Of a stretch of DNA of 64,000 nucleotides, positions 1-64,000 are shown piece after piece (within the stretch, counting starts at the first letter, position 1; the number at the start of each line of letters is the position of its first letter). The stretch lies in the NCBI RefSeq assembly GCF_012974865.1, contig NZ_CP043633.1:1612001-1676000 (forward strand), given 5' to 3'. The translations under genes were made by a program, and so were the position numbers. Under the pieces are notes generated by a model. It worked only from the letters and a program-made list of their open reading frames with translations. It did no database searches and was not told the DNA's origin. This DNA is from Nonlabens sp. Ci31. Lineage in GTDB: Bacteria; Bacteroidota; Bacteroidia; Flavobacteriales; Flavobacteriaceae.

Positions 1-633
1 TTCCTTAAGATCGGCTAGTGCGGCGTCGTGTTTTTCTCGTTTCTCTTTATAGACAGGTCCTTTGCCCAGCTTGTTTGTTCCAGAGGTTCCTTCGGCTTCT
101 GTGATGTAAGTGGAGTAGAGTGCTTCTACTTCTACTTCTTTTGTGGTGATTTCAGATTTTAATTCTTGTATCGCTTTCGCGAAAGCGGACACCTCAACAG
201 CAAATAACGCCCCAACTTGCTCTTGATTATTTAAAGTCATCGCTAGTTTCTCCTCCAGTAAAACTTGATTAATTTCTTTCTCAAAAATCTTTAGCTCCAA
301 GGGTTTTGAAATGACAACAGCGATGATAATTGCCAAAACAATACGAGGAGCAGCTTGCCATAACTCGTTGATTTTACGATCACTTTTCTTGAGTGTAGAA
401 ACAATATAGCGATCCAGATTAAAGATCAATAAACCCCAGACGAGGCCCAAAGCACTCGCGATCCAGTAGCTATCAAAAACGGTAAATAAGGCATAACTCG
501 CGGCAATAAACGCCATTAGCGCCGTAAAGAATACCGTTGCGCCTATACCGGCATATTTATTACGCTCGCCAGCGCTGCACTGGTCTAGCAATGGAGTATC
601 AGCGCCGCTACAAAAGATGAAAAAGGATTGCAT
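1..633 (-). CDS. DUF4407 family membrane protein (C-terminus outside window)
   Basis: Reading on the minus strand from ATG at 633 gives a protein opening MQSFFIFCSGAD, followed by a KYAGIGATVFFTALMAFIAA segment, the typical opening of DUF4407 proteins. Two hydrophobic hairpins come first (about residues 28-70 and 95-125), then a charged, probably coiled-coil region rich in Glu and Lys that runs off the window edge. The frame is open over the whole 633 bases. A copy of the 16-bp genomic palindrome lies inside it and is read in frame as AFAKA. Function of DUF4407 is unknown; the family is an inner-membrane protein with a long soluble domain. The start is chosen because the family N-terminus begins exactly here. 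Confidence 0.8.
   Translation of the reverse strand, partial: MQSFFIFCSGADTPLLDQCSAGERNKYAGIGATVFFTALMAFIAASYALFTVFDSYWIASALGLVWGLLIFNLDRYIVSTLKKSDRKINELWQAAPRIVLAIIIAVVISKPLELKIFEKEINQVLLEEKLAMTLNNQEQVGALFAVEVSAFAKAIQELKSEITTKEVEVEALYSTYITEAEGTSGTNKLGKGPVYKEKREKHDAALADLKE
172..187. repeat. 16-bp palindrome CGCTTTCGCGAAAGCG, copy 1
   Basis: Perfect palindrome inside the DUF4407 coding region; read on the minus strand in frame as AFAKA. Confidence 0.9.
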
Positions 634-745
634 AAGGAGTTGTATATAATTAGGGGTAATTTAATAACGCCTTTTATGCAGAATTGTTACAATCCTTGAA
701 CCAGAACATCAAATACCATCACTGATTCTATAAATAATGGTTCTT

Positions 746-3172
746 TTATTTTTCAAGATATTTTTGAAATTGTTGAAGCGATGGGTTAGTGTATGCCCAA
801 GAATGTGGCTGCATGTTAATGGTCTTACCTTCTAGAGTGGAACCCATTGATAAAAATGTGTTACTAGCATCTAATTTCAAAGCTTCTTCATAATCTTTTG
901 TGTAGCCGCCAACATAAAAAACGGCAAAAGTACCATTTTTCATACCTTCTATAATTTCAGGTTGTTTTATAAGTTCCCTATATTTTTGTTCTCCTTGCCA
1001 CCATATTACACTAAAGCCTACTGCAAGATTTTTATATGCTGTCTCATTCAATAGTTGACCCTTGTTATCAAATATTTTGATTTGGTTCAAATCGCTAGAA
1101 TCATACGTATAATTAGCTCCTTTTCTTTCAAAAGCTCCTTTACGGACAGTTGCGTCTACAGTAACGACTTTCCAACTTGTTTCATTTATAGCTACAAATG
1201 TGGTAGGTGTTTCTTTAGGGCCGTTTTTTGCCATAACTTCAGCAATATCTCGAATTTCCAGGAGAGTCATTTTCTTTCCAATATGATCACTAAAATTTAA
1301 CGTGTTTTGAGCACCTTCTGTATAAGTCATATTTGCAGATTCATTGTCAACTAAGTATTTTTGAATAGCTGTTAGAGTTGCACTTTTACCGTTGAGCTGA
1401 TAGTTTGGTTTTTTATTTAGATTAAAGCTTGCCATTAGAATCGATTTACGATAGTAAAAATCTTCGCTGTCAGGCTCATTTGTAACTTGTACGTCTGAAT
1501 TTGAAGTAGCATGTTCTTTTTCTGAAGTTCGTAAGGCACCTAACTTATCATCTTTAAATAATTGACTATAGATCTCCTGAAGTTGCTCATTACTTATACT
1601 TTCCTTTTTAGAAGTGAAATGAAGTGATTTTGAGCTGTCATTATTATCTTTTATGGAGATTCCAGCGTCTGGATTGTCGTGTAATAAATAATGAATCTCG
1701 CTTTTTGTTACTTGCTCGTTATCGATATAGAATTTAGTAGGTTTTTCTTGCATTTCTGCGACAGAGACGATCTGTTTTTTCATTTGATAGAGCTTGTTGT
1801 CCTTATTTTTATCGGGATTTATGAGCGTCGGAGAAAAGGATGCGATCGCGCCACTTTCTAATTTCATAGATCCAATTTGAGGCATTTTCTTCCTCTTTTC
1901 TGCAGTCATAGTGATTTTTATTGCAGACTTACCGTTTTCATCAACATCGATTATCACACCTTTTTCCCCAGTATTTTTTATAGTTTGTACGGCTTCTGTT
2001 TTCGTAACTTCATAATCGTTTATAAAATATTTTAACTCTTCTTTACTGTTTTCTATAAGTTCTAGGGTAGGAGAGTTAGTGTTATCTTGGTTTTGCCCTT
2101 TTTTAGGAAACATGGTGAATACATCTATGTTTTGAGCATTTATATCAAAATCTTTAAGAAGATTACCTTGTTGATCAAAGTACAGCATTTTGTCATTATC
2201 AAGCGTTTTGAAATAATAATCAGTTCCATCTTCTGTTTTTATGGAGCCTGACATTTCAGATTTTATGGTCTCATTGAATTTAGAATCTGCAGTCGTATCT
2301 TGATATTCGGTTTTCTCTTTTCCACAACTTATAACAAGTAAAGCGATAACAGGAATAAGCGCTAGACTTCTAAAGACCAAACTGGTATTTGAGGTATGTG
2401 TTTTCATAATATGAAATCTTTTTTTAATTATTGGAAAAGTAAATGTGTTGGCCATCGCCTGTTGGTAGTTAGTCGTGGCGTGATCTAATAATGTTTGTTG
2501 GTAGTCTGATGTAGAAACTCCTTGATTTAAAACAGTTTGATCTGCTAGGAATTCATGATTCAATTTAATGGAATACCTTATGATGTATAATAATGGATTG
2601 AACCACAGTAGCACGATAAGCAATTCAATAAACAAAATATCTAGAGAATGTTTTTGATCTAAATGGGCTTTTTCATGTTCTAATACGACAAGAGGTATTT
2701 GATTAGATTCATACTCTTCTTTAGATAAGAAAATGCGTTTTAAAAATGAATGTGGTATGGTAAAACTGTTGCGCAAAACAAGTTCGTAAGTTTTATAGGA
2801 ACTAAGTTGATCATCTTTCAAGATTCTAAAAGAGTACATGTTTTTAACAAATCTCCATAACATAACCGAAAAACCTATACAGTAAATCAGCAACCATACG
2901 TAAAACCAATTAACAGTAAACTCTGGCTCTTGAATGATTTCTTGAGCTATAGAAATACCACTATTGTTGCTATAAGAATTTGTAAAAGGAAATTCTTGGA
3001 CAGGAATAACTAGTGTTTCTACCACTATAAAAGGGATAGTAATGGATAGGATAATACTTCCTATCAAATAATACCTTTTAAACAGATGCCAAGAAGTATT
3101 TTCTAAGGCTATTTTATAAAATAACCATAGCGCAAAAAGACAAGCAGTCGAGTTGATTAAGAAGTGTTCCAT
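746..3172 (-). CDS. BlaR1/MecR1-like M56 family membrane metalloprotease sensor, long ectodomain
   Basis: An 808-residue M56 peptidase. Membrane segments lie at about residues 8-24, 34-52, 91-108 and 180-197; the zinc-protease motif HEKAH is at 166-170 and the third-ligand region NHEFLAD at 205-211. The last hydrophobic segment (266-282) ends in VISCG, which looks like a lipobox. A periplasmic region of more than 500 residues follows, with recurring modules of the type YxxDxxVTKxEA and DENGKxAIKI. By analogy with BlaR1, sensing by the ectodomain would activate the cytoplasmic protease, which inactivates a BlaI-type repressor. The gene is the last of an operon blaI-M56-M56-M56. The start follows the conserved MEHFLIN of the paralogue at 6624. 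The ligand is unknown; no penicillin-binding SxxK-type domain was recognised. Confidence 0.85.
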   Translation of the reverse strand: MEHFLINSTACLFALWLFYKIALENTSWHLFKRYYLIGSIILSITIPFIVVETLVIPVQEFPFTNSYSNNSGISIAQEIIQEPEFTVNWFYVWLLIYCIGFSVMLWRFVKNMYSFRILKDDQLSSYKTYELVLRNSFTIPHSFLKRIFLSKEEYESNQIPLVVLEHEKAHLDQKHSLDILFIELLIVLLWFNPLLYIIRYSIKLNHEFLADQTVLNQGVSTSDYQQTLLDHATTNYQQAMANTFTFPIIKKRFHIMKTHTSNTSLVFRSLALIPVIALLVISCGKEKTEYQDTTADSKFNETIKSEMSGSIKTEDGTDYYFKTLDNDKMLYFDQQGNLLKDFDINAQNIDVFTMFPKKGQNQDNTNSPTLELIENSKEELKYFINDYEVTKTEAVQTIKNTGEKGVIIDVDENGKSAIKITMTAEKRKKMPQIGSMKLESGAIASFSPTLINPDKNKDNKLYQMKKQIVSVAEMQEKPTKFYIDNEQVTKSEIHYLLHDNPDAGISIKDNNDSSKSLHFTSKKESISNEQLQEIYSQLFKDDKLGALRTSEKEHATSNSDVQVTNEPDSEDFYYRKSILMASFNLNKKPNYQLNGKSATLTAIQKYLVDNESANMTYTEGAQNTLNFSDHIGKKMTLLEIRDIAEVMAKNGPKETPTTFVAINETSWKVVTVDATVRKGAFERKGANYTYDSSDLNQIKIFDNKGQLLNETAYKNLAVGFSVIWWQGEQKYRELIKQPEIIEGMKNGTFAVFYVGGYTKDYEEALKLDASNTFLSMGSTLEGKTINMQPHSWAYTNPSLQQFQKYLEK

Positions 3173-3204
3173 GAGGTGTTTTTAGTCTGTGGGATGCATT
3201 GGAA

Positions 3205-5010
3205 TTAACAGCCGCGTTTTTTAATTTCTTCTGGACCTACGATCACATTATAGGTGTTGATCATCATAGCATCTTTGTTAATTATAGTATCTAAATAAAC
3301 ATTCCAATGCTCATTTTTTGCTACTATTAATAAGGCTTTTTCATAGTTTTTGATATAACCATCTACATCATAAATATATTTTTATTTGTTGATGTTGATG
3401 ACATCAATGGGGTCACCTACAAAATTAGTTTTAATAGGATTCATTGTATCGGCACTTCCTTTCGGAGCATCTGCTAAAGTTTTCTCTACATCTTTCTATG
3501 TTCCCCTTAGTACGCCTACTCTAGTGTACATTTTCAAAGAATTTACTCCATTCACCGGCATGATTTGAACACCTTTATTTCCATTTTTTTTGAGAAATGA
3601 CTTTGCTTTTTCTGCAGTTACCTTTTCATCATCAATGTAGTAATTGATGTGATCACCAGCGTTTTCAATATAATCTAAAGGACTCGCTGGCGGCGGCGGT
3701 GGCGGGATTTGCCCAGCCTTAACATCATTCCCTTTTCCTAAATACGGCCACGGTTCATTATTGGCTTGTTGCACTTCATTCATGGAGTAATACAACATTT
3801 GCATGCGTAAAGTTTTATCTTTTAAAACTATGAGTTGGTTATCTAACTTCATTTTTTGTTGATGCAAAATTGCAAGCTGGTTGTATTCTTTTATATCTTC
3901 TGTAGAGATTTCTGCAATAACTTCAATAATTTCGACTATTTCTGCTATTCTAACTTCATAACCTTGGCTTTCAAAGTCTTGAAGCTCTCCAGCCTCGTTA
4001 AAGATATCGATTTGATCTCCTTTGATTTGATAAAAATGCGGTTTTCCATTAATAGTAATACTCAAATCAGGATCATTGGGGTCAACCACAATTAATTTTT
4101 GATTTGTATCATTTGAATCGTCTTCTATGATAATGATTTCTTCTATTTCTATAAATTCGGTTTCTTCCTTTCCACAACTTATAACAAGTAAAGCGATAAC
4201 AGGAATAAGCGCTAGACTTCTAAAGACCAGGCTGGTATTTGAGGTACGTGTTTTCATAATGGTAAATCTTTTTTTAATAATGGGAAAATTAAAGGTGTTG
4301 GCTAATGCTCGGTTTTGACTGTTGGACGAATAGGCGAGTAGTGTTTCTTGGTAGGTTTTGGTGTCTACACCGTTCGCTAGCACCGCTTGATCGGCTAGGA
4401 ATTCGTGGTTGAGTTTGATGGAATATTTAATAAGGTACAGCAGCGGATTAAACCACATGAGAATCAATAGAACTTCAATAGCTAGAATATCCAAACTGTG
4501 CTTTTGATCCAGATGCGCTTTCTCGTGCTGCAATACAGAGTCTGGAATGGCGCCAGATTTAAAATCGGTTATTGAGGCATAAATTCTAGTGAGAAACGAG
4601 TGCGGGACTTCGATTAATTTTCTTAATACTAACGTGTAGGCTTCATAACCACGGATCTCATCGGTAGATTTGATTCTCAGTGCATAGAGGTTTTTAATAA
4701 AGCGAAATGCCATGATTAAAACGCCTATCACATAAACTAACAGTAAAACGCTGCTCCAGTCGAATTCAAAACCAGTGGTGGCGGTAGTAGTTTCCATAAC
4801 TTCCAATTCTGGAAAAACCAAAGGCGTAGATTGTGGCAACGGAATGGTAACCGTCCGAACCACTAAAAACGGAATCACTGCAGAAATCACCAAAGAACCC
4901 AGTAAGTAGAATCGTTTGAAACGATGCCAACTCACATTTTCCAAAAGCAACTTATACACCAGCCATAAGCTGAATAGACAAATTGAGAAGTTGAGGATGA
5001 AGTGTTGCAT
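3205..5010 (-). pseudogene. M56 sensor metalloprotease, C-terminus interrupted by two in-frame stops
   Basis: The open part (3496-5010, 504 residues) carries the complete M56 domain: HEKAH at 162-166, NHEFLAD at 201-207, terminal membrane segment ending in VISCG (Cys279), then an ectodomain with a poly-proline run. After the TAG at 3496-3498 the same frame stays protein-like for 97 codons, crosses a TAA at 3382-3384, and ends at a TAA at 3205-3207. The final part contains DGYIKNYEKAL, matching GGYTKDYEEAL in the C-terminus of the neighbouring 808-residue paralogue. The gene therefore appears to have been about 600 residues long and recently lost its tail through two point mutations. The protease domain is intact and a shortened protein may still be made. 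The N-terminal 260 residues are nearly identical to the next paralogue (5083-6624). Confidence 0.75.
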
Positions 5011-5082
5011 TTCACTAATTATATTAGGTTCATTTTTTTAATTACTGCTTTCTTAAAAGCCCAGTCGATTGTCAGCAGCTAA

Positions 5083-6624
5083 TTAAAGCCCTTCGCCATA
5101 GAAGTACGTGCTGCGCACACCGTTTTTTTCCTTAGGATAAACAGCTATGTTTTTCCAGTCTGCCGGCTTTAGTTTTGCGAGGTTGTCCAGTTGTGCTGGT
5201 GTCGCTATTTTATCGTTGATGTAAATCTTTAAAGTACCGTCGGTAATCTGTTTAGCTTGAGTTGGACTGTTCGCTGGGGCTGGTGGCGGTGGTGGTGGCA
5301 TTTTGCTCCATCTAGCCTGATTCATTTTTATTTTAATGGCTCGTTTACCATTTTCATCACGCCCTATTTCTACGCCGCTTTGTCCAAAAACTTCAATGTT
5401 TTTTATAGCTTCAGTTTCAGTTATTTTTTTTCCGTCCTTGTAATATACTAGGTTGGTTTTATTTTTTTCGATAAACTCAAGTAGTGTAGAGGGCTCTGAT
5501 GAAATCAATGTTATCGGTACCTCTATTATCGTTTCCTCAATTATGTCGACTTCCTCGACTTTATAACCTTCTTTCTGATAATTCCATTCTTGATTTTTAT
5601 CATCGAAAAATTGAATGCTGCCATCAGCTTTACGTTTAAACGAATATTTGGTTCCATCATAAAGTGTAGCAGATCCTTGTTTTTCTCCTCGTTTAATCAC
5701 GATTATTTTAGGGTCTAAACGCTTAACAATTGCCGGCTCTTCAACAATTTCCATAACTTCTGGTTCAACTACAATTTCTTCTTGTCCGCAGCTAATGACT
5801 AGTACGGCAAGAACTGGAAGAACGGCGATCGTTCTCAATAATAAACTGGTATTTGAGGTACGTGTTTTCATAATGGTAAATCTTTTTTTGATGATGGGAA
5901 AATTAAAGGTGTTGGCGAGTACTCTGTTTTGACTGTTGGACGAATAGGCGAGTAGTGTTTCTTGATAGGTTTTGGTATCGATTCCATTTGATAACACCGC
6001 TTGATCTGCCAGAAATTCGTGGTTGAGTTTGATGGAATATTTAATGAGGTACAGCAACGGATTAAACCACATGAGAATCAATAGAACTTCAATAGCTAGA
6101 ATATCCAAACTGTGCTTTTGATCCAGATGCGCTTTCTCGTGCTGCAATACAGAGTCTGGAATAGCTCCAGATTTAAAATCGGTTATTGAGGCATAAATTC
6201 TAGTGAGAAACGAGTGCGGGACTTCGATTAATTTTCTTAATACCAACGTGTAGGCTTCATAACCACGGATCTCATCGGTAGATTTGATTCTCAGTGCATA
6301 GAGGTTTTTAATAAAGCGAAATGCCATGATTAAAACGCCTATCACATAAACTAACAGTAAAACGCTGCTCCATTCGAATTCAAAACCAGTGGTGGCGGTA
6401 GTAGTTTCCATAACTTCCAATTCTGGAAAAACCAAAGGCGTAGTTTGTGGTAACGGAATGGTCACGGTGCGAACCACTAAAAACGGAATCACTGCAGAAA
6501 TCACCAAGGAACCCAGTAAATAGAACCTCTTGAAATAATGCCAACTTACATTTTCCAAAAGCAACTTATACACCAGCCATAAGCTGAACAAGCAAACCGA
6601 ACTATTGATTAAAAAATGTTCCAT
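5083..6624 (-). CDS. BlaR1/MecR1-like M56 family membrane metalloprotease sensor
   Basis: A 513-residue M56 protease with membrane segments near residues 6-22, 34-52, 86-104 and 174-194, HEKAH at 162-166, NHEFLAD at 201-207, and a last hydrophobic segment ending in VISCG, followed by a periplasmic sensor region. It is almost identical to the downstream paralogue over residues 1-260, yet its ectodomain is different, apart from a shared module (IETEAIKNIE-like, GVEIGRDENGKRAIKI) and a poly-proline linker. The start codon lies 2 bases from the blaI stop codon, so the two are probably translationally coupled. In BlaR/BlaI pairs the protease relieves repression by BlaI; the signal sensed here is unknown. 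Confidence 0.87.
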   Translation of the reverse strand: MEHFLINSSVCLFSLWLVYKLLLENVSWHYFKRFYLLGSLVISAVIPFLVVRTVTIPLPQTTPLVFPELEVMETTTATTGFEFEWSSVLLLVYVIGVLIMAFRFIKNLYALRIKSTDEIRGYEAYTLVLRKLIEVPHSFLTRIYASITDFKSGAIPDSVLQHEKAHLDQKHSLDILAIEVLLILMWFNPLLYLIKYSIKLNHEFLADQAVLSNGIDTKTYQETLLAYSSNSQNRVLANTFNFPIIKKRFTIMKTRTSNTSLLLRTIAVLPVLAVLVISCGQEEIVVEPEVMEIVEEPAIVKRLDPKIIVIKRGEKQGSATLYDGTKYSFKRKADGSIQFFDDKNQEWNYQKEGYKVEEVDIIEETIIEVPITLISSEPSTLLEFIEKNKTNLVYYKDGKKITETEAIKNIEVFGQSGVEIGRDENGKRAIKIKMNQARWSKMPPPPPPAPANSPTQAKQITDGTLKIYINDKIATPAQLDNLAKLKPADWKNIAVYPKEKNGVRSTYFYGEGL

Positions 6625-6626
6625 GG

Positions 6627-6992
6627 CTATTGGTCTTTAATTTGGTCGTCGATGATCTTTTTGAGTTCCTTCAACTCTTTTTGCGTTAGTTGGGTTTCTT
6701 TGGTAAAGAAAGAAGCAAACTGGGAAGCGCTATCGTTAAAGAAATTCTTGATCAGCCCGTTGACGTGTTTAGAAAAATAAGCGCTTTTTTCTACCAACGC
6801 GTAATATTGACGACTGTTCCCAAGAAGATTGTATCCTACAAAGCCTTTATCGGTCATGCGCTTTAAAAGTGTCGCAATAGTAGTGGTAGCCGGTTTTGGT
6901 TCTGGGTAAGCCTCTAGAAGGTCCTTCATAAAAGCCTTTTCTTGTTTCCACAAGTGACTCATCAGTTCTTCTTCAGTTTTTGAAAGCTTCAT
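6627..6992 (-). CDS. BlaI/MecI/CopY family transcriptional repressor
   Basis: A 121-residue winged-helix repressor starting MKLSKTEEELMSHLWKQ. The segment PATTTIATLLKRMTDKGFVGY is the recognition helix region of the BlaI family, and the C-terminal helices (FFNDSASQFASFFTKE onward) are the dimerisation and protease-sensitive part. An in-frame ATG exists 39 bases upstream (7031), but the likely promoter -7 element lies at 7018-7025, so transcription would begin downstream of it; ATG 6992 is therefore preferred. It heads the operon with three M56 proteases. Two BlaI-type operators overlap its promoter, which implies autorepression. Confidence 0.9.
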   Translation of the reverse strand: MKLSKTEEELMSHLWKQEKAFMKDLLEAYPEPKPATTTIATLLKRMTDKGFVGYNLLGNSRQYYALVEKSAYFSKHVNGLIKNFFNDSASQFASFFTKETQLTQKELKELKKIIDDQIKDQ

Positions 6993-7015
6993 GTTTATGT
7001 TATTAGAATTAACTC

Positions 7016-7052
7016 TACAAATGTAGAACAATATTTTAATTCTACAAGTGTA
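7016..7052 (-). promoter_or_regulatory. blaI promoter overlapped by two BlaI-type operators
   Basis: TACAAATGTA (7016-7025) and TACAAGTGTA (7043-7052) match the TACA-nn-TGTA dyad bound by BlaI/MecI repressors; both are extended to TCTACA..TGTAGA, and their centres are 27 bp apart. On the minus strand the same bases supply a Bacteroidetes promoter: TTG inside the distal operator, a 19-base spacer, then TACATTTG (consensus TAnnTTTG) inside the proximal operator. A bound repressor would block both promoter elements. Confidence 0.8.
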
Positions 7053-7309
7053 GAGGTGTTTTAATTTGCCCGAAGTGGTATTCTGGGTAAACTATATGGA
7101 AGCAAAAAACACGAATAAATAAGATAAACAATCATGAATCCAAAAACAGTGGTAGAGCTTGTAAAATCGACAAACTGATTAAAAAGCATAAATTAAAGAT
7201 AAAAAGAGTACTCAAAACACGTAATAATTAACAAATGATAAATAGATATATATTTACTTAAATAATAATGTTATTTTTGTCTCTAATAACTTGATAATAA
7301 TAAATATTT

Positions 7310-8749
7310 ATGAAATCCTTAGTTACCTTCTTTTTGTTGTTCATGACATTAGTAGCAACATCTCAAGTCGGAATCAATACAGACACTCCTGATCCCAGTT
7401 CTATTTTAGAGATTTATTCTGAAACTCAAGGTCTTTTAACACCTAGAATGACCAGCGCACAAAGGATCGCCATAGCAAGTCCAGCGACTGGCCTTATGGT
7501 TTTTGACATCGATTTAAATTCCTTTCAATTTTATGATGGCTCGGACTGGACCTATCTAGGCGACATTCCTTACAGAGAAAACTACAAGCTAGTTAAAGAT
7601 ATATCTGATCTGTCAGAAGAACTCACTGCCGGCGGAGGAACTTCGTACCTGCTAAATACAGATTATTTATATGAAATAAGCGGAACCATCACTTTTGACT
7701 TTCCTATCAATCTGAACGGTGCCTATATAGAAGGAGTAGATTCTTCAGGGGACATCCTTGTACATGGCTTCACTGGCGGCAGCCTTTTTGAAGGTGCTGG
7801 CGGCGGGGGTTTGCGTAATCTTACTTTAAGCGGCAATGCGAATCAATTGTTTGATATAACAGGAACAGCTGCTGACTTGTTGCTGATTAATAACACCATC
7901 TTCGCTAGCGCTAGTAAGGTAGGTACGATGAGTGGTTTAGGGACTGTTTTTTTGAGTGTTACACAGTATCTCGGTAATGATGACGGACTAAGTGTTAGTA
8001 ACATCAACAGTTTTTTTGTGAGCAATATTTTTTGGCCAAGTTCCAACACAGGTACTTTCCTAGAACTGTCAGGAACCTTTCAAAACCTTCAAATGAACGG
8101 TGGTCGTGTAGAAGCAGATACTGGTGAAATAGGGATTGATGTAAGTTCAAATCCTAGTATTGTGAATGATGCTACCTTGGCCCAACTCAGTTTTGTAGGG
8201 AATGGGACAGCAGTGGAAAGCTACACTACGGAATCGTATACAGGATTTAACTTCACTAATGACTGGAACGTCAACTGCTCTGGAATCCCGACTGAGAGCG
8301 ATCAAGTCGCTGCAGCAAATTTCTACTTTAATGGAGATTTGACAAGTGGTTTCGGGCAGACCATTTCAAATGGTACAGCCGTGCAGGTCAAGAGCTCTGC
8401 TGATTTTGTCACATCAGGCCTTTTTAGGTTTGCCGCAGCAGATAACAACAATGATTTGATCTATGATGGTAACAAAATACGAAATATACAGGTCAATGTA
8501 TCACTCAGTATAAGAGTGACTAGCGCAGCAAATGATTTTTATGCATTTGCTATAGCAAAAAATGGAGTCATTGCAACTGAAACGAATTCCATAGTCATTA
8601 TTGCAGATGATAATCAAATTCAAAACGTAGCTCTAAATGGTGTCCTTACTGTTTCTCCAGGTGATCGTATAGAAGTTTTTACAAGACGTCTTACGGGAAG
8701 CGGTAGTGATTCACTAATCGTGTTTTCAGAAAACTTAAGTGTAAGATAA
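7310..8749 (+). CDS. Secreted flavobacterial surface protein (hypothetical)
   Basis: A 479-residue protein with a signal peptide (MKSLVTFFLLFMTLVATSQ). The mature N-terminus VGINTDTPDPSSILEI, followed by GLLTPRMTSAQR and the FYDGSDW module, is a common opening of exported Flavobacteriia proteins and recurs in the S74 protein at 60246. The remainder is Ser/Thr/Gly/Asn-rich and predicted to be beta-rich, possibly a beta-helix or fibre. No T9SS C-terminal domain was recognised. A TATTTTTG motif (7272-7279), matching TAnnTTTG, lies 30 bases before the ATG. The gene is alone, facing the M20 peptidase across a shared terminator. Adhesion or fibre function is an inference from composition. Confidence 0.7.
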   Translation: MKSLVTFFLLFMTLVATSQVGINTDTPDPSSILEIYSETQGLLTPRMTSAQRIAIASPATGLMVFDIDLNSFQFYDGSDWTYLGDIPYRENYKLVKDISDLSEELTAGGGTSYLLNTDYLYEISGTITFDFPINLNGAYIEGVDSSGDILVHGFTGGSLFEGAGGGGLRNLTLSGNANQLFDITGTAADLLLINNTIFASASKVGTMSGLGTVFLSVTQYLGNDDGLSVSNINSFFVSNIFWPSSNTGTFLELSGTFQNLQMNGGRVEADTGEIGIDVSSNPSIVNDATLAQLSFVGNGTAVESYTTESYTGFNFTNDWNVNCSGIPTESDQVAAANFYFNGDLTSGFGQTISNGTAVQVKSSADFVTSGLFRFAAADNNNDLIYDGNKIRNIQVNVSLSIRVTSAANDFYAFAIAKNGVIATETNSIVIIADDNQIQNVALNGVLTVSPGDRIEVFTRRLTGSGSDSLIVFSENLSVR

Positions 8750-8761
8750 TATTATTGATTT

Positions 8762-8777
8762 CGCTTTCGCGAAAGCG
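8762..8777. repeat. 16-bp palindrome, copy 2
   Basis: Perfect CGCTTTCGCGAAAGCG just after the stop codon of the surface protein, before the terminator. Confidence 0.9.
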
Positions 8778-8782
8778 AACAC

Positions 8783-8815
8783 AAAAAAATCCCACTCATA
8801 ACGAATGGGATTTTT
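8783..8815. terminator. Bidirectional intrinsic terminator
   Basis: A-tract, stem AAAAATCCCA/TGGGATTTTT, T-tract; lies between convergent genes (7310-8749 and 8859-10244). Confidence 0.85.
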
Positions 8816-8858
8816 GTCTTAATGCGATCTCAGAGCATACGAACTCAAGATTCAAAAA

Positions 8859-10244
8859 CTATTTACTCATCTCGGTAAAGTGCTTATAAAAATGCGGAAT
8901 AGTTTCAATTCCTTTTAAGTAATTCCATATTCCGAAATGCTCGTTAGGCGAGTGAATAGCGTCGCTGTCCAGTCCAAATCCCATAAGAATGGACTTTGAA
9001 TTCAATTCTTTTTCAAATAAAGCAACGATAGGAATGGATCCTCCGCTACGTTGAGGAATAGGTGTTTTCCCAAATGTATCTTCATATGCTGCACTTGCGG
9101 CACGATATCCCAAGGAGTCTATAGGCGTTACATAAGCCGTTCCACCATGATGAGGTTTTACCTTTACAGTAACACTTGCTGGCGCAATGCTTTCAAAGTG
9201 TTTTTGGAACAACTCGGTAATTTCATGCCAATTTTGATCAGGAACAAGACGCATAGATATTTTTGCAAAGGCTTTACTGGCGATAACGGTCTTGGCGCCT
9301 TCCCCGGTGTATCCGCCCCAAATTCCGTTGACGTCTAGTGTAGGTCGTATGCTATTGCGTTCATTAGTGGTATAACCCTTCTCGCCATGTTCTTCTGCGA
9401 TGTCTAAAGCCTTGTTGTAGGCTTCTTGAGAGAATGGCGCTTTAGCCATTTCGGCACGTTCTTCTTTGCTCAGTTCTTCTACTTTATCATAGAATCCTGG
9501 AATGGTAATGTGATGGTTCTCATCATGTAATTGAGCAATCATATCACATAAGACATTGATAGGATTTGCTACTGCTCCACCATAGAGTCCCGAGTGCAAG
9601 TCGCGATTAGGTCCAGTAACTTCAACCTCCACATAACTCAAACCACGCAGTCCGGTAGTGACGCTAGGAACGTCTTTAGCGATCATACCCGTGTCAGAAA
9701 TCAAGATCACATCGTTAGCTAGTTTTTCTCTGTTTCGTTCTAAAAACCATCCTAGTGACTCGCTACCTACTTCTTCTTCACCTTCGATCATGAATTTTAC
9801 GTTACAAGGCAGCTTCTTATTTGCTGTCATGTATTCCATGGCCTTTACGTGCATGTACATTTGCCCTTTGTCATCACAAGCACCACGAGCATAAATGGCT
9901 CCGTCTGGATGCAGTTCTGTTTTTTTAATGACCGGTTCAAATGGCGGGCTGTCCCATAAATTAATAGGGTCTGGTGGTTGTACATCATAATGACCATAAA
10001 CCAGTACCGTAGGCAGTTTGGGATCGATCATTTTTTCTCCATAAACGATGGGGTAACCCGGTGTTTCACAAATTTCTACGTGATCACAGCCTGCTTTTTT
10101 TAGGGATTCTTTAATTACTTCACTTGCTCTAATCACATCGTTTTTATAAGCGACATCAGCACTTATAGATGGAATTTTAAGTAAGTCTATGAGTTCATTT
10201 ATAAATCGATCTTTGTGTTGATCAACATAAGGTTTGGTATTCAT
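8859..10244 (-). CDS. M20 family metallo-dipeptidase (CNDP-like)
   Basis: A 461-residue zinc dipeptidase of the M20/CNDP type. Metal-site motifs are in order: GHYDVQPP (His and Asp, about residues 84-91), RGACDDKGQ (bridging Asp), IEGEEEVGS (catalytic and ligand Glu pair), ISDTG (Asp), and a C-terminal IHSPNEHFG. The dimerisation lid lies at about 190-340. It probably hydrolyses dipeptides or other small peptides in the cytoplasm; no signal peptide is visible. It is a single gene, convergent with the surface protein and divergent from tRNA-Leu. Confidence 0.92.
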   Translation of the reverse strand: MNTKPYVDQHKDRFINELIDLLKIPSISADVAYKNDVIRASEVIKESLKKAGCDHVEICETPGYPIVYGEKMIDPKLPTVLVYGHYDVQPPDPINLWDSPPFEPVIKKTELHPDGAIYARGACDDKGQMYMHVKAMEYMTANKKLPCNVKFMIEGEEEVGSESLGWFLERNREKLANDVILISDTGMIAKDVPSVTTGLRGLSYVEVEVTGPNRDLHSGLYGGAVANPINVLCDMIAQLHDENHHITIPGFYDKVEELSKEERAEMAKAPFSQEAYNKALDIAEEHGEKGYTTNERNSIRPTLDVNGIWGGYTGEGAKTVIASKAFAKISMRLVPDQNWHEITELFQKHFESIAPASVTVKVKPHHGGTAYVTPIDSLGYRAASAAYEDTFGKTPIPQRSGGSIPIVALFEKELNSKSILMGFGLDSDAIHSPNEHFGIWNYLKGIETIPHFYKHFTEMSK

Positions 10245-10354
10245 TTGAAATGTATTTGAGGTAAAGATAAGAAAGGGGTAATTTTTATATGATAAAGAAT
10301 TTGTAATATGTGAAAAGTATGTATATTTGCCGTCCCAAATAGGGGTATCAGTAT

Positions 10355-10436
10355 GCGGATGTGATGGAACTGGTAGACATGCTAGACTTAGGATCTAGTG
10401 CCGCAAGGTGTGCAGGTTCGATTCCTGTCATCCGCA
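10355..10436 (+). tRNA. tRNA-Leu (anticodon UAG)
   Basis: Acceptor stem GCGGATG/CATCCGC, D-loop GGTAGA, anticodon arm CTAGA-CTTAGGA-TCTAG with anticodon TAG, a long class-II variable arm, T-loop GTTCGATTC, discriminator A. It marks the left edge of the accessory island. No second copy of its 3' end (an attR) was found in the window. Confidence 0.97.
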
Positions 10437-10444
10437 CTTAGTAA

Positions 10445-10487
10445 AGAGCTTAACAAACTGAAAAACAGTGAGTTGAGCTCTTTTTTT
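10445..10487 (+). terminator. Intrinsic terminator after tRNA-Leu
   Basis: Stem AGAGCTTAAC/GTTGAGCTCT (one G-U pair) followed by seven T. Confidence 0.8.
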
Positions 10488-10806
10488 GTGCAATTATGCC
10501 GAATTTCTGCCGAAAAATTACTGGTTTAGGTTGTGCTTATTTGAACCTAGTTTGATCTGTTTGAAGGAATAAGTAGCCTTTTTTACCTACCTTTAATTAT
10601 TTATACTTACAATTTTCAATGGCATTATTCCAAACCTCCGTACTTAAATCCCACTTAGCTCGATTAGACCAGACCGCTGTTGACAAGGCGTATAAAAAAT
10701 ACCAAGCCTACTTCTGGAATACCACCATTCAGGAAAATATCAAAACGGCCAAAGAGGAACAGTACCAGGCCACCTTCTTGCACGAGCTGTTTGTAAATAT
10801 CTTGGG

Positions 10807-10820
10807 CTATACCCTATACC
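10807..10820 (+). repeat. 7-bp tandem duplication (CTATACC)x2 causing frameshift
   Basis: Two perfect copies of CTATACC followed by a partial third (CTAT). One copy gives the in-frame family sequence GYTLFPNPD; two copies lead to the early TAA at 10841-10843. Confidence 0.85.
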
Positions 10821-10905
10821 CTATTCCCCAATCCAGATTCTAACCTGACCACAGAATTTAAGAACGAGAAAAATGCGCGCAAGGCAGATGCTGCCATCAC
10901 TACAA

Positions 10906-10925
10906 CAAGGGGTTCAAACCCCTTG
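10906..10925. repeat. REP-like palindrome A in the IIG nuclease domain
   Basis: CAAGGGGTTCAAACCCCTTG, imperfect only at the centre, flanked by ACTACAA and ACATCTAC. Read as RGSNPL between the catalytic Asp and the ExK strands. Confidence 0.8.
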
Positions 10926-10944
10926 ACATCTACTACCACTACAA

Positions 10945-10964
10945 CAAAGGGTTTAAATCCCTTG
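10945..10964. repeat. REP-like palindrome B in the IIG nuclease domain
   Basis: CAAAGGGTTTAAATCCCTTG, 39 bp (13 codons) after palindrome A with the same flanks; read as KGLNPL. Confidence 0.8.
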
Positions 10965-11151
10965 ACACCTACCGTAATGGCAGTGATAGAACTCAAGGGA
11001 ACGAATACGAGAGATCTGGAGAGCATCCGGCGCCAGGCATTTGATTACAAGGCCAACCAAAAAGGCTGCGTTTATGTGATTACCTCCAACTTTGAAAAGC
11101 TGCGGTTTTATATCAATGATGCAACAGAATTTGAAGAATTTGATCTGTTTA

Positions 11152-11167
11152 CGCTTTCGCGAAAGCG
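11152..11167. repeat. 16-bp palindrome, copy 3
   Basis: Perfect copy inside the IIG gene, read as LSRKR. Confidence 0.9.
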
Positions 11168-12397
11168 GTTTGACCTGCTATATCTGTGCCTGCATTTAGA
11201 TAAGGTGCTCAACAATGTACCGCTTAAAATTAAGGAGGCGTCCATTGCTGAAGAGGAGCAGATTACCAAAGCATTTTATAAGGATTACTCGGTTTTCAAA
11301 CGCGAACTCTACCGGGATCTGGTAAAGAATAATGTTAAAACGGTAAAGGCTAAACTGAGCGGTGGCGGTGATGCAGACGATCAGGAAGATAGAGATCGTC
11401 TGGAAAAGAACGTGCGGTTAACGCTGTTTAAAAAATCGCAGAAACTGATTGACCGTTTCCTATTTATCTTCTTTGCAGAGGATAGAATGTTGCTGCCATC
11501 CAACTCTACACTACAGATTTTGAACAAGTGGAAGGACGATTGGGATTTTGGCGATGAGCGCTCATTGTACCAGCTGTTCCAACAATACTTTACGTTCTTA
11601 GATCAAGGACGAAAGGGAACCGAGAAGCGTGCGGAAATCTATGCCTACAACGGTGGATTGTTCAAGCCTGATGCTATTCTGGATGCATTGGAAATTGATA
11701 ACGACTTGCTTTACAAATACACACTCAAATTATCCAACTATGACTTTGAAAGCCAGGTGGATGTCAACATTCTAGGACACATTTTTGAAAACTCCCTTAA
11801 CGAGATCGAAAGTGTCAATGCAGAGATTGAAGGCGGCGAGTTTGACAAACAGACCAGCAAACGCAAGAAAGACGGCGTTTTCTACACCCCTAAATACATC
11901 ACTAAATACATTGTTGAAAATACTCTAGGCAAACTCTGCGAGGAAAAGAAAGCAGCACTGGGCTTTGATGAGGAGCAATATTTTAAGGGTCGTAAGAATA
12001 GGAACAAAGACACCATTGTAAACCTGGTCGCCATACTGGACGATTACCGCGAGTGGCTGTTGCAGATTACCATTTGCGATCCTGCCTGTGGTTCTGGTGC
12101 TTTTTTAAATCAGGCGCTGGACTTTTTGATCAAGGAACACACCTACATTGTCGAGCTCAAGACGAAGATCCTGGGCGGCGGTTTACAGTTTCCAGACATC
12201 GAGAATACCATTCTAGAAAACAACATTTATGGTGTGGATCTCAATGAGGAAAGTGTGGAGATTGCAAAACTATCCCTATGGCTACGTACCGCACAACCGC
12301 GCCGCAAGCTCAATGATTTAAGCAGCAATATCAAATGCGGGAACAGCCTGATCGACGATAAAAAGGTAGCGGGTGATAAAGCCTTTAAGTGGGAAAC

Positions 12398-12413
12398 CGC
12401 TTTCGCGAAAGTG
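12398..12413. repeat. 16-bp palindrome, copy 4 (one mismatch)
   Basis: CGCTTTCGCGAAAGTG inside the IIG gene, read in frame as AFAKV at the junction where the HUH-like insert begins. Confidence 0.8.
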
Positions 12414-12778
12414 TTTCAGGAGAAAAATAAGAAAGCCTACCACATCACAACTGCTATTCACGACAGCCGCACATCAGATAGGATGCGCAAGTATAAGGTT
12501 CGGGAAAAAAGAGAAGCAGGTACGAACCCATACCCTAATGTCATCTACTTTACCCCAACCGAGGATCAACTCATCACAGAAACCATTGCCGAGGTTGTAC
12601 ATGAAAACCAGCTCCATTTGTTGGCTTATAATATATGTGGAGATCATATACATCTATTGTTAGTTTGCGAACTAGAGGAAATACCCTCTATTATGCAAAA
12701 GATAAAAGGCCGCACTTCATACAAGCACGGGCAATATAATAAAGGAACAGAGGATCAAACGGAAGTAACAACACACGA

Positions 12779-12798
12779 CAAGGGGCTTAAGCCCCTTG
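12779..12798. repeat. REP-like palindrome C inside the HUH domain
   Basis: Perfect 20-bp palindrome CAAGGGGCTTAAGCCCCTTG, followed by ACA as in copies A and B; read as KGLKPL within a low-complexity linker between the HUH motif and the C-terminal part of the domain. Confidence 0.85.
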
Positions 12799-14395
12799 AC
12801 AAAGAAACCGTAGAGGAAAAACAACACCAGAACACCCATAAAAAACCCCTCTGGACGCAAAAATACAGCGCCCCAAAAGAAATCACGACGGAGGAACAAT
12901 TGCAAAACACGATCAAATATATCAAGGGCAATCGCAAAAAGCACGAACTGCCCCCACACGATAGGGATCTACAAAACGCTATTGATAACATGTGCTGCGG
13001 TGTGAACGATGCGTTTAAAACAGAATATTCTGGAGGATTTGATGTTGTGATTGGGAATCCGCCTTACCTACTATGTCAGTAATCTAACACCAAAGAGGAT
13101 TTATTGAAAATTTATATGGAGTTTGAGGTTGCAAGTTATAAGGTTGATCTCTATCATCTCTTTTTTGAAAGGTTGATACATCTTCTCAAAACTGATGGGA
13201 TTTTGGGGTTCATCACTCCTAACACTTATTTGACCAATCTATATATCGAGCCATTGAGAAAATTTATTTTGGATAAATCTTCGATATATAAATTAATCCG
13301 ACATGACGAATCGGTTTTTCCTGATGCAAGCGTTGATACTGCAACCATAATCTTACGATTGAATCATGAAACAAATTTGGCCGAAATAAATAGAACACTA
13401 GATCATCAGGTCGTGTTTTCGCACCAAATAAATACGCAGGATTGGAGAACAAACACCAACCTAATTTTCAATACTTCAAGCGAAAAGATGTTAGAGTTAA
13501 AAGGCACAATTCCATTATCGGATTGTTTTGAATCCTATTTTGGAATACAAGCCTACGACAAGAAAACATCTACATCTGAAATCAAAACCAGCAACCATTA
13601 CAAACCAATAGTAAATGGGAAAGATTTTAATAAAAACACACAAGCAATTCATGAGTATTGGTACGATTACCAACCTCAAACCATTAAATCTGGAGGAGAC
13701 TGGAATGTGTGTAATCAACCAAGAGTTTTAATAAGACAGATTGGATCAGTTCCCATTGCCGGATATTGCGAGGAAGGTATATTAGCATCAAACACTATTT
13801 ATAATTTATATCCAAAAAAGCATATTGATCAAAAGAGCGTTTTACAATTAATGACAATCATCAATTCTAAGTTGATAGCATACCTATGGAAAACGAACTA
13901 TTCTGACGAGAAGAAAACATTTCCAAAGATTAAAGGTTATCAACTGAAATCTCTGCCTCTACCGAAATCTTTTGGATCTAATGATTCTAACCTAACAGAT
14001 TTATCAAAAAAGGTATTGCGCCTTAATAATTCACTTTTAAGATTAGTAGGCGATTTGGCTTCTTATATAAAAGCTGTTTTGAAAGGGGAGACCAGTTCAA
14101 AACTACAATCCTGGCACGAACTCACGTTCGCCGATTTCCTAAAGGAGCTCACCAAAGCCATAAAAGCGACCAATAAAGTCCGCATCAAAGAAGGCCATTC
14201 CCCCATACCAGAATTAACCAAAAAAGACGAGTTTGAATGGATGGAACTCTTTGAACCTAAAAAACAAGAAGCCCAGAAACTACAAGCACAAATTAAAGCT
14301 ACTGAAAAAGAAATCGACCAGATGGTTTATGAGTTGTATGGGTTGAGTGAGGAGGAGATTTTAATAGTTGAGGGGAGTTAGATAAAAATAAGTAA

Positions 14396-15256
14396 ATGTC
14401 AGAAAACACAGTTTATCATTACACGTCATTAGAAACGCTTTATAATATAATCAATGAGGCTAGTGAAACACATTTAACATTGAGAGCTACGCACGTTGAT
14501 TTTTTAAATGATTTCACAGAACATACCATAGCGGTAGACTTATTAAAAAAAGCATTAATTAAATATGATACTGGTCTTAATGGTCGAAGATCAAAAGACC
14601 TTGCCACTATGCTAAATGATAAGCGAATGTCATTTTTTAGGATAAGTGAATTTGATGAAATGTATCTGCATATTATATCCTTTTCAGAACATGGTGACAG
14701 TCTGCCAATGTGGAACACTTATTCAAACAAATCCAATGGTGTGGCATTAGGTTTTGATAAAGTTAAATTAAAAAAGTTTGCGTTATCAAAAGGATATAAG
14801 TTAGAAAGCTGTGTTTACGATGCTAAAATCTATGAAGATTATTTGTCTCAAAATATCCAAAAAATCCACGCCAGTATCAATGTTAGTTCATACAGTATAG
14901 GTTTTACAAGCGATCTTGAATTAAGCGTACTTAAAGAACACTATAAGTATCTTCCGATCTTAAAGGATAAAAGTTATAAGTATGAAGAAGAGCGTAGATT
15001 GATCATACCGGTCAAAATTAAAGAAAAGGATACCCTAAAATTCCATACAACTGATACCTTGTTAAAACCTTACAGGGAGATTTTAATTCCTTTCGAGTAT
15101 CTAACTGAAATTGTTTTGGGGCCGTGTTTATCGTCAGAGAAACTATCTACTGCTCTCGCTCTATTTTTAGGTCAAAAGAAAAAAAAATTAAGTCGTGAGA
15201 AGAATCCAGAAAAGATTTACTTAAGAAAGAGTGAGTGTCCTTATCGCAATATCTAA
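14396..15256 (+). CDS. DUF2971 family protein
   Basis: A 286-residue protein beginning MSENTVYHYTSLETLYNIINE, with THVDFLNDFTE, then FSEHGDSLPMWNTYS and NGVALGFDK, the characteristic order of DUF2971 (HYTS opening, FNDP-like segment, MWxxYxxxxxGxxxGF). Near the end EERRLIIPVK is the usual acidic/basic motif. The biochemical role is not established; such proteins are often found next to restriction and other defence genes. It starts 14 bases after the IIG gene ends and is followed by a duplicated fragment of the IIG tail, so it was probably carried with that module. It appears intact. Confidence 0.8.
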   Translation: MSENTVYHYTSLETLYNIINEASETHLTLRATHVDFLNDFTEHTIAVDLLKKALIKYDTGLNGRRSKDLATMLNDKRMSFFRISEFDEMYLHIISFSEHGDSLPMWNTYSNKSNGVALGFDKVKLKKFALSKGYKLESCVYDAKIYEDYLSQNIQKIHASINVSSYSIGFTSDLELSVLKEHYKYLPILKDKSYKYEEERRLIIPVKIKEKDTLKFHTTDTLLKPYREILIPFEYLTEIVLGPCLSSEKLSTALALFLGQKKKKLSREKNPEKIYLRKSECPYRNI

Positions 15257-15269
15257 AGTAAAATTGAAT

Positions 15270-15320
15270 ACCGACCTGATGGTTTATGAATCGTATGGGG
15301 TGACGGAGAAGGAGATTTAA
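15270..15320 (+). pseudogene. Duplicated 3' tail of the type IIG gene
   Basis: Read in frame this gives TDLMVYESYGVTEKEI and a stop, matching DQMVYELYGLSEEEI at 14317-14364 in the intact tail. It is a leftover of a second IIG-like C-terminus, now separated from the first by the DUF2971 gene. Confidence 0.7.
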
Positions 15321-15356
15321 GCAGTGTATAATAGTTAATTTTCGAGACAGTAAAAT

Positions 15357-15651
15357 ATGAAAGCAAACGAACTACCCATCAGTAATTTTTTAACAATCAC
15401 CTAATGTGCAATTTGTGATTCCTGTGTATCAGCGTAATTATAATTGGACAAATAGCGAGTGTAAAGAGTTACTCAACGATGTAATTGCCGTTGAAAAACA
15501 CGATAGAGGTACGCACTTCATTGGTAGCATTGTTTTTATTCATGAAGGAACTTATAGTACCAGCGAAGTTAAGAACGCTTTAGGACTACTTCGATCAAAT
15601 GGCACTTTGAAATATTTTATGATCAGAGTTTCTTCAATGTTCATGGCGTAA
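15357..15651 (+). pseudogene. DUF262 (GmrS-like) gene fragment, frameshifted and truncated
   Basis: The ATG at 15357 opens MKANELPISNFL; the frame then breaks after a T6 run and continues one register away as SPNVQFVIPVYQRNYNWTNSE, with IPVYQRNYNW the hallmark nucleotide-binding motif of DUF262/GmrS. HFIGSIVF follows, again typical. After about 80 residues similarity is lost (ALGLLRSNGTLKYF) and the frame ends at 15651. DUF262 is the NTP-hydrolysing half of type IV GmrSD-like restriction enzymes, normally several hundred residues with an HNH partner (DUF1524), which is absent. Here it is only a relic. Confidence 0.75.
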
Positions 15652-15903
15652 AACCGTTGGTTCCTTATTTCATTTTCCATCAATTCCTCTTTTGTCAAGA
15701 TTTATAAAATCCCGTGAATTAGTTTAGTAGAAAAAGCTTCTCCTAGTAGATCTTTTTTCCTTACCTTAAGTGATATAGGTATTCTTACTATTTTTAGGTA
15801 GAGTTGTGTAACAGAAACAACGTTTAATTAATTTCTTATCTGAAAATTCCTTACAAATTTTCAGGTAACCCAACGATCACCCGAATACTGAAATCAAATC
15901 GCT

Positions 15904-16458
15904 ATGAACGACAAAAAAGAAGATAGGTTACAAAAGGCCCGCGATAGCTGGAGCAATAGAGGTAGTAAAAGACCACCTTTTGCTATCGAGCCAGAGGAAG
16001 GTCAGCGTTCTGTTTGGGACTTTCCGCGTCCGCCTGTCATTGAAAAGGTGACTGAAAGGGTACTTGTAAAATACCTAAGCAAAACAATTGTAGATACCCA
16101 GAATGCACTAGCAGTATTAGAGACAGCAAGCCCGCCTACCTATTATATCCCACGGGAGGATGTAGAGATGGATTTGCTTGCTCAAATACCCGGTAAAAGC
16201 TCATTTTGCGAGTGGAAGGGTAACGCAATGTACTGGGGATTAAAGGAGGATATGAATCGACCTATCGCTTGGTCCTATGCAAATCCGTTACAAGAATTTG
16301 AAGAGTTAAAAGACTACTTGGCTTTCTACCCACAACATCTGGAATGTTTTGTAGATGGAATTCGAGTAAAATCGCAACAAGGGGAGTTTTATGCGGGCTG
16401 GATCACACCAGACTTAACTGGACCTTTTAAAGGGGACAGCGGGACAGGCCACTGGTAA
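15904..16458 (+). CDS. DUF427 domain protein (long form)
   Basis: A 184-residue DUF427 protein. After a polar N-terminus with SVWDFPRPPVIE, the domain runs from about residue 50: IVDTQNALAVLET, PPTYYIPREDVEMDLL, CEWKGNAMYWGL, IAWSYANPLQEFEELKDYLAFYP, and CFVDGIRV. The C-terminal GEFYAGWITPDLTGPFKG is typical of longer members. The domain is a small beta-fold of unknown biochemical role. It is the first intact gene beyond the degraded restriction genes. A short paralogue lies at 31877-32176. Confidence 0.85.
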   Translation: MNDKKEDRLQKARDSWSNRGSKRPPFAIEPEEGQRSVWDFPRPPVIEKVTERVLVKYLSKTIVDTQNALAVLETASPPTYYIPREDVEMDLLAQIPGKSSFCEWKGNAMYWGLKEDMNRPIAWSYANPLQEFEELKDYLAFYPQHLECFVDGIRVKSQQGEFYAGWITPDLTGPFKGDSGTGHW

Positions 16459-17559
16459 TTGATTCTTAAAAAAAAAATGAACACACTTTAAACCTCAATG
16501 TATTAACTATCATTATTGTGAAAATTAATGAGTCTATAGGTATAGAGTTTCCCCTACTTCGACTCTAGATATAAATAGAAATATACCGATAAAAACACGT
16601 ACGAGTGTTATGGCTGCTATTTGTTCTACTTTTTTCACACTCACAAATTTCGTTTGAATACTAATAACTATTTTTTTATCTGTCACTTATTTAGCCTTCT
16701 TGATTAGTTAAATGGGGTGCTCATATGCCTAAGTCTAGAACTGTGTGATGTTGTAAATCAAAGCGGACTCCAGGTATAACTTTAATTTAGCCATCAACTA
16801 AAAGCAAACAAACCTGCAAAAACGACTAATGAATTGTTGTTGCAAAGTTGTTGTGCTACTGTTGTTGTTGTAGGCGTTGCAATTGTTGTAGATGTGCTAC
16901 AAAACAACTAAAAACCATCAACAAAAGCCTTTTCAAAGACAAAATGCCGTCCTTGTTACGTTGTGCTATTTAAATAACGCTCGTTGCTAACGTTTTATGC
17001 GACATGATATTTTTTGTAGCTGCTGTTATTTTCTTTAAGAAACAACCTGAGACTTGCCAATAATAAAACAGAGGAGTTGACCATAAAAAAATTGACTCAC
17101 GGCAACCTGACCATGAAGTCAAAGTTTGACGACCTATGACACCAGTTTTACAGGGTTTAAATTAGAATTGGCTTAAATAATAGGGGAATTATCTATTGAC
17201 CAGGCAGCATTAATTTGAGAAATGTTCTGTGAATACATAAGCTTAAAGCAGACTTTCACCAACCACTTGAGCTTCTTTAGGCATCCATACTAAGGATCCA
17301 TAAAGGTTAGCGTGCTTGGAGAGGAATCACAAAGCAATGCGTACGGAACCTGCCTTGTATGGAAAGTATCTTTAAAGCTTTAATGATGTGGCAATCGTCT
17401 CGCTTTCGCGAAAGCGGTACCATCCACCAGCACCTTATATGAGTTGGGTTTATGGAGGCAAAAAATAATTTTGTAGCAAGTGCGGCGAGAGTATCTTTTA
17501 AGGATTAAAAACTCATAAACAAACGATTTATGAGCTCCATTGTAAAGCTAATAGGGTAT
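16459..17559. other. 1.1-kb non-coding stretch
   Basis: No protein-like frame recognised on either strand. It contains a GTTGT-rich stretch (about 16838-16915) and a copy of the 16-bp palindrome. It looks like decayed island DNA. Confidence 0.5.
17401..17416. repeat. 16-bp palindrome, copy 5
   Basis: Perfect copy in the non-coding stretch before the minus-strand gene at 17560. Confidence 0.9.
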
Positions 17560-18147
17560 TTAATAATACAATCTAAAACCTAGCAACGTACATAATTTAT
17601 AATACTTATCATACATGCGCTCTACGACTTCTTTAAGGTCATCATTCTCATAAAATAGACTAAAAAACACGCGGTCTATGGTAAATGCGCTGGACATACT
17701 TTCTGAATGAAATCCATAGCCAGAAATGGCTCGAGCACCAGTTACATCCATAAAGTACTGAGACTCTTCATCAGTAAGATCCAATATCTTTTTGTTGGCA
17801 AAATGGATCACTTTACCGTTCAATTTACCTTCAAAAAGCTCTGCAATCTCTTCCATACTATAATAGTAGTTGTTGATAAGAATGTTATTTGCTTCTCCTG
17901 GTAAAACAAGGTATATGATTTCATAATCTTTAAAGTTGTGGTCATCATATAGTAAATAGTTCAGGCTTTCTTCCAAGCCTTCCATGGTATCGCATGCTTT
18001 GTAAATGCTGGTTATGTTTTGGTTCAAAGCGATGTCTTCAAGAATTTTGACTACTTCGGTAGTTTCTGTAGTATCGGTATCAGGAACTACCTCTAGGCAA
18101 TAAATAAAATTTTCAGCATCTGTTATAGGGATTTCCAGTTCACTCAT
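17560..18147 (-). CDS. Hypothetical protein, possibly DUF6642-like
   Basis: A 195-residue acidic cytoplasmic protein without membrane segments. The order is FIYCLEVVPD at the start, a central YEIIYLVLPGEANNI strand, then GKVIHFANKK and FMDVTGARAISGYGF near residues 110-145. This resembles the layout I recall for DUF6642 proteins (CLEGEW..., LAFHG..., VHFGSC..., TGAxxIxGYT), but several signature residues differ, so the assignment is tentative. It stands alone in the accessory region, flanked by long non-coding DNA. No function is proposed. Confidence 0.55.
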   Translation of the reverse strand: MSELEIPITDAENFIYCLEVVPDTDTTETTEVVKILEDIALNQNITSIYKACDTMEGLEESLNYLLYDDHNFKDYEIIYLVLPGEANNILINNYYYSMEEIAELFEGKLNGKVIHFANKKILDLTDEESQYFMDVTGARAISGYGFHSESMSSAFTIDRVFFSLFYENDDLKEVVERMYDKYYKLCTLLGFRLYY

Positions 18148-18582
18148 GGACTTCGTTATTCTTTTTTGTGACTTAATGTAAGTAGTCTTGGACGAATAAG
18201 CACCTATTCATTACGCAAATTGCCATATAAAAATCAATGATAGGATGTATGCCTGTAACGCGTCAGATAATAGGCAAGCTCCTGAAATGAAATGACAAGT
18301 TCAAAGGCACAGGAATGTAACAAATAAATATATGTTGAAATTGGACTCAGACGAAGCCTAAAGTGAAAGGCTTAGAGTTTGACCCATATGAATACCTCTT
18401 TCATTTTCAAACGTACCAACACAGAATGAAATGGATGATCAGCTTTTAAATGACTCATAGAAGAAGAAATAAGATGCTATGATGTTGCTTATTCAATGGC
18501 TAAAAAATAGGAGTCATGAAACACCTTGGGGAAGCCTAAGTTTGATAATGGCAAGCGAGGATGATCTACTGCTTCTCGGAGT
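18148..18582. other. Non-coding stretch (435 bp)
   Basis: No gene, repeat or RNA recognised; upstream of the gene at 17560-18147 and downstream of the acyltransferase. Confidence 0.5.
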
Positions 18583-19668
18583 TTATGAGGATCTTTTAAA
18601 TAAGCCTCTCAGCTTTTTGTAAATAAAAGCATTGGTCTTAATGCCGTATAACGAAATCCAACATACGGTAATGATAAAAAGAACAGCACCTATAGCTGCT
18701 TGGTAGGGATTAAGCGATTTGCCTAAGAGCAGAGATATGCCAAAGCCAGTGATGCTTCCATAGATGACGATAAAGTGAACGATATAAATAGAAAGTGTTT
18801 TCTGGCCTATTTTAAATATCATTTGGTTCTTTAAAAACTTTTCTAAAGCATAAAACAATCCCAGTAATATAAATACATTTCCTAATCTGGTAAATAAGTA
18901 ATTATAATATGCTACTTGCTTAAAAAGAAGTACATCACTCCAGTAATAGAGTTTCATAAACAGATAGGACGAATTATAAATCAATACGGTTCCCACAACA
19001 ATGAAAGCAGAAACTAAAATAGGTTTGAATTTTTCTCTCCCGAAATAACGATAAAACAGGGAAGCGATAAAAGCTCCTATAGACATATATCCCAACCAAG
19101 GTATTATGGTAAAAATAGAACCGTTTGATTTGGTCAAATAATTGGCAAATACTAAAGGAATTCTGCTTGTATCTAGATCTCTATACCAAGGTTCCATGAT
19201 AAAGATAGAAACGCCTAGCACAAGCATAAGTATAGAGAAAATCAAGGATTTTTTAAAAGTCAAGTAATAAATGCCGACAGTAATGATGATGGAAAGTCCG
19301 ATACAATGCAATACATCAATAATTAAAAAGGAATTGCTAAAATTACCTGTAAGCCAGTCAAAAATAGGTGCTCTAAGTCCATAACCTATAGCGATGAGCA
19401 ATAATCCTCGAATCAAGCCTTTACGTATGCGCTCTGGTGCTCGTCCTTTTTTTTTGGACTTCATTAAAAGATAAGTAAAAACAATTCCAGAAATAGTAAA
19501 GAAGGTCGGAGCGGTTATTCCTCTAAAATAACTCCAAACTTGAAAAATAGAGCTGTTCATATCCCTGTATTCTGGCGCGAGTAGTGCGTCTACAAAATGT
19601 CCTTGCATCATCATAATGATAGCAAAAGCACGTACGGCATCTATAAAGAAAAGGCGGTCAGTTTTCAA
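18583..19668 (-). CDS. DUF1624 / heparan-alpha-glucosaminide N-acetyltransferase-like membrane acyltransferase
   Basis: A 361-residue polytopic membrane protein with about ten hydrophobic segments. The opening RLFFIDAVRAFAIIMMMQGHFVDALL contains the conserved Asp-Ala-x-Arg and the GHF histidine typical of DUF1624 (HGSNAT catalytic-type) proteins; SGIVFTYLLM and FIIDVLHCIGLS follow, then a Lys/Arg-rich loop. Members transfer acetyl groups across the membrane to sugars or other acceptors; the acceptor here cannot be read from sequence. The gene is monocistronic, and a region of tandem repeats lies upstream. Confidence 0.8.
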   Translation of the reverse strand: MKTDRLFFIDAVRAFAIIMMMQGHFVDALLAPEYRDMNSSIFQVWSYFRGITAPTFFTISGIVFTYLLMKSKKKGRAPERIRKGLIRGLLLIAIGYGLRAPIFDWLTGNFSNSFLIIDVLHCIGLSIIITVGIYYLTFKKSLIFSILMLVLGVSIFIMEPWYRDLDTSRIPLVFANYLTKSNGSIFTIIPWLGYMSIGAFIASLFYRYFGREKFKPILVSAFIVVGTVLIYNSSYLFMKLYYWSDVLLFKQVAYYNYLFTRLGNVFILLGLFYALEKFLKNQMIFKIGQKTLSIYIVHFIVIYGSITGFGISLLLGKSLNPYQAAIGAVLFIITVCWISLYGIKTNAFIYKKLRGLFKRSS

Positions 19669-19758
19669 GGTTGTTCAGTTGGCGCAAAACTAAGGTTTAT
19701 TTAAAAGAATAGAAACCTTCCTAAAACAAAATAGCTCTAGACTCAAAAACCAAACCTC

Positions 19759-20210
19759 CATAAAACAAAAAAGCCTCTCTGTTTAGAATCTCGGCTTAGC
19801 CGCGACTCAAAAAGTGTCTTTTTTAATGAAGCTGATTGTTCGTCAAATATCGGAACGGAAATAAAACTAGCTCTAGCTCTTAAGAGACAGGTGACTCTAG
19901 GATTGTTAGTTAAGCTATATGGAGATTAATTGATCATTTTCCGAAGATAACTTTCATAAAACAAAAAAGCCTTTCCGTTTGGAATCTCGGCTTAGCCGAG
20001 ACTCAAAAAGTGTCTTTTTTAATGAAGCTGATTGTTCGTCAAATATCGGAACGGAAATAAAACTAGCTCTAGCTCTTAAAAGAAAGGTGACTCTAGGATT
20101 GTTAGTTAAGCTATATGGAGATTAATTAATCATTTTCCGAAGATAACTTTCATAAAACAAAAAAGCCTCTCCGTTTGGAAAAGCTTCTCAAAAAGTGTCT
20201 TTGACACCTT
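19759..20210. repeat. 196-bp tandem direct repeat (two full copies and a partial third)
   Basis: Units start at 19759, 19955 and 20151, each with CATAAAACAAAAAAGCC. Copies 1 and 2 are about 95% identical over 196 bp. Copy 3 is a rearranged stub of about 60 bp that lacks the CTCGGCTTAGCCGAG palindrome but keeps CTCAAAAAGTGTCTTT. No coding frame. Lies between the acyltransferase and tRNA-Asp. Confidence 0.9.
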
Positions 20211-20271
20211 CAAAATCCTCAAGTATTTCTGAGGACACACAACTTGAATTGCATCTCGTTAATCGAGATTG

Positions 20272-20345
20272 CGGTCTGGACGAGACTCGAACTCGCGACC
20301 TCCTGCGTGACAGGCAGGCATTCTAACCAACTGAACTACCAGACC
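20272..20345 (-). tRNA. tRNA-Asp (anticodon GUC)
   Basis: On the minus strand: acceptor GGTCTGG/CCAGACC, D-loop AGTTGGTTAGAA, anticodon arm CCTGC-CTGTCAC-GCAGG with anticodon GTC, T-loop GTTCGAGTC, discriminator G. Confidence 0.96.
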
Positions 20346-20596
20346 GTGTTCCTATAGAACGATGCTATCACATTTCTGCGTTAGCGGATGCAAATATACT
20401 TTTCATTTATGAATAGGCAAGTCTTTTTTATCTTTTTTTTTTCAAAAAATAAAATTCGTTTTCCAGCAGCAAATTTAGAAATTACCTAGCTTCTAAAAAT
20501 CAGTCATTAAGGTATTTTTGTTTGTTTTTGTTTTGTTTAAATTTTAAGCTGTTGATAATACTTGGTTGTAATAATAGATGCAACGGGCCTAGTATT

Positions 20597-20604
20597 TATC
20601 TTTG
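20597..20604 (+). promoter_or_regulatory. Possible -7 element of the HAD gene
   Basis: TATCTTTG matches TAnnTTTG and ends four bases before the ATG, so a transcript from it would be nearly leaderless. No -33 TTG at the usual 17-19 spacing. Confidence 0.35.
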
Positions 20605-20608
20605 AAAG

Positions 20609-21412
20609 ATGATAAAACTTTTTGCTACAGACATAGATGGGACTTTATTGGATAAAAACAGATTTTTATCTGATCGTACCTGCCATGAATTGGAAAAACT
20701 TCTTGTTCCTAAAATTCTAATATCTGCTAGAATGCCACAAGCAATGTATTATTTGCAGGAAGCATTAGACATCGTTAATTCTCCATTGATCTGTTATAAC
20801 GGTGCATTAGTACTGCACGGTTCTGATATTTTACACGAATTGAGTATTCCTTTTGAAGAGATTAAAAAGTTGACCGAAATAGGGCAGGAACACGATCTGC
20901 ATGTGGCGCTATACCGCAATCAGGAGTGGTTTGTTCCTGTTATGGATCAGTGGGCAAAGCGGGAGGTGAACAATACCAGAGTAACTCCTACGGTGCAAGA
21001 TACTTCCGTTACTTTAAATTATTTTAAACAGACCCAAGATCAAGGTGGCGCTCACAAGATTATGTTTATGGGTGATGAGGTAAATATGAATGTCGCTTTC
21101 GCGAAAGCGGAACAGCTATTAGGCCCTAAAGTCCATTTGTACAGATCAAAAAGTACATACACTGAAGTTACTCCTAGCGGAACATCTAAAGAAGTAGCGC
21201 TTAGAAAACTACTAGAATTGAGGTATCCAGAAGTGGATATGAAGAACGTAGTAGCTTTTGGAGATAATTACAATGATACCGATATGCTGGCCGCAGTAGG
21301 TTATGGTGTCGCAGTAGAAAATGCTCGAGAGGTCGTCAAGAAAGCCGCTCGATTTATCACCAGTCATCATAAAGAAGACGGAGTAGCACTATGGCTAGAG
21401 CAAAACGCATAA
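20609..21412 (+). CDS. Cof-type HAD-IIB family phosphatase
   Basis: A 267-residue HAD-superfamily hydrolase. Motif I is DIDGTLLD (nucleophile Asp8, acid Asp10), motif II ISARMP, motif III the Lys in GTSKEVAL, motif IV GDNYNDTDML. The central substrate-binding cap of the IIB (Cof) type lies at about residues 80-190. Members dephosphorylate sugar phosphates, nucleotides or flavin precursors; the substrate cannot be told here. A perfect 16-bp palindrome inside the cap is read in frame as AFAKA. The gene ends just before a terminator shared with the convergent lipoprotein. Confidence 0.88.
   Translation: MIKLFATDIDGTLLDKNRFLSDRTCHELEKLLVPKILISARMPQAMYYLQEALDIVNSPLICYNGALVLHGSDILHELSIPFEEIKKLTEIGQEHDLHVALYRNQEWFVPVMDQWAKREVNNTRVTPTVQDTSVTLNYFKQTQDQGGAHKIMFMGDEVNMNVAFAKAEQLLGPKVHLYRSKSTYTEVTPSGTSKEVALRKLLELRYPEVDMKNVVAFGDNYNDTDMLAAVGYGVAVENAREVVKKAARFITSHHKEDGVALWLEQNA
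21094..21109. repeat. 16-bp palindrome, copy 6
   Basis: Perfect copy inside the HAD gene, in frame as AFAKA. Confidence 0.9.
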
Positions 21413-21446
21413 AAAAAGGCAGTCCCATATAGGAACCGCCTTCTTC
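21411..21446. terminator. Intrinsic terminator between convergent genes
   Basis: Stem AAGGCAGTCCC/GGAACCGCCTT with G-U pairs, A-tract on the left and so a T-tract on the minus strand; best suited to the lipoprotein gene at 21465. Confidence 0.75.
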
Positions 21447-21464
21447 AAAAAATATTTCTTGTGA

Positions 21465-22010
21465 TTATTCTATCACGATGATGTCTTCTGTGTTTAAACC
21501 TGCTAGACTCATAACTGCATTGTAATCGTTCAGGTCTACACCAGAGTTTAAAAGATCTACTGGCAGAATTACAATTCTAAAGGTCTGGTTAGAGATGTCA
21601 GCAGGAGCAAGTTGACTGAGGTCAGTACTTGCTGGAGCGTCTATAAATATTCTCGCATCTCCATTAGTTGCGTCAAAATTGTATTGAAATTCTCCAAAGT
21701 TGCTATAAATAGTTTGTGGTAATAACCTCCACACATCTACGGTACCGCCGTTATTTCCAGGAACTTCGTCCCATAATAGATAAACTAAGGTCATGTCATT
21801 TGGGAAAACCGTTACGGTTGCTGGGTAATCAATCAATACCTCATAGTCTGGGGCAAAGAAATCTACGGTTCTTTCTATGGAAGTTGCAGTAATGTTTACA
21901 CCATCTGCACCATTTAGACCGTCGAAGCCGTCAAATCCTGGAGGTCCTTGTGGTCCATCACAACTGGTTAACGTTATAGCGAGAACAAAAAGAAGGGTAA
22001 TATATTTCAT
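21465..22010 (-). CDS. Lipoprotein with collagen-like Gly-X-Y stretch
   Basis: The start is placed at ATG 22010 (MKYITLLFVLAITLTSC), an SpII signal peptide with lipidated Cys17; a longer frame from 22040 would bury it. Directly after the Cys comes a collagen-like run of Gly-X-Y triplets (GPQGPPGFDGFDGLNGADG), then about 150 residues with no recognised domain, likely beta-rich. Such short collagen-like linkers are common in Flavobacteriia lipoproteins and probably space the domain away from the membrane. Divergent from the TPR gene at 22063, with about 50 bp between the starts. Confidence 0.75.
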   Translation of the reverse strand: MKYITLLFVLAITLTSCDGPQGPPGFDGFDGLNGADGVNITATSIERTVDFFAPDYEVLIDYPATVTVFPNDMTLVYLLWDEVPGNNGGTVDVWRLLPQTIYSNFGEFQYNFDATNGDARIFIDAPASTDLSQLAPADISNQTFRIVILPVDLLNSGVDLNDYNAVMSLAGLNTEDIIVIE

Positions 22011-22062
22011 AATTAGTAGTTTAGACTTTCTTATTTCCAATAAGTGTGCCTAAATTTATCAA

Positions 22063-23187
22063 ATGAAAAAATATTTTTTATGGACACTGGTCATCTGCTC
22101 CTCTAAAATGATGGCACAACTTACTCCAGCAGATAGTCTCGTACAGTCAGGAAATTATCAAGAGGGGATTGAGATGTATAAGTCAGAGTCAGAAAGCGAA
22201 TTCAAAATGGCACGAGTTTATGCTCAAATAGGTGATGTCTATGCGGCGCTAGATTCCTATCAAAAAGGTTTTAAACGAGACAGTATTAGTGTGCAACCAC
22301 GATTTGAATATGCGCGTCTCGCATTGGGTAATAACGATCCTGTGACTGCATTTAACAGCTTATTGCCCCTTATTGTAGAGGAGCCAAATAACGCGAGTTA
22401 TCAGTATTATATGGGTAAGACTCATGAGGATTTAAGCAATGATGACGCTGCTATTTCCGCTTTCGCGAAAGCGGTATCCTTAAACAAATCATACCGAGCC
22501 GCTAGAATCGAGTGGGTAAAATTATTGATCAAAAAGCGAAGGTTTCGAGAAGCAATTCTTCATGCAAAACCGGCATTAGCAATTTATCCCAATGACATAA
22601 AAATAAATAGTTTAATTGCGCAGGCCTACCTCGGAGCAAAGAGATACGACAAGGCGACTGAGCATTTTGAATTGCTTTTTAGTCTTGGAAATGATACCGA
22701 GTACAATCGTAAAAATCTGGCGTGGTGCTATTTTAATGAGGGTCAGTGGCAGCTTTCTATAGATACTTATGAGCGCTACAATAATGATTATGAAGCTGCA
22801 AATTCGCTAGTTCATTTTATCATGTCACAGGCTTATTTAAAATTGGGTAAATTAAAGCTATCGCAGGATTATATTGAGCGTGCTATAGTGTTTAAGACTC
22901 CTGAGTTGCATCAGGAATACTTGCAGCTAGCCACTGTTTATGTGAGGCAAGAAGATTATAGAAATGCTTTTTATGCTACTAAAAGAGCTAAAAAGGAAAA
23001 ACCAGATGACGATGTCATCGGGTATCAATATGCGCTTGCAGCAGATCAATATTATGCCGGTAAAAGCAAGAAGCTGGAGTTCTATGAAGAATTCATAAAG
23101 CAATATCTAGAGAGTCCCTATCAAGAAATTGCCAATGCACGTGCAGAAGATCTTCGGAGGGAAATTTTTCTAGCTGCCAAAAAATAG
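22063..23187 (+). CDS. Exported tetratricopeptide-repeat protein
   Basis: A 374-residue protein with a signal peptide (MKKYFLWTLVICSSKMMAQ) followed by at least eight TPR-like helical pairs through the whole length, e.g. YQYYMGKTHEDLSNDDAAISAF and RAARIEWVKLLIKKRRFREA. TPRs are protein-binding scaffolds; the partner is unknown. A perfect 16-bp palindrome is read in frame as AFAKA exactly at the consensus AFxKA position of a TPR helix, so here it fits the protein without cost. A small lipoprotein gene follows 20 bases downstream, probably in the same operon. Confidence 0.82.
   Translation: MKKYFLWTLVICSSKMMAQLTPADSLVQSGNYQEGIEMYKSESESEFKMARVYAQIGDVYAALDSYQKGFKRDSISVQPRFEYARLALGNNDPVTAFNSLLPLIVEEPNNASYQYYMGKTHEDLSNDDAAISAFAKAVSLNKSYRAARIEWVKLLIKKRRFREAILHAKPALAIYPNDIKINSLIAQAYLGAKRYDKATEHFELLFSLGNDTEYNRKNLAWCYFNEGQWQLSIDTYERYNNDYEAANSLVHFIMSQAYLKLGKLKLSQDYIERAIVFKTPELHQEYLQLATVYVRQEDYRNAFYATKRAKKEKPDDDVIGYQYALAADQYYAGKSKKLEFYEEFIKQYLESPYQEIANARAEDLRREIFLAAKK
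22458..22473. repeat. 16-bp palindrome, copy 7
   Basis: Perfect copy inside a TPR helix codon set (AFAKA). Confidence 0.9.
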
Positions 23188-23207
23188 AAAGGTTGTACAT
23201 TAGCTCT

Positions 23208-23696
23208 ATGAAGAAAGGTTCTGTTGTTTTAATGATGCTGCTCATGGCGCTCTGTTTTTCTTGCCTTTCTGACAAGCAAAAAAAAGTACAGGCAGATGAG
23301 AAGGCGATGAAGAAGCTGGAGTACCTAGATATGAACTCTATAGATCGCTATCCATTATTTGATAACTGTGACGAGATGCTCACTACAGCAGACTGTTTTT
23401 ACGAACAACTTCACGCAGTAGTCGATCAAAAATTAAATACGGGAGACATTCCTATACATTTAGATAAAAAGGATAGTATTTACATATCGATTACGGTAAG
23501 TAAAGAAGGTCGTATTAGATACGATAGTTTATATAAATGTGCTCCCACAATTGATAAAGACTATATGCATGAATTGCTTAAAAAGAGATTGAATAATTTC
23601 CCTGTTATTAAAAGTGCTCAAAAAAAAGCTATCCCGGTTGCTACTACTTATAAATTACCTATTGTTTTTAGTCCTGTGGACTCGCTGGAGTATTAA
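23208..23696 (+). CDS. Small lipoprotein, hypothetical
   Basis: Start at ATG 23208 (MKKGSVVLMMLLMALCFSC) gives an SpII signal with Cys19, followed by a Lys-rich linker. The C-terminal 90 residues (KDSIYISITVSKEGRIRYDSLYK ... LPIVFSPVD) resemble the beta-alpha-beta TonB C-terminal type domain common in Bacteroidetes lipoproteins, but this is only a resemblance. The gene probably forms an operon with the upstream TPR gene and overlaps the convergent glycosyltransferase gene by 29 bp at the 3' ends. Confidence 0.65.
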   Translation: MKKGSVVLMMLLMALCFSCLSDKQKKVQADEKAMKKLEYLDMNSIDRYPLFDNCDEMLTTADCFYEQLHAVVDQKLNTGDIPIHLDKKDSIYISITVSKEGRIRYDSLYKCAPTIDKDYMHELLKKRLNNFPVIKSAQKKAIPVATTYKLPIVFSPVDSLEY

Positions 23697-24810
23697 CGGT
23701 TCTTCCTTGCCATATAGGTTTTGACAAACTCTTGACGGCTATCATAAGTACCAGAAAGGGATAGATCAAAAAGTTAATAATTACAAATCTCCATTTCACA
23801 CCTCCAAAAAATTGATCTGCTATAACAAGAACTATTATATCAGTAAAGGCTTTGACTAAAAGCACCCCTATAAACATCTGACTTGTGATGACTGAAAAGG
23901 ACCATAATAAAGGACTCGTTATAAATAATAGGCTCATTAGCAATACCTGAAAGCTGAGAAGTTTGTTGAGCATGCTTTTAGTTTTACTGCCTTTTTGTGC
24001 CCAGCGAGCACGTTGGTAAATCATGCTTTTCAAATGGAGTTTTGGAAAGGTGATCACCATCGCAGCTGTAGATTTTAGGTAACGGCATTTCATAACATCT
24101 TCTGCAGCGAGTTTCTCAAGTAAGAATACATCATCGCCACTGGAAATATGATTGTTGCCATGGTATCCATTTACTTCGTAGAAAGCTTCTTTAGTAAAAC
24201 TCATGTTTGCCCCATTACACATAAAAGGCTGGCGATAGGAAAAACTACCAGCGGTGATCAATTGCAAGGCCATCATTTCTTGCTGCTGTAAAGCAGTTAG
24301 GATGGTGTTTTCTTGTTTTATGACTACCGGAGCCGCAATAAAATGAGCGTCGGGGTGCTCGTTGTAAATGGCGTTATAAGATAAGACCCATTCTGTTGGT
24401 AAAATACAGTCGGCATCGGTAGTAAGGATGTGACGGTATTTACTCGATGCTAAGGCTTGTGTAATGCCGTCTTTTTTACCACTAGCAGATTTTGGTATTC
24501 TGTCCAGGAGTAAAATTTGGAGTTTGGGGTTTTGTACTTTAAAGGATTGAAGTATCTCGAGGCTATGATCTGTTGCTTTGTCGTTCACAAAAATCCACTG
24601 TGTTTTTTCTAACCTATACTGCTGTTTTTTTATAGAATTTAATAATGCAGGTAGACGGTTTTGTTCATCGCGATAGTTGATGATGATGCTGAAAGGGAGC
24701 TGTTCTTTGGTTGGGTCTATTTTTGTTGCGGGATAGGTCAGTATTTCCTTAGATAATAGAAGGATCATCAGTGCATAACCAAAGACAATTATAAAAAACA
24801 GCCCACTCAT
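23668..24810 (-). CDS. Family 2 glycosyltransferase (membrane)
   Basis: A 380-residue GT2 enzyme. An N-terminal membrane anchor (residues 1-20) precedes the GT-A domain: FSIIINYRDEQNRLPALL, FVNDKATDHS, TTDADCIL (DxD metal site), GANMSFTKEAF, SGDDVFLL (catalytic Asp) and QRARWAQKG (QxxRW). Three membrane helices close the protein (about 280-365). QxxRW-type GT2 enzymes are processive or lipid-linked transferases in polysaccharide or glycolipid synthesis. The ATG overlaps the stop of the upstream flippase-like gene in an ATGA arrangement, so the two products probably act together in glycolipid formation. Confidence 0.87.
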   Translation of the reverse strand: MSGLFFIIVFGYALMILLLSKEILTYPATKIDPTKEQLPFSIIINYRDEQNRLPALLNSIKKQQYRLEKTQWIFVNDKATDHSLEILQSFKVQNPKLQILLLDRIPKSASGKKDGITQALASSKYRHILTTDADCILPTEWVLSYNAIYNEHPDAHFIAAPVVIKQENTILTALQQQEMMALQLITAGSFSYRQPFMCNGANMSFTKEAFYEVNGYHGNNHISSGDDVFLLEKLAAEDVMKCRYLKSTAAMVITFPKLHLKSMIYQRARWAQKGSKTKSMLNKLLSFQVLLMSLLFITSPLLWSFSVITSQMFIGVLLVKAFTDIIVLVIADQFFGGVKWRFVIINFLIYPFLVLMIAVKSLSKPIWQGRTVNTPASPQD

Positions 24811-25721
24811 TCTTCTAAAGTTTTAAGTTTTTGAAATGGAAGTAATGTGCAACCCAATAAAGTAGGTAGTATAGAATTGGTCAACCAGATGATGGTTGTC
24901 ACTGCGAGAATAAGTTCGGAGTTAAAAAAAGTACCCTCAAAAATATACGTGGCAGCAGTCCATTTTACGGCTATATCAAAAACTTGAAATACGGGGATAA
25001 TGGAAACTACGAGATAAAACACCGTTACATTTCTAATCGTGATAAGAACAGAAGATTCATAATCGAGCAGCCATAATAGAAGGAGCCAGTTGCTTGCAAA
25101 TAGGAGGTACCTCAGTAGAGAAAAAAAAATGGTATTACGCCATTTTTGTGTGGTCATGGTTCCAGAATTCCATTTTTTGATAAGCCATAAAGAGACGCTT
25201 ATGACAAGTAAAAGCAATAAGATTCCTGTACAAATCAAATAAAATGCCCTTTCTAAGTCAAGAGTTTCTTTTAAATAAAACAGGACTCCTATTACACCTA
25301 GTATAACGGTAACCAGCATTTGGGAAATATTACCTGCGAGAATCCTACTGAGGACTTTTTTACGTAAATATTTTTTGAAAAACAGCGATTTTAGAGCAAA
25401 TTCTCCTGCTCTGAAAGGGGTTATAAAACTTGCTGCTTGTGCAGTGAGGTTTTGTGTGACGCTTTTGCAAATGCCTAACTCATAAAAATCATCTACTAAA
25501 TACTGCCATTTTTTACTTTCTACCAGCCAGCTCGATAGGCTTATGACAATCATAAACACCAAGGTGAACCAAGGTAGGTTTTGAAGAGCGATCCATAGCT
25601 CATCAATTTGCAAAGGCCGTTCCATCCACTGCAAGTAAAGCACGTATGCGCAAATGGAGATAACAATGATTTTTATCAACGGAGCTAGGAATTGCTTAGA
25701 TTTGTGAAGCGCGACAGACAT
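24807..25721 (-). CDS. Lysylphosphatidylglycerol synthase TM region / flippase-like membrane protein (UPF0104)
   Basis: About 304 residues with seven to eight membrane helices; signature segments are SSWLVESKKWQYLV, TAQAASFITPFRAGEFALKSLFFKK and LLRYLLFASNWLLLL, typical of PF03706 proteins (AglD/MprF-N-like). Members are thought to flip or present lipid-linked molecules. ATG 25721 (MSVALHKSKQFLAPL) is preferred over the TTG five codons upstream. The stop overlaps the start of the GT2 gene by 4 bp (ATGA), indicating translational coupling. Its start is only 18 bp from ruvC, transcribed the other way. Confidence 0.8.
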   Translation of the reverse strand: MSVALHKSKQFLAPLIKIIVISICAYVLYLQWMERPLQIDELWIALQNLPWFTLVFMIVISLSSWLVESKKWQYLVDDFYELGICKSVTQNLTAQAASFITPFRAGEFALKSLFFKKYLRKKVLSRILAGNISQMLVTVILGVIGVLFYLKETLDLERAFYLICTGILLLLLVISVSLWLIKKWNSGTMTTQKWRNTIFFSLLRYLLFASNWLLLLWLLDYESSVLITIRNVTVFYLVVSIIPVFQVFDIAVKWTAATYIFEGTFFNSELILAVTTIIWLTNSILPTLLGCTLLPFQKLKTLEE

Positions 25722-25739
25722 GTGCGAAAAATACAACAA

Positions 25740-26294
25740 TTGGCAACAGAAAAAATCATTCTTGGTATAGATCCTGGTACGGCAATCATGGGTTTTGGGA
25801 TCATAAAGGTAAACGGTAATTCCATGAGTTTTGTGCAGATGAATGAGCTGGACATGAGAAAATTAAAAGACCCTTACGTGAAGCTACGCCGCATTTTTGA
25901 ACGTACTATAGAATTGATAGACACCTATCATCCAGACGAAATAGCATTAGAAGCACCTTTTTTTGGTAAAAATGTTCAGTCCATGCTCAAATTAGGCCGT
26001 GCACAAGGTGTTGCGATGGCGGCAGGACTGTCTCGAGATATTCCTGTTTTTGAATATGCACCCCTAAAAATAAAACAGGCCATTACCGGAAAAGGAACTG
26101 CTAGTAAAGAACAAGTGGCAAAGATGTTGCAAAATCTTTTGGGATTAAAAGAATTGCCTAAAAATCTAGATATGACTGATGGTCTTGCTGCCGCCGTATG
26201 TCATTTCTATAATAGCGGTAGAATAGAAGTCGGTAAAAGTTATACGGGTTGGGCAGCCTTTGTGAAACAAAATGAAAAACGAATCAAAAAGTAG
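25740..26294 (+). CDS. ruvC: Crossover junction endodeoxyribonuclease RuvC
   Basis: RuvC resolves Holliday junctions with RuvAB. The sequence shows GIDPGTAIMGFGII (first catalytic Asp), LEAPFFGKNVQSMLKLGRAQG (catalytic Glu and the conserved loop), AITGKGTASKEQV, and DMTDGLAAAVCHF with the last two acidic ligands. The usual family N-terminus begins a few residues before KIILGIDPGT, which fits a TTG start at 25740 (184 residues); GTG at 25722 and TTG at 25692 are alternatives that would overlap the divergent gene. No ATG is available, which is unusual. A rhodanese gene follows 3 bases after the stop. Confidence 0.93.
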   Translation: MATEKIILGIDPGTAIMGFGIIKVNGNSMSFVQMNELDMRKLKDPYVKLRRIFERTIELIDTYHPDEIALEAPFFGKNVQSMLKLGRAQGVAMAAGLSRDIPVFEYAPLKIKQAITGKGTASKEQVAKMLQNLLGLKELPKNLDMTDGLAAAVCHFYNSGRIEVGKSYTGWAAFVKQNEKRIKK

Positions 26295-26297
26295 TTT

Positions 26298-26810
26298 ATG
26301 AAAAAAAGTAGTTTTCTTATCTTATTCTTGCTTCTTATACTGATACCTCTTGGGTTGATGTCCCAAGAAAAAGATTCTTCACAAAAGAATATTCCTAGTT
26401 TGCTGAGGGACTATAATCATATGACCGTTCCTTACTTGAGCGTGCAGATGCTTCAAATGGAATATAAGGATTATGTAATTCTAGATACTCGTAATAAAGA
26501 AGAGTTTGATGTAAGTCACCTACTAGGTGCCGTATGGGTAGGACCTAGTTATGATGTAAATAAGGTAGTAGCAATAGATAAGAAAGCTAAAATAGTGGTT
26601 TATTGTAGTGTCGGAATACGATCGGAAGACTATGGTGAGAAAATGCTGAAGGATGGTTATAAGGAGGTTTATAATCTTTACGGGAGTATCTTTTCATGGA
26701 AAGACGCCGGTTATGTGGTAGTAGATCAAAAAAATGAGCCTACCGAAAAAGTTCATGTATACACAAAATCATGGTCCAAATATCTGAAGACCGGAGAAAA
26801 GGTCTATTAA
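26298..26810 (+). CDS. Exported single-domain rhodanese
   Basis: A 170-residue protein with a signal peptide (MKKSSFLILFLLLILIPLGLMSQ) and one rhodanese domain (about residues 45-150). VILDTRNKEEFDVSHLLGAVWVG is the CH2A-like motif, and VVYCSVGIRSE is the active-site loop with catalytic Cys. Rhodaneses move sulfane sulfur; a periplasmic copy may serve thiol or sulfur trafficking, but the acceptor is unknown. It lies 3 bp after ruvC and is probably cotranscribed, without an evident functional link. Confidence 0.87.
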   Translation: MKKSSFLILFLLLILIPLGLMSQEKDSSQKNIPSLLRDYNHMTVPYLSVQMLQMEYKDYVILDTRNKEEFDVSHLLGAVWVGPSYDVNKVVAIDKKAKIVVYCSVGIRSEDYGEKMLKDGYKEVYNLYGSIFSWKDAGYVVVDQKNEPTEKVHVYTKSWSKYLKTGEKVY

Positions 26811-27015
26811 CAGCATCGTCTGTTAAAAACTTGGACCGTAGCACTTATGGAATATAGAAACCTTTCCTAACAAATGGAAAATAAAAAATATAGGTTTAAT
26901 TAATTTACTTTTATTAAACAGCAGGTTGTGAAAATAGAAATGAGTCCTTAGTGAAGGGCGAGAATAGGTCATTCCGATTTTTTCTGTACATCAGAAATTC
27001 ATTTTATGTAGCATT

Positions 27016-27921
27016 TTACCTTTTCCATTTTAATTGATAAAGTTGTGCTTGCGAGAGGGCTTCGTCCTCTCCTAGTTGGATATTTGCTGCTTCACAGGAG
27101 AAGTAATAAATTTCCTTATTATTCTTTGTAGTCAAATAAGAAATTGCTTCTACTTGAGCACCACCATAGATATCTATTTCTTGTTTATCAAGGAATTCAA
27201 ATCTCCCATTTTCGTAAAGAATTTTGAAAACAAAAGGAGTAAGGCTGCTGTTGTACCCGCAAAGGAGCACTGTGTCTGTTCCATTAAAAGTGGCTCCAGT
27301 GACAAGACCCTTGATATTATAAGAACTTATTTTCTGAGCTGCCTGGTTCTTTTGATTTTTATGGAGTTTGTAGATTACGGTGGTTTGATATGTCCAATCC
27401 TTAGAAAATAGGTAAAGGTCATTCTCTATTGCGACAATAGATTCGGCATCATAAGGGTGGTCTTGATACCCTTGTGTAAATGTTTTTTGATCTGGATAGG
27501 AGATGTGTAACTCTTCGACTAAGGCGTTTTCATTGTCAAGATCTTTGAGGGCAATTTTATAAATAGTAAGGTCTTTGCGATTTCCGTAATTGTTGCCTAT
27601 GTCAGCTATATAAAGGTAGGTGTCGTCTTTTGTGACGTCTTCCCAGTCTATGGCATTCATGTTTTTATATGTCTTGTTATAGAGCAGATTTCCTTGTTGA
27701 TCTAAAAAGTATAAAGTAGGTTGATCGCCACTATCGTTGTGAGTGATGATGAGGTTGTGGTAATATTCCAGTCCAGAGGTCTCTGTGAGTTGAGGAGCAA
27801 GGTTTTTTACCAGCTTCAACTCAATATTAGGTAATGCTTTGGAGGCTATAACTTTTGAAACAGGTGTTTTGCAAGAGGTAAAGCCTAGAAGTAATAGGGT
27901 AAGAAAAGCTATTTTTTTCAT
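27016..27921 (-). CDS. Lipoprotein, beta-propeller-like (hypothetical)
   Basis: A 301-residue protein with SpII signal MKKIAFLTLLLLGFTSC (Cys17). Repeated blades such as LETSGLEYYHNLIITHNDSGDQPTLYFLD, IDWEDVTKDDTYLYIADIGNN and YDAESIVAIENDLYLFSKD suggest a beta-propeller of the kind found in SdiA-regulated or esterase-like phytase-type proteins. TSGLE, HNDSG and the DWED and IADIGNN motifs are strongly conserved in this flavobacterial family, as I recall it. The enzymatic role is not known. Monocistronic on the minus strand. Confidence 0.7.
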   Translation of the reverse strand: MKKIAFLTLLLLGFTSCKTPVSKVIASKALPNIELKLVKNLAPQLTETSGLEYYHNLIITHNDSGDQPTLYFLDQQGNLLYNKTYKNMNAIDWEDVTKDDTYLYIADIGNNYGNRKDLTIYKIALKDLDNENALVEELHISYPDQKTFTQGYQDHPYDAESIVAIENDLYLFSKDWTYQTTVIYKLHKNQKNQAAQKISSYNIKGLVTGATFNGTDTVLLCGYNSSLTPFVFKILYENGRFEFLDKQEIDIYGGAQVEAISYLTTKNNKEIYYFSCEAANIQLGEDEALSQAQLYQLKWKR

Positions 27922-28019
27922 TGTATAAAGTTCGCAAAAGAACTAATAATTATAAAGCGTTTGGTAAGATATTATAATTTGGAAATTACTGGATAAGGAA
28001 CTAAGAAAAGGTGTAATAC

Positions 28020-28054
28020 AAAAAATCCGACTCAGTGGAATGAGTCGGATTTTT
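28020..28054 (-). terminator. Terminator downstream of tsf
   Basis: Stem AAAAATCCGACTCA/TGAGTCGGATTTTT; ends the ribosomal operon on the minus strand. Confidence 0.88.
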
Positions 28055-28074
28055 ACAATTCTTAAAAAGCTTTA

Positions 28075-29040
28075 TTAAGCGATAGAGATTCTTTTGAATC
28101 CTACTACTTGAGCTTCTTTAGACGATACAAACTGTGCTACAGTTTGTTTGTCATCCATAATATAGTCCTGGTCTAATAATGCTTGCTCTTTATCAAGAGA
28201 AGTATTGTCAGCAATAAAACGCTCCATTTTACCTGGTATAATTCTTTCCCAGATAGCTTCTGGTTTCCCTTCCGCTTGAAGCTCAGCTTCATAAGTTGCT
28301 TTTGCAGTAGCAAGAGCATCATCTGTTAATTGAGATCTAGAGATAAATAAAGGTATATTCAAAAGATTTTTACCTAAACGTCCACGTTCGATGTTATCTT
28401 TTTCAATAGCAGCAATTCTTGATTCTGTTTCAGACTGCACAAATGCACCATCAAAGTCTTTATATGAAAGTGTTGTTGCTCCCATGGAAGCTACTTGCAT
28501 AGACACAGATTTTGCAACCTCTGCAGCGTGATCACTACTTGTAGAAAGACCAGTTAATGCACCGATTTTATTACCGTGAACATAGCCGCCTACGAAAGGA
28601 GCTTCAAAAGCTTCAAAACCACCAATTTCAAGTTTCTCACCGATAACGCCAGTTTGCTCAATAAGTTTTTCTTCTACAGTCATACTGTCGTCAAATTTAG
28701 AAGCAAGAACTTCTTCTTTTGAGTTACAGGTATGGGCTACAGTAGCAATCTTATTTGCTAAGGTTACGTATGTATCGTTTTTTGCAACAAAGTCAGTCTC
28801 ACAATTAAGGGATAAAAGAATACCTCTTGTGTTAGCTTCATTGATATTTGAAACAACAACTCCTTCAGAAGAATCACGGTCAGCGCGCTTTGCAGCTACT
28901 TTTTGACCTTTTTTTCTAAGGATTTCTATTGCTTTATCAAAATCACCTTCAGCTTCAACAAGGGCCTTTTTACAGTCCATCATTCCAGCTCCAGTTGTCT
29001 TTCTTAATTTTCCTACTTCAGCAGCAGATATTTTAGCCAT
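28075..29040 (-). CDS. tsf: Translation elongation factor Ts
   Basis: A 321-residue EF-Ts, the nucleotide-exchange factor for EF-Tu. The N-terminal UBA-like module is VGKLRKTTGAGMMDCKKALVEAEGDFDKAIEILRKKG, and the EF-Tu contact motif TDFVAKN is present (CETDFVAKND), followed by the core, dimerisation and C-terminal modules. The length is on the long side, as usual in Bacteroidetes. It follows rpsB by 38 bases, the classical rpsB-tsf pair, and ends at a strong terminator. Confidence 0.98.
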   Translation of the reverse strand: MAKISAAEVGKLRKTTGAGMMDCKKALVEAEGDFDKAIEILRKKGQKVAAKRADRDSSEGVVVSNINEANTRGILLSLNCETDFVAKNDTYVTLANKIATVAHTCNSKEEVLASKFDDSMTVEEKLIEQTGVIGEKLEIGGFEAFEAPFVGGYVHGNKIGALTGLSTSSDHAAEVAKSVSMQVASMGATTLSYKDFDGAFVQSETESRIAAIEKDNIERGRLGKNLLNIPLFISRSQLTDDALATAKATYEAELQAEGKPEAIWERIIPGKMERFIADNTSLDKEQALLDQDYIMDDKQTVAQFVSSKEAQVVGFKRISIA

Positions 29041-29078
29041 TTTAATAAGTTTTGTACTAGTTAACTAGCGTTATAAGT

Positions 29079-29900
29079 TTATTCTTCTTCGTCTTTTGCA
29101 GTAGTATCGGCTTTAGCTTTCTCTTTTTTAGCTGCTTTTTTTTCAGCATCTTTTTCTTCTTTTTCTTCTTTTGCCTGTTCTATTGCTTGATCTTCTGCGT
29201 TCTTTTCCGACTTGCGATCTTCAAGACCAGCTTGGATAGCGTCTGTAGCTTCTTTTACAATAATGTCTATAGACTTAGATGCATCATCATTAGAAGGGAT
29301 TACATAATCGATATCTCGTGGATTTGCATTGGTATCAACCATTGCAAAAATAGGAATACCTAGTTTCAAAGCTTCTTTTACTGCGATGTGTTCACGTACC
29401 GTATCAACGATAAAAAGTGCTGCTGGCATACGTGTCATTTCAGTAATCGAACCTAAGTTCTTTTCTAATTTTGCTCGCATACGGTCTACTTGAAGACGTT
29501 CTTTTTTAGAAAGAGTTTCATAACGACCATCTTTTTTCATACGATCCACTGTAGCCATTTTCTTAACAGCTTTACGGATGGTTACAAAGTTGGTAAGCAT
29601 TCCACCAGGCCATCTTTCTGTGATGTAAGGCATGTTTGCATCACTAGCGTGCTGCGCAACGATGTCTTTTGCTTGCTTCTTAGTAGCAACAAAAAGAACC
29701 TTACGTCCAGATGCAGCGATCTTACGTAGTGCTTCAGTAGCCTCCGTTAGCTTTGCAGCTGTTTTATAAAGATTGATGATATGGATTCCGTTACGTTCCA
29801 TGTAGATGTAAGGAGCCATGTTAGGATCCCACTTACGGGTTAGGTGACCAAAATGGACACCTGCGTCAAGTAAAGACTTGACATCTGAGTTATTTGCCAT
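29079..29900 (-). CDS. rpsB: 30S ribosomal protein S2
   Basis: A 273-residue S2 with LLDAGVHFGHLTRKWDPNMAPYIY, GRKVLFVATKKQA, ITERWPGGMLTNF and DTNANPRDIDYVIPSNDDA, all family signatures. After about residue 225 a highly charged Glu/Lys/Ala-rich tail follows, a Bacteroidetes-type extension likely to be disordered. It is upstream of tsf, and rpsI lies 190 bases further upstream; that gap holds a terminator-like hairpin after rpsI, so rpsB-tsf may have its own promoter. Confidence 0.98.
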   Translation of the reverse strand: MANNSDVKSLLDAGVHFGHLTRKWDPNMAPYIYMERNGIHIINLYKTAAKLTEATEALRKIAASGRKVLFVATKKQAKDIVAQHASDANMPYITERWPGGMLTNFVTIRKAVKKMATVDRMKKDGRYETLSKKERLQVDRMRAKLEKNLGSITEMTRMPAALFIVDTVREHIAVKEALKLGIPIFAMVDTNANPRDIDYVIPSNDDASKSIDIIVKEATDAIQAGLEDRKSEKNAEDQAIEQAKEEKEEKDAEKKAAKKEKAKADTTAKDEEE

Positions 29901-30040
29901 AGTTAAATAGTTTACGTTCTGTCGATAGCAATAATGAAGTGGTCATAAGCTTTAGCTTAATTGCCTTCACTATTTAGATGCTAAACTTAGCTCTGGCGGC
30001 AACCAGGCGTGACAGCAAATTAATATAAATAAAAAAAGAA

Positions 30041-30072
30041 CAAATCCCGTTTGATAATAAAACCAAACGGGA
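30041..30072 (-). terminator. Terminator downstream of rpsI
   Basis: Stem TCCCGTTTG/CAAACGGGA with a T-rich tract on the minus strand; separates rplM-rpsI from rpsB-tsf. Confidence 0.75.
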
Positions 30073-30089
30073 GTAATAATATTGTTGTA

Positions 30090-30476
30090 TTAACGTTTGG
30101 AGAATTGGAATTTCTTTCTCGCTTTCTTTTGACCGAATTTTTTACGTTCCACCATTCTTGGGTCACGAGTCATAAGACCTTCTGGCTTTAAAGCTATACG
30201 GTTTTCTTCATCGATTTCCACAAGAGCTCTAGCGATAGCAAGGCGTATAGCCTCAGCTTGTCCAGTGATTCCACCACCGTGAACGCTTGCTTTTACATCG
30301 TAAATGTCTGTAGTGTTTGTAAGTGTGAAAGCTTGTTTTACCTTGTATTGCAACATTCCTGTTGTAAAATAGTCTGTAAGATCTTTCTTGTTAATTGTTA
30401 CTTCACCTTTACCTTCTGTAAGGTAAACACGAGCAACGGCAGTTTTTCTTCTACCTATTTTGTGTAATGTTTCCAT
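30090..30476 (-). CDS. rpsI: 30S ribosomal protein S9
   Basis: A 128-residue S9: IGRRKTAVARVYL at the start, VHGGGITGQAEAIRLAIARAL in the middle, and the basic C-terminus LMTRDPRMVERKKFGQKKARKKFQFSKR whose last residues reach the P-site tRNA. It is separated from rplM by one base, the universal rplM-rpsI operon. Confidence 0.98.
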   Translation of the reverse strand: METLHKIGRRKTAVARVYLTEGKGEVTINKKDLTDYFTTGMLQYKVKQAFTLTNTTDIYDVKASVHGGGITGQAEAIRLAIARALVEIDEENRIALKPEGLMTRDPRMVERKKFGQKKARKKFQFSKR

Positions 30477-30477
30477 A

Positions 30478-30933
30478 TTACTTTACCTCGTTAAGATTAA
30501 TGGTTTTAGGTTGTTGTGCTTCATGACCGTGCTCAGCACCAGAATACACTTTTAGGTTGCGATAGATTGCGCTTCCCAATTTATTTTTAGGTAACATACC
30601 TTTTACAGCACGTTCTACAACACGAGTAGGGTCTTTAGCAAATAATTCATTTGCAGTAAGGCTACGTTGTCCACCTGGATAGCCAGTGTGTCTGATGTAT
30701 GTTTTCTCACTCCATTTGTTACCACTTAGAGTGATCTTATCAGCGTTTATAATGATGACATTATCACCACAGTCTACGTGTGGAGTAAAATTGGTCTTGT
30801 ATTTACCTCTCAAAAACTTTGCAGCTATTGATGACATACGACCTAGTGGCTGTTCAGCAGCATCTATCAGTACCCATTCTTTGTTTACTGTAGCGCTGTT
30901 CGCTGAAATTGTTTTGTAACTTAAAGTATTCAC
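30478..30933 (-). CDS. rplM: 50S ribosomal protein L13
   Basis: A 151-residue L13: WVLIDAAEQPLGRMSSIAAKFLRGK, NADKITLSGNKWSEKTYIRHTGYPGG, and AVKGMLPKNKLG, all diagnostic. First gene of rplM-rpsI on the minus strand; ribosomal autoregulation is common for this pair, but no leader structure was recognised here. Confidence 0.98.
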   Translation of the reverse strand: MNTLSYKTISANSATVNKEWVLIDAAEQPLGRMSSIAAKFLRGKYKTNFTPHVDCGDNVIIINADKITLSGNKWSEKTYIRHTGYPGGQRSLTANELFAKDPTRVVERAVKGMLPKNKLGSAIYRNLKVYSGAEHGHEAQQPKTINLNEVK

Positions 30934-31578
30934 CTTGAAATAGTTTTAATTCTTTGTCTGATTTTACTAACTAAAATCGGGCTGCAAATGTAATCTTTTA
31001 ATTTAGAATCACAAGCTGCTTTTTTTAATTTTATTTATAAATTCTCAGACTAGAAATATTTTGTGCAATATTAGCTCTTTGTTTCCCTTGTGCAGCTTTT
31101 TTATAGGTTTAGTTTTAGTGATGTTGCTTTCTATTCTAAAGGCATAGGTAACCCGTGCTAGGTTATTTAGAATGGGATATTTTTAAATTCTATTTAAACT
31201 TTCTATTTGAAATAGAAACCTGTTGATTAAGAGCCTACTGCTAGGATTTCTCATAGTAATTAAAAATTAGAATGTTGAAAAAGCTGCTGTGATATATAAT
31301 TGTTTTTGTGTTACTATGGGTTGTGAAACAGAATCTGCTGTTAGAAACTGTCTCCATGTTCACATAGCAGCTAATTTCGACTTACCATTCTTTATAGCAA
31401 CACCTCAGTGGATCTTAATAATGAGAAGGTCAGGGATACAAAGCTGCTTAATGAAACGACTTGTTTTTCTAATAGGCAGGTGGACTTTACGGCAAATTTC
31501 TTTTTTTGTTACAGGTGCTGATCCAGATGTTGACCTCAATAGTAATTTATCCTGTCTTACAAGTTTTTAACATGGGAC
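30934..31578. other. Non-coding stretch upstream of rplM (645 bp)
   Basis: Contains the rplM promoter region. A 93-codon open frame at 31289-31570 on the plus strand shows no family, signal or low-complexity pattern that would support a gene. Confidence 0.45.
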
Positions 31579-31710
31579 TTATTTGTCCCGTGCGAGCAGT
31601 GTTTTAAAGATTGTTACTCCTATAAAAGAGGCTGCTATTACAGAAAATAACGTAGTCATTTTATGCCAACCACCTTTGAACCCGCAATTACAGGACAGGA
31701 CCTTAATCAT
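31579..31710 (-). CDS. Candidate 43-residue small membrane protein
   Basis: From ATG 31710 on the minus strand: MIKVLSCNCGFKGGWHKM, a single hydrophobic helix (TLFSVIAASFIGVTIF), and a basic end KTLLARDK before TAA. The composition, a CxCG motif and one clean transmembrane segment are protein-like, unlike the surrounding DNA. There is no homology I recognise. It lies between rplM and a DUF427 gene on the same strand. Confidence 0.35.
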   Translation of the reverse strand: MIKVLSCNCGFKGGWHKMTTLFSVIAASFIGVTIFKTLLARDK

Positions 31711-31876
31711 ATGAATGAGGTCGCACAGTAACGTCGGCAGCAACTATATTTCTCCGAATGCGATTTATATGAAAATACAGCATTTAAATATCCAGGAGTA
31801 CATCTTGTTTAACATTAAAAGAGTTCTATGCACTAAAGTTAGAACACTGCCTTTTTTTAATATCTATCAAGGGTAT

Positions 31877-32176
31877 TTATGATTCTTCAATCTTCACACC
31901 TTTCCAAAACGCCACATGTCCCTCTATTTCTTTTGCAGCATGTTTTGTTTCTGCATAGTACCAGGCGGCATCTCTATTTTCGGCTCCATCTACTTCAAGA
32001 GAATAGTAACTCGCTGTTCCTTTCCATGGGCAGCTGGACTTTGTACTGCTGTCTTTAAAGTACTCTTTTTTGATACTCTCTGCGGGGAAATAGTGGTTGT
32101 TCTCTATTACTTTGGTGGCATTGCTTTCGGCAATTACATGATTATTCCAAGTAGCTTTCATATTTTTTGTTTGCAT
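31877..32176 (-). CDS. DUF427 domain protein (short form)
   Basis: A 99-residue single-domain DUF427 protein: MKATWNNHVIAESNATKVIENNHYFPAES, SSCPWKGTASYYSLEVDG, DAAWYYAETKHAAKEIEGHVAFWKGVKIEE. The CPWKG and AWYY...VAFW motifs define the family. It is the short paralogue of the island gene at 15904. The start may be Met1 or Met6 (MKATW); the latter fits the family better. Biochemical role unknown. Confidence 0.88.
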   Translation of the reverse strand: MQTKNMKATWNNHVIAESNATKVIENNHYFPAESIKKEYFKDSSTKSSCPWKGTASYYSLEVDGAENRDAAWYYAETKHAAKEIEGHVAFWKGVKIEES

Positions 32177-32317
32177 AAATCTCGATAAATAACTGTTGGT
32201 TCTATAGAAATCTATGTTAAAAATTCCTTTTATTGATGTAAATTAATTAAATGTTATAAAAAGGTTAAGACTAAGCCTTGTTCATATATATTTAGAATCT
32301 AATTTAAAGACCTCATA

Positions 32318-33331
32318 ATGAAAAAATTATTATTATCCGTTTTAGTTGCTCTTGCAGTTGTGTCTTGTAGCAATGATTCCAACGAAGAATCATTAGATGC
32401 CATTAACAATGACGGCCTTCAACTAGCAGCAGCTAGAAAATGTCACGCTAATGAAAACTATGAAAAAATGTTGCTCGATCCTTCTTTTCAACAAAAGGTG
32501 TTAGAGATTGAAGAGCAAACAGAGCAATTTACTAATGAGTTTATGTCGAAAAAGAAGCCTGTTAGAGGTGGTGGGGGTGGTGGCGACGGTACTCCTCCAG
32601 CTGATAATCTTGGGGTAATTAATATACCCGTCTATGTACATGTTATATATAGTAATGCCAATGAAAATATAAGCGATGCTCAGATCAATTCTCAAATTAG
32701 CGTACTTAATGCTGATTTTAGAAAATCCAATAGCGATGCTGCTCAGGTTCCAACTCAATTTGCTGGTTTAGCATCAGATACAGAAATCCAATTCAACCTT
32801 GTTGGTGTTACTAGAAAATCTTCCACTCGTACGTCATGGGGAACTAATGACGCTATGAAAAGTGCGGCTAATGGCGGTGTTGATGTGGTGGATCCTGCAA
32901 ATGCAATGAACATTTGGGTTTGTAATATAGGTGGTGGAATCTTAGGTTATGCGCAGTTTCCAGGAGGAAGCGCTAGTACTGATGGAATCGTTGTTGGTCC
33001 TCAATATTTCGGAAACACCGGATATTTAAGTGTTCCATTTGATGGAGGTAGAACAACAACTCATGAAGTAGGTCACTACCTTAACTTACGTCATATTTGG
33101 GGTGATGGAAGATGTAATAGAGACGATTTTGTTTCTGACACTCCTACTTCAGATAGAGCAAATTACGGTTGCCCTTCTTACCCAACTACCAACTGTAGAT
33201 CTACAGATATGACTATGAATTACATGGATTATGTAGATGATAGCTGTATGTACATGTTCAGTACTGGACAAAAAGCGAGAATGAGGTCTTTATTTGCATC
33301 AGGTGGAGTTAGAGCATCCTTGAACAACTAG
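32318..33331 (+). CDS. M43 (pappalysin/cytophagalysin-like) zinc metalloprotease lipoprotein
   Basis: A 337-residue protein with SpII signal MKKLLLSVLVALAVVSC (Cys17), a poorly conserved spacer with an RGGGGGGD linker, then an M43 metzincin domain. INIPVYVHVIYSN opens it, THEVGHYLNLRHIWGD carries the zinc site HExxHxxxxxH, and MNYMDYVDD is the Met-turn. Cysteines in NYGCPSYPTTNC flank the active site, as in other M43B enzymes. As a lipoprotein it is probably on the cell surface. Extracellular protein breakdown is inferred from the family. Monocistronic. Confidence 0.9.
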   Translation: MKKLLLSVLVALAVVSCSNDSNEESLDAINNDGLQLAAARKCHANENYEKMLLDPSFQQKVLEIEEQTEQFTNEFMSKKKPVRGGGGGGDGTPPADNLGVINIPVYVHVIYSNANENISDAQINSQISVLNADFRKSNSDAAQVPTQFAGLASDTEIQFNLVGVTRKSSTRTSWGTNDAMKSAANGGVDVVDPANAMNIWVCNIGGGILGYAQFPGGSASTDGIVVGPQYFGNTGYLSVPFDGGRTTTHEVGHYLNLRHIWGDGRCNRDDFVSDTPTSDRANYGCPSYPTTNCRSTDMTMNYMDYVDDSCMYMFSTGQKARMRSLFASGGVRASLNN

Positions 33332-33352
33332 ACTTTTAAAACTCTAATTTAT

Positions 33353-33386
33353 AAAGCCATCCTAAAAACTTAGGATGGCTTTTTTT
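33353..33386. terminator. Bidirectional terminator
   Basis: Stem AGCCATCCTAA/TTAGGATGGCT with T7; between the convergent M43 and egtD genes. Confidence 0.88.
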
Positions 33387-34350
33387 AAATTTTCTTTTTA
33401 AACAGGTAATCTTTGAAAAGCTTTTTTTGATCTTCAAAAATCTGAGATATTTGAAGTCCAGATTCTTTTGCAAGCCATTCTACCATATGGTCGTCGTATT
33501 TCTGAGAAATTTCAGTGTGGATGGTTTCCCATTTATTGAAACTTACTTTAAGAGGTAACTTTTTAATATTCACCTCGCATTTTTTTGTAGCCAGCAGGTA
33601 GCTTTTTGCGGTTCCGCTTTCTGGGTCATAAGCTTCCCAGTGCTCAAACGTACTGACATCAAAATCGGCATTCATTTCACGATTTACTCGATGTAATAGA
33701 TTGCGATTAAATTCCTGAGTAACACCAGTAGTATCGGCATAGGCAGTTTGAATCGTCAACGGGTCTTTTTTCTGATCAAACCCCATAAACAATCTATCTT
33801 CTGAAGACATAATTTTTTGAATCTGTTTCAAAAAATCTATAGCTTCTGCATGGGCTAGATTTCCAATGTTGGAGCCTAATACCATAATCATCTTGGGTCT
33901 TTTATTGTATTTAGCCAGTTGTTTAAGGACTTTGAAATAGGTTCCTTGTTCACCTTGAACATCCATTTTGGGCCAGACTTTTTTAATAGACGAAGAAAGT
34001 TCGTCTATAGCGTGCTGGCTTATATCTATGGGTATGTAGGTGAAGTTAGATTTATGATGATCAAGTTCTTCAAGAAATACTTTAGTTTTCTTTCCGTCTC
34101 CAGCACCTAGTTCTATAAGGTCAAATCCCTTATCATTCTCAAAAAGCGACCTCAAATCACTTTTGTACTGGTTGATAATATTAAACTCTGCCGTTGTCAG
34201 GTAATATTCTGGCAATGCCATGATTTGCTGGAAGAGCTTATCACCACGATCGTCATAAATATATTTAGAGCTTAAAAACTTAGGAAATTTACTCAGTCCT
34301 TCTTTTACGTGTTGTTCAAATTCCTGTTGGAACGATTCTTTTTTTGTCAT
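33385..34350 (-). CDS. egtD: L-histidine N-alpha-methyltransferase (ergothioneine)
   Basis: EgtD trimethylates histidine to hercynine using SAM. The start is set at ATG 34350 (MTKKESFQQEFEQHVKEGL), which overlaps the egtB stop as ATGA. Family motifs: SSKYIYDDRGDKLFQQIMALPEYYLTTAE, LIELGAGDGKKT (SAM site), YIPIDISQHAID, MIMVLGSNIGNL, and LFMGFDQKKDP. About 321 residues, the usual length. Coupled to egtB, so the two steps from histidine to a sulfoxide intermediate are encoded together; no EgtE-type lyase is adjacent. Confidence 0.93.
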   Translation of the reverse strand: MTKKESFQQEFEQHVKEGLSKFPKFLSSKYIYDDRGDKLFQQIMALPEYYLTTAEFNIINQYKSDLRSLFENDKGFDLIELGAGDGKKTKVFLEELDHHKSNFTYIPIDISQHAIDELSSSIKKVWPKMDVQGEQGTYFKVLKQLAKYNKRPKMIMVLGSNIGNLAHAEAIDFLKQIQKIMSSEDRLFMGFDQKKDPLTIQTAYADTTGVTQEFNRNLLHRVNREMNADFDVSTFEHWEAYDPESGTAKSYLLATKKCEVNIKKLPLKVSFNKWETIHTEISQKYDDHMVEWLAKESGLQISQIFEDQKKLFKDYLFKKKI

Positions 34351-35513
34351 AATGATTGGGCAAGTCGCAAGCTTGTAAATTGCCATCTAAGTGGCGCGTG
34401 AAAAAAGTTTCTATAAGTGGGTCGCACATGATTTACCGGCGTTGCGATAGAGCTGCCTCGCAGTACTTTCTGGTTGACCATAAATTTACCGTTGTACTCG
34501 CCTAAGGCACCATCAGGTTTTTGATAGTTAGGGTAGGGAAGGTAGGCACTTTCTGTCCATTCCCATCGGTTGCCATGTTTGAAGTTGGACTGGGCAACTT
34601 CCCATTCAAACTCGGTAGGCAAGCGCATGCCTTTCCATTGTGCAAAAGCAAATGCTTCATAATAGGAGATATGAGTTACGGCAGCAGCCAGATTAACTTC
34701 CTTTGAACCGCTCAATAAATAGTGCGTCCACTTAGCGTTATCATGATGCCAATACATAGGAGCAACAATGGAGTTTTTATTTACCCAATCCCATCCTTCG
34801 GTATGCCATATCATCGGGTTAGAATAACCACCGTCATTTATAAATTCTATCCATTCTCCATTTGTTACTAAAGAGTTGCAGATGGCGTAAGGTTCTAAAA
34901 ACACCCGATGTCTAGGCTGCTCATTATCATAACAAAATTCCTTAGAAGCATGACCTATTTTATAAATCCCTTCTTTTATTTCTATAAAATCAACAGCGGC
35001 ATTTTCAAGGAGTTCTTCATTGGTAACGCTGCCATATTCTGGTTGTAAAGGATTGTTTCCTAAAATATACTTGATATCGGTAAGCAGTAATTCTTGATGT
35101 TGTTTTTCATGATGAATGCCTATTTCTAAAACGGGTATAAGCTCTTCTGTCAGGTGACTTTCAATCAACTCTTGCATGTGAGAAGTCACATAAACTCGGT
35201 AATCGTAAATATCTTTAACACTAGGTCTTGAAAGATTACCACGATCAGTGCGTACCACTCGTTTTCCTATACTTTCATAATAGCTATTGAAAACAAAGGC
35301 GTAGTTTTCATGATATCTTTTGTAATTGGGGAGGTGTGCATCGAGTAAAAATTCTTCAAAAAACCAAGTTGTATGGCCCAGATGCCACTTAGGCGGCGAT
35401 ATATCCACATTAGGCTGTACCACATAATCCTCTGTTTGTAATGGTTGACATATACCTTCTGTAGCGGTTCGGGTTTCAATAAAAAGTTGAAGAAGTTGCT
35501 TTGTAGAAATCAT
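34347..35513 (-). CDS. egtB: Ergothioneine sulfoxide synthase EgtB
   Basis: A 388-residue non-haem iron enzyme joining hercynine to a thiol. The N-terminal DinB-like domain has iron ligands in KWHLGHTTWFFEEF and IHHEKQHQELLLTDI; the C-terminal formylglycine-generating-enzyme-like domain has PRHRVFLEPYAICNSLVTNGEWIEF, RLPTEFEWE and a closing LRGSSIATP...RPTYRNFF. ATG 35513 (MISTKQLLQLFIE) is chosen: the longer frame from 35594 would have to translate an intergenic copy of the 16-bp palindrome. A TAACTTTG element lies at 35519-35526, 5 bases before the ATG. The ATGA overlap couples it to egtD. Confidence 0.92.
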   Translation of the reverse strand: MISTKQLLQLFIETRTATEGICQPLQTEDYVVQPNVDISPPKWHLGHTTWFFEEFLLDAHLPNYKRYHENYAFVFNSYYESIGKRVVRTDRGNLSRPSVKDIYDYRVYVTSHMQELIESHLTEELIPVLEIGIHHEKQHQELLLTDIKYILGNNPLQPEYGSVTNEELLENAAVDFIEIKEGIYKIGHASKEFCYDNEQPRHRVFLEPYAICNSLVTNGEWIEFINDGGYSNPMIWHTEGWDWVNKNSIVAPMYWHHDNAKWTHYLLSGSKEVNLAAAVTHISYYEAFAFAQWKGMRLPTEFEWEVAQSNFKHGNRWEWTESAYLPYPNYQKPDGALGEYNGKFMVNQKVLRGSSIATPVNHVRPTYRNFFHAPLRWQFTSLRLAQSL

Positions 35514-35518
35514 TTTGT

Positions 35519-35526
35519 CAAAGTTA
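35519..35526 (-). promoter_or_regulatory. Possible -7 element of egtB
   Basis: TAACTTTG on the minus strand (TAnnTTTG), five bases before the egtB ATG; implies a very short or absent leader. No clear -33 TTG. Confidence 0.35.
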
Positions 35527-35544
35527 AGATGTTTTTGAGTATTT

Positions 35545-35560
35545 CGCTTTCGCGAAAGCG
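35545..35560. repeat. 16-bp palindrome, copy 8
   Basis: Perfect copy just upstream of egtB. Confidence 0.9.
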
Positions 35561-35687
35561 TTAACCTCAAGTTAATTGGATTTTGAAGATACATGCTTTC
35601 ATTTAATATAGTTCTACTTTATTCAAAATAATGGTAGGTAGAGCAAATGAAAAGATCTAATACCATACGATATCGTTGTTGCGACGT

Positions 35688-36325
35688 CTATTTGGGAGAG
35701 GCTCTTTGTGTATGGTAAGGTACCTGACAAGCCCAACACCAAAAAAAATAAGTATTGTTACTGCCCAAAGGATGACAATCAAAGCAAAATTTCTGGGAGC
35801 AACGCAATTAGCAAGTGCACCTGCAGGTTGTTTACGTCTTTGGGATTCCTCTTTCTCCCATGTTATGCGTTGCTTTTCCCAATCTTTAATTTCCCGTTCT
35901 TTTTCTAAGGTTTTGTAGTAACCATCTGGACTGATAGGTTTATAATTTCTAGCTTTAACCGCTTTTAAGTTTATGGAAGTGGTACTCCTCTTTGTTGTTT
36001 TTACAAAGAATAGTTGGTGAACTTTCCATAGTTTGGAAACTCAGCTTTGTTGGTGTAGTGTTTCTGTCGGTAAATTAATTCGACTGTTTCTGGATTACGC
36101 ATCTCTATCAGGTGATAGGTGATGTTGGGCTGGTTTTTTATTTTAGTACTACTTTGCCGTTATTTTCAAATTCTTTTAAGGCCAGATCATAAAAATATAA
36201 AATACGTATAGGTCGGTATGTAGCGGTGTCTTGTATTCGGTATGTTCACACCTATCTTCCGGAGTGTAGCATAGACTAGAGCATACAAATAATAAAGAAA
36301 ACAGAAATTTTATAAGACTTGTCTA
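35688..36325 (-). pseudogene. Decayed membrane/lipoprotein gene with several frameshifts
   Basis: On the minus strand four protein-like segments appear in shifting frames: a signal-like KFLFSLLFVCSSLCYTPEDR near 36300, FYDLALKEFENNGKVVLK near 36150, ITYHLIEMRNPETVELIYRQ near 36100, then PISPDGYYKTLEKEREIKDW and a transmembrane segment FALIVILWAVTILIFFGVGL ending at TAG 35688-35690. Each piece ends at a stop before the next starts. The original was probably an exported or membrane protein of roughly 200 residues. It begins right at the thyA 3' end. The family was not recognised. Confidence 0.65.
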
Positions 36326-37147
36326 CACAGCAACGACCCCTTTAATAGCAGGATGCGGATCGTAATTTTCTAAACTGAAATCTTCATATTTAAAATCAAA
36401 TATATCTTTGATTTCGGGATTCAGTTTCATTTGCGGTAATTCTCTGGGTTCTCTGGTTAGTTGCAGTTCTACTTGCTCCCTTAAGTTGTTGTAAATATGC
36501 ACATCACCAAAGCTGTGGATAAAATCACCATATTCCAAATCGCATACCTGCGCTACCATCATTGTTAATAAGGCATAGCTTGCAATGTTAAAAGGAACGC
36601 CTAGAAATACATCTGCGCTTCTTTGGTACAGTTGACAGCTTAACTTATTGTTTGCCACATAGAATTGGAAGAAGGCGTGGCAAGGAGGTAAAGCAGCTTT
36701 ACCATTTTCTACATTTTCTGAAAAACTTTTACTAGTATCAGGTAGCACGCTCGGATTCCATGCGCTTACTATCATACGGCGACTGTTAGGATTGGTCTTT
36801 AAGGTGTTGATAACTTCTTTGATTTGATCTATTCCTTCATCATTCCAATTGCGCCACTGGTGCCCATAAACCGGTCCTAGATCGCCACTTTCATCAGCCC
36901 ATTCATTCCATATTCTTACGTTATGATCTTTGAGGTACTGTATGTTAGTATCCCCAGATAGCAACCACAGCAATTCGTGAATAATGGATTTTAAGTGTAC
37001 CTTTTTTGTTGTTACTAAAGGAAAGCCTTTTTGAAGATTAAAACGCATTTGATGGCCGAATAGGCTGCGAGTTCCAGTTCCAGTGCGATCGCCTTTGTCG
37101 ATGCCGTTTTCTAAAATATCTTGAAGTAAATCTTGGTATTGTTTCAT
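36323..37147 (-). CDS. thyA: Thymidylate synthase
   Basis: A 274-residue ThyA making dTMP from dUMP with methylenetetrahydrofolate. ATG 37147 ([15 protein letters not shown]) is the family start; the longer frame to 37195 is not conserved. Motifs: [59 protein letters not shown] (catalytic Cys), [27 protein letters not shown], and the C-terminus [10 protein letters not shown]. Dihydrofolate reductase is not adjacent here. Confidence 0.97.
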
Positions 37148-37252
37148 AATCAATAAAGTTGCTTTGTTGACATTTGTGCAAGCCAAACAATACAAATTAC
37201 TTGAAATCTATAATTAAAAACGAATAAATGCTATGGAAGATATAAGCTTTTA

Positions 37253-37654
37253 TTAACCAGCGTGACGCTCGTCTTCATCATGAGTAAATGAATCTGCCCA
37301 GGAGATCGCACTTTCCATATTACTAAAAAAGCCAAAGGAGCCAGAATATAAAGATTGCTCTGTAGCAGCCTGAATTTTTTGTTCTTGAGTAGTTCCAACT
37401 ATAGCGATTCCTACCATAGTTTTTGCGTTCACAAGTTGGTATACTTTAGCATCTACTTCATGGCCAAATTCACGATTAGAGATAAACACTATTTTTTGTT
37501 TGCCGTAATAATCATTGATATCAGTAAGCATGCGCATGGCAATTTCATTGTTAACAATTACGCCAGAATGTAAGTGACCTATAACGTAGTTGTCATAGCA
37601 ATACATGGAGCCAAAGGTGTAATCAATTTTATGGTGGAAGGAGGTAAATTTCAA
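37253..37654 (-). CDS. Hypothetical protein, 133 residues (STAS/SpoIIAA-like topology)
   Basis: A cytoplasmic protein with alternating strands and helices: YCYDNYVIGHLHSGVIVNNEIAMRMLTDINDYYG, IVFISNREFGHEVDAKVYQLVNAK, VGIAIVGTTQEQKIQAATEQSLYSGSFGFFSNMESAISWADSF. The pattern resembles the SpoIIAA-like/STAS-type proteins of about 130 residues found in Flavobacteriia, but no diagnostic residue can be named. It lies between thyA and the transporter pseudogene on the same strand. No function is proposed. Confidence 0.65.
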   Translation of the reverse strand: MKFTSFHHKIDYTFGSMYCYDNYVIGHLHSGVIVNNEIAMRMLTDINDYYGKQKIVFISNREFGHEVDAKVYQLVNAKTMVGIAIVGTTQEQKIQAATEQSLYSGSFGFFSNMESAISWADSFTHDEDERHAG

Positions 37655-37728
37655 GGCTGGTCCTGTTTTAGAATAAGAACTGTCGCAAAAATAAACATTT
37701 CTTTAACAAAACCTTCTCTTTTTAAAAT

Positions 37729-39442
37729 TTATCCAAAAAGCATCCCTGCTATAGTGGCTGTGAGCAGTGCAGCACAAGTACCTCCTATAAGTGCCTTAAT
37801 ACCAAAAGCGGCTAAGGTCTTGCGTTGTCCGGGCGCAAGAACGCCTATTCCGCCTATTTGTATTCCAATAGAGGCAAAGTTTGCAAATCCACAAAGCGCA
37901 TAGGTGGCTATAATAATAGATTTAGGGTGCATTATTTTACCCGCTTCTTTAAGATCTTTAAGAGATCCATATGCAATGAATTCATTTAAGATTGTTTTCT
38001 CACCTAGGAGTTGTCCTACTAAAACAATATCGTCTGTATGAACACCTAATAACCCATGCGATAGGTGCAAATAGGTTACCTAAAATGTACTGCATAGAAA
38101 AACCGTCGTACCTACCGCTACTAGAAGATTCTATGATAGAATTTAACCCAGTATATTCTCCTATTAAATCCTTTAGTCCAAAATTTACTACCGCAATTAA
38201 TGCTGTAAAAACAAGAAGCATGGCCCCTACATTTACAGCTAATTTTAATCCATCTGTAGTACCACGCGAAATAGCATCTAATATATTACTACCTATTTTA
38301 TCTTTAGAAACTTTAAGGGATCTGTCTATTTTAGTTTTGTCTTCTTCTGGGTAGAGCATTTTTGCTATTACGATTGCTGCAGGGGCACTCATTATGGATG
38401 CGGTGAGTAAGTGCTTGGTAAATAATATTTGTTGAGCTTCACTTTCTCCACCTAGAAATCCGATAAAAGCAGCAAGGACGCCACCGGCAATAGTGGCCAT
38501 TCCACCTACCATAAGACATAGCATTTCTGATTTGGTCATTTTCTCCAGATAGGGTTTTACTACTAGAGGAGCTTCTGTCTGTCCAATAAAAATATTAGCC
38601 GCAGCTGCAAGTGATTCTGCACCGCTTAATCGCATGGTTTTACTCATGATCCACGCCAGGACATAAACTACTTTCTGAAGGACTCCTAAGTAATATAAAA
38701 GAGAAGTAAAGGCTGAAAAGAAAACGATAGTCGGGAGTACTTTAAAAGCAAATACATAACCCCAATTACCACTAGTGTCTATAAAATTACCAAAAACAAA
38801 CTCTGCTCCAGCTTCACTCACAGCAAGAAATCTAACAACACCGGTTGAAATAGCGTCAAAAATGTAGGCTACACTCTCAAATTTAAGAACAGAAATAGCA
38901 AAAACGACTTGCAATGTGATACCTACTATAACTAAACGCCAGTCTATCTTCCTTTTATTCTTACTTAGTATAAAGCAAAGTCCTAAAATAAACAAGATAC
39001 CCAGTATTCCTCGATAAAAGCTTTCAAAGCTAAATCCTAATTCATTAGATATTTCAATGTTAGAAGAGATGATCTTTTTCTTGATTAAAAAAGTATAGGT
39101 AACGCTCTTGTTTTTTAATAATAAGCTATCGCCATTTACCTTTTCTAGATCAAACTGTTTAAGGTCTATTTGTGGTTCATTAGGATAAAGAGCGATAAAG
39201 TCTCCTTGTAAAATAAATCTGCCATTAGAATTGAGACTGTCTACTCCAGTGTAGTACTTGTAATTCTGTTTGTTAAAGGAAATACTGTCTAGTTGGTAGG
39301 GTGTTGTTTGGGAAAGATCATCTGCCTTTGCCGAGTTAAGCACCCATGTTCCTTCTATAAGGGTGTTGTCTTGAGCATTTGTTATAAATGAAAAACAGAT
39401 AAAAGTTAAAGCAGTAAGAAGTCTGGGCAGAAAAGAATTCAT
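37729..39442 (-). pseudogene. CNT-family nucleoside transporter (NupC-like) with N-terminal lipocalin-like extension, single-base frameshift
   Basis: The main frame (39442-38000) reads an N-terminal signal peptide, an exported domain with IEGTWVLNSAKADD and strand-rich sequence (residues 25-135), then the CNT core: GNFIDTSGNWGYVFAFKVLPTIVFFSAF, IFIGQTEAPLVVKPYLEKMTKSE and GGMATIAGGVLAAFIGFLGG. At 38041-38053 the minus strand reads GTTATTAGGTGTT; one base too many turns WVIGVHTDDI into WVIRCSY. The -1 frame then continues perfectly to 37729 (GVHTDDIVLVGQLLGEKTILNEF ... TIAGMLFG). With the base removed the gene has 571 codons. Either a real mutation or a sequence error; the rest of the protein is intact. 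Confidence 0.8.
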
Positions 39443-39459
39443 ATTTTTTCGGAAAGGGG

Positions 39460-40071
39460 TTATCGTTTAGATATTTCATCTCTGATTTGTGCTGCTAGTT
39501 CATAGTTTTCTTTAGAAACAGCCTCTCCTAACATTTTTTTAAGTTCGGTTAAAGAGAATTTACTGTAATCGTTTGCTTCTTCGCTTGCTGCACTGATGAG
39601 CTCGTCAATCATTTCTTCACTATCCAATTCTGCAATTTCCAGTTCTTTGTCTGGTTTGATGTGTTGTTGAATTCCTGCTTCTTCCAGAATATTTTCATAA
39701 GTAAAAACAGGTGCTTTAAATCTTACCGCCAAAGCGATTGCGTCGCTCGTTCGGGCATCAATGATTTCTTCAATTTTATCCCTTTCACAAATAAGGCTGC
39801 TGTAAAAAACACCATCTACTAACTTGTGAATGATCACTTGTTTAACAGTAATCGAGAATCGTTGGGCAAAACTTTTAAATAAATCATGGGTAAGAGGTCG
39901 CGGCGGACTCAACTCTTTTTCTAGCGCGATGGCAATACTTTGCGCTTCAAATGCTCCTATAACTATAGGTAATTGCCTTGGGCCATCAACTTCTTTAAGC
40001 ACTAATGCATAAGCACCGTTCTGAGTTTGGCTGTAAGATATGCCTCGTATGTTAAGTCGTTTTAGACTCAT
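39460..40071 (-). CDS. Bifunctional nuclease family protein (DUF151) with C-terminal UVR motif
   Basis: A 203-residue protein: the DUF151 domain (residues 1-140) with LKEVDGPRQLPIVIGAFEAQSIAIALE, PRPLTHDLFKSFAQ and IDARTSDAIALAVRFKAPVF, followed by a UvrB/UvrC-type motif at the end (LTELKKMLGEAVSKENYELAAQIRDEI). DUF151 relatives in plants have nuclease activity; the Bacteroidetes version always carries the UVR helix pair, as far as I recall. It is 18 bases upstream of the transporter gene on the same strand, so both may be cotranscribed. Confidence 0.87.
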   Translation of the reverse strand: MSLKRLNIRGISYSQTQNGAYALVLKEVDGPRQLPIVIGAFEAQSIAIALEKELSPPRPLTHDLFKSFAQRFSITVKQVIIHKLVDGVFYSSLICERDKIEEIIDARTSDAIALAVRFKAPVFTYENILEEAGIQQHIKPDKELEIAELDSEEMIDELISAASEEANDYSKFSLTELKKMLGEAVSKENYELAAQIRDEISKR

Positions 40072-40257
40072 GATTAGTTAATTGCTGGGAATGGAAATCG
40101 GTTATACTTTTTATGATGTGCTATAAAATTATTCTTTTAAATTTCAATGCTTTTTTTAAGACTCCGTAGCGATGCCATGCAGTTTAAAAAGACTTAAGTT
40201 GCTATTAAAAGTTATAATTTACGTCCAGACTTAAAAAACCTAAACGAGTTCATGAAA

Positions 40258-40304
40258 AAAGCTGTGCAAAAATGAGGTTTTTCTCTTATTGCACAGCTTT
40301 AAAT
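40258..40304 (-). terminator. Terminator downstream of etfA
   Basis: Stem AAAGCTGTGCAA/TTGCACAGCTTT with T-rich flank. Confidence 0.75.
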
Positions 40305-40336
40305 TTAAGAAATTCTTAATTAACTTATCAAGAATC

Positions 40337-41305
40337 TTAAGCGTTTGCCACTTTAAAGGCTTTTAACTTTTCAATCAAAGCTGGAACTACTTCAAAAGCG
40401 TCACCTACAACTCCATAATCTGCTGCCTTAAAGAAAGGAGCTTCTGGGTCTGTATTAATGACTACTTTAATCTTAGAAGAGTTGATTCCTGCAAGGTGCT
40501 GTATCGCTCCAGAAATACCTATGGCAATGTATAAGTTAGAAGCAACTGGTTTACCTGTTTGCCCCACGTGTTCGCCATGAGGTCTCCATCCTAAGTCACT
40601 AACTGGTTTGGAACAAGCTGTTGCTGCTCCTAAAACGTCAGCAAGCTCTTCTATCATTCCCCAGTTTTCTGGTCCTTTCATACCACGACCTGCACTTACC
40701 ACTACTTCAGCATCAGCGATAGTCACTTTATCAGTAGCTTTATCTACAGACTGCACGTGAACGGTAAAGTCTGCATCACTTAATGATGGAGCAAATGCTT
40801 GTACGGCACAATCAGTTGCCTTTTCTTTAAGACCGTAAGCGTTTTTAGATATTCCTACTAACTTTACATCTGTAGTAATTGCTGTATCAGCAAATGCTTT
40901 GTTTGTAAAGACAGTTCTTTTTACCGTAAAAGGTTCTTTGGAAGAAGGCAGCTCGGTTACATTAGAAACATAACCCGCTTCTAAATGTACACTTACTAGG
41001 GATCCTAAGTACTTTGAGTCTGCACTAGAACTGATCACTACTACTTTTGCATTTTCAGCTTTTGCAGCTTGTGCAATAGCGTTAGCATAAGCTGCAGCAT
41101 TAAATTTATCTAATTTGGAATCGCTTACATTGTGCAATCTGCTCACTCCATAAGTTCCTAAATCTCCAGCGTCATTTGCATGAAAAGATATAGCGGCAAC
41201 ATCTGTTCCCATCATATCTGCCACACCTTTTGCATAACTGGCTACTTCATAAGCAGTCTTTTTAAAACTACCGTTTTCTGATTCTGTATATACGAGTACG
41301 GACAT
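40337..41305 (-). CDS. etfA: Electron transfer flavoprotein, alpha subunit
   Basis: A 322-residue EtfA. The C-terminal FAD-binding part shows [71 protein letters not shown] and [20 protein letters not shown], all family signatures. EtfAB passes electrons from acyl-CoA and related dehydrogenases to the quinone pool via ETF-QO. It follows etfB after a 180-base gap containing a 16-bp palindrome. Confidence 0.96.
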
Positions 41306-41411
41306 GTATTTTGATTTTTATTGTAGCGTCCATATGTAATGGACAGATACTTGTTTAGTTATGGTTTGGCTTTATTACCTTATCAATTGCGGTATAAGCC
41401 TTTTTTAATTT

Positions 41412-41427
41412 CGCTTTCGCGAAAGCG
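41412..41427. repeat. 16-bp palindrome, copy 9
   Basis: Perfect copy between etfB and etfA; extended by TTT/AAA on either side into a longer inverted repeat. Confidence 0.9.
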
Positions 41428-41486
41428 AAATACTTAAAATATTTTAAATCAGCATTTAATTATTTTGCTTTTTTAATCATCAGGGT

Positions 41487-42233
41487 TTAAATCGCTTTTG
41501 CCTCGTTGTGAAGTAAATCGATTAATCTGTCAAGATCTCCAGCATCTACAAGAGTTACCTGACCTTTAGGCTCTGGTTTTGTAAAAGAAATACTATTGGT
41601 TTCTGTAGTAGCATCTGTTGCAGGAACTACAGTTAATGGTTTTTTACGTGCCATCATAATTCCGCGCATATTAGGAATTCTCAAGTCACTTTCTTCAACA
41701 AGACCTTTCTGTCCACCTATTACCAGAGGAAGACTTGTTGTTACGGTTTCTTTACCACCATCAATTTCACGTATGGCAGTGGCATTAGAGCCATCTACTT
41801 CTAGAGAAATACAGGTGTTTACAAAACTAGCTCCTGTCATTGCAGCGACCATTCCTGGAACCATTCCACCGTTATAGTCGATTGATTCACGACCGGCTAT
41901 GATAAGATCATAACCCCCATCCTTTACAACAGCACTTAATTGCTTTGCTACTTGATAACCATCTGTGGCTGGTGTGTCTACTCTAATAGCTGTGTCTGCA
42001 CCTATTGCTAGCGCTTTTCTCAATGTCGGTTCTACTTCTGCTCCACCTACAGTAATTACATCAACACTTGCTCCTTGTTTTTCTTTGAACCACATGGCAC
42101 GAGTCAGACCAAATTCATCATTTGGATTGATGACAAATTGAACACCGCTGGTGTCAAATTGTGTATTGCTATCTGTAAAATTGATTTTTGAAGTGGTATC
42201 TGGCACATGGCTGATACATACTAATATCTTCAT
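41487..42233 (-). CDS. etfB: Electron transfer flavoprotein, beta subunit
   Basis: A 248-residue EtfB: MKILVCISHVPDTTSKINF, INPNDEFGLTRAMWFKEKQG, TVGGAEVEPTLRKALAIGADTAIRVD, IIAGRESIDYNGGMVPGMVAAMTG and LPLVIGGQKGLVEESDLRIPNMRGIMMARKKPL, the ETF-beta signature. Binds AMP and forms the heterodimer with EtfA encoded just downstream. Confidence 0.96.
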   Translation of the reverse strand: MKILVCISHVPDTTSKINFTDSNTQFDTSGVQFVINPNDEFGLTRAMWFKEKQGASVDVITVGGAEVEPTLRKALAIGADTAIRVDTPATDGYQVAKQLSAVVKDGGYDLIIAGRESIDYNGGMVPGMVAAMTGASFVNTCISLEVDGSNATAIREIDGGKETVTTSLPLVIGGQKGLVEESDLRIPNMRGIMMARKKPLTVVPATDATTETNSISFTKPEPKGQVTLVDAGDLDRLIDLLHNEAKAI

Positions 42234-42550
42234 ATTTTATGGTCTTTTAAATCCTTTTCAATCGATTGCGAAATTACAAAAAAAACAAATAATAAACTAT
42301 GCGTGCATAATAAATTTTTGTTTAATTTTTATTGATTCGTGGTTTTCCCTATTTTTTAGAATCACTTGAAGTATGGTTAAATATACTGCTACAGTCTTAA
42401 TGTCGCCAGATTTTATGATAATTATAGGTGAATGAGATGTTTTTTAGCCTAAAATGCTTGGTTAAAATGTTACCTCTCACTGATGTTAACCTTACTTCTA
42501 AAAATAAAAAAAACCACTGAAAACTATCCCAGTGGTTAAAATTAATAAGT
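42234..42550. other. Intergenic stretch with lipoprotein-gene terminator
   Basis: Contains the etfB promoter region and, at 42505-42540, a hairpin AACCACTG/CAGTGGTT with a T-tract on the minus strand that ends the lipoprotein gene. Nothing else seen. Confidence 0.6.
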
Positions 42551-43099
42551 TTAGACCTTTTTTGTTTTGTCTTTAATTACCGGTGTAATACTTTTTTCCG
42601 TTTCAGTTTTTGCACATCCAGATTCGTATGGTCCACAATTCGTACAATATCCATCGCCATTTTCTTCTCTTCTAGGACTACATCCTTTAGTACAGCCTGT
42701 GTATGTAAGACCTGATGACTTTGTAGAAAAAGACATAAATCCTTTCTCAACATCAACGATAAATGCAGTTTTGCTCATATTCTCAAAATCCTCAGCAACG
42801 AGATGAAGTGCTTGTTGATCTGTTTCTCCTAAGTTTACATATTCAAAGCTTAATGATGGAACTTTAGATTTGAATTCTTGATTTTCATTTATATACTCAT
42901 TTACGGCTACAATTAATTTTGATTCCTCAAAAATTACATAATTTTTACCGTTAAAAGTTCCAAACGCATTTTCTGGAGCATTAGATTTTGTTTTGATGAC
43001 GGTGTTGTTTTCATCAGATTCATTTTTATCTGTTGTACATGATGTCGTCATGACAACTGCTGAGATAACAATGGCGAAATAAACAAATAATTTTTTCAT
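42551..43099 (-). CDS. Cysteine-rich lipoprotein, hypothetical
   Basis: A 182-residue protein with SpII signal MKKLFVYFAIVISAVVMTTSC (Cys21) followed by an acidic linker. The middle (about 45-125) is unrecognised. The C-terminal part has CTKGCSPRREENGDGYCTNC and a later GC, six cysteines in about 35 residues, suggesting a disulfide-bonded or metal-binding knot. The downstream terminator is clear, and the gene is monocistronic. No family recognised; a surface or secreted role is inferred only from the lipobox. Confidence 0.65.
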   Translation of the reverse strand: MKKLFVYFAIVISAVVMTTSCTTDKNESDENNTVIKTKSNAPENAFGTFNGKNYVIFEESKLIVAVNEYINENQEFKSKVPSLSFEYVNLGETDQQALHLVAEDFENMSKTAFIVDVEKGFMSFSTKSSGLTYTGCTKGCSPRREENGDGYCTNCGPYESGCAKTETEKSITPVIKDKTKKV

Positions 43100-43379
43100 T
43101 GTCGCAATGTTTTTAATTGATTATCAATTAAATATACATACATATTAACTTTACAAAGAATTTTAATATTTATTTAGAATCTCATATTAAAAGTCAGACA
43201 ACTGTCTTTTCAAAAGCCACAAAGAGTCCTGTAAAAACCACAATCAGATAATGGTTTTAGTCCTTTGTATAATAATAGTAGGTAAATAAGAGATTTTTTA
43301 GCCTAAAATTATCGCATCCTAAGATTATGTAAGTTATTTTTGTTTTCTTTTAAAATACGATAACATCATATCCTAATAT

Positions 43380-44360
43380 ATGAAGACAATACAATTCCGC
43401 GAGGCAATTTGCGAAGCGATGAGTGAAGAAATGAGACGCGACGAGACCATCTATTTAATGGGTGAAGAGGTTGCAGAATATAATGGGGCTTATAAAGCTT
43501 CCAAAGGAATGCTAGACGAGTTCGGTGCCAAAAGAGTTATTGACACCCCTATTTCTGAGCTTGGTTTTGCAGGAGTAGCTATAGGTTCTACGATGACAGG
43601 AAACCGTCCTATCGTAGAGTACATGACGTTCAACTTCTCATTAGTTGGTATTGACCAGATCATCAACAACGCTGCAAAAATACGCCAGATGTCTGGTGGA
43701 CAATTTAACTGTCCTATCGTTTTCCGTGGTCCTACAGCAAGTGCAGGGCAGCTGGGAGCAACGCACTCACAAGCTTTTGAAAACTGGTTTGCAAACACTC
43801 CTGGCCTTAAAGTAATCGTACCTTCAAATCCTTATGATGCAAAAGGGCTTCTTAAAGCCGCAATACGTGATGACGATCCAGTTATTTTTATGGAGTCTGA
43901 GCAAATGTATGGTGATAAAGGTGAAGTGCCGGAAGGTGAGTATGTGTTGCCTATAGGTGTTGCAGAGATAAAGAGAGAGGGAACTGATGTGACTATCGTT
44001 TCTTTTGGAAAAATTATCAAAGAAGCTTATAAAGCAGCAGACGAATTAGAAAAAGAAGGCATTTCTTGTGAAATTATCGATTTAAGAACTGTACGTCCTT
44101 ATGATAAGGAAGCAATCTTGAAATCAGTTAAGAAAACAAATCGATTGGTTATTCTTGAAGAGGCATGGCCATTTGGTAATGTGTCTACGGAGATTTCTCA
44201 TATGGTACAAGCAGAGGCATTTGATTATCTAGATGCTCCTATATATAGGATCAACACTCAAGATACTCCAGCACCTTATTCTCCAGTATTATTTGCAGAA
44301 TGGTTGCCTAACCATAAAGATGTGGTAGAAGGCGTGAAGAAAGTGATGTACAAGAAGTAG
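43380..44360 (+). CDS. pdhB: Pyruvate dehydrogenase E1 component, beta subunit
   Basis: A 326-residue transketolase-like E1 beta subunit: FREAICEAMSEEMRRDETIYLMGEEVAEYNGAYKASKGM, DTPISELGFAGVAIGSTMTG, EYMTFNFSLVGIDQIINNAAK, and the C-terminal swivel domain ISCEIIDLRTVRPYDKEAILKSVKKTNRL. With E1 alpha it decarboxylates pyruvate and acetylates lipoyl-E2. It is encoded apart from E1 alpha and E2 here, as is usual in Flavobacteriia. A TATTTTTG motif (43335-43342) lies 37 bases upstream. A terminator follows. Confidence 0.95.
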   Translation: MKTIQFREAICEAMSEEMRRDETIYLMGEEVAEYNGAYKASKGMLDEFGAKRVIDTPISELGFAGVAIGSTMTGNRPIVEYMTFNFSLVGIDQIINNAAKIRQMSGGQFNCPIVFRGPTASAGQLGATHSQAFENWFANTPGLKVIVPSNPYDAKGLLKAAIRDDDPVIFMESEQMYGDKGEVPEGEYVLPIGVAEIKREGTDVTIVSFGKIIKEAYKAADELEKEGISCEIIDLRTVRPYDKEAILKSVKKTNRLVILEEAWPFGNVSTEISHMVQAEAFDYLDAPIYRINTQDTPAPYSPVLFAEWLPNHKDVVEGVKKVMYKK

Positions 44361-44381
44361 TTTCTTTATGCATATAATTTG

Positions 44382-44410
44382 AACCCATTTCGTATGAAAT
44401 GGGTTTTTTC
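44382..44410 (+). terminator. Terminator downstream of pdhB
   Basis: Stem AACCCATTT/AAATGGGTT followed by T6. Confidence 0.85.
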
Positions 44411-44495
44411 TGTTTTAAAAGGTCAACAATACTTTTTATAAATTAAACACCTCACCCTAACGATAGTAGTTTTACTTTTGATCTTTAGTCTGCTT

Positions 44496-47066
44496 ATGAA
44501 AAATGATTTAAATAATGACGATTTAGCCTTGAGCTGCCTTAGGATGAATTGCCATTTAGGAAAAAAAAGGAAAGCGGTATATAAACGAATCTTATGTATA
44601 GGGATGCTAATTTTCACCTTGACTAGTATTGCACAGACTAAAGTAGGTGGCGTGATCTATGACGAATTTGGAGCTACGGTACCTTTTGCAAACGTAATCT
44701 TTCCAGGTTCTAGTGAAGGAACCATCTCTAATGATAACGGTAGGTTTTACATACAGTCTGAGAATACATACCAGGAGGTGGAATTCTCATTTGTAGGGTA
44801 TAAAACACAAATCCTTAAATTGGATGTCAAGATAAACCTGGACCTGAAAATTACCTTGCAAACTGATACGGCAGAATTAGATGCTGTAATGGTCTATGCG
44901 GGTAAAACTTCTAAGAAAAATAATCCTGCGATCGATATCCTACGTAAAGTATGGGAAAACAGACGTAAAAATGGGCTTTCTCAATTCAAACAATATCAGT
45001 ACGATAAATATGAAAAGCTGGAATTTGACATGAATACCATAGACAGTTCTATGATTAAATCCAAGTTATTTAGGGGGATGGAGTTTGTTTTTAATTATGC
45101 TGATACCAGCAGGATTACAGGTAAAACCTATTTGCCTATTTTTATCAATGAATCCCTTTCTACGGTTTATGGAGATAATGAAATCAACAAAGAGTTAGAC
45201 GATGTAAATGCTAATAAAAACTCTGGCTTCTCCAATAACCAGACGTTGATTGCTTTTGTAAAAGACTTGTATAATGATATTGATGTGTATGATCGTTATT
45301 TAAAATTCTTTGATAAGAGTTTTACCAGTCCAGTAGGTAAAAGCGGTATCGACACCTATAACTATGTATTGAGGGATACTGCTATTGTTGATGGAGTAGA
45401 GGCGTACAACATTGTCTATTACCCTCGTCGTAAAGGCGAGCTCACCTTTAAAGGAGATTTTTGGGTGGCCACAGAATCCTATGCGATCAAAGAAATCAAC
45501 ATGCAGGCGACTAAAAGTGCCAACATCAACTGGGTCAAAGAAATCTATATCGAGCAAGAATATGATGTCTTAAACGATAGCTTGTTTTTAATTACTCGCG
45601 ATTACTTTTTAAGTGATTTTGCTTTGAATAAAAAGGAAAAATCCAAAGGTATCTATGGAAAACGCACCACCTTATTTGACAATTATCAATTTGACATTGA
45701 AAAAGAACCGGATTTTTACAGGCGTAGAGTAAATGATTACCATCCAGAAATCTATGATAGAGATGAGGCATACTGGGACAAAAACAGATTAGAAAAACTC
45801 AATAAAGATGAGAAGCAAGTCTACACGATGCTGGATACGCTTAAAAAGAACAAGAAGTTCAAGCGTCTTTATAATATAGGTACGGTTCTCGCATCTGGAT
45901 ATTATGAGTTTGATGGCTTTGACTTTGGTCCTATTTTTTCCACTTTCGGATTTAATGATGTAGAAGGGATACGTTTGCGCGCTGGTGGAAGAACTTACTT
46001 TGACGCAAATGATCCTTGGAGAATAGAGGGTTATGGAGCTTATGGATTTAGAGACCAACAGTTCAAATTTGGAATAGGAGGTAAATACTTATTAGATAAG
46101 CAAAGCAGACTGATAGTAAGCGCTGGTTATCGTGATGATGTAGAACAACTCGCTGCCAGTCTTACCAGAACAAATGATGTTCTAGGACGTAGTCTCGCAT
46201 CTAGCGCTTTAGTCAGTGCAGGAAACAACGGTAGGCTTTCCAAAATCAAACTAGGAGTAGCAGCGGTAAGTTTTGAGCCTTTGTACAATCTAGAATTTAG
46301 ATTGGGAGCCAGTTACAGAAAGATAGAAACGGCAAATCCAGGTTTTTTCAGTCTGGATTATTTTGATGCAACGGCACCGGGAGGAATACGTTCTGAAACA
46401 AATCAAGCTGAGGTAGATCTTTCTGTTACGTATAAACCAGGTCGCAAGACCACAAACTATGGCGTGGACCGCACGATCATTAATGAGGGTGATTATCCCG
46501 TGCTTTTCTTGAATTATGCCAGAGGTTTTAAGGATCTTTTGAGTAGTAACTTTGATTATGATAAAGCACAGTTTTATTACAGTCATCCTTTTCAGATAGG
46601 TGTTTTTGGTAGGTTAACCGCTCGTATTGAAGCAGGGAAAACTTTTGGAGAAGTGCCCCTAGCATTACTGGATGTCATTCCAGGAAACCAGACTTATTTC
46701 AATATCCCCGGCTCCTTTAATACGATGAATTTCTACGAGTTTGTAACAGACGAATACCTTATGGTGAATTTAAATCACAATTTTAATGGACGTCTTTTTT
46801 CCCGTATTCCTGGTTTAAGAGATTTGAATTTACGGGAACTGGTAGGGATAAAAGCCGCTTACGGTCGCATAAGCGATAAGAATATAGCATTAAACGCAAG
46901 TGGTCTTAATTACTTAGCTCCAGAAGATATTTTCTGGGAGTACAGCGCAGGTATCGGAAATATTTTTAAGGTGTTGCGACTAGATGTGAATTTTAGAGGT
47001 GGTTACAATTATTTGCCAGATGCGCGACAGATTTCTGTTACGGGTAGTTTTGGGTTTTTCTTTTAG
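44496..47066 (+). CDS. DUF5686 / carboxypeptidase-like regulatory domain outer-membrane protein
   Basis: About 856 residues. The start is set at ATG 44496 because a TACTTTTG element at 44473-44480 overlaps the alternative TTG 44478. A signal peptide (RILCIGMLIFTLTSIAQ) is followed by a CarboxypepD_reg-like beta-sandwich (VGGVIYDEFGATVPFANVIFPGSSEGTISNDNGRFYI ... SFVGYKTQ), as in TonB-dependent receptors, then a long DUF5686 region (NPAIDILRKVWENRRKNGLSQFKQYQYDKYEKLEFD) and a C-terminal beta-barrel-like part ending in aromatic SFGFFF. Typical of outer-membrane proteins of unknown transport or surface role in Flavobacteriia. It follows pdhB behind a terminator. Confidence 0.82.
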   Translation: MKNDLNNDDLALSCLRMNCHLGKKRKAVYKRILCIGMLIFTLTSIAQTKVGGVIYDEFGATVPFANVIFPGSSEGTISNDNGRFYIQSENTYQEVEFSFVGYKTQILKLDVKINLDLKITLQTDTAELDAVMVYAGKTSKKNNPAIDILRKVWENRRKNGLSQFKQYQYDKYEKLEFDMNTIDSSMIKSKLFRGMEFVFNYADTSRITGKTYLPIFINESLSTVYGDNEINKELDDVNANKNSGFSNNQTLIAFVKDLYNDIDVYDRYLKFFDKSFTSPVGKSGIDTYNYVLRDTAIVDGVEAYNIVYYPRRKGELTFKGDFWVATESYAIKEINMQATKSANINWVKEIYIEQEYDVLNDSLFLITRDYFLSDFALNKKEKSKGIYGKRTTLFDNYQFDIEKEPDFYRRRVNDYHPEIYDRDEAYWDKNRLEKLNKDEKQVYTMLDTLKKNKKFKRLYNIGTVLASGYYEFDGFDFGPIFSTFGFNDVEGIRLRAGGRTYFDANDPWRIEGYGAYGFRDQQFKFGIGGKYLLDKQSRLIVSAGYRDDVEQLAASLTRTNDVLGRSLASSALVSAGNNGRLSKIKLGVAAVSFEPLYNLEFRLGASYRKIETANPGFFSLDYFDATAPGGIRSETNQAEVDLSVTYKPGRKTTNYGVDRTIINEGDYPVLFLNYARGFKDLLSSNFDYDKAQFYYSHPFQIGVFGRLTARIEAGKTFGEVPLALLDVIPGNQTYFNIPGSFNTMNFYEFVTDEYLMVNLNHNFNGRLFSRIPGLRDLNLRELVGIKAAYGRISDKNIALNASGLNYLAPEDIFWEYSAGIGNIFKVLRLDVNFRGGYNYLPDARQISVTGSFGFFF

Positions 47067-47553
47067 GATGATCATCCCAGAAAATTTGGCTTATAAACCA
47101 TTACTTTAAGAACTAGCTGGTTCCAAATTTATCAGGGATCTGTTGGAATCTATTTCTATAGCTTTTAACTGATTCCTTTATGGTCATACCGCTGTAGAGC
47201 GGTATCGGCTGGAAGTTATCTTAAAAACCCATTTACTTCCTTATAGCTATTTTTTATAGTCTAAATCTAGCATTTCGATTAGTTCCAGACGATGCCAACA
47301 CAAATAGTTGGCATGTCGAAACTCAGTTACCTTTATCAAAATTATTTCAGAAACCAACATCCCAAGTTTTGGTCTTGGCATGTTTGGTTGATATGGCTGT
47401 ACCTAGAAATTGTGTTCCTTCATGATTTTTTACAAAAAAAATGGAAGTTCATCCTGACGCAGCGCAGCGCAAAATTATAAACAAGACTATATAAAACCTT
47501 TATTTTGTAGGAATTAACAACAACATTCAACTATTTTAGCAAAAATTTTATTT
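47067..47553. other. Non-coding stretch (487 bp)
   Basis: Contains two small inverted repeats, TACCGCT/AGCGGTA near 47187-47206 and ATGCCAAC/GTTGGCAT at 47291-47313, neither with a T-tract. No gene seen. Confidence 0.5.
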
Positions 47554-49869
47554 ATGAGGCTTTTTACGCTTGCACTTTTGTTTTTTGGTTTGTTTGCAAG
47601 TGCGCAGACAGCTGATGATTTTGTTTTTACCGTTGATCTCACTATTAGATCTTCTGCGAATTATAGGTTCAATTTCAGTACTTCAAATAATATTTCCATT
47701 GATTGGGGCGATGGTCAACAGACAAACTATACAAGTGGAAGTAACCAGTCTGCTGCACATTCATTTGCAAGTAATGGAGTTTACACAGTTATAGTAAATG
47801 GTCCGTTAGACTCTTTTGAATTTTATTTAAATGATCCTATATCTATCACACAATGGGGTAATTCAATTTTTCAGACCATGAGAAATGCTTTTGAATACTG
47901 TCAGAATTTATCGATTAATGCATTAGATGTTCCTGATTTATCTCAAGTTACAAATATGTCGTTTATGTTCCGTTTCGCTATAAATTTTGATTCAGACATA
48001 TCAAATTGGGATGTATCTAATGTTATCGATATGACAGAGATGTTCAAGGGTGCTTATTCTTTTAATTCTGATATATCAAGTTGGGATGTCTCTAGTGTAA
48101 GTGAAATGAACGATATGTTTCAATCTGCAAGATTATTTAACCAGCCCTTAAATTCGTGGGACGTTAGTGGAGCAAGAACACTTAGTGGCATGTTTACAGG
48201 TGCAAATAACTTTAATCAACCATTACATTCATGGGATGTATCAAACATTACTTGGTTGTCTTACCTCTTTTTTGGAGCATCAAGTTTTAATCAGGATCTT
48301 TCTTCATGGGATTTTAATCAGAATAGTAATATCAGAAATTTTATCCATAACAGCGGCTTAGATGTTTATAACTACGATGCATTACTACGTAAATTTGTAG
48401 AGATTCAGGTTGATAATGTTGATTTAGGGCTTACTTATCTGGAATATTGCGATAGCTTCTCAAGAAACCAACTTATAAATCGAGGTTGGACCATACTTAA
48501 TGATTCAGAAGCAATCAACTGCACTGACCAAACTTTAACAGGTTCTGTTAAATTTGACCATGACTCAAATGGTTGTTCTGCATCAGACTTTGAAGCAAAT
48601 GGTTTAGCCATAAGAGTTTCTAATGCAACTGATTTCTACGATTTTTATACCCAAAATGGAATTTACAACTCAAATTTAAGACCCGGTATTTATACAGTTA
48701 CCCCTTTGATAGACTCACAGCGTTTTAATGTTAGTCCAACTTCTGCTAATGTAAATATTACATCTAATGGACTAATCACACAAGATTTTTGTATTAGTAC
48801 ACCATTAGATTTTGATGCGGTCGATTTAACTATTTTACCTGTTAATGATGCCCGTCCTGGTTTTGATGCTTCTTATAAACTGATTTACACAAATACAGGT
48901 ACAATAACTTTTTCAGGAACGATTGAATTAGATTTTGAAGATAATTATCTAGACTTTATGTCAGCAAACCCTGCACCTAATGCAATTCTTTTTAGAAAGT
49001 TAACATGGGACTTTTCTAATTTGAATCCTTTTGAAACTCAAGAAATCGAATTGAATTTAAATTTAAATACTCCTACAGACTTAGTATACCCTTTAAATAT
49101 AAATGATGTTTTGGATTTTGAAGCGAGATTGAGTCATAACATTCCTAATAACACACCTTCAGATGCTATATTCAGTTTAGAACAAATCGTTGTCAATTCT
49201 TTTGACCCTAATGATAAATCCTGTTTACAAGGGGAGACAATTTTACCAACTATGGTAGGAGAATACGTGCATTATAGAATTCGTTTTGAGAATGAAGGAA
49301 CGGCAAGTGCTGTAAACGTAAGAATAGTAGATTATATTGATACTTCTAAATTTGATATCGCTACTTTAACTCCATTGAGCGGTAGCCATGATTATTTGGC
49401 TACAATTACTGAAGGCAATAAAGTAGAGTTTTTGTTTGATAATATTAACTTGCCATTCACCGCACCAGCCAGTCAAGGTTATGTGTTGTTTAAAATTAAA
49501 ACGTTAGATACGCTGGTTTTAGGAGATGACTTCTCCAATCAAGCAGAGATTTATTTTGACTTTAACTTTCCGATTATTACCAATCTAGAAACGACAGCAG
49601 TTGCTGTTCCATTAAGTTTAAATGAGAGTAATTTATTTCAAGCAAGTCTGTTTCCTAATCCAGCTCAAAACTCAATAAGTGTAAAAAGCAACCTAGAGTT
49701 CCATCAGTACACCATTTATAATACTTTAGGAGCTGTAGTTTCTGAACAAAAACTGGAGAGCCCAAGTTTAAGTCATCATATACAAGTAAACAATTTGGTT
49801 TCTGGATTGTACTTTGTTGAGCTAAGAGGTGATCAAGGCAGTTTTGTTGTAAAAATGATTAAAGAGTAG
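47554..49869 (+). CDS. T9SS-secreted BspA-type repeat surface protein
   Basis: A 771-residue exported protein. Signal peptide MRLFTLALLFFGLFASAQ; a PKD-like segment IDWGDGQQTNYTSGS; then five or so DUF285/BspA repeats of about 24 residues with the motif FN(S/Q)(D/P)(I/L)SSWDVSxVxxMxxMF (residues 130-255); a SdrD-like segment with DHDSNGCSASDF; a DUF7619-like conserved region (FEATDPNDK-type VNSFDPNDKSC and YIDTSKFDIATLTPLSGSHDY); and a T9SS type A sorting domain (LFPNPAQNSISVKS ... GLYFVELRGDQG). Repeats of this kind mediate adhesion in other bacteria; that role is inferred. Monocistronic, ended by a terminator. Confidence 0.87.
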   Translation: MRLFTLALLFFGLFASAQTADDFVFTVDLTIRSSANYRFNFSTSNNISIDWGDGQQTNYTSGSNQSAAHSFASNGVYTVIVNGPLDSFEFYLNDPISITQWGNSIFQTMRNAFEYCQNLSINALDVPDLSQVTNMSFMFRFAINFDSDISNWDVSNVIDMTEMFKGAYSFNSDISSWDVSSVSEMNDMFQSARLFNQPLNSWDVSGARTLSGMFTGANNFNQPLHSWDVSNITWLSYLFFGASSFNQDLSSWDFNQNSNIRNFIHNSGLDVYNYDALLRKFVEIQVDNVDLGLTYLEYCDSFSRNQLINRGWTILNDSEAINCTDQTLTGSVKFDHDSNGCSASDFEANGLAIRVSNATDFYDFYTQNGIYNSNLRPGIYTVTPLIDSQRFNVSPTSANVNITSNGLITQDFCISTPLDFDAVDLTILPVNDARPGFDASYKLIYTNTGTITFSGTIELDFEDNYLDFMSANPAPNAILFRKLTWDFSNLNPFETQEIELNLNLNTPTDLVYPLNINDVLDFEARLSHNIPNNTPSDAIFSLEQIVVNSFDPNDKSCLQGETILPTMVGEYVHYRIRFENEGTASAVNVRIVDYIDTSKFDIATLTPLSGSHDYLATITEGNKVEFLFDNINLPFTAPASQGYVLFKIKTLDTLVLGDDFSNQAEIYFDFNFPIITNLETTAVAVPLSLNESNLFQASLFPNPAQNSISVKSNLEFHQYTIYNTLGAVVSEQKLESPSLSHHIQVNNLVSGLYFVELRGDQGSFVVKMIKE

Positions 49870-49890
49870 TTCTCTAAATTATAGAATCTT

Positions 49891-49925
49891 AAAAACCCAT
49901 TTACGGTATGTAGATGGGTTTTTTG
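49891..49925 (+). terminator. Terminator after the BspA-type gene
   Basis: Stem AAACCCATTTAC-like/GTAGATGGGTTT with T6; a 16-bp palindrome follows 6 bases later. Confidence 0.75.
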
Positions 49926-49930
49926 GTTTC

Positions 49931-49946
49931 CGCTTTCGCGAAAGCG
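49931..49946. repeat. 16-bp palindrome, copy 10
   Basis: Perfect copy between the surface-protein terminator and hppA, flanked TTTC/GGAA. Confidence 0.9.
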
Positions 49947-50124
49947 GAATCACATCAATTTTTAATCAGACTTATAATTATTCAAATCGCAGTTTATTGT
50001 TATGATATTTGTTGGATTGACAGCATCCCTTGCGCCCATTTATTCGATTCGAAATATCGCAATCGTTTTCTTAACATTATTTTATTACATTAGCGAGATT
50101 TTATAACCAAACATCAATTATTCT

Positions 50125-52584
50125 ATGGAAATGTATATGATTTATTTGCCAATTGTTTTGGCAGTTTTAGGGCTTGTTTATATGCTCATTAAAAAATCCT
50201 GGGTGATGAAACAGGATGCCGGCGACGGTAAAATGAAAGAAATTTCAGATCACATTTATGAAGGGGCACTCGCTTTCCTAAAAGCAGAGTACAAACTACT
50301 CGCCATTTTTGTGGTAGTGGTAAGTGTTCTGTTATTTGTAGTATCTCTTTTTGTTCCTTCTACGCACTGGATGATTGTTATCGCATTTATTTGCGGAGCA
50401 GTATTCTCTGCTTACGCAGGAAATATAGGAATGAAAATAGCCACCAAAACTAATGTGAGAACCACACAAGCAGCTCGTACAAGTTTGCCCAAAGCCTTAG
50501 AAGTTTCCTTCGGTGGAGGAATGGTGATGGGATTAGGCGTTGCTGGTCTTGCTGTTTTAGGTTTAACAGGATTCTTTTTACTGTTCTATCATTTCTTTAT
50601 GGGTGGTCAATGGACTAATACAGAAACAATGACTATTGTACTTGAAACACTTGCCGGATTCTCTCTTGGCGCAGAGTCTATTGCGCTTTTTGCTCGAGTA
50701 GGTGGTGGAATTTATACCAAAGCAGCTGACGTAGGTGCTGACCTTGTAGGGAAAGTAGAAGCAGGAATCCCTGAAGATGATCCACGTAATCCAGCAACTA
50801 TTGCAGATAATGTAGGCGATAATGTAGGTGATGTTGCAGGAATGGGAGCAGATTTATTCGGTTCTTATGTAGCGACAATTCTCGCTGCCATGGTTCTTGG
50901 AAACTACGTGATAAAAGATATGGGTGGCAACATCGTCAATGAAGGCTTTGGCGGTATAGGACCTATTCTTTTACCTATGTCCATTGCTGGTGTAGGTATT
51001 ATTATTTCTATGATAGGAATGATGTTGGTGCGATTAAAAAATAAGGATGCAAAAGAAGCTCAAGTAATGGGTGCCTTAAACATCGGTAACTGGACTGCCA
51101 TAGTTTTAGTGGCAGTGGCTTGCTACGGACTTTGTATGTGGATGCTTCCAGAAACGATGCAGATGAAGTTTTTTGGAGAAAATCTAGATGCAAATGGCAA
51201 TGAAATACCCATGTTGGTTTCTAGAATGAATGTATTTTATGCCACTCTAGTGGGGCTCGTAGTAGGAGCAGTGATATCATCTGTAACAGAATATTATACT
51301 GGATTAGGTAAAAAGCCTACTCTTAAAATTGTACAACAATCTTCTACAGGTGCAGGAACAAATATTATTGCTGGTCTTGCGACTGGTATGATATCAACGT
51401 TTCCATCGGTATTGTTATTTGCTGGAGCGATCTGGGCCTCTTATGCTTTTGCAGGTTTCTATGGGGTAGCTCTTGCAGCAAGTGCCATGATGGCAACTAC
51501 AGCAATGCAGTTAGCCATTGATGCATTCGGTCCTATAGCAGACAATGCTGGTGGCATCGCAGAGATGAGCGAACAAGAACCTATTGTGCGAGAACGCACT
51601 GATATTCTTGATGCTGTAGGAAATACAACGGCAGCGACAGGTAAAGGATTTGCAATTGCTTCGGCAGCATTGACTTCGCTGGCTTTATTTGCAGCTTACG
51701 TCACCTTTACAGGAATAGAAGGAATTAATATTTTTAAGGCACCAGTTCTTGCGATGTTATTTGTAGGAGCAATGGTTCCTGTAGTATTTAGTGCGCTTGC
51801 CATGAATGCGGTAGGAAAAGCAGCCATGGAAATGGTGGAAGAAGTCAGACGTCAGTTTAGAGAAATTCCTGGAATTATGGAAGGAACTGGTAAACCTGAA
51901 TACGATAAGTGTGTAGACATTTCTACAAAGGCTTCTCTGAAGGAAATGATGTTGCCAGGTTTATTGACCATTGGTTTTCCATTGGTAATTGCTTTTGTAC
52001 CGATGATTTTTGGTATGGATCATCTAGCGATTGCAGAGATGTTAGGTGGATACATGGCTGGAGTTACTGTAAGTGGTGTTCTTTGGGCAATCTTTCAAAA
52101 CAACGCTGGTGGCGCTTGGGATAATGCTAAGAAATCTTTTGAAGCAGGTGTAGAAATCAATGGGGAGATGACTTACAAAGGTTCTGACGCTCATAAAGCA
52201 GCTGTAACTGGGGATACCGTAGGAGATCCATTTAAAGATACTTCTGGTCCATCTATGAATATCTTGATTAAATTGACTTGTTTAATCGGTCTTGTTATAG
52301 CTCCTATTTTAGGAGGACATACAGAAGAAGGACAAGCGGGATTATCAACACCTACTCCAGTAGTTCAGCAAGTTGCTGTGAATATTGATGAGGTGACCAA
52401 TTTAAAAGACGTAAATATTCAAAAATCAGTGGACGAAGCAACTGGTATGGTAACAGCAAAGGTTACTATCAAGAAAAAAGTGAATGGCGCAACAGTGAGC
52501 AAGACTCATAATTTAAGTGGTACAAAAGAAGAAGTTGATGCTCAAATCGCAAAAATGGATAAGGAAGTGGGTAACTTCAAATAG
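50125..52584 (+). CDS. hppA: Membrane-bound ion-translocating pyrophosphatase
   Basis: An 819-residue integral pyrophosphatase pumping H+ or Na+ while hydrolysing PPi. The active-site signatures are [22 protein letters not shown] followed by [25 protein letters not shown], plus [14 protein letters not shown], and the C-terminal [10 protein letters not shown] and [25 protein letters not shown] has Ala at the position that distinguishes K+-dependent enzymes from K+-independent ones (Lys). After the last membrane helix ([12 protein letters not shown]) there is a soluble tail of about 85 residues, longer than in most family members. A terminator follows directly. Confidence 0.95.
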
Positions 52585-52604
52585 AACAACTACTGTTTAA
52601 AATT

Positions 52605-52640
52605 AAAATCCCATTGCGCTATAGGCGCAATGGGATTTTT
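52605..52640 (+). terminator. Terminator downstream of hppA
   Basis: Stem AAAATCCCATTGCGC/GCGCAATGGGATTTT, very strong, with T5. Confidence 0.92.
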
Positions 52641-52894
52641 AATTTTAATAGGGCACAACACCTATCCCTTATCGTCCCTTCTTGCATCTGACGAGTTCTT
52701 ACGAGAGGAATGCACGACGGTAATTAGAAAGTTTTATGATCTATGCTCCAGAGCTAGAAATTGAGATTTTTCCCTTCTTGAATCCGACGACTTCTCGACC
52801 TCTGCTTTGCCGAAAGAGAGGAATGCATAATGCCGTCAGCTAATGGTTGTTCACGGCTTACTAAGAGTAAAAAATGAATTAAAAAAAAACAGAG

Positions 52895-52928
52895 AAAACC
52901 CCTTTAAAACTTGTTTTCAAAGGGATTT
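52895..52928 (-). terminator. Terminator downstream of metK
   Basis: On the minus strand CCCTTTGAAAAC/GTTTTAAAGGGG followed by TTTTCTCTG and a long T run. Confidence 0.7.
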
Positions 52929-52950
52929 AAAATAGTATTAGTACCTAATA

Positions 52951-54207
52951 CTAAAGTGAAAATGCTTTTTTTACTACATCTACATAATCCAACTTCTCCC
53001 AAGTAAATAATTCTACTTCACGTTCTACTCTTCCGTTATACGGAGATTCAAACACTAATTTTTCTATTCTTGGCGTTCTACCCATATGACCATAAGCAGC
53101 TGTTTCAGAATAAATGGGATTTCTTAATTTCAAGCGAGATTCTATTGCCGCGGGACGCATGTCAAATATTTCAGCAACTTTTCTAGAAATCTCTCCATCG
53201 GTAAGATTTACTGTTGCAGTTCCATAAGTATATACGTTGATAGAAGTAGGCTTTACCACACCTATCGCATAAGAAACCTGGACCAATACTTCTGTAGCAA
53301 GGCCGGCAGCTACTAAGTTTTTAGCAACATGACGAGATGCATAGGCAGCACTTCTATCTACTTTTGAAGGATCTTTCCCAGAAAAAGCACCACCACCGTG
53401 AGCACCTTTACCACCATAAGTATCTACAATAATCTTACGACCTGTTAACCCAGTATCTCCGTGTGGACCGCCGATTACAAATTTACCAGTAGGGTTGATG
53501 TGGTATGTAATGTCATCATTAAACAATTTCTGAGCATAATCTGGAAGCAATTTTTTGACACGAGGTATCAAAATCTCTAGAAGGTCTTTTTTGATTTGTG
53601 CCAGCATCGCATGGTCATCATCATTAAAATCGTCATGTTGTGTAGAAATAACAATTGCCTCGATGCGCTGGGGTACATTATCATCACTATACTCAATAGT
53701 TACCTGTGATTTTGCATCAGGACGCAAATAGGTGATGTCTTTCATCTCCCGACGCAATGCTGCTAATTCAATAAGGATCTTATGAGAAATATCTAACGCC
53801 AGGGGCATGTAATTCTCTGTCTCGTTAGTCGCATAACCGAACATCATACCTTGATCTCCAGCACCTTGCTCTTCTTTTGTGGCGCGATCCACTCCTTGAT
53901 TGATGTCTTGAGATTGCTCGTGTATCAATGAGATCACTCCACAAGAGTCACCAGAAAACTTATAAGCTCCTTTGGTGTAGCCTATTTTATTGATCACGTC
54001 GCGAGCAATTTGCGCAGCGTCTATATAGGTGTCAGATTTCACTTCACCTGCAAGTACTACCTGTCCAGTAGTTACAAGGGTTTCACAAGCCACCTTTGAT
54101 TCGGGATCGAAGGCTAAAAAATTATCTAATAAAGCATCACTGATCTGGTCAGCAACTTTGTCTGGATGTCCTTCACTAACGGACTCTGATGTAAATAAGT
54201 AGGGCAT
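52951..54207 (-). CDS. metK: S-adenosylmethionine synthetase
   Basis: A 418-residue Met[18 protein letters not shown], a [10 protein letters not shown] hexapeptide-type motif, [23 protein letters not shown] and [23 protein letters not shown], all active-site signatures. Makes SAM from methionine and ATP. Divergent from the SAM-I-controlled methionine operon, so the product regulates its neighbour. A 16-bp palindrome lies just upstream of its ATG, and no riboswitch is seen on the metK side. Confidence 0.97.
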
Positions 54208-54217
54208 TTTATAGTTG

Positions 54218-54233
54218 CGCTTTCGCGAAAGCG
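54218..54233. repeat. 16-bp palindrome, copy 11
   Basis: Perfect copy 11 bases upstream of the metK start codon. Confidence 0.9.
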
Positions 54234-54943
54234 AAACAAAAACAAACTATTTTTTATGATGATCAACCTTTTTAGTTTAGGATCAACTTTTTAAAATCGC
54301 TTGAATTGTATAACCTCGCGTGATTAATACTACAAGAAGATAAGGTGGCTGTATTGTTTTGCGCAGTACACGGTTTTAGCGTTTTATGTCTCGAATGTAA
54401 TCTCGGGACGAGGTCGCAAGCAGCCAAATCTTTCCTCTTTATTGAATTGCAAATGTAATACATGTAAATCTTTAATAATAGCTGCGTTATAGGATTATTA
54501 ACAACCATCATAATCAGACCTTATTATGGTAATTTATACCGGTTCTTTAAATGATATCCTAAGGAAACAGAAAGCTTATTTAAGACAGGTAGATGATAAA
54601 AAAATCGTTAGACAGGTTCTCTACGAGATAGGGAGTTAGATAAAATAATAGCATTATTCAGGAATCGGAGTCCTAATTAGATGTCATAAACACCTATTTT
54701 TCGTCTTCTCTTTTACGACATCTAAGGTGAGTAACAAGACTTATGCATCATATCTGTAGGAACAATTATGCCAAAATCAGGGTGAATGAGTAACCAAAAA
54801 AAGATTTAACTGTCATAAATTCAAGTAAGTATAAAGAAGTACACCATTACCCTATAAAACAAATAGGATAAAAAGCTCTTAAAAATTTGGAAATAACAAA
54901 AAGTTTTCTGAATCTTTACACTCACGTTCATAACCTTATTGAA
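54234..54943. other. Non-coding stretch between metK and the SAM-I riboswitch
   Basis: Must hold the metK promoter and that of the methionine operon. A 79-codon open frame at 54272-54511 on the minus strand has no protein-like pattern. Nothing else recognised. Confidence 0.5.
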
Positions 54944-55063
54944 ATTATCAAGAAAGGACGAGGGATCAGACCCATCGACTCCTTAGCAACCCTTTATTTA
55001 TCTAGACAATAAATAGAGAAGGTGCTAACTTCTGCTCACAGCTTTTGTGAGACTAGATGATGT
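54944..55063 (+). promoter_or_regulatory. SAM-I (S-box) riboswitch
   Basis: Conserved core in order: TTATCAAGAAAGG, GAGGGATCAGACCCATCGACTC (shortened S-box P2/kink-turn region), TTAGCAACC, AAGGTGCTAA, and TGATG closing P1 with TTATCA. It lies about 290 bases upstream of metY in the leader of metY-metX-hom. The expression platform is uncertain: a weak hairpin TAGTA/TACTA followed by a T-rich stretch lies at about 55069-55100. SAM binding would lower expression. Confidence 0.9.
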
Positions 55064-55354
55064 AAACAAATAGTAGGTTATACTACCACAAGTTTCTTTT
55101 TTGATTTTTATTTCCCGATGAATTCGGGGAACTAAATCTGTATTTCTAATTGGTTTTGAGCTTTATATCAGTTTAATAAGGATATGACGCATTTAAACTT
55201 GTTCATTTCTCGTTTTATTTTATTGTTCTCAATTTCTATAGCGACGGTTAAGTAAATTGTTCACAGCTTCATAAAACAAAAAAGCAACATCGTTTTCTTT
55301 ACGCCATCCGATTGTTAAAATGATTCCATTTTTAATTTTTAAAAGAAACTTATT

Positions 55355-56644
55355 ATGTCTCAAAAATTTTCAACAAACGCACTTCATGCAGGTCATGATG
55401 TAAAGAACAACGGTGGCACCAGAGCTGTTCCATTGTATCAATCCACTAGTTATGTGTTCCATAACAGCGATCATGCTGCAAATCTTTTTGCACTGGCTGA
55501 GCCCGGATACATATACACCAGAATTAACAACCCGACGGTAGATGTGCTCGAGCAACGTCTTGCTGCACTAGAAGGAGGAATAGCCGCAGTGGCAACCGCT
55601 TCTGGAACCAGTGCAATTTCTACAACTCTCTTAACGCTTTTACGTGCTGGCGATCATATCGTTGCGAGCAATTCTCTATATGGAGGTACGTTCAATTTGC
55701 TGTTGGTGACCTTACCTCGTTTAGGAATTACAACCACATTTGTGAATCCTAATGATAAGGATGCCTTTACAAATGCAATTCAAGAAAATACCCGCGCCAT
55801 TTTTGTGGAGTCCCTAGGGAATCCAAAACTAGATGTACTCGATCTTAAAAAAATTAGCGCGCAGGCAAAAACAGCTCGTGTTCCTTTGATCGTAGATAAT
55901 ACTGTTGCAACGCCTTATTTATTAAATCCAATAGAGTATGGAGCAAATATCGTGATCCACTCACTTACTAAATACATCAATGGCAATGGGACGGCACTCG
56001 GTGGTATTATTATCGATGCAGGAACCTTTGATTGGACCAATGGCAAGTTCCCTGAATTTACAGAACCTAGTGCAGGATATCACGGATTAATCTACAGTGA
56101 AGCACTGGAGGCAGCAGCTTTTATTGCTAAAGTACGTATTGAAGGATTACGTGATCTAGGGGGAGCGATTTCTCCATTTAATGCTTGGCAAATTATCCAA
56201 GGACTAGAAACATTGCCTTTACGCATGGATAGACATTCTCAAAATGCATTGGAACTAGCTAAATGGTTACAATCTAAAGAAGAAGTAGAATGGGTCAATT
56301 ATCCTGGTCTAGAAACCAGCGATTACCACGACCTAGCAAAAGAGTATTTGCCTAAAGGGCAAAGCGGAATTGTCACTTTTGGCGTAAAAGGTGGTTATGA
56401 AATTGCAAAGAAAGTGGTAGATAGTGCAAAGGTATTTTCATTACTGGCTAACATAGGAGACACCAAATCATTGATCATCCATCCAGCGAGTACGACTCAC
56501 CAGCAATTAAAAGATGAAGATCAATTGACTACTGGAGTTACTAAAGACTTGATCCGACTGTCTGTAGGTCTGGAAGATCTGACTGATCTGACTGCAGATT
56601 TAGAACAGGCTTTTGCTTCAATCGATAAAAAAGTCCTTGCATAG
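55355..56644 (+). CDS. metY: O-acetylhomoserine aminocarboxypropyltransferase (sulfhydrylase)
   Basis: A 429-residue PLP enzyme of the Cys/Met metabolism family, making homocysteine from O-acetylhomoserine and sulfide. Signatures: HAGHDVKNNGGTRAVPLYQSTSYVF, GYIYTRINNPTVDVLEQRLAALEGG, VIHSLTKYINGNGTALGG (PLP Lys in SLTKY) and SLIIHPASTTHQQL. It is the first gene after the SAM-I riboswitch and directly abuts metX (its TAG is followed at once by the metX ATG). Confidence 0.95.
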   Translation: MSQKFSTNALHAGHDVKNNGGTRAVPLYQSTSYVFHNSDHAANLFALAEPGYIYTRINNPTVDVLEQRLAALEGGIAAVATASGTSAISTTLLTLLRAGDHIVASNSLYGGTFNLLLVTLPRLGITTTFVNPNDKDAFTNAIQENTRAIFVESLGNPKLDVLDLKKISAQAKTARVPLIVDNTVATPYLLNPIEYGANIVIHSLTKYINGNGTALGGIIIDAGTFDWTNGKFPEFTEPSAGYHGLIYSEALEAAAFIAKVRIEGLRDLGGAISPFNAWQIIQGLETLPLRMDRHSQNALELAKWLQSKEEVEWVNYPGLETSDYHDLAKEYLPKGQSGIVTFGVKGGYEIAKKVVDSAKVFSLLANIGDTKSLIIHPASTTHQQLKDEDQLTTGVTKDLIRLSVGLEDLTDLTADLEQAFASIDKKVLA

Positions 56645-57661
56645 ATGGCTCTTAATTTAAAACATATCGACCTTCTAGATTTTAAATTAAAGTCGGGAAA
56701 AGTGCAGGATATTAGTGTTTCTTATCAGGTTTTTGGGCGTGCGTTGCATACGGCGCCCATTATTCTGATCAATCATGCGCTTACAGGGAATTCTTCTGTG
56801 ACCGACTGGTGGGGGGACCTAATAGGCGATAAAAAAGTGATTGATACCTTGCAATTTACAGTTCTCGCGTTTGATATTCCAGGAAATGGTTATGATGGAA
56901 ACATTGATCATTTGATCTTTAATTATCAAGATTGGACGCTGTTTGATGTAGGTTTCGCTTTCGCGAAAGCGCTACAATCATTAAACATCTCGTTTATAGA
57001 CCTAGGAATAGGAGGAAGTATAGGCGGTGCCTTATTATGGGAAATGCTAGCGCAACAACCAGAATTATTTGGAACTATCGTGCCTATCGCAGCAGACTGG
57101 AAAGCAACCGACTGGATCATAGCTTGTTGTCATATTCAAGAATCCATCCTTGCTACATCGAGCAAACCTGTAGAAGTGGCTAGACAACACGCGATGACTT
57201 TTTATAGATCACCGCAAGGATTGCGCTATAAATTTAAAAGGAGTAAAGATCATACAGCTTTTAAGGTGCAAGAATGGTTGGATTTCCATGGTGTCGAATT
57301 AAAAAAGCGATTTTCATTACCTGCTTATAGATTATTAAACCAATTGTTATGTACAGCCAATGCTGCCAATCATAGGGATGAAAATATAGTCGCAACTATC
57401 GCTCCTTCTCAAACAGCCATTGAGTTAGTTGCTATAGACACGGACGGGTTTTTTGTTGCTGATGAAGATCGCAGGACTTATGGTTTATTAAAAGAAGAAA
57501 GAGATGTTAATTATCATGAAATTTCTTCCATCCATGGCCATGATGCCTTCCTAATCGAGCACGATCAGGTAAAGGAAATTCTTTGCGAGGTCCTACAAAA
57601 CCGACTGTCTAAAACTTCAAAAACCATTTGTAATAATATCAGTTCACTGCAAAGTGCTTAG
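56645..57661 (+). CDS. metX: Homoserine O-acetyltransferase-like alpha/beta hydrolase (MetX)
   Basis: A 338-residue MetX-type alpha/beta hydrolase: ILINHALTGNSSVTDWWGD (oxyanion region), FDIPGNGYDG, DLGIGGSIGGALLWEML with the nucleophile Ser in GGSIGG, AIDTDGFFVADED (Asp) and the catalytic His in IHGHDAFLIEH. It would acetylate homoserine for MetY, encoded just upstream. It is shorter than proteobacterial MetX, as in other Bacteroidetes. A 16-bp palindrome is read in frame as AFAKA (position 102 region). The last base of the stop codon is the first base of the hom GTG start. Confidence 0.88.
   Translation: MALNLKHIDLLDFKLKSGKVQDISVSYQVFGRALHTAPIILINHALTGNSSVTDWWGDLIGDKKVIDTLQFTVLAFDIPGNGYDGNIDHLIFNYQDWTLFDVGFAFAKALQSLNISFIDLGIGGSIGGALLWEMLAQQPELFGTIVPIAADWKATDWIIACCHIQESILATSSKPVEVARQHAMTFYRSPQGLRYKFKRSKDHTAFKVQEWLDFHGVELKKRFSLPAYRLLNQLLCTANAANHRDENIVATIAPSQTAIELVAIDTDGFFVADEDRRTYGLLKEERDVNYHEISSIHGHDAFLIEHDQVKEILCEVLQNRLSKTSKTICNNISSLQSA
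56956..56971. repeat. 16-bp palindrome, copy 12
   Basis: Perfect copy inside metX, in frame as AFAKA. Confidence 0.9.
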
Positions 57662-58770
57662 TGATCTATCCAAAACTTAATAATTTGAAAAACATACACT
57701 TATATATATTCGGAGTCGGGAATGTGGGGAGTACCCTGATTGATCAAGTACTCCAGTCGCGTTCCTTTTTTAAACAACAACACGGTATAGACCTACGAAT
57801 TGTAGGTCTTGCTAATTCAAAACGAGTATTATTGGATCTAGACGGAATTTCAAAGAACTGGAAAGAAAACTTTGGCAATTTATCTGAAGCTCGAGAAGCA
57901 GATAGTTTTTATAAGATTTCCAGTCTTTATGATGCGACTAAAATTGCCATAGACGCAACGGCAAGTAAAGAGGTTTCTCAGTACTATCCAGTGCTGCTAG
58001 AAAATGATTTTAATATCGTAACTGCTAATAAAATTGCCAATACTTTGTCACAAGAATTCTACGATTTGATCCGGACATTATTAATTACAAAGAACTTAGG
58101 CTTTGAATATGAAACTAACGTGGGAGCAGGATTGCCTATTATTCAATCGGTTAAAGACTTGTACAGTAGCGGCGAGCAACTGTTTGCTATAAATGGCGTT
58201 TTCTCTGGTTCTTTGAGCTACATTTTTAATCGCTTTAGTGAAGAAGACAAACCTTTTTCAGAGATCGTAATAGAAGCTTTAAAAGAAGGCTATACAGAGC
58301 CTGATCCTAGAGAAGATCTTTCTGGGAATGATGTGGCTAGAAAACTGTTGGTCCTTGCTCGTGAGGCAGGTTTAAAACTAGAGTTTGACGATATTCAAAT
58401 AGAAAATTTAGTTATTCCATCCTTAAGAACAGCCTCTTTAAATCAGTTTTTAGATGAGGTTAAAAGCTTAGATCCTGTTTTACAAAAAAAGAAGGACGCT
58501 TTAGAAGAAGGAGAAGTTCTGAGGCATCTAGGCGAGCTGGATGTGGTGAATAGACAACTTAAAGTTTCTTTGAAAGCTGTAAAAAAAGAAAGTCCATCCG
58601 GCCAATTAAAAGGCAGCGACGGCTTTTTTGAAATTTATTCAGAAAGCTATGCGACAAATCCTTTAGTGATCAAAGGAGCTGGCGCTGGAAAGGCGGTTAC
58701 TGCTCGGGGTCTTTTATCAGATATAATAAAAGTGAGTAAGTCTACTAAAGAGGTTTTAGTGGCTCGATAA
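57661..58770 (+). CDS. hom: Homoserine dehydrogenase
   Basis: A 369-residue homoserine dehydrogenase without an N-terminal aspartokinase or C-terminal ACT domain. IYIFGVGNVGSTLIDQVL-type nucleotide fold (GVGNVG) near residue 19, VTANKIANT (catalytic Lys), NVGAGLPIIQSVKDL, GVFSGSLSYIFNRF and GYTEPDPREDLSGNDVARKLLVLAREAG are diagnostic. It reduces aspartate semialdehyde to homoserine, the substrate of MetX. The GTG start overlaps the metX stop by one base, so it is the third gene of the SAM-controlled operon. The lack of an ACT domain fits control by the riboswitch rather than by threonine. Confidence 0.92.
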   Translation: MIYPKLNNLKNIHLYIFGVGNVGSTLIDQVLQSRSFFKQQHGIDLRIVGLANSKRVLLDLDGISKNWKENFGNLSEAREADSFYKISSLYDATKIAIDATASKEVSQYYPVLLENDFNIVTANKIANTLSQEFYDLIRTLLITKNLGFEYETNVGAGLPIIQSVKDLYSSGEQLFAINGVFSGSLSYIFNRFSEEDKPFSEIVIEALKEGYTEPDPREDLSGNDVARKLLVLAREAGLKLEFDDIQIENLVIPSLRTASLNQFLDEVKSLDPVLQKKKDALEEGEVLRHLGELDVVNRQLKVSLKAVKKESPSGQLKGSDGFFEIYSESYATNPLVIKGAGAGKAVTARGLLSDIIKVSKSTKEVLVAR

Positions 58771-58801
58771 GTTCAAATAGGAAAGGGAGGTGTATTAGTT
58801 T

Positions 58802-58817
58802 CGTTTTCGCGAAAGCA
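58802..58817. repeat. 16-bp palindrome, copy 13 (two mismatches)
   Basis: CGTTTTCGCGAAAGCA between the convergent hom and histidine kinase genes; core TTTCGCGAAA conserved. Confidence 0.7.
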
Positions 58818-58834
58818 GAACTATAACCTAAAAC

Positions 58835-60040
58835 TTATTGAGCAATACTGAAAGTGAAGGTAGTATATGAACCTAGCTCAGATGCTACTGAAATTTCTCC
58901 ACCTAATTTATAAACTAGTTTTTTTACAGTACTAAGACCTATTCCATGTCCCTTTTGGCCGTTACGATCATATGCTCCTACCGTAGAAAAGAGGTCAAAA
59001 ATAGTTTCTAGTTTATCGTTTGGAATTCCTCTACCATTATCAGATATTTTAAAGATATAATGAGTGGTATCTAAGGAAATACTCAGGTCAATGACGGCCT
59101 TTTCCTTATCGTTGTATTTAATACTGTTTCCTATTAAATTTAAAAAGATTTGTTCTAGAGCCACCCGATTGCAGTGCAACGTATGATTAAATTCTGGCAG
59201 GTTGATCTCACAATCATGCTTGATATTGATAAGCTCGATGATGTTTTCAAGAAGATCGTTAACATTAAAACTTTTACGGTCGTCCATATCGTAAGAGGAA
59301 CTTTCATAATGCGCTAGGATGTCAGTGATATAATTACTCAAGGATAGGGAAGACTTTTTAAGATAGCCTAAATATTTTTTCCCATTATCATCAAAAAGTT
59401 CTGAATATTTCTTTTTAAGAATATCTGAGGTCAAAATAAGATTTGCTAGGGGCATTTTCATATCGTGGGAAACGGTACCGGCAAAATCTTTTAATAATTC
59501 ATTATGTTTTTTCAAATGACTTCTAGATTCCTGAAGTTCATTATTAAGTACATGAAGCTTGAGGAGTTCCTGCACTTGCTGTGCTAAATGTTGCAAAGCT
59601 TTCTTCTGTTTTTCATCTAGCTTTTTAGGTTGGTCATCGATAACGCATAAGGTTCCTAATGCATGTCCTGATGGGTCTAATATGGGTACTCCAGCATAAA
59701 AGATGACTGGGTTTTCTTTATCGAGAACTAAGGGGTTGTCTTTAAACCTAAGGTCACTAGATGCATCAGAGATTTCCATAAGCTCTGTTGGGTTGTGAAT
59801 AGCATGAGCACAAAAACTGACTTCTCTAGAGGTTTCACAAGCGGCAATTCCTACCTTAGATTTGAACCACTGCCTATTTTCATCAACAAGCGAAATAACA
59901 GCATTGCGGGTACCGCATATATAGGAAGCAAGCTCTGTGATGTGGTCATATTGCTGTTCTGGAAGAGAATCTAGAATATGAAGACTTTGTAAAGCATTTA
60001 ATCTAGCCTTTTCATTTTTAGGATCTTTAGGGGCAATCAT
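58835..60040 (-). CDS. GAF-domain sensor histidine kinase
   Basis: A 401-residue cytoplasmic kinase. GAF domain at about residues 20-165 (ICGTRNAVISLVDENRQWFKSKVGI, FCAHAIHNPTELMEI, YAGVPILDPSGHALGTLCVID), then a coiled-coil, then HisKA with the phosphorylated His in FAGTVSHDMKMPLANL, and the ATPase domain: FLNLIGNSIKYND (N box), ISDNGRGIPND (G1), GHGIGLSTVKKLVYKLGG (G2). No membrane segment. No response regulator is adjacent, so the partner and signal are unknown. Convergent with the methionine operon. Confidence 0.9.
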   Translation of the reverse strand: MIAPKDPKNEKARLNALQSLHILDSLPEQQYDHITELASYICGTRNAVISLVDENRQWFKSKVGIAACETSREVSFCAHAIHNPTELMEISDASSDLRFKDNPLVLDKENPVIFYAGVPILDPSGHALGTLCVIDDQPKKLDEKQKKALQHLAQQVQELLKLHVLNNELQESRSHLKKHNELLKDFAGTVSHDMKMPLANLILTSDILKKKYSELFDDNGKKYLGYLKKSSLSLSNYITDILAHYESSSYDMDDRKSFNVNDLLENIIELINIKHDCEINLPEFNHTLHCNRVALEQIFLNLIGNSIKYNDKEKAVIDLSISLDTTHYIFKISDNGRGIPNDKLETIFDLFSTVGAYDRNGQKGHGIGLSTVKKLVYKLGGEISVASELGSYTTFTFSIAQ

Positions 60041-60245
60041 TAAGTAAGGGTTGGTTTATAAGCTCTCCACTTCTTATTTAATTAGAAGCATTCTCAAATA
60101 TAAGGAGAATTATTGCCGCAGTTTTGGGTGACTGCATTGTTTTCGATAAGAGGTCGTTATTAAGGATGTTTGTTATCAAAACATTAAAATTATAAATAGC
60201 TCGTTTTGAAATAGAAATTTAAGGATACAAAGAAGCTTTGTGATC

Positions 60246-61472
60246 TTATTTTTTTAAAGCTTTAATTTCCTCTTTTAACAGCTCTATTTGAACTTGTTGC
60301 TCTTGAACAGCTTTTACAAGTATAGGAATTACTTGTCCGTAGTCTACTGCAAGAGATTTTTGATCGTCTTTTCCTTCATCGACTATAGAAGGAATCTGAC
60401 CCTGAAGCTCCTGAGCCATAAAACCGTATTGAAGTTGGTTTTCTTTATCGTTTATATAATGGTACTGATAGGTGTTTAATGAATTGATCACTTCTAAACC
60501 TGGTTGTAATGGTTCAATGTTTTGCTTTTTCCTTCTATCAGAAGTTCTAAAGGCATTTTGAAAATAAAAATTATTCCAAGAATTACCATTTCTTCCTAGA
60601 TCCTTTACACCGTTCAAAAAAGGAAAATGAGCAAAATCGCTAAACATATAATCTGCAGTGGTTCCTCCTCCACTTCCTATATTTATTCTAAGTCCGCCAT
60701 CGGGATCATTGTCATTAGTATGTACTCCCTGAGTATACACGCGTCTAAAGTGACGACTAAATATACCTAAATCATAACCTGTTGAATTGGTATTATCAGT
60801 AGAGTTTACTGCTGGATAAAACTGATTGTTATCCATTATTAATTTATTAGCTCCAGAAAAGGAGTAGGAAAAGGTTCCATTATTATTAGAAGCGTTGGAA
60901 TTTAAATTAGTGTTGCTCTGAGTGATTTCAAAGTTGTCTGACCCACGTTGTATTTTAATTCCTTGGCCATTTACAGCTGTAGAGATGTGGAGTAATTGAG
61001 TAGCATTATTTTCTCCTATTCCTATATTTCCATTTGTTTTAACTCGCATACGTTCCTGGGTGTTTGTTGCAATGACCAGATCTTGATCATCAAGGGTTCC
61101 CAAAAAATCTTCACCGGTGTTGGTTCCTGCAGTAGTACTAGAGTTACCAGTAGTTTTCCAGAAAGATGAAGGATCAACTCCATTGGATGTGTTATTACTT
61201 GTCAAGGGTTGCCATATCATTCCGTTCCAATAGTAAAAGCCTTTGCCCGATGCCATATCCGTATTATACACTAAAAGGCTCTCTTCCATGTTTCCTGTAA
61301 TAGGGGCTTGGGTATTTAAATCTTCTATAGCAACACGCGGTATAAGGATTCCTTTATCTCGCGTGCTGGTAGTAACCTCTAGGATAGCACTTGAAGAGGG
61401 ATTTGATGTTCCTATGCCTATCTGGGCAAATAGGGTAGTGCTAAAAAGTAAGCTGAGTAAAATGGACTTCAT
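60246..61472 (-). CDS. Exported tail-fibre-like protein with S74 (intramolecular chaperone) domain
   Basis: A 408-residue protein with signal peptide MKSILLSLLFSTTLFAQ. The mature start IGIGTSNPSSSAILEVTTSTRDKGILIPR and the FYYWNGMIWQPL module match the protein at 7310. The C-terminal domain (SDRRKKQNIEPLQPGLEVINSLNTYQYHYI ... YGFMAQELQGQIPSIV ... VDYGQVIPILVKAVQEQQVQI) is peptidase S74, which cleaves itself after trimerising a fibre in phage tail spikes; SDRRKK is the cleavage site. A trailing coiled-coil follows. In Flavobacteriia such proteins are chromosomal surface fibres, not phage tails; no phage genes are near. Confidence 0.85.
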   Translation of the reverse strand: MKSILLSLLFSTTLFAQIGIGTSNPSSSAILEVTTSTRDKGILIPRVAIEDLNTQAPITGNMEESLLVYNTDMASGKGFYYWNGMIWQPLTSNNTSNGVDPSSFWKTTGNSSTTAGTNTGEDFLGTLDDQDLVIATNTQERMRVKTNGNIGIGENNATQLLHISTAVNGQGIKIQRGSDNFEITQSNTNLNSNASNNNGTFSYSFSGANKLIMDNNQFYPAVNSTDNTNSTGYDLGIFSRHFRRVYTQGVHTNDNDPDGGLRINIGSGGGTTADYMFSDFAHFPFLNGVKDLGRNGNSWNNFYFQNAFRTSDRRKKQNIEPLQPGLEVINSLNTYQYHYINDKENQLQYGFMAQELQGQIPSIVDEGKDDQKSLAVDYGQVIPILVKAVQEQQVQIELLKEEIKALKK

Positions 61473-61581
61473 AAGTTTATTTTATCTATTTACGTTTAGA
61501 ATAAAAGCCGAGATGTGAATGAAAAGTTAAGATTACCATTCCAGACATAGTGTAGAAGAGGAGAAAGTATTAGATTTGGTT

Positions 61582-61989
61582 ATGCTCTCAAGAAAAACGA
61601 AATACGGTATTAAAGCACTTGCTTACCTTGCAAAACTGGAAAGCCAGTCTCCTACAGCGATTGCTACTATTGCCGATGCTGAGAATATACCTCATAAATT
61701 TCTAGAAGCCATTCTTTTAGAACTGCGTAAGAATAGTATCTTGGGTAGTCGTAAAGGAAAAGGCGGTGGATACTATTTAATGCAAAGCCCAGAAAAAATT
61801 AGAATGTCTACTGTTCATCGTATTTTAGAAGGTCCTATTGCTATGCTTCCTTGTGTAAGTCTTAATTTTTATGAAAAATGTGAGGACTGCTTGGATGAAG
61901 ACGCTTGCTCCGTGAACCGACTTATGGTTCAAGTAAGGGATAATACCCTTGCTATTTTAGAAAATCAAACCTTACAGGATTTGCTCTAA
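61582..61989 (+). CDS. Rrf2 family transcriptional regulator
   Basis: A 135-residue winged-helix protein starting MLSRKTKYGIKALAYLAKL (ATG 61582; an upstream TTG at 61576 is less likely). IPHKFLEAILLELRKNSILGSRKGKGGGYYL is the recognition and wing region. Near the C-terminus CVSLNFYEKCEDCLDEDAC holds four cysteines, more than the three of IscR, so an Fe-S cluster or zinc site is possible. In Bacteroidetes Rrf2 members in this position often control sulfur metabolism; the methionine operon and a ferredoxin reductase on either side fit that, but it is inference. Confidence 0.88.
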   Translation: MLSRKTKYGIKALAYLAKLESQSPTAIATIADAENIPHKFLEAILLELRKNSILGSRKGKGGGYYLMQSPEKIRMSTVHRILEGPIAMLPCVSLNFYEKCEDCLDEDACSVNRLMVQVRDNTLAILENQTLQDLL

Positions 61990-62320
61990 GTTCAAATACT
62001 GCCTTAATTTTCATTTTTAACGATCTCTCTTTCGTATTAGGTTGACACTTTAATAAATTTATCCAACGTTTATCGAAGTACTCCGTGCAGGTAAATCAGT
62101 ACCGGCAAACTCCGTACAAGCAAGGCTGGTATCAGATTATTAATGACTTACCTATTTCTAAAGAGGAACAGTTAAAAACTTTTTCCTAGTGATTTGCTCA
62201 AAGATTTTATTGATTCTCTATAGGTTTGACAAGGCCGTTTCTTGCCTATGAAAAAAAAGATTCTGTAAAATATACCTGTCTTTATTAAAGGAACTTCAAA
62301 AATGAAGCTATTAAAATAAT
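61990..62320. other. Intergenic stretch with a short coding relic
   Basis: No gene. At about 62085-62190 one plus frame reads QYRQTPYKQGWYQIINDLPI and KEEQLKTFS before TAG, which looks like the decayed end of a gene. It sits next to the IS insertion. Confidence 0.4.
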
Positions 62321-63279
62321 TTGAGTTACACACTTAGCATCTGTTTTATATCTTTATGATAAATTGGTTTAGCTATTACCATTCTTTCTATTGTTTTATG
62401 GAATATGCTCTGTTTGGATTGAGATCGATTAATTCTAAAACAGAATTCGTCAAAGTAGCTTTGCACATGCCATTTACTAACATGTGTAGGTATTGCTCTC
62501 AACCAAGATTTTAACTGCATAATTACAACATGTAGTTCTTTAAAATTACTTCCGTTATTACTTAGTTTCTGCTCTATATCATAATTCTTTTTAAGTGGAG
62601 CATAACCTCTCCATTTATCGGTAACTATTTTTGCAGAGGGATCTATATGTTCTTCAAATATTGGAGTTAGTGATTTAGCTGAGTAATCATCTATAGACTT
62701 CACATAAACTCTTTTGATTTTATGTTCGGCGCTCAGTTCTACCGCTATCACTGCTTTTTTCTTTTTTGAATCGTAACTTCTACCTTGCTTGCCTTGTTCT
62801 TTTCCCCCTACGGTAAATTCATCTACATGAACTATTTCGGTTAGAGGATATTTTTGACTGCTTTTCATTGACTTTCTAACTTTCTGCATGAAATACCAAG
62901 CGGTACCTTGACGGATATCAAATCGCTTTCCCATTTGAACACTGGAAACACTCTTGGTACTAGTACTCATTTCAAACACAACGCAGAATGCCTTTTGCAA
63001 ACCAAATTTAACCTTATGAAACAAGGTGTTTGCAGTGGCGCTTTCAACGTGATTGCAACTGTAACAGTGATATCTATAACCAGATTTTTCACAGCCCTTA
63101 GTGTGACCACATTTTGTACATGTAAAACCATCCTGCCATTTTATTTTTGCTAAATATGCTTTACAAGCATCATCATCTGGCAGTTCTTTCACAAAACTCA
63201 GTATATTTTGACCTTTAAATACTTCCATAACCCGTGTTATTAATGATAACAAGATACGGAAACTATATGACTAACTCAA
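62321..63279. mobile_element. IS1595-family insertion sequence, intact
   Basis: A 959-bp element with ends TTGAGTTAcacac at left and its complement TAACTCAA at right, the first 8 bp of the terminal repeats being identical and 5 of the next 9 matching. The flanking 8 bp are identical (AAAATAAT at 62313-62320 and 63280-63287), a perfect target duplication of the size expected for IS1595. The left terminal repeat overlaps the transposase stop codon. One complete transposase gene; no passenger. Confidence 0.9.
62326..63228 (-). CDS. IS1595 family transposase (ISXO2-like)
   Basis: About 300 residues from ATG 63228 (MEVFKGQNILSFVKELPDDDACK). An N-terminal zinc ribbon (CTKCGHTKGCEKSGYRYHCYSC) is followed by the DDE_Tnp_ISXO2 domain: VDEFTVGGKEQGKQGRSYD (first Asp), IVTDKWRGYAPL (second Asp), and SYFDEFCFRINR near residue 270, the family's third acidic region. 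The frame is intact from terminal repeat to terminal repeat, so the element could be active. Confidence 0.92.
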   Translation of the reverse strand: MEVFKGQNILSFVKELPDDDACKAYLAKIKWQDGFTCTKCGHTKGCEKSGYRYHCYSCNHVESATANTLFHKVKFGLQKAFCVVFEMSTSTKSVSSVQMGKRFDIRQGTAWYFMQKVRKSMKSSQKYPLTEIVHVDEFTVGGKEQGKQGRSYDSKKKKAVIAVELSAEHKIKRVYVKSIDDYSAKSLTPIFEEHIDPSAKIVTDKWRGYAPLKKNYDIEQKLSNNGSNFKELHVVIMQLKSWLRAIPTHVSKWHVQSYFDEFCFRINRSQSKQSIFHKTIERMVIAKPIYHKDIKQMLSV

Positions 63280-63615
63280 AAAATAATAATACGATATTAT
63301 CCTATATGACTTGTAGGGTTTAAATAAAGCTGTATATTCGTGATGTTAAGTTTTAACAAATTGTTTTGGATAGGTCAAATACCGCGAGTTGCTTACAATA
63401 TTAAGATGGGCTGTTTTCTTATTTTAACATCTCGTGGTTGACCGTTCAAAAAATCCCATCTCCATCCTTTGTGATGGATTTTTTGTTTTTACCCATTTTT
63501 CAAAAAGAATCTCCTTTCAACTTCTTTCTGTAATCATAGAATTCCGTTAATCATTTGCTTAACTAGTGAATGATGACGACCTTTGCATCGCTAAAATAAT
63601 AGCCTTAAAGTTGCT
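63280..63615. other. Intergenic stretch with a terminator
   Basis: Contains, at about 63448-63486, a hairpin AAAAAATCCC.../...GGATTTTTTG with a T-tract, likely ending an upstream transcription unit that predates the IS insertion. No gene recognised. Confidence 0.55.
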
Positions 63616-64000
63616 ATGGAACAAGATATGATCACCACAGATATATTAATAATAGGTGCTGGACCTACAGGTCTATTTGCCGTTTTTGAAGCTGGATTAT
63701 TAAAGCTCAAATGCCATTTAATTGATGCACTGGCACAACCAGGCGGACAGTGTTCAGAATTGTATCCCAAAAAGCCTATCTATGATATTCCAGGTTTTCC
63801 AGAAGTTCTTGCAGGCGATTTAGTGACCAATTTGATGAAACAAATTGAGCCTTTTCAGCCTGGCTTTACATTAGGGGAGAGAGCAGAAACTATCGATAAA
63901 CTCGAAGACGGTACTTTTATAGTTACAACGAGTAAAGGAACCAAGCATCATGCAAAAATAGTCGCTATTGCCGGCGGTTTAGGTTCTTTTGAGCCTCGTA
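63616..64000 (+). CDS. Ferredoxin-NADP reductase type 2 / thioredoxin-reductase-like flavoprotein (N-terminal part)
   Basis: Open from ATG 63616 to the window end (128 residues): TDILIIGAGPTGLFAVFEAGLLKLKCHLIDALAQPGGQCSEL is the FAD-binding Rossmann motif (GAGPTG) followed by the PGGQC element of the type-2 ferredoxin-NADP reductases; YDIPGFPEVLAGDL and IAGGLGSF continue it. No CxxC redox motif is visible in this part. In Flavobacteriia such an enzyme is often in sulfate-assimilation clusters supplying reduced ferredoxin to sulfite reductase, consistent with the adjacent Rrf2 regulator and methionine operon, but this is inferred. Confidence 0.87.
   Translation, partial: MEQDMITTDILIIGAGPTGLFAVFEAGLLKLKCHLIDALAQPGGQCSELYPKKPIYDIPGFPEVLAGDLVTNLMKQIEPFQPGFTLGERAETIDKLEDGTFIVTTSKGTKHHAKIVAIAGGLGSFEPR

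Follow-up and report, generated by a model that had tools for sequence, protein, structure and literature searches.

A RAYT-like HUH transposase domain has, in the reading that we consider the most probable one, nested as a cassette in a permissive loop of type IIG restriction-modification enzymes, where it is a candidate mover of short palindromes. This reading is supported by the profile and the fold of the domain, its conserved HUH and Tyr residues, a fixed insertion site, its presence or absence between alleles, the conflicting histories of domain and host, and a concentration of palindromes at the carrier genes.

The nested domain and its host gene

The gene at 10619-14381 (+ strand) of the window, i.e. 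of the 64,000-nucleotide stretch of Nonlabens sp. Ci31 DNA that was analysed, encodes according to Pfam and PADLOC a type IIG restriction-modification enzyme of the Eco57I/TaqI_C type. Enzymes of this type combine a PD-(D/E)XK nuclease, a helical spacer, an N6-adenine methyltransferase and a TaqI_C-like specificity domain in a single polypeptide. The nuclease, the methyltransferase and the specificity domain are all found here, in a chain that is in pieces in the Nonlabens strain, a broken state that the sequence-only reading had overlooked. The N-terminal piece lies in a first frame of the ORF list (10619-10843, +; PADLOC REase_MTase_IIG, 70 bits, profile positions 1-71), and the frame changes within 10797-10843, the second frame being open from 10797. 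The main open piece (10923-13082, +; ORF list, Pfam, and 618 bits with the same PADLOC profile) contains the nuclease end, the helical spacer, methyltransferase motifs I (DPACGSGAF, 12078-12104, +) to IV (IGNPPY, 13050-13067, +) and the insert, and is closed by an in-frame TAA at 13080-13082. The rest of the methyltransferase, the TaqI_C specificity domain and C-terminal helices are encoded by the C-terminal piece (13104-14381, +; PF07669, PF12950 and PADLOC REase_MTase_IIG). The nuclease loop, from the D to the ExK of the PD-(D/E)XK site, spans 10887-10997 (+), with the D at 10887-10889 (KADAAI) and the ExK at 10989-10997 (IELK); the D and the ELK are invariant in a 66-row alignment of relatives. 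Because the host gene is broken in the strain of the window, this HUH-bearing copy is probably a relic. A metagenome contig protein, P0001, is 98% identical to the searched part of the Nonlabens protein and has 484 residues before motif I versus 427 in the Nonlabens open frame; its N-terminal part is therefore in one frame. P0001 stops where its contig stops. Intact homologues are available from marine bacteria, e.g. P0099 from the Flavobacteriaceae bacterium MAR_2009_75 and P0098 from Polaribacter tangerinus.

The restriction gene is adjoined by a gene for a DUF2971 protein (14396-15256, +; PADLOC candidate PDC-S31, 33 bits), and the two are possibly part of a small defence island. A short remnant (15406-15651, +), presumably DUF262/GmrSD-like, matches the N-terminal part of the PADLOC Orf5, HEC-06 and SspE profiles. 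A 54-bp stretch at the end of the type IIG gene is repeated at 81% identity past the DUF2971 gene (14315-14368 versus 15272-15325), which would fit an earlier copy of the gene having ended at 15272-15325.

The insert occupies 12417-13031 (+), a stretch of 205 codons that is read in the same frame as ORF 10923-13082, its limits being set by comparison with insert-free alleles. It lies between VF and GGFDV of the methyltransferase, thus between motifs I and IV, and ends six codons before motif IV. The sequence-only reading had placed an HUH (Y1/TnpA_REP-like) domain within the type IIG enzyme at 12424-13030. The block is real, with the refined limits given above, and profile, fold and conservation bear the assignment out. 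The profile search proposed there, with Pfam Y1_Tnp (PF01797), returns scores above the cut-off of 23 bits for both the ORF (33.6 bits) and the isolated insert (37 bits), and a whole-genome scan with this family also picks up the insert (32.5 bits). The insert has the Y1 HUH fold with its HUH motif, H-I-H at 12645-12653 (+), and the previously noticed GDHIHLLLV, LWTQKYS and TIKYIKGNRKKHELP are all present. The Tyr of GRTSYKHGQY, put forward as the candidate catalytic residue, falls in a variable stretch and has to be replaced by the Tyr of Y-I-x-x-N (YIKGN, 12918-12920, +), which follows the HUH in 107 of the 107 extracted inserts and is invariant in alignments. The residue after Y-I-x-x-N is R or H, not P, in the rows inspected. 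A whole-protein model of P0003 has its best PDB matches in the methyltransferases BrxX, CamA, M.BseCI and M.TaqI; with a pTM of 0.40, the domain arrangement is not readable from this model.

Type IIG enzymes with a nested HUH domain are a widespread architecture. The insert matches 149 proteins at E≤0.001; among the 120 matches listed, 119 have PF01797 and 85 exceed 1100 aa in length. Proteins were gathered by searches seeded with the Nonlabens window and with P0099 (at most 120 matches listed each), the insert-free sample being dense near these seeds and thin elsewhere, and many source contigs being metagenomic. Within the family sample, the insert is found in 5 of 299 whole genomes, and in 5 of the 39 that have the host protein (E≤1e-60). 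A profile made from seven inserts matches 16 of the 395 genomes of the phylum sample. The match lies inside a type IIG gene in G000, G318, G342, G323, G349 and G485 (confirmed by Pfam in the latter); the other ten are open frames of 132-224 codons with weaker scores. Under a stricter limit, 4 of the 395 genomes of the order sample match (G000, G939, G990 and G693), all inside type IIG genes. Phages, plasmids and viral contigs gave no insert match, the viral scan consisting of two patterns only. A transposase insertion that arose by chance or has decayed, and that is restricted to the Nonlabens strain, would agree with the broken state of the host gene there but is hardly credible: it is refuted by these many matching proteins, most of the listed ones being long, with the domain at one fixed site wherever the borders are readable.

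Comings and goings of the domain among alleles

Proteins lacking the HUH pattern have 38 residues from KCGNS to NPPY in 203 of 206 cases and 50 or 52 in two; P0017 has 214 residues there, with an altered HUH. The distance from KCGNS to the HUH motif in carriers is 90-99 residues (107/107). The insertion site is identical in all carriers with readable borders; insert-free members have two residues there, EN or EK in most of the rows inspected, instead of about 200. From the host part that precedes the insert, a tree was made with 324 of 353 proteins (113 with insert, 204 without, 7 unclassified; 29 incomplete ones were dropped). Presence or absence changes at least 16 times on it, versus 72-83 times when the labels are shuffled (20 shuffles, 291 rows). 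The insert is thus clustered, yet neither of single origin nor loss-free. Its identity correlates weakly with that of the host (r 0.35, 99 proteins). P0074 and P0078, for example, have hosts that are 67% identical and inserts that are about 87-93% identical (91% in the insert-host comparison), while the hosts of P0011 and P0294 share 92% and their inserts 36%.

Close alleles were compared. P0239, with the insert, and P0267, without it, are identical at 90 of 94, 447 of 461 and 436 of 476 positions in three aligned blocks (98% for the N-module, 96% for the TRD), and their sole length differences are GLNPL and the 193-aa insert. P0004 differs from P0254 by SDTSRDLSPL, a 185-aa insert and KKATMSTDLSPLDAY, with three residues the opposite way, and P0307 from P0291 by REHAPL and a 182-aa insert. 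The difference between P0012 and P0222 is at the insert site alone, with no difference in palindrome peptides outside it. Insert and palindrome peptides thus differ together in three of these four pairs, with almost no other indel. Inspection by eye of eight carrier versus insert-free loci revealed neither a shared terminal palindrome nor a target duplication. Since the domain is on or off between near-identical alleles, its behaviour resembles that of a mobile cassette tolerated by the host, rather than that of a fixed working part. The sequence-only reading had also proposed a coupling of modification to nicking, which finds no support in P0239 and P0267, so alike in their host blocks, and a domesticated transposase, which holds insofar as the domain is conserved and in frame, and fails insofar as it comes and goes between near-identical alleles.

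A working role of the HUH domain in defence, e.g. nicking or sensing single-stranded or hairpin DNA of invaders while the methyltransferase protects the host, appears unlikely to us. The catalytic motifs are indeed retained among inserts as low as 32% in identity, and the fused form occurs in several families of the phylum; self-propagation, however, would equally preserve these residues. The allele P0267 does without the domain, and so do most family genomes that have the host protein, as indicated above.

Among the 13 carriers and 92 non-carriers of the P0099 clade, 5 of 40 insert-flanking columns differ between the two groups at p<0.01, versus 11 of 285 control columns. These differences would fit short-tract exchange or local adaptation, and they weakly favour recombination over short conserved flanks. 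The transfer of cassettes from one allele to another would then occur mostly by homologous recombination in these flanks, which HUH nicks would perhaps initiate. The insert-free allele P0222 has at the HUH site the peptide NPSLREGTTKQSLEN, apparently, as we presume, the translation of another dispersed repeat; this site may thus be a hot spot.

Protein similarity between alleles collapses directly after motif IV, with or without the insert. The domain adjoins this point of divergence, and carriers paired with P0099 are 92-94% identical in their N-terminal parts and 20-36% after motif IV, which could mean that the HUH domain drives a programmed exchange of the target-recognition half. We regard this as very improbable and reject it, because insert-free pairs diverge equally: at an N-module identity of 0.90-0.95, the median TRD identity is 0.23 for 4039 insert-free pairs and 0.24 for 73 carrier pairs. 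At 0.95 or above, carriers even keep their TRD more often (TRD identity >0.8 in 0.545 of carrier pairs versus 0.133 of insert-free pairs), several of these carrier pairs being near-duplicates. As identity falls after motif IV regardless of the insert, the family as a whole exchanges its specificity halves, and the domain is not what brings this about. That the insert would travel with the specificity half is likewise unsupported, since P0074 and P0078 have parts following their similar inserts that are only 24-32% identical.

Palindromes in and around the carrier genes

Three palindromes of 20 bp each, overlooked in the sequence-only reading, lie in frame in the type IIG gene of Nonlabens. The first is CAAGGGGTTCAAACCCCTTG (10906-10925, +; TRGSNPL). 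The second (10945-10964, +; TKGLNPL) has one mismatch to the search pattern, and the third, CAAGGGGCTTAAGCCCCTTG (12779-12798, +; KGLKPL), is perfect and sits in the variable linker from HUH to Tyr. These are the only sites of the 22-base pattern ACAAGGGGNTNNANNCCCTTGA, at two mismatches or fewer, in the 3.74-Mb genome. The stretch from KADAAI to IELK is 39 aa long in the Nonlabens gene. Among insert-free proteins, 199 of 200 have a nuclease loop of 19 aa; among carriers, 24 of 91 have a longer one, the loop pattern being without match in 4 further insert-free proteins and 22 further carriers.

The palindromes of carrier genes are found in the nuclease loop, the HUH-Tyr linker, the right end of the insert and the C-terminal part, and they are read in more than one frame. 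Among proteins of at least 950 aa, a strict peptide motif is present outside the insert in 23 of 89 carriers versus 1 of 190 non-carriers. This single non-carrier, P0250, has its peptide in common with the carrier P0239 and may have lost the insert. A palindrome peptide occurs within the insert in 67 of the 89 carriers, positions inside the insert not being separated in this count; DNA palindromes were observed in the HUH-Tyr linker of carrier genes. At the DNA level, a CAA[GT]G[GA]-type palindrome is present in 15 of 16 carrier genes, eight from a first survey (in which the L075 row is the same gene as L013) and seven others, from G318, G342, G323, G349, G939, G990 and G693. The sixteenth carrier, G485, has a different 22-bp palindrome in the linker and one more at a distance of about 25 bp past the gene. 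None of 28 non-carrier stretches has the CAA[GT]G[GA] type, and 4 have other, mostly A+T-rich palindromes. Counts outside the gene in the first survey were not used, there being one artefact per locus (a run of N). In 5 of 10 type-B proteins, the palindromes inside and outside the insert are not of the same type. In another carrier (L067, G047:C88), the frame breaks in the HUH linker at a palindrome, where two open frames overlap.

A genome-wide count of the exact sequence CAAGGGN8CCCTTG in 16 carriers yields 37 copies. The gene itself contains 20 of them, 4 lie less than 200 bp downstream (two in G342, one each in G323 and G349) and 13 are elsewhere, so that 24 of 37 are in or beside one gene. 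Inclusion of three further carrier genomes, that of L014 among them, moved this count from 19/23 to 24/37. Two of the 16 genomes, G485 and G693, lack this exact sequence; of the other 14, 12 have all their copies in the gene or next to it. The copies elsewhere are 4 of 5 in G123, a genome with five stand-alone Y1 genes, and 9 of 11 in the L014 genome (G1009). In G1009 the two in-gene copies share the core GGGAGCATGCTCCC, which is absent from the nine others; the cores of the latter are of the TTTTAA and CTTTAG kinds. In these two genomes the hairpins are thus either not confined to the gene or moved by another enzyme.

In the family sample, palindromic copies with at most one mismatched pair are present in 5 of 5 carriers and 9 of 294 other genomes (p 1e-7), one of these nine being G072, which has a CobB-fused relative of the domain. 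Twelve copies outside the IIG gene were inspected, and most are intergenic. When the tree is taken into account, support for the link between palindromes and domain is weaker. Carrier branches, with 66% of the length, received 12 of 13 longer-loop gains, a modest result (p 0.036, constant-state branches), and three more gains fall on the few branches where the insert state changes. An independent-pairs test was not significant (of 8 supported pairs, a mean of 1.7 differed in the expected direction and 0 in the opposite one, and 6.3 did not differ), such few informative pairs giving it no power for this link.

These data bear on whether the palindromes are unrelated to the domain, i.e. generic REP-like elements of Bacteroidota that other transposases move and that are tolerated in loops of traded genes. 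Similar palindromes are intergenic in several insert-free genomes, the G123 and L014 genomes hold most copies elsewhere, and P0222 has its other, apparently repeat-like peptide at the HUH site. Moreover, a REP foot GT[AG]G is found within 8 nt of only 4 of 31 palindromes, and CGTC at 0 of 31. We nevertheless give this alternative a low probability, in view of the 24 of 37 copies in or beside one gene, the joint difference of insert and palindrome peptides in three of four close pairs, and the absence of this type from the 28 non-carrier stretches. We thus favour a palindrome-moving cassette, and the earlier suggestion of hairpin recognition gains indirect support, because the palindromes sit inside the host genes that bear the domain. 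The domain would bind and cleave the 20-bp palindromes as single-stranded hairpins, with the chemistry of TnpA_REP, and would copy them into the gene that encodes it, in which insertions would survive only if they were in frame and in a loop. Residence in a horizontally traded restriction gene would carry the element and its hairpins together.

The window contains another palindrome, GCTTTCGCGAAAGC, of 14 bp. It has 11 exact copies there (at 173, 8763, 11153, 17402, 21095, 22459, 35546, 41413, 49932, 54219 and 56957), versus none in 100 shuffles at one mismatch or fewer, and 487 exact copies genome-wide versus 0 for the reversed control. A one-mismatch copy (12399-12412) is just left of the insert, and the same bases are present in the insert-free L069.

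Known systems and a second fusion

The nested domain resembles TnpA_REP/RAYT by its HUH and single-Tyr fold and by the hairpin-type palindromes. The TnpA_REP/RAYT described by Quentin et al. 2018 (PMC6006769) are separate genes. A RAYT is a separate gene flanked by REPs (a REPtron), whereas here the domain is nested in a type IIG protein, and the palindromes are within the host gene or shortly after it. The nearest precedent in that paper is subclass 2.4, in which REPs are in frame within the transposase gene, from HuH to Y. An in-frame palindrome between HuH and Y is likewise seen here, but the motifs differ: DH[ILVM]H and YIxxNR in our case, NH[IFV]H and YIxNNP in subclass 2.4. That work discarded unexpectedly long proteins as fusions or annotation errors, and its main text has no words beginning with methyl, restriction or Eco57I. 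The NCBIfam REP_Tyr_transpos model (cut-off 80 bits) gives 42 bits on the insert and 36.6 on the ORF; being below the cut-off, the domain is called RAYT-like and is not filed as a member. The TnpA_REP of E. coli cleaves and recombines single-stranded REP at CT beside the hairpin and requires the GTAG foot, according to PMC8266576. Since 27 of our 31 palindromes lack such a tetranucleotide, recognition would have to differ from that of E. coli TnpA_REP. The TnpA of IS200/IS605 (IS608, ISDra2) is similar in fold and in the order of HUH and Tyr, but the IS200 NCBIfam equivalog yields 31.3 bits on the insert versus a cut-off of 55, and no IS-like ends were noticed at the insert borders. Intragenic palindromes such as Rickettsia RPE, or the GTAG/CGTC REPs in ORFs treated in PMC3733652, are also short and in frame within protein genes. 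Those of PMC3733652, in the part seen, are in varied genes, and ours are in the gene that encodes their candidate mobiliser. Several proteins of our set have been named automatically by JGI 'type I restriction-modification system DNA methylase subunit/REP element-mobilizing transposase RayT', and among the open-licence papers listed in literature searches, no title or abstract opening dealt with a type IIG enzyme that contains a RAYT or HUH domain.

A second fusion was found in G072 (L055, G072:C54:939000-950000; L122), where a RAYT-like domain with the same marks as the nested inserts (SRISDR, DHIH, YIRNNHYKH) constitutes the C-terminal end of a 621-codon frame. The remainder of this frame is a CobB/CbiA-type cobyrinate synthase (GATase_3 135 bits, CbiA 62, Y1_Tnp 48). 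Of four CAA[GT]GG palindromes, three lie within this frame or at its end and the other is about 4 kb away; those in and around the fused frame are of the CAATGGG and CAAGGG kinds. Elsewhere (L115, G153:C3), a 490-codon frame combines a different Y1-like domain (NHFH, YVHKNP; 22.7 bits, slightly below the cut-off) with a coproporphyrinogen oxidase (456 bits), and is either another kind of in-frame fusion or a misread start. A tentative and bolder view, which we find possible rather than likely, is that the element is at home inside the coding sequence of enzymes: it would enter one conserved restriction-modification site without splicing itself out, seed in-frame hairpins there, and in one genome or more be fused also to an unrelated gene of the CobB/CbiA type.

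RAYTs as described are separate genes with REPs spread over the genome. In the nested case, a candidate enzyme and all its presumed targets are in or beside one traded host gene in most carrier genomes. The methyltransferase loop before motif IV tolerates a domain of 200 residues, and our data suggest that a mobile element lives inside another enzyme without breaking it. As alleles differ by the insert and its hairpins and by little else, this is a compact natural system for how REP-like hairpins arise and move.
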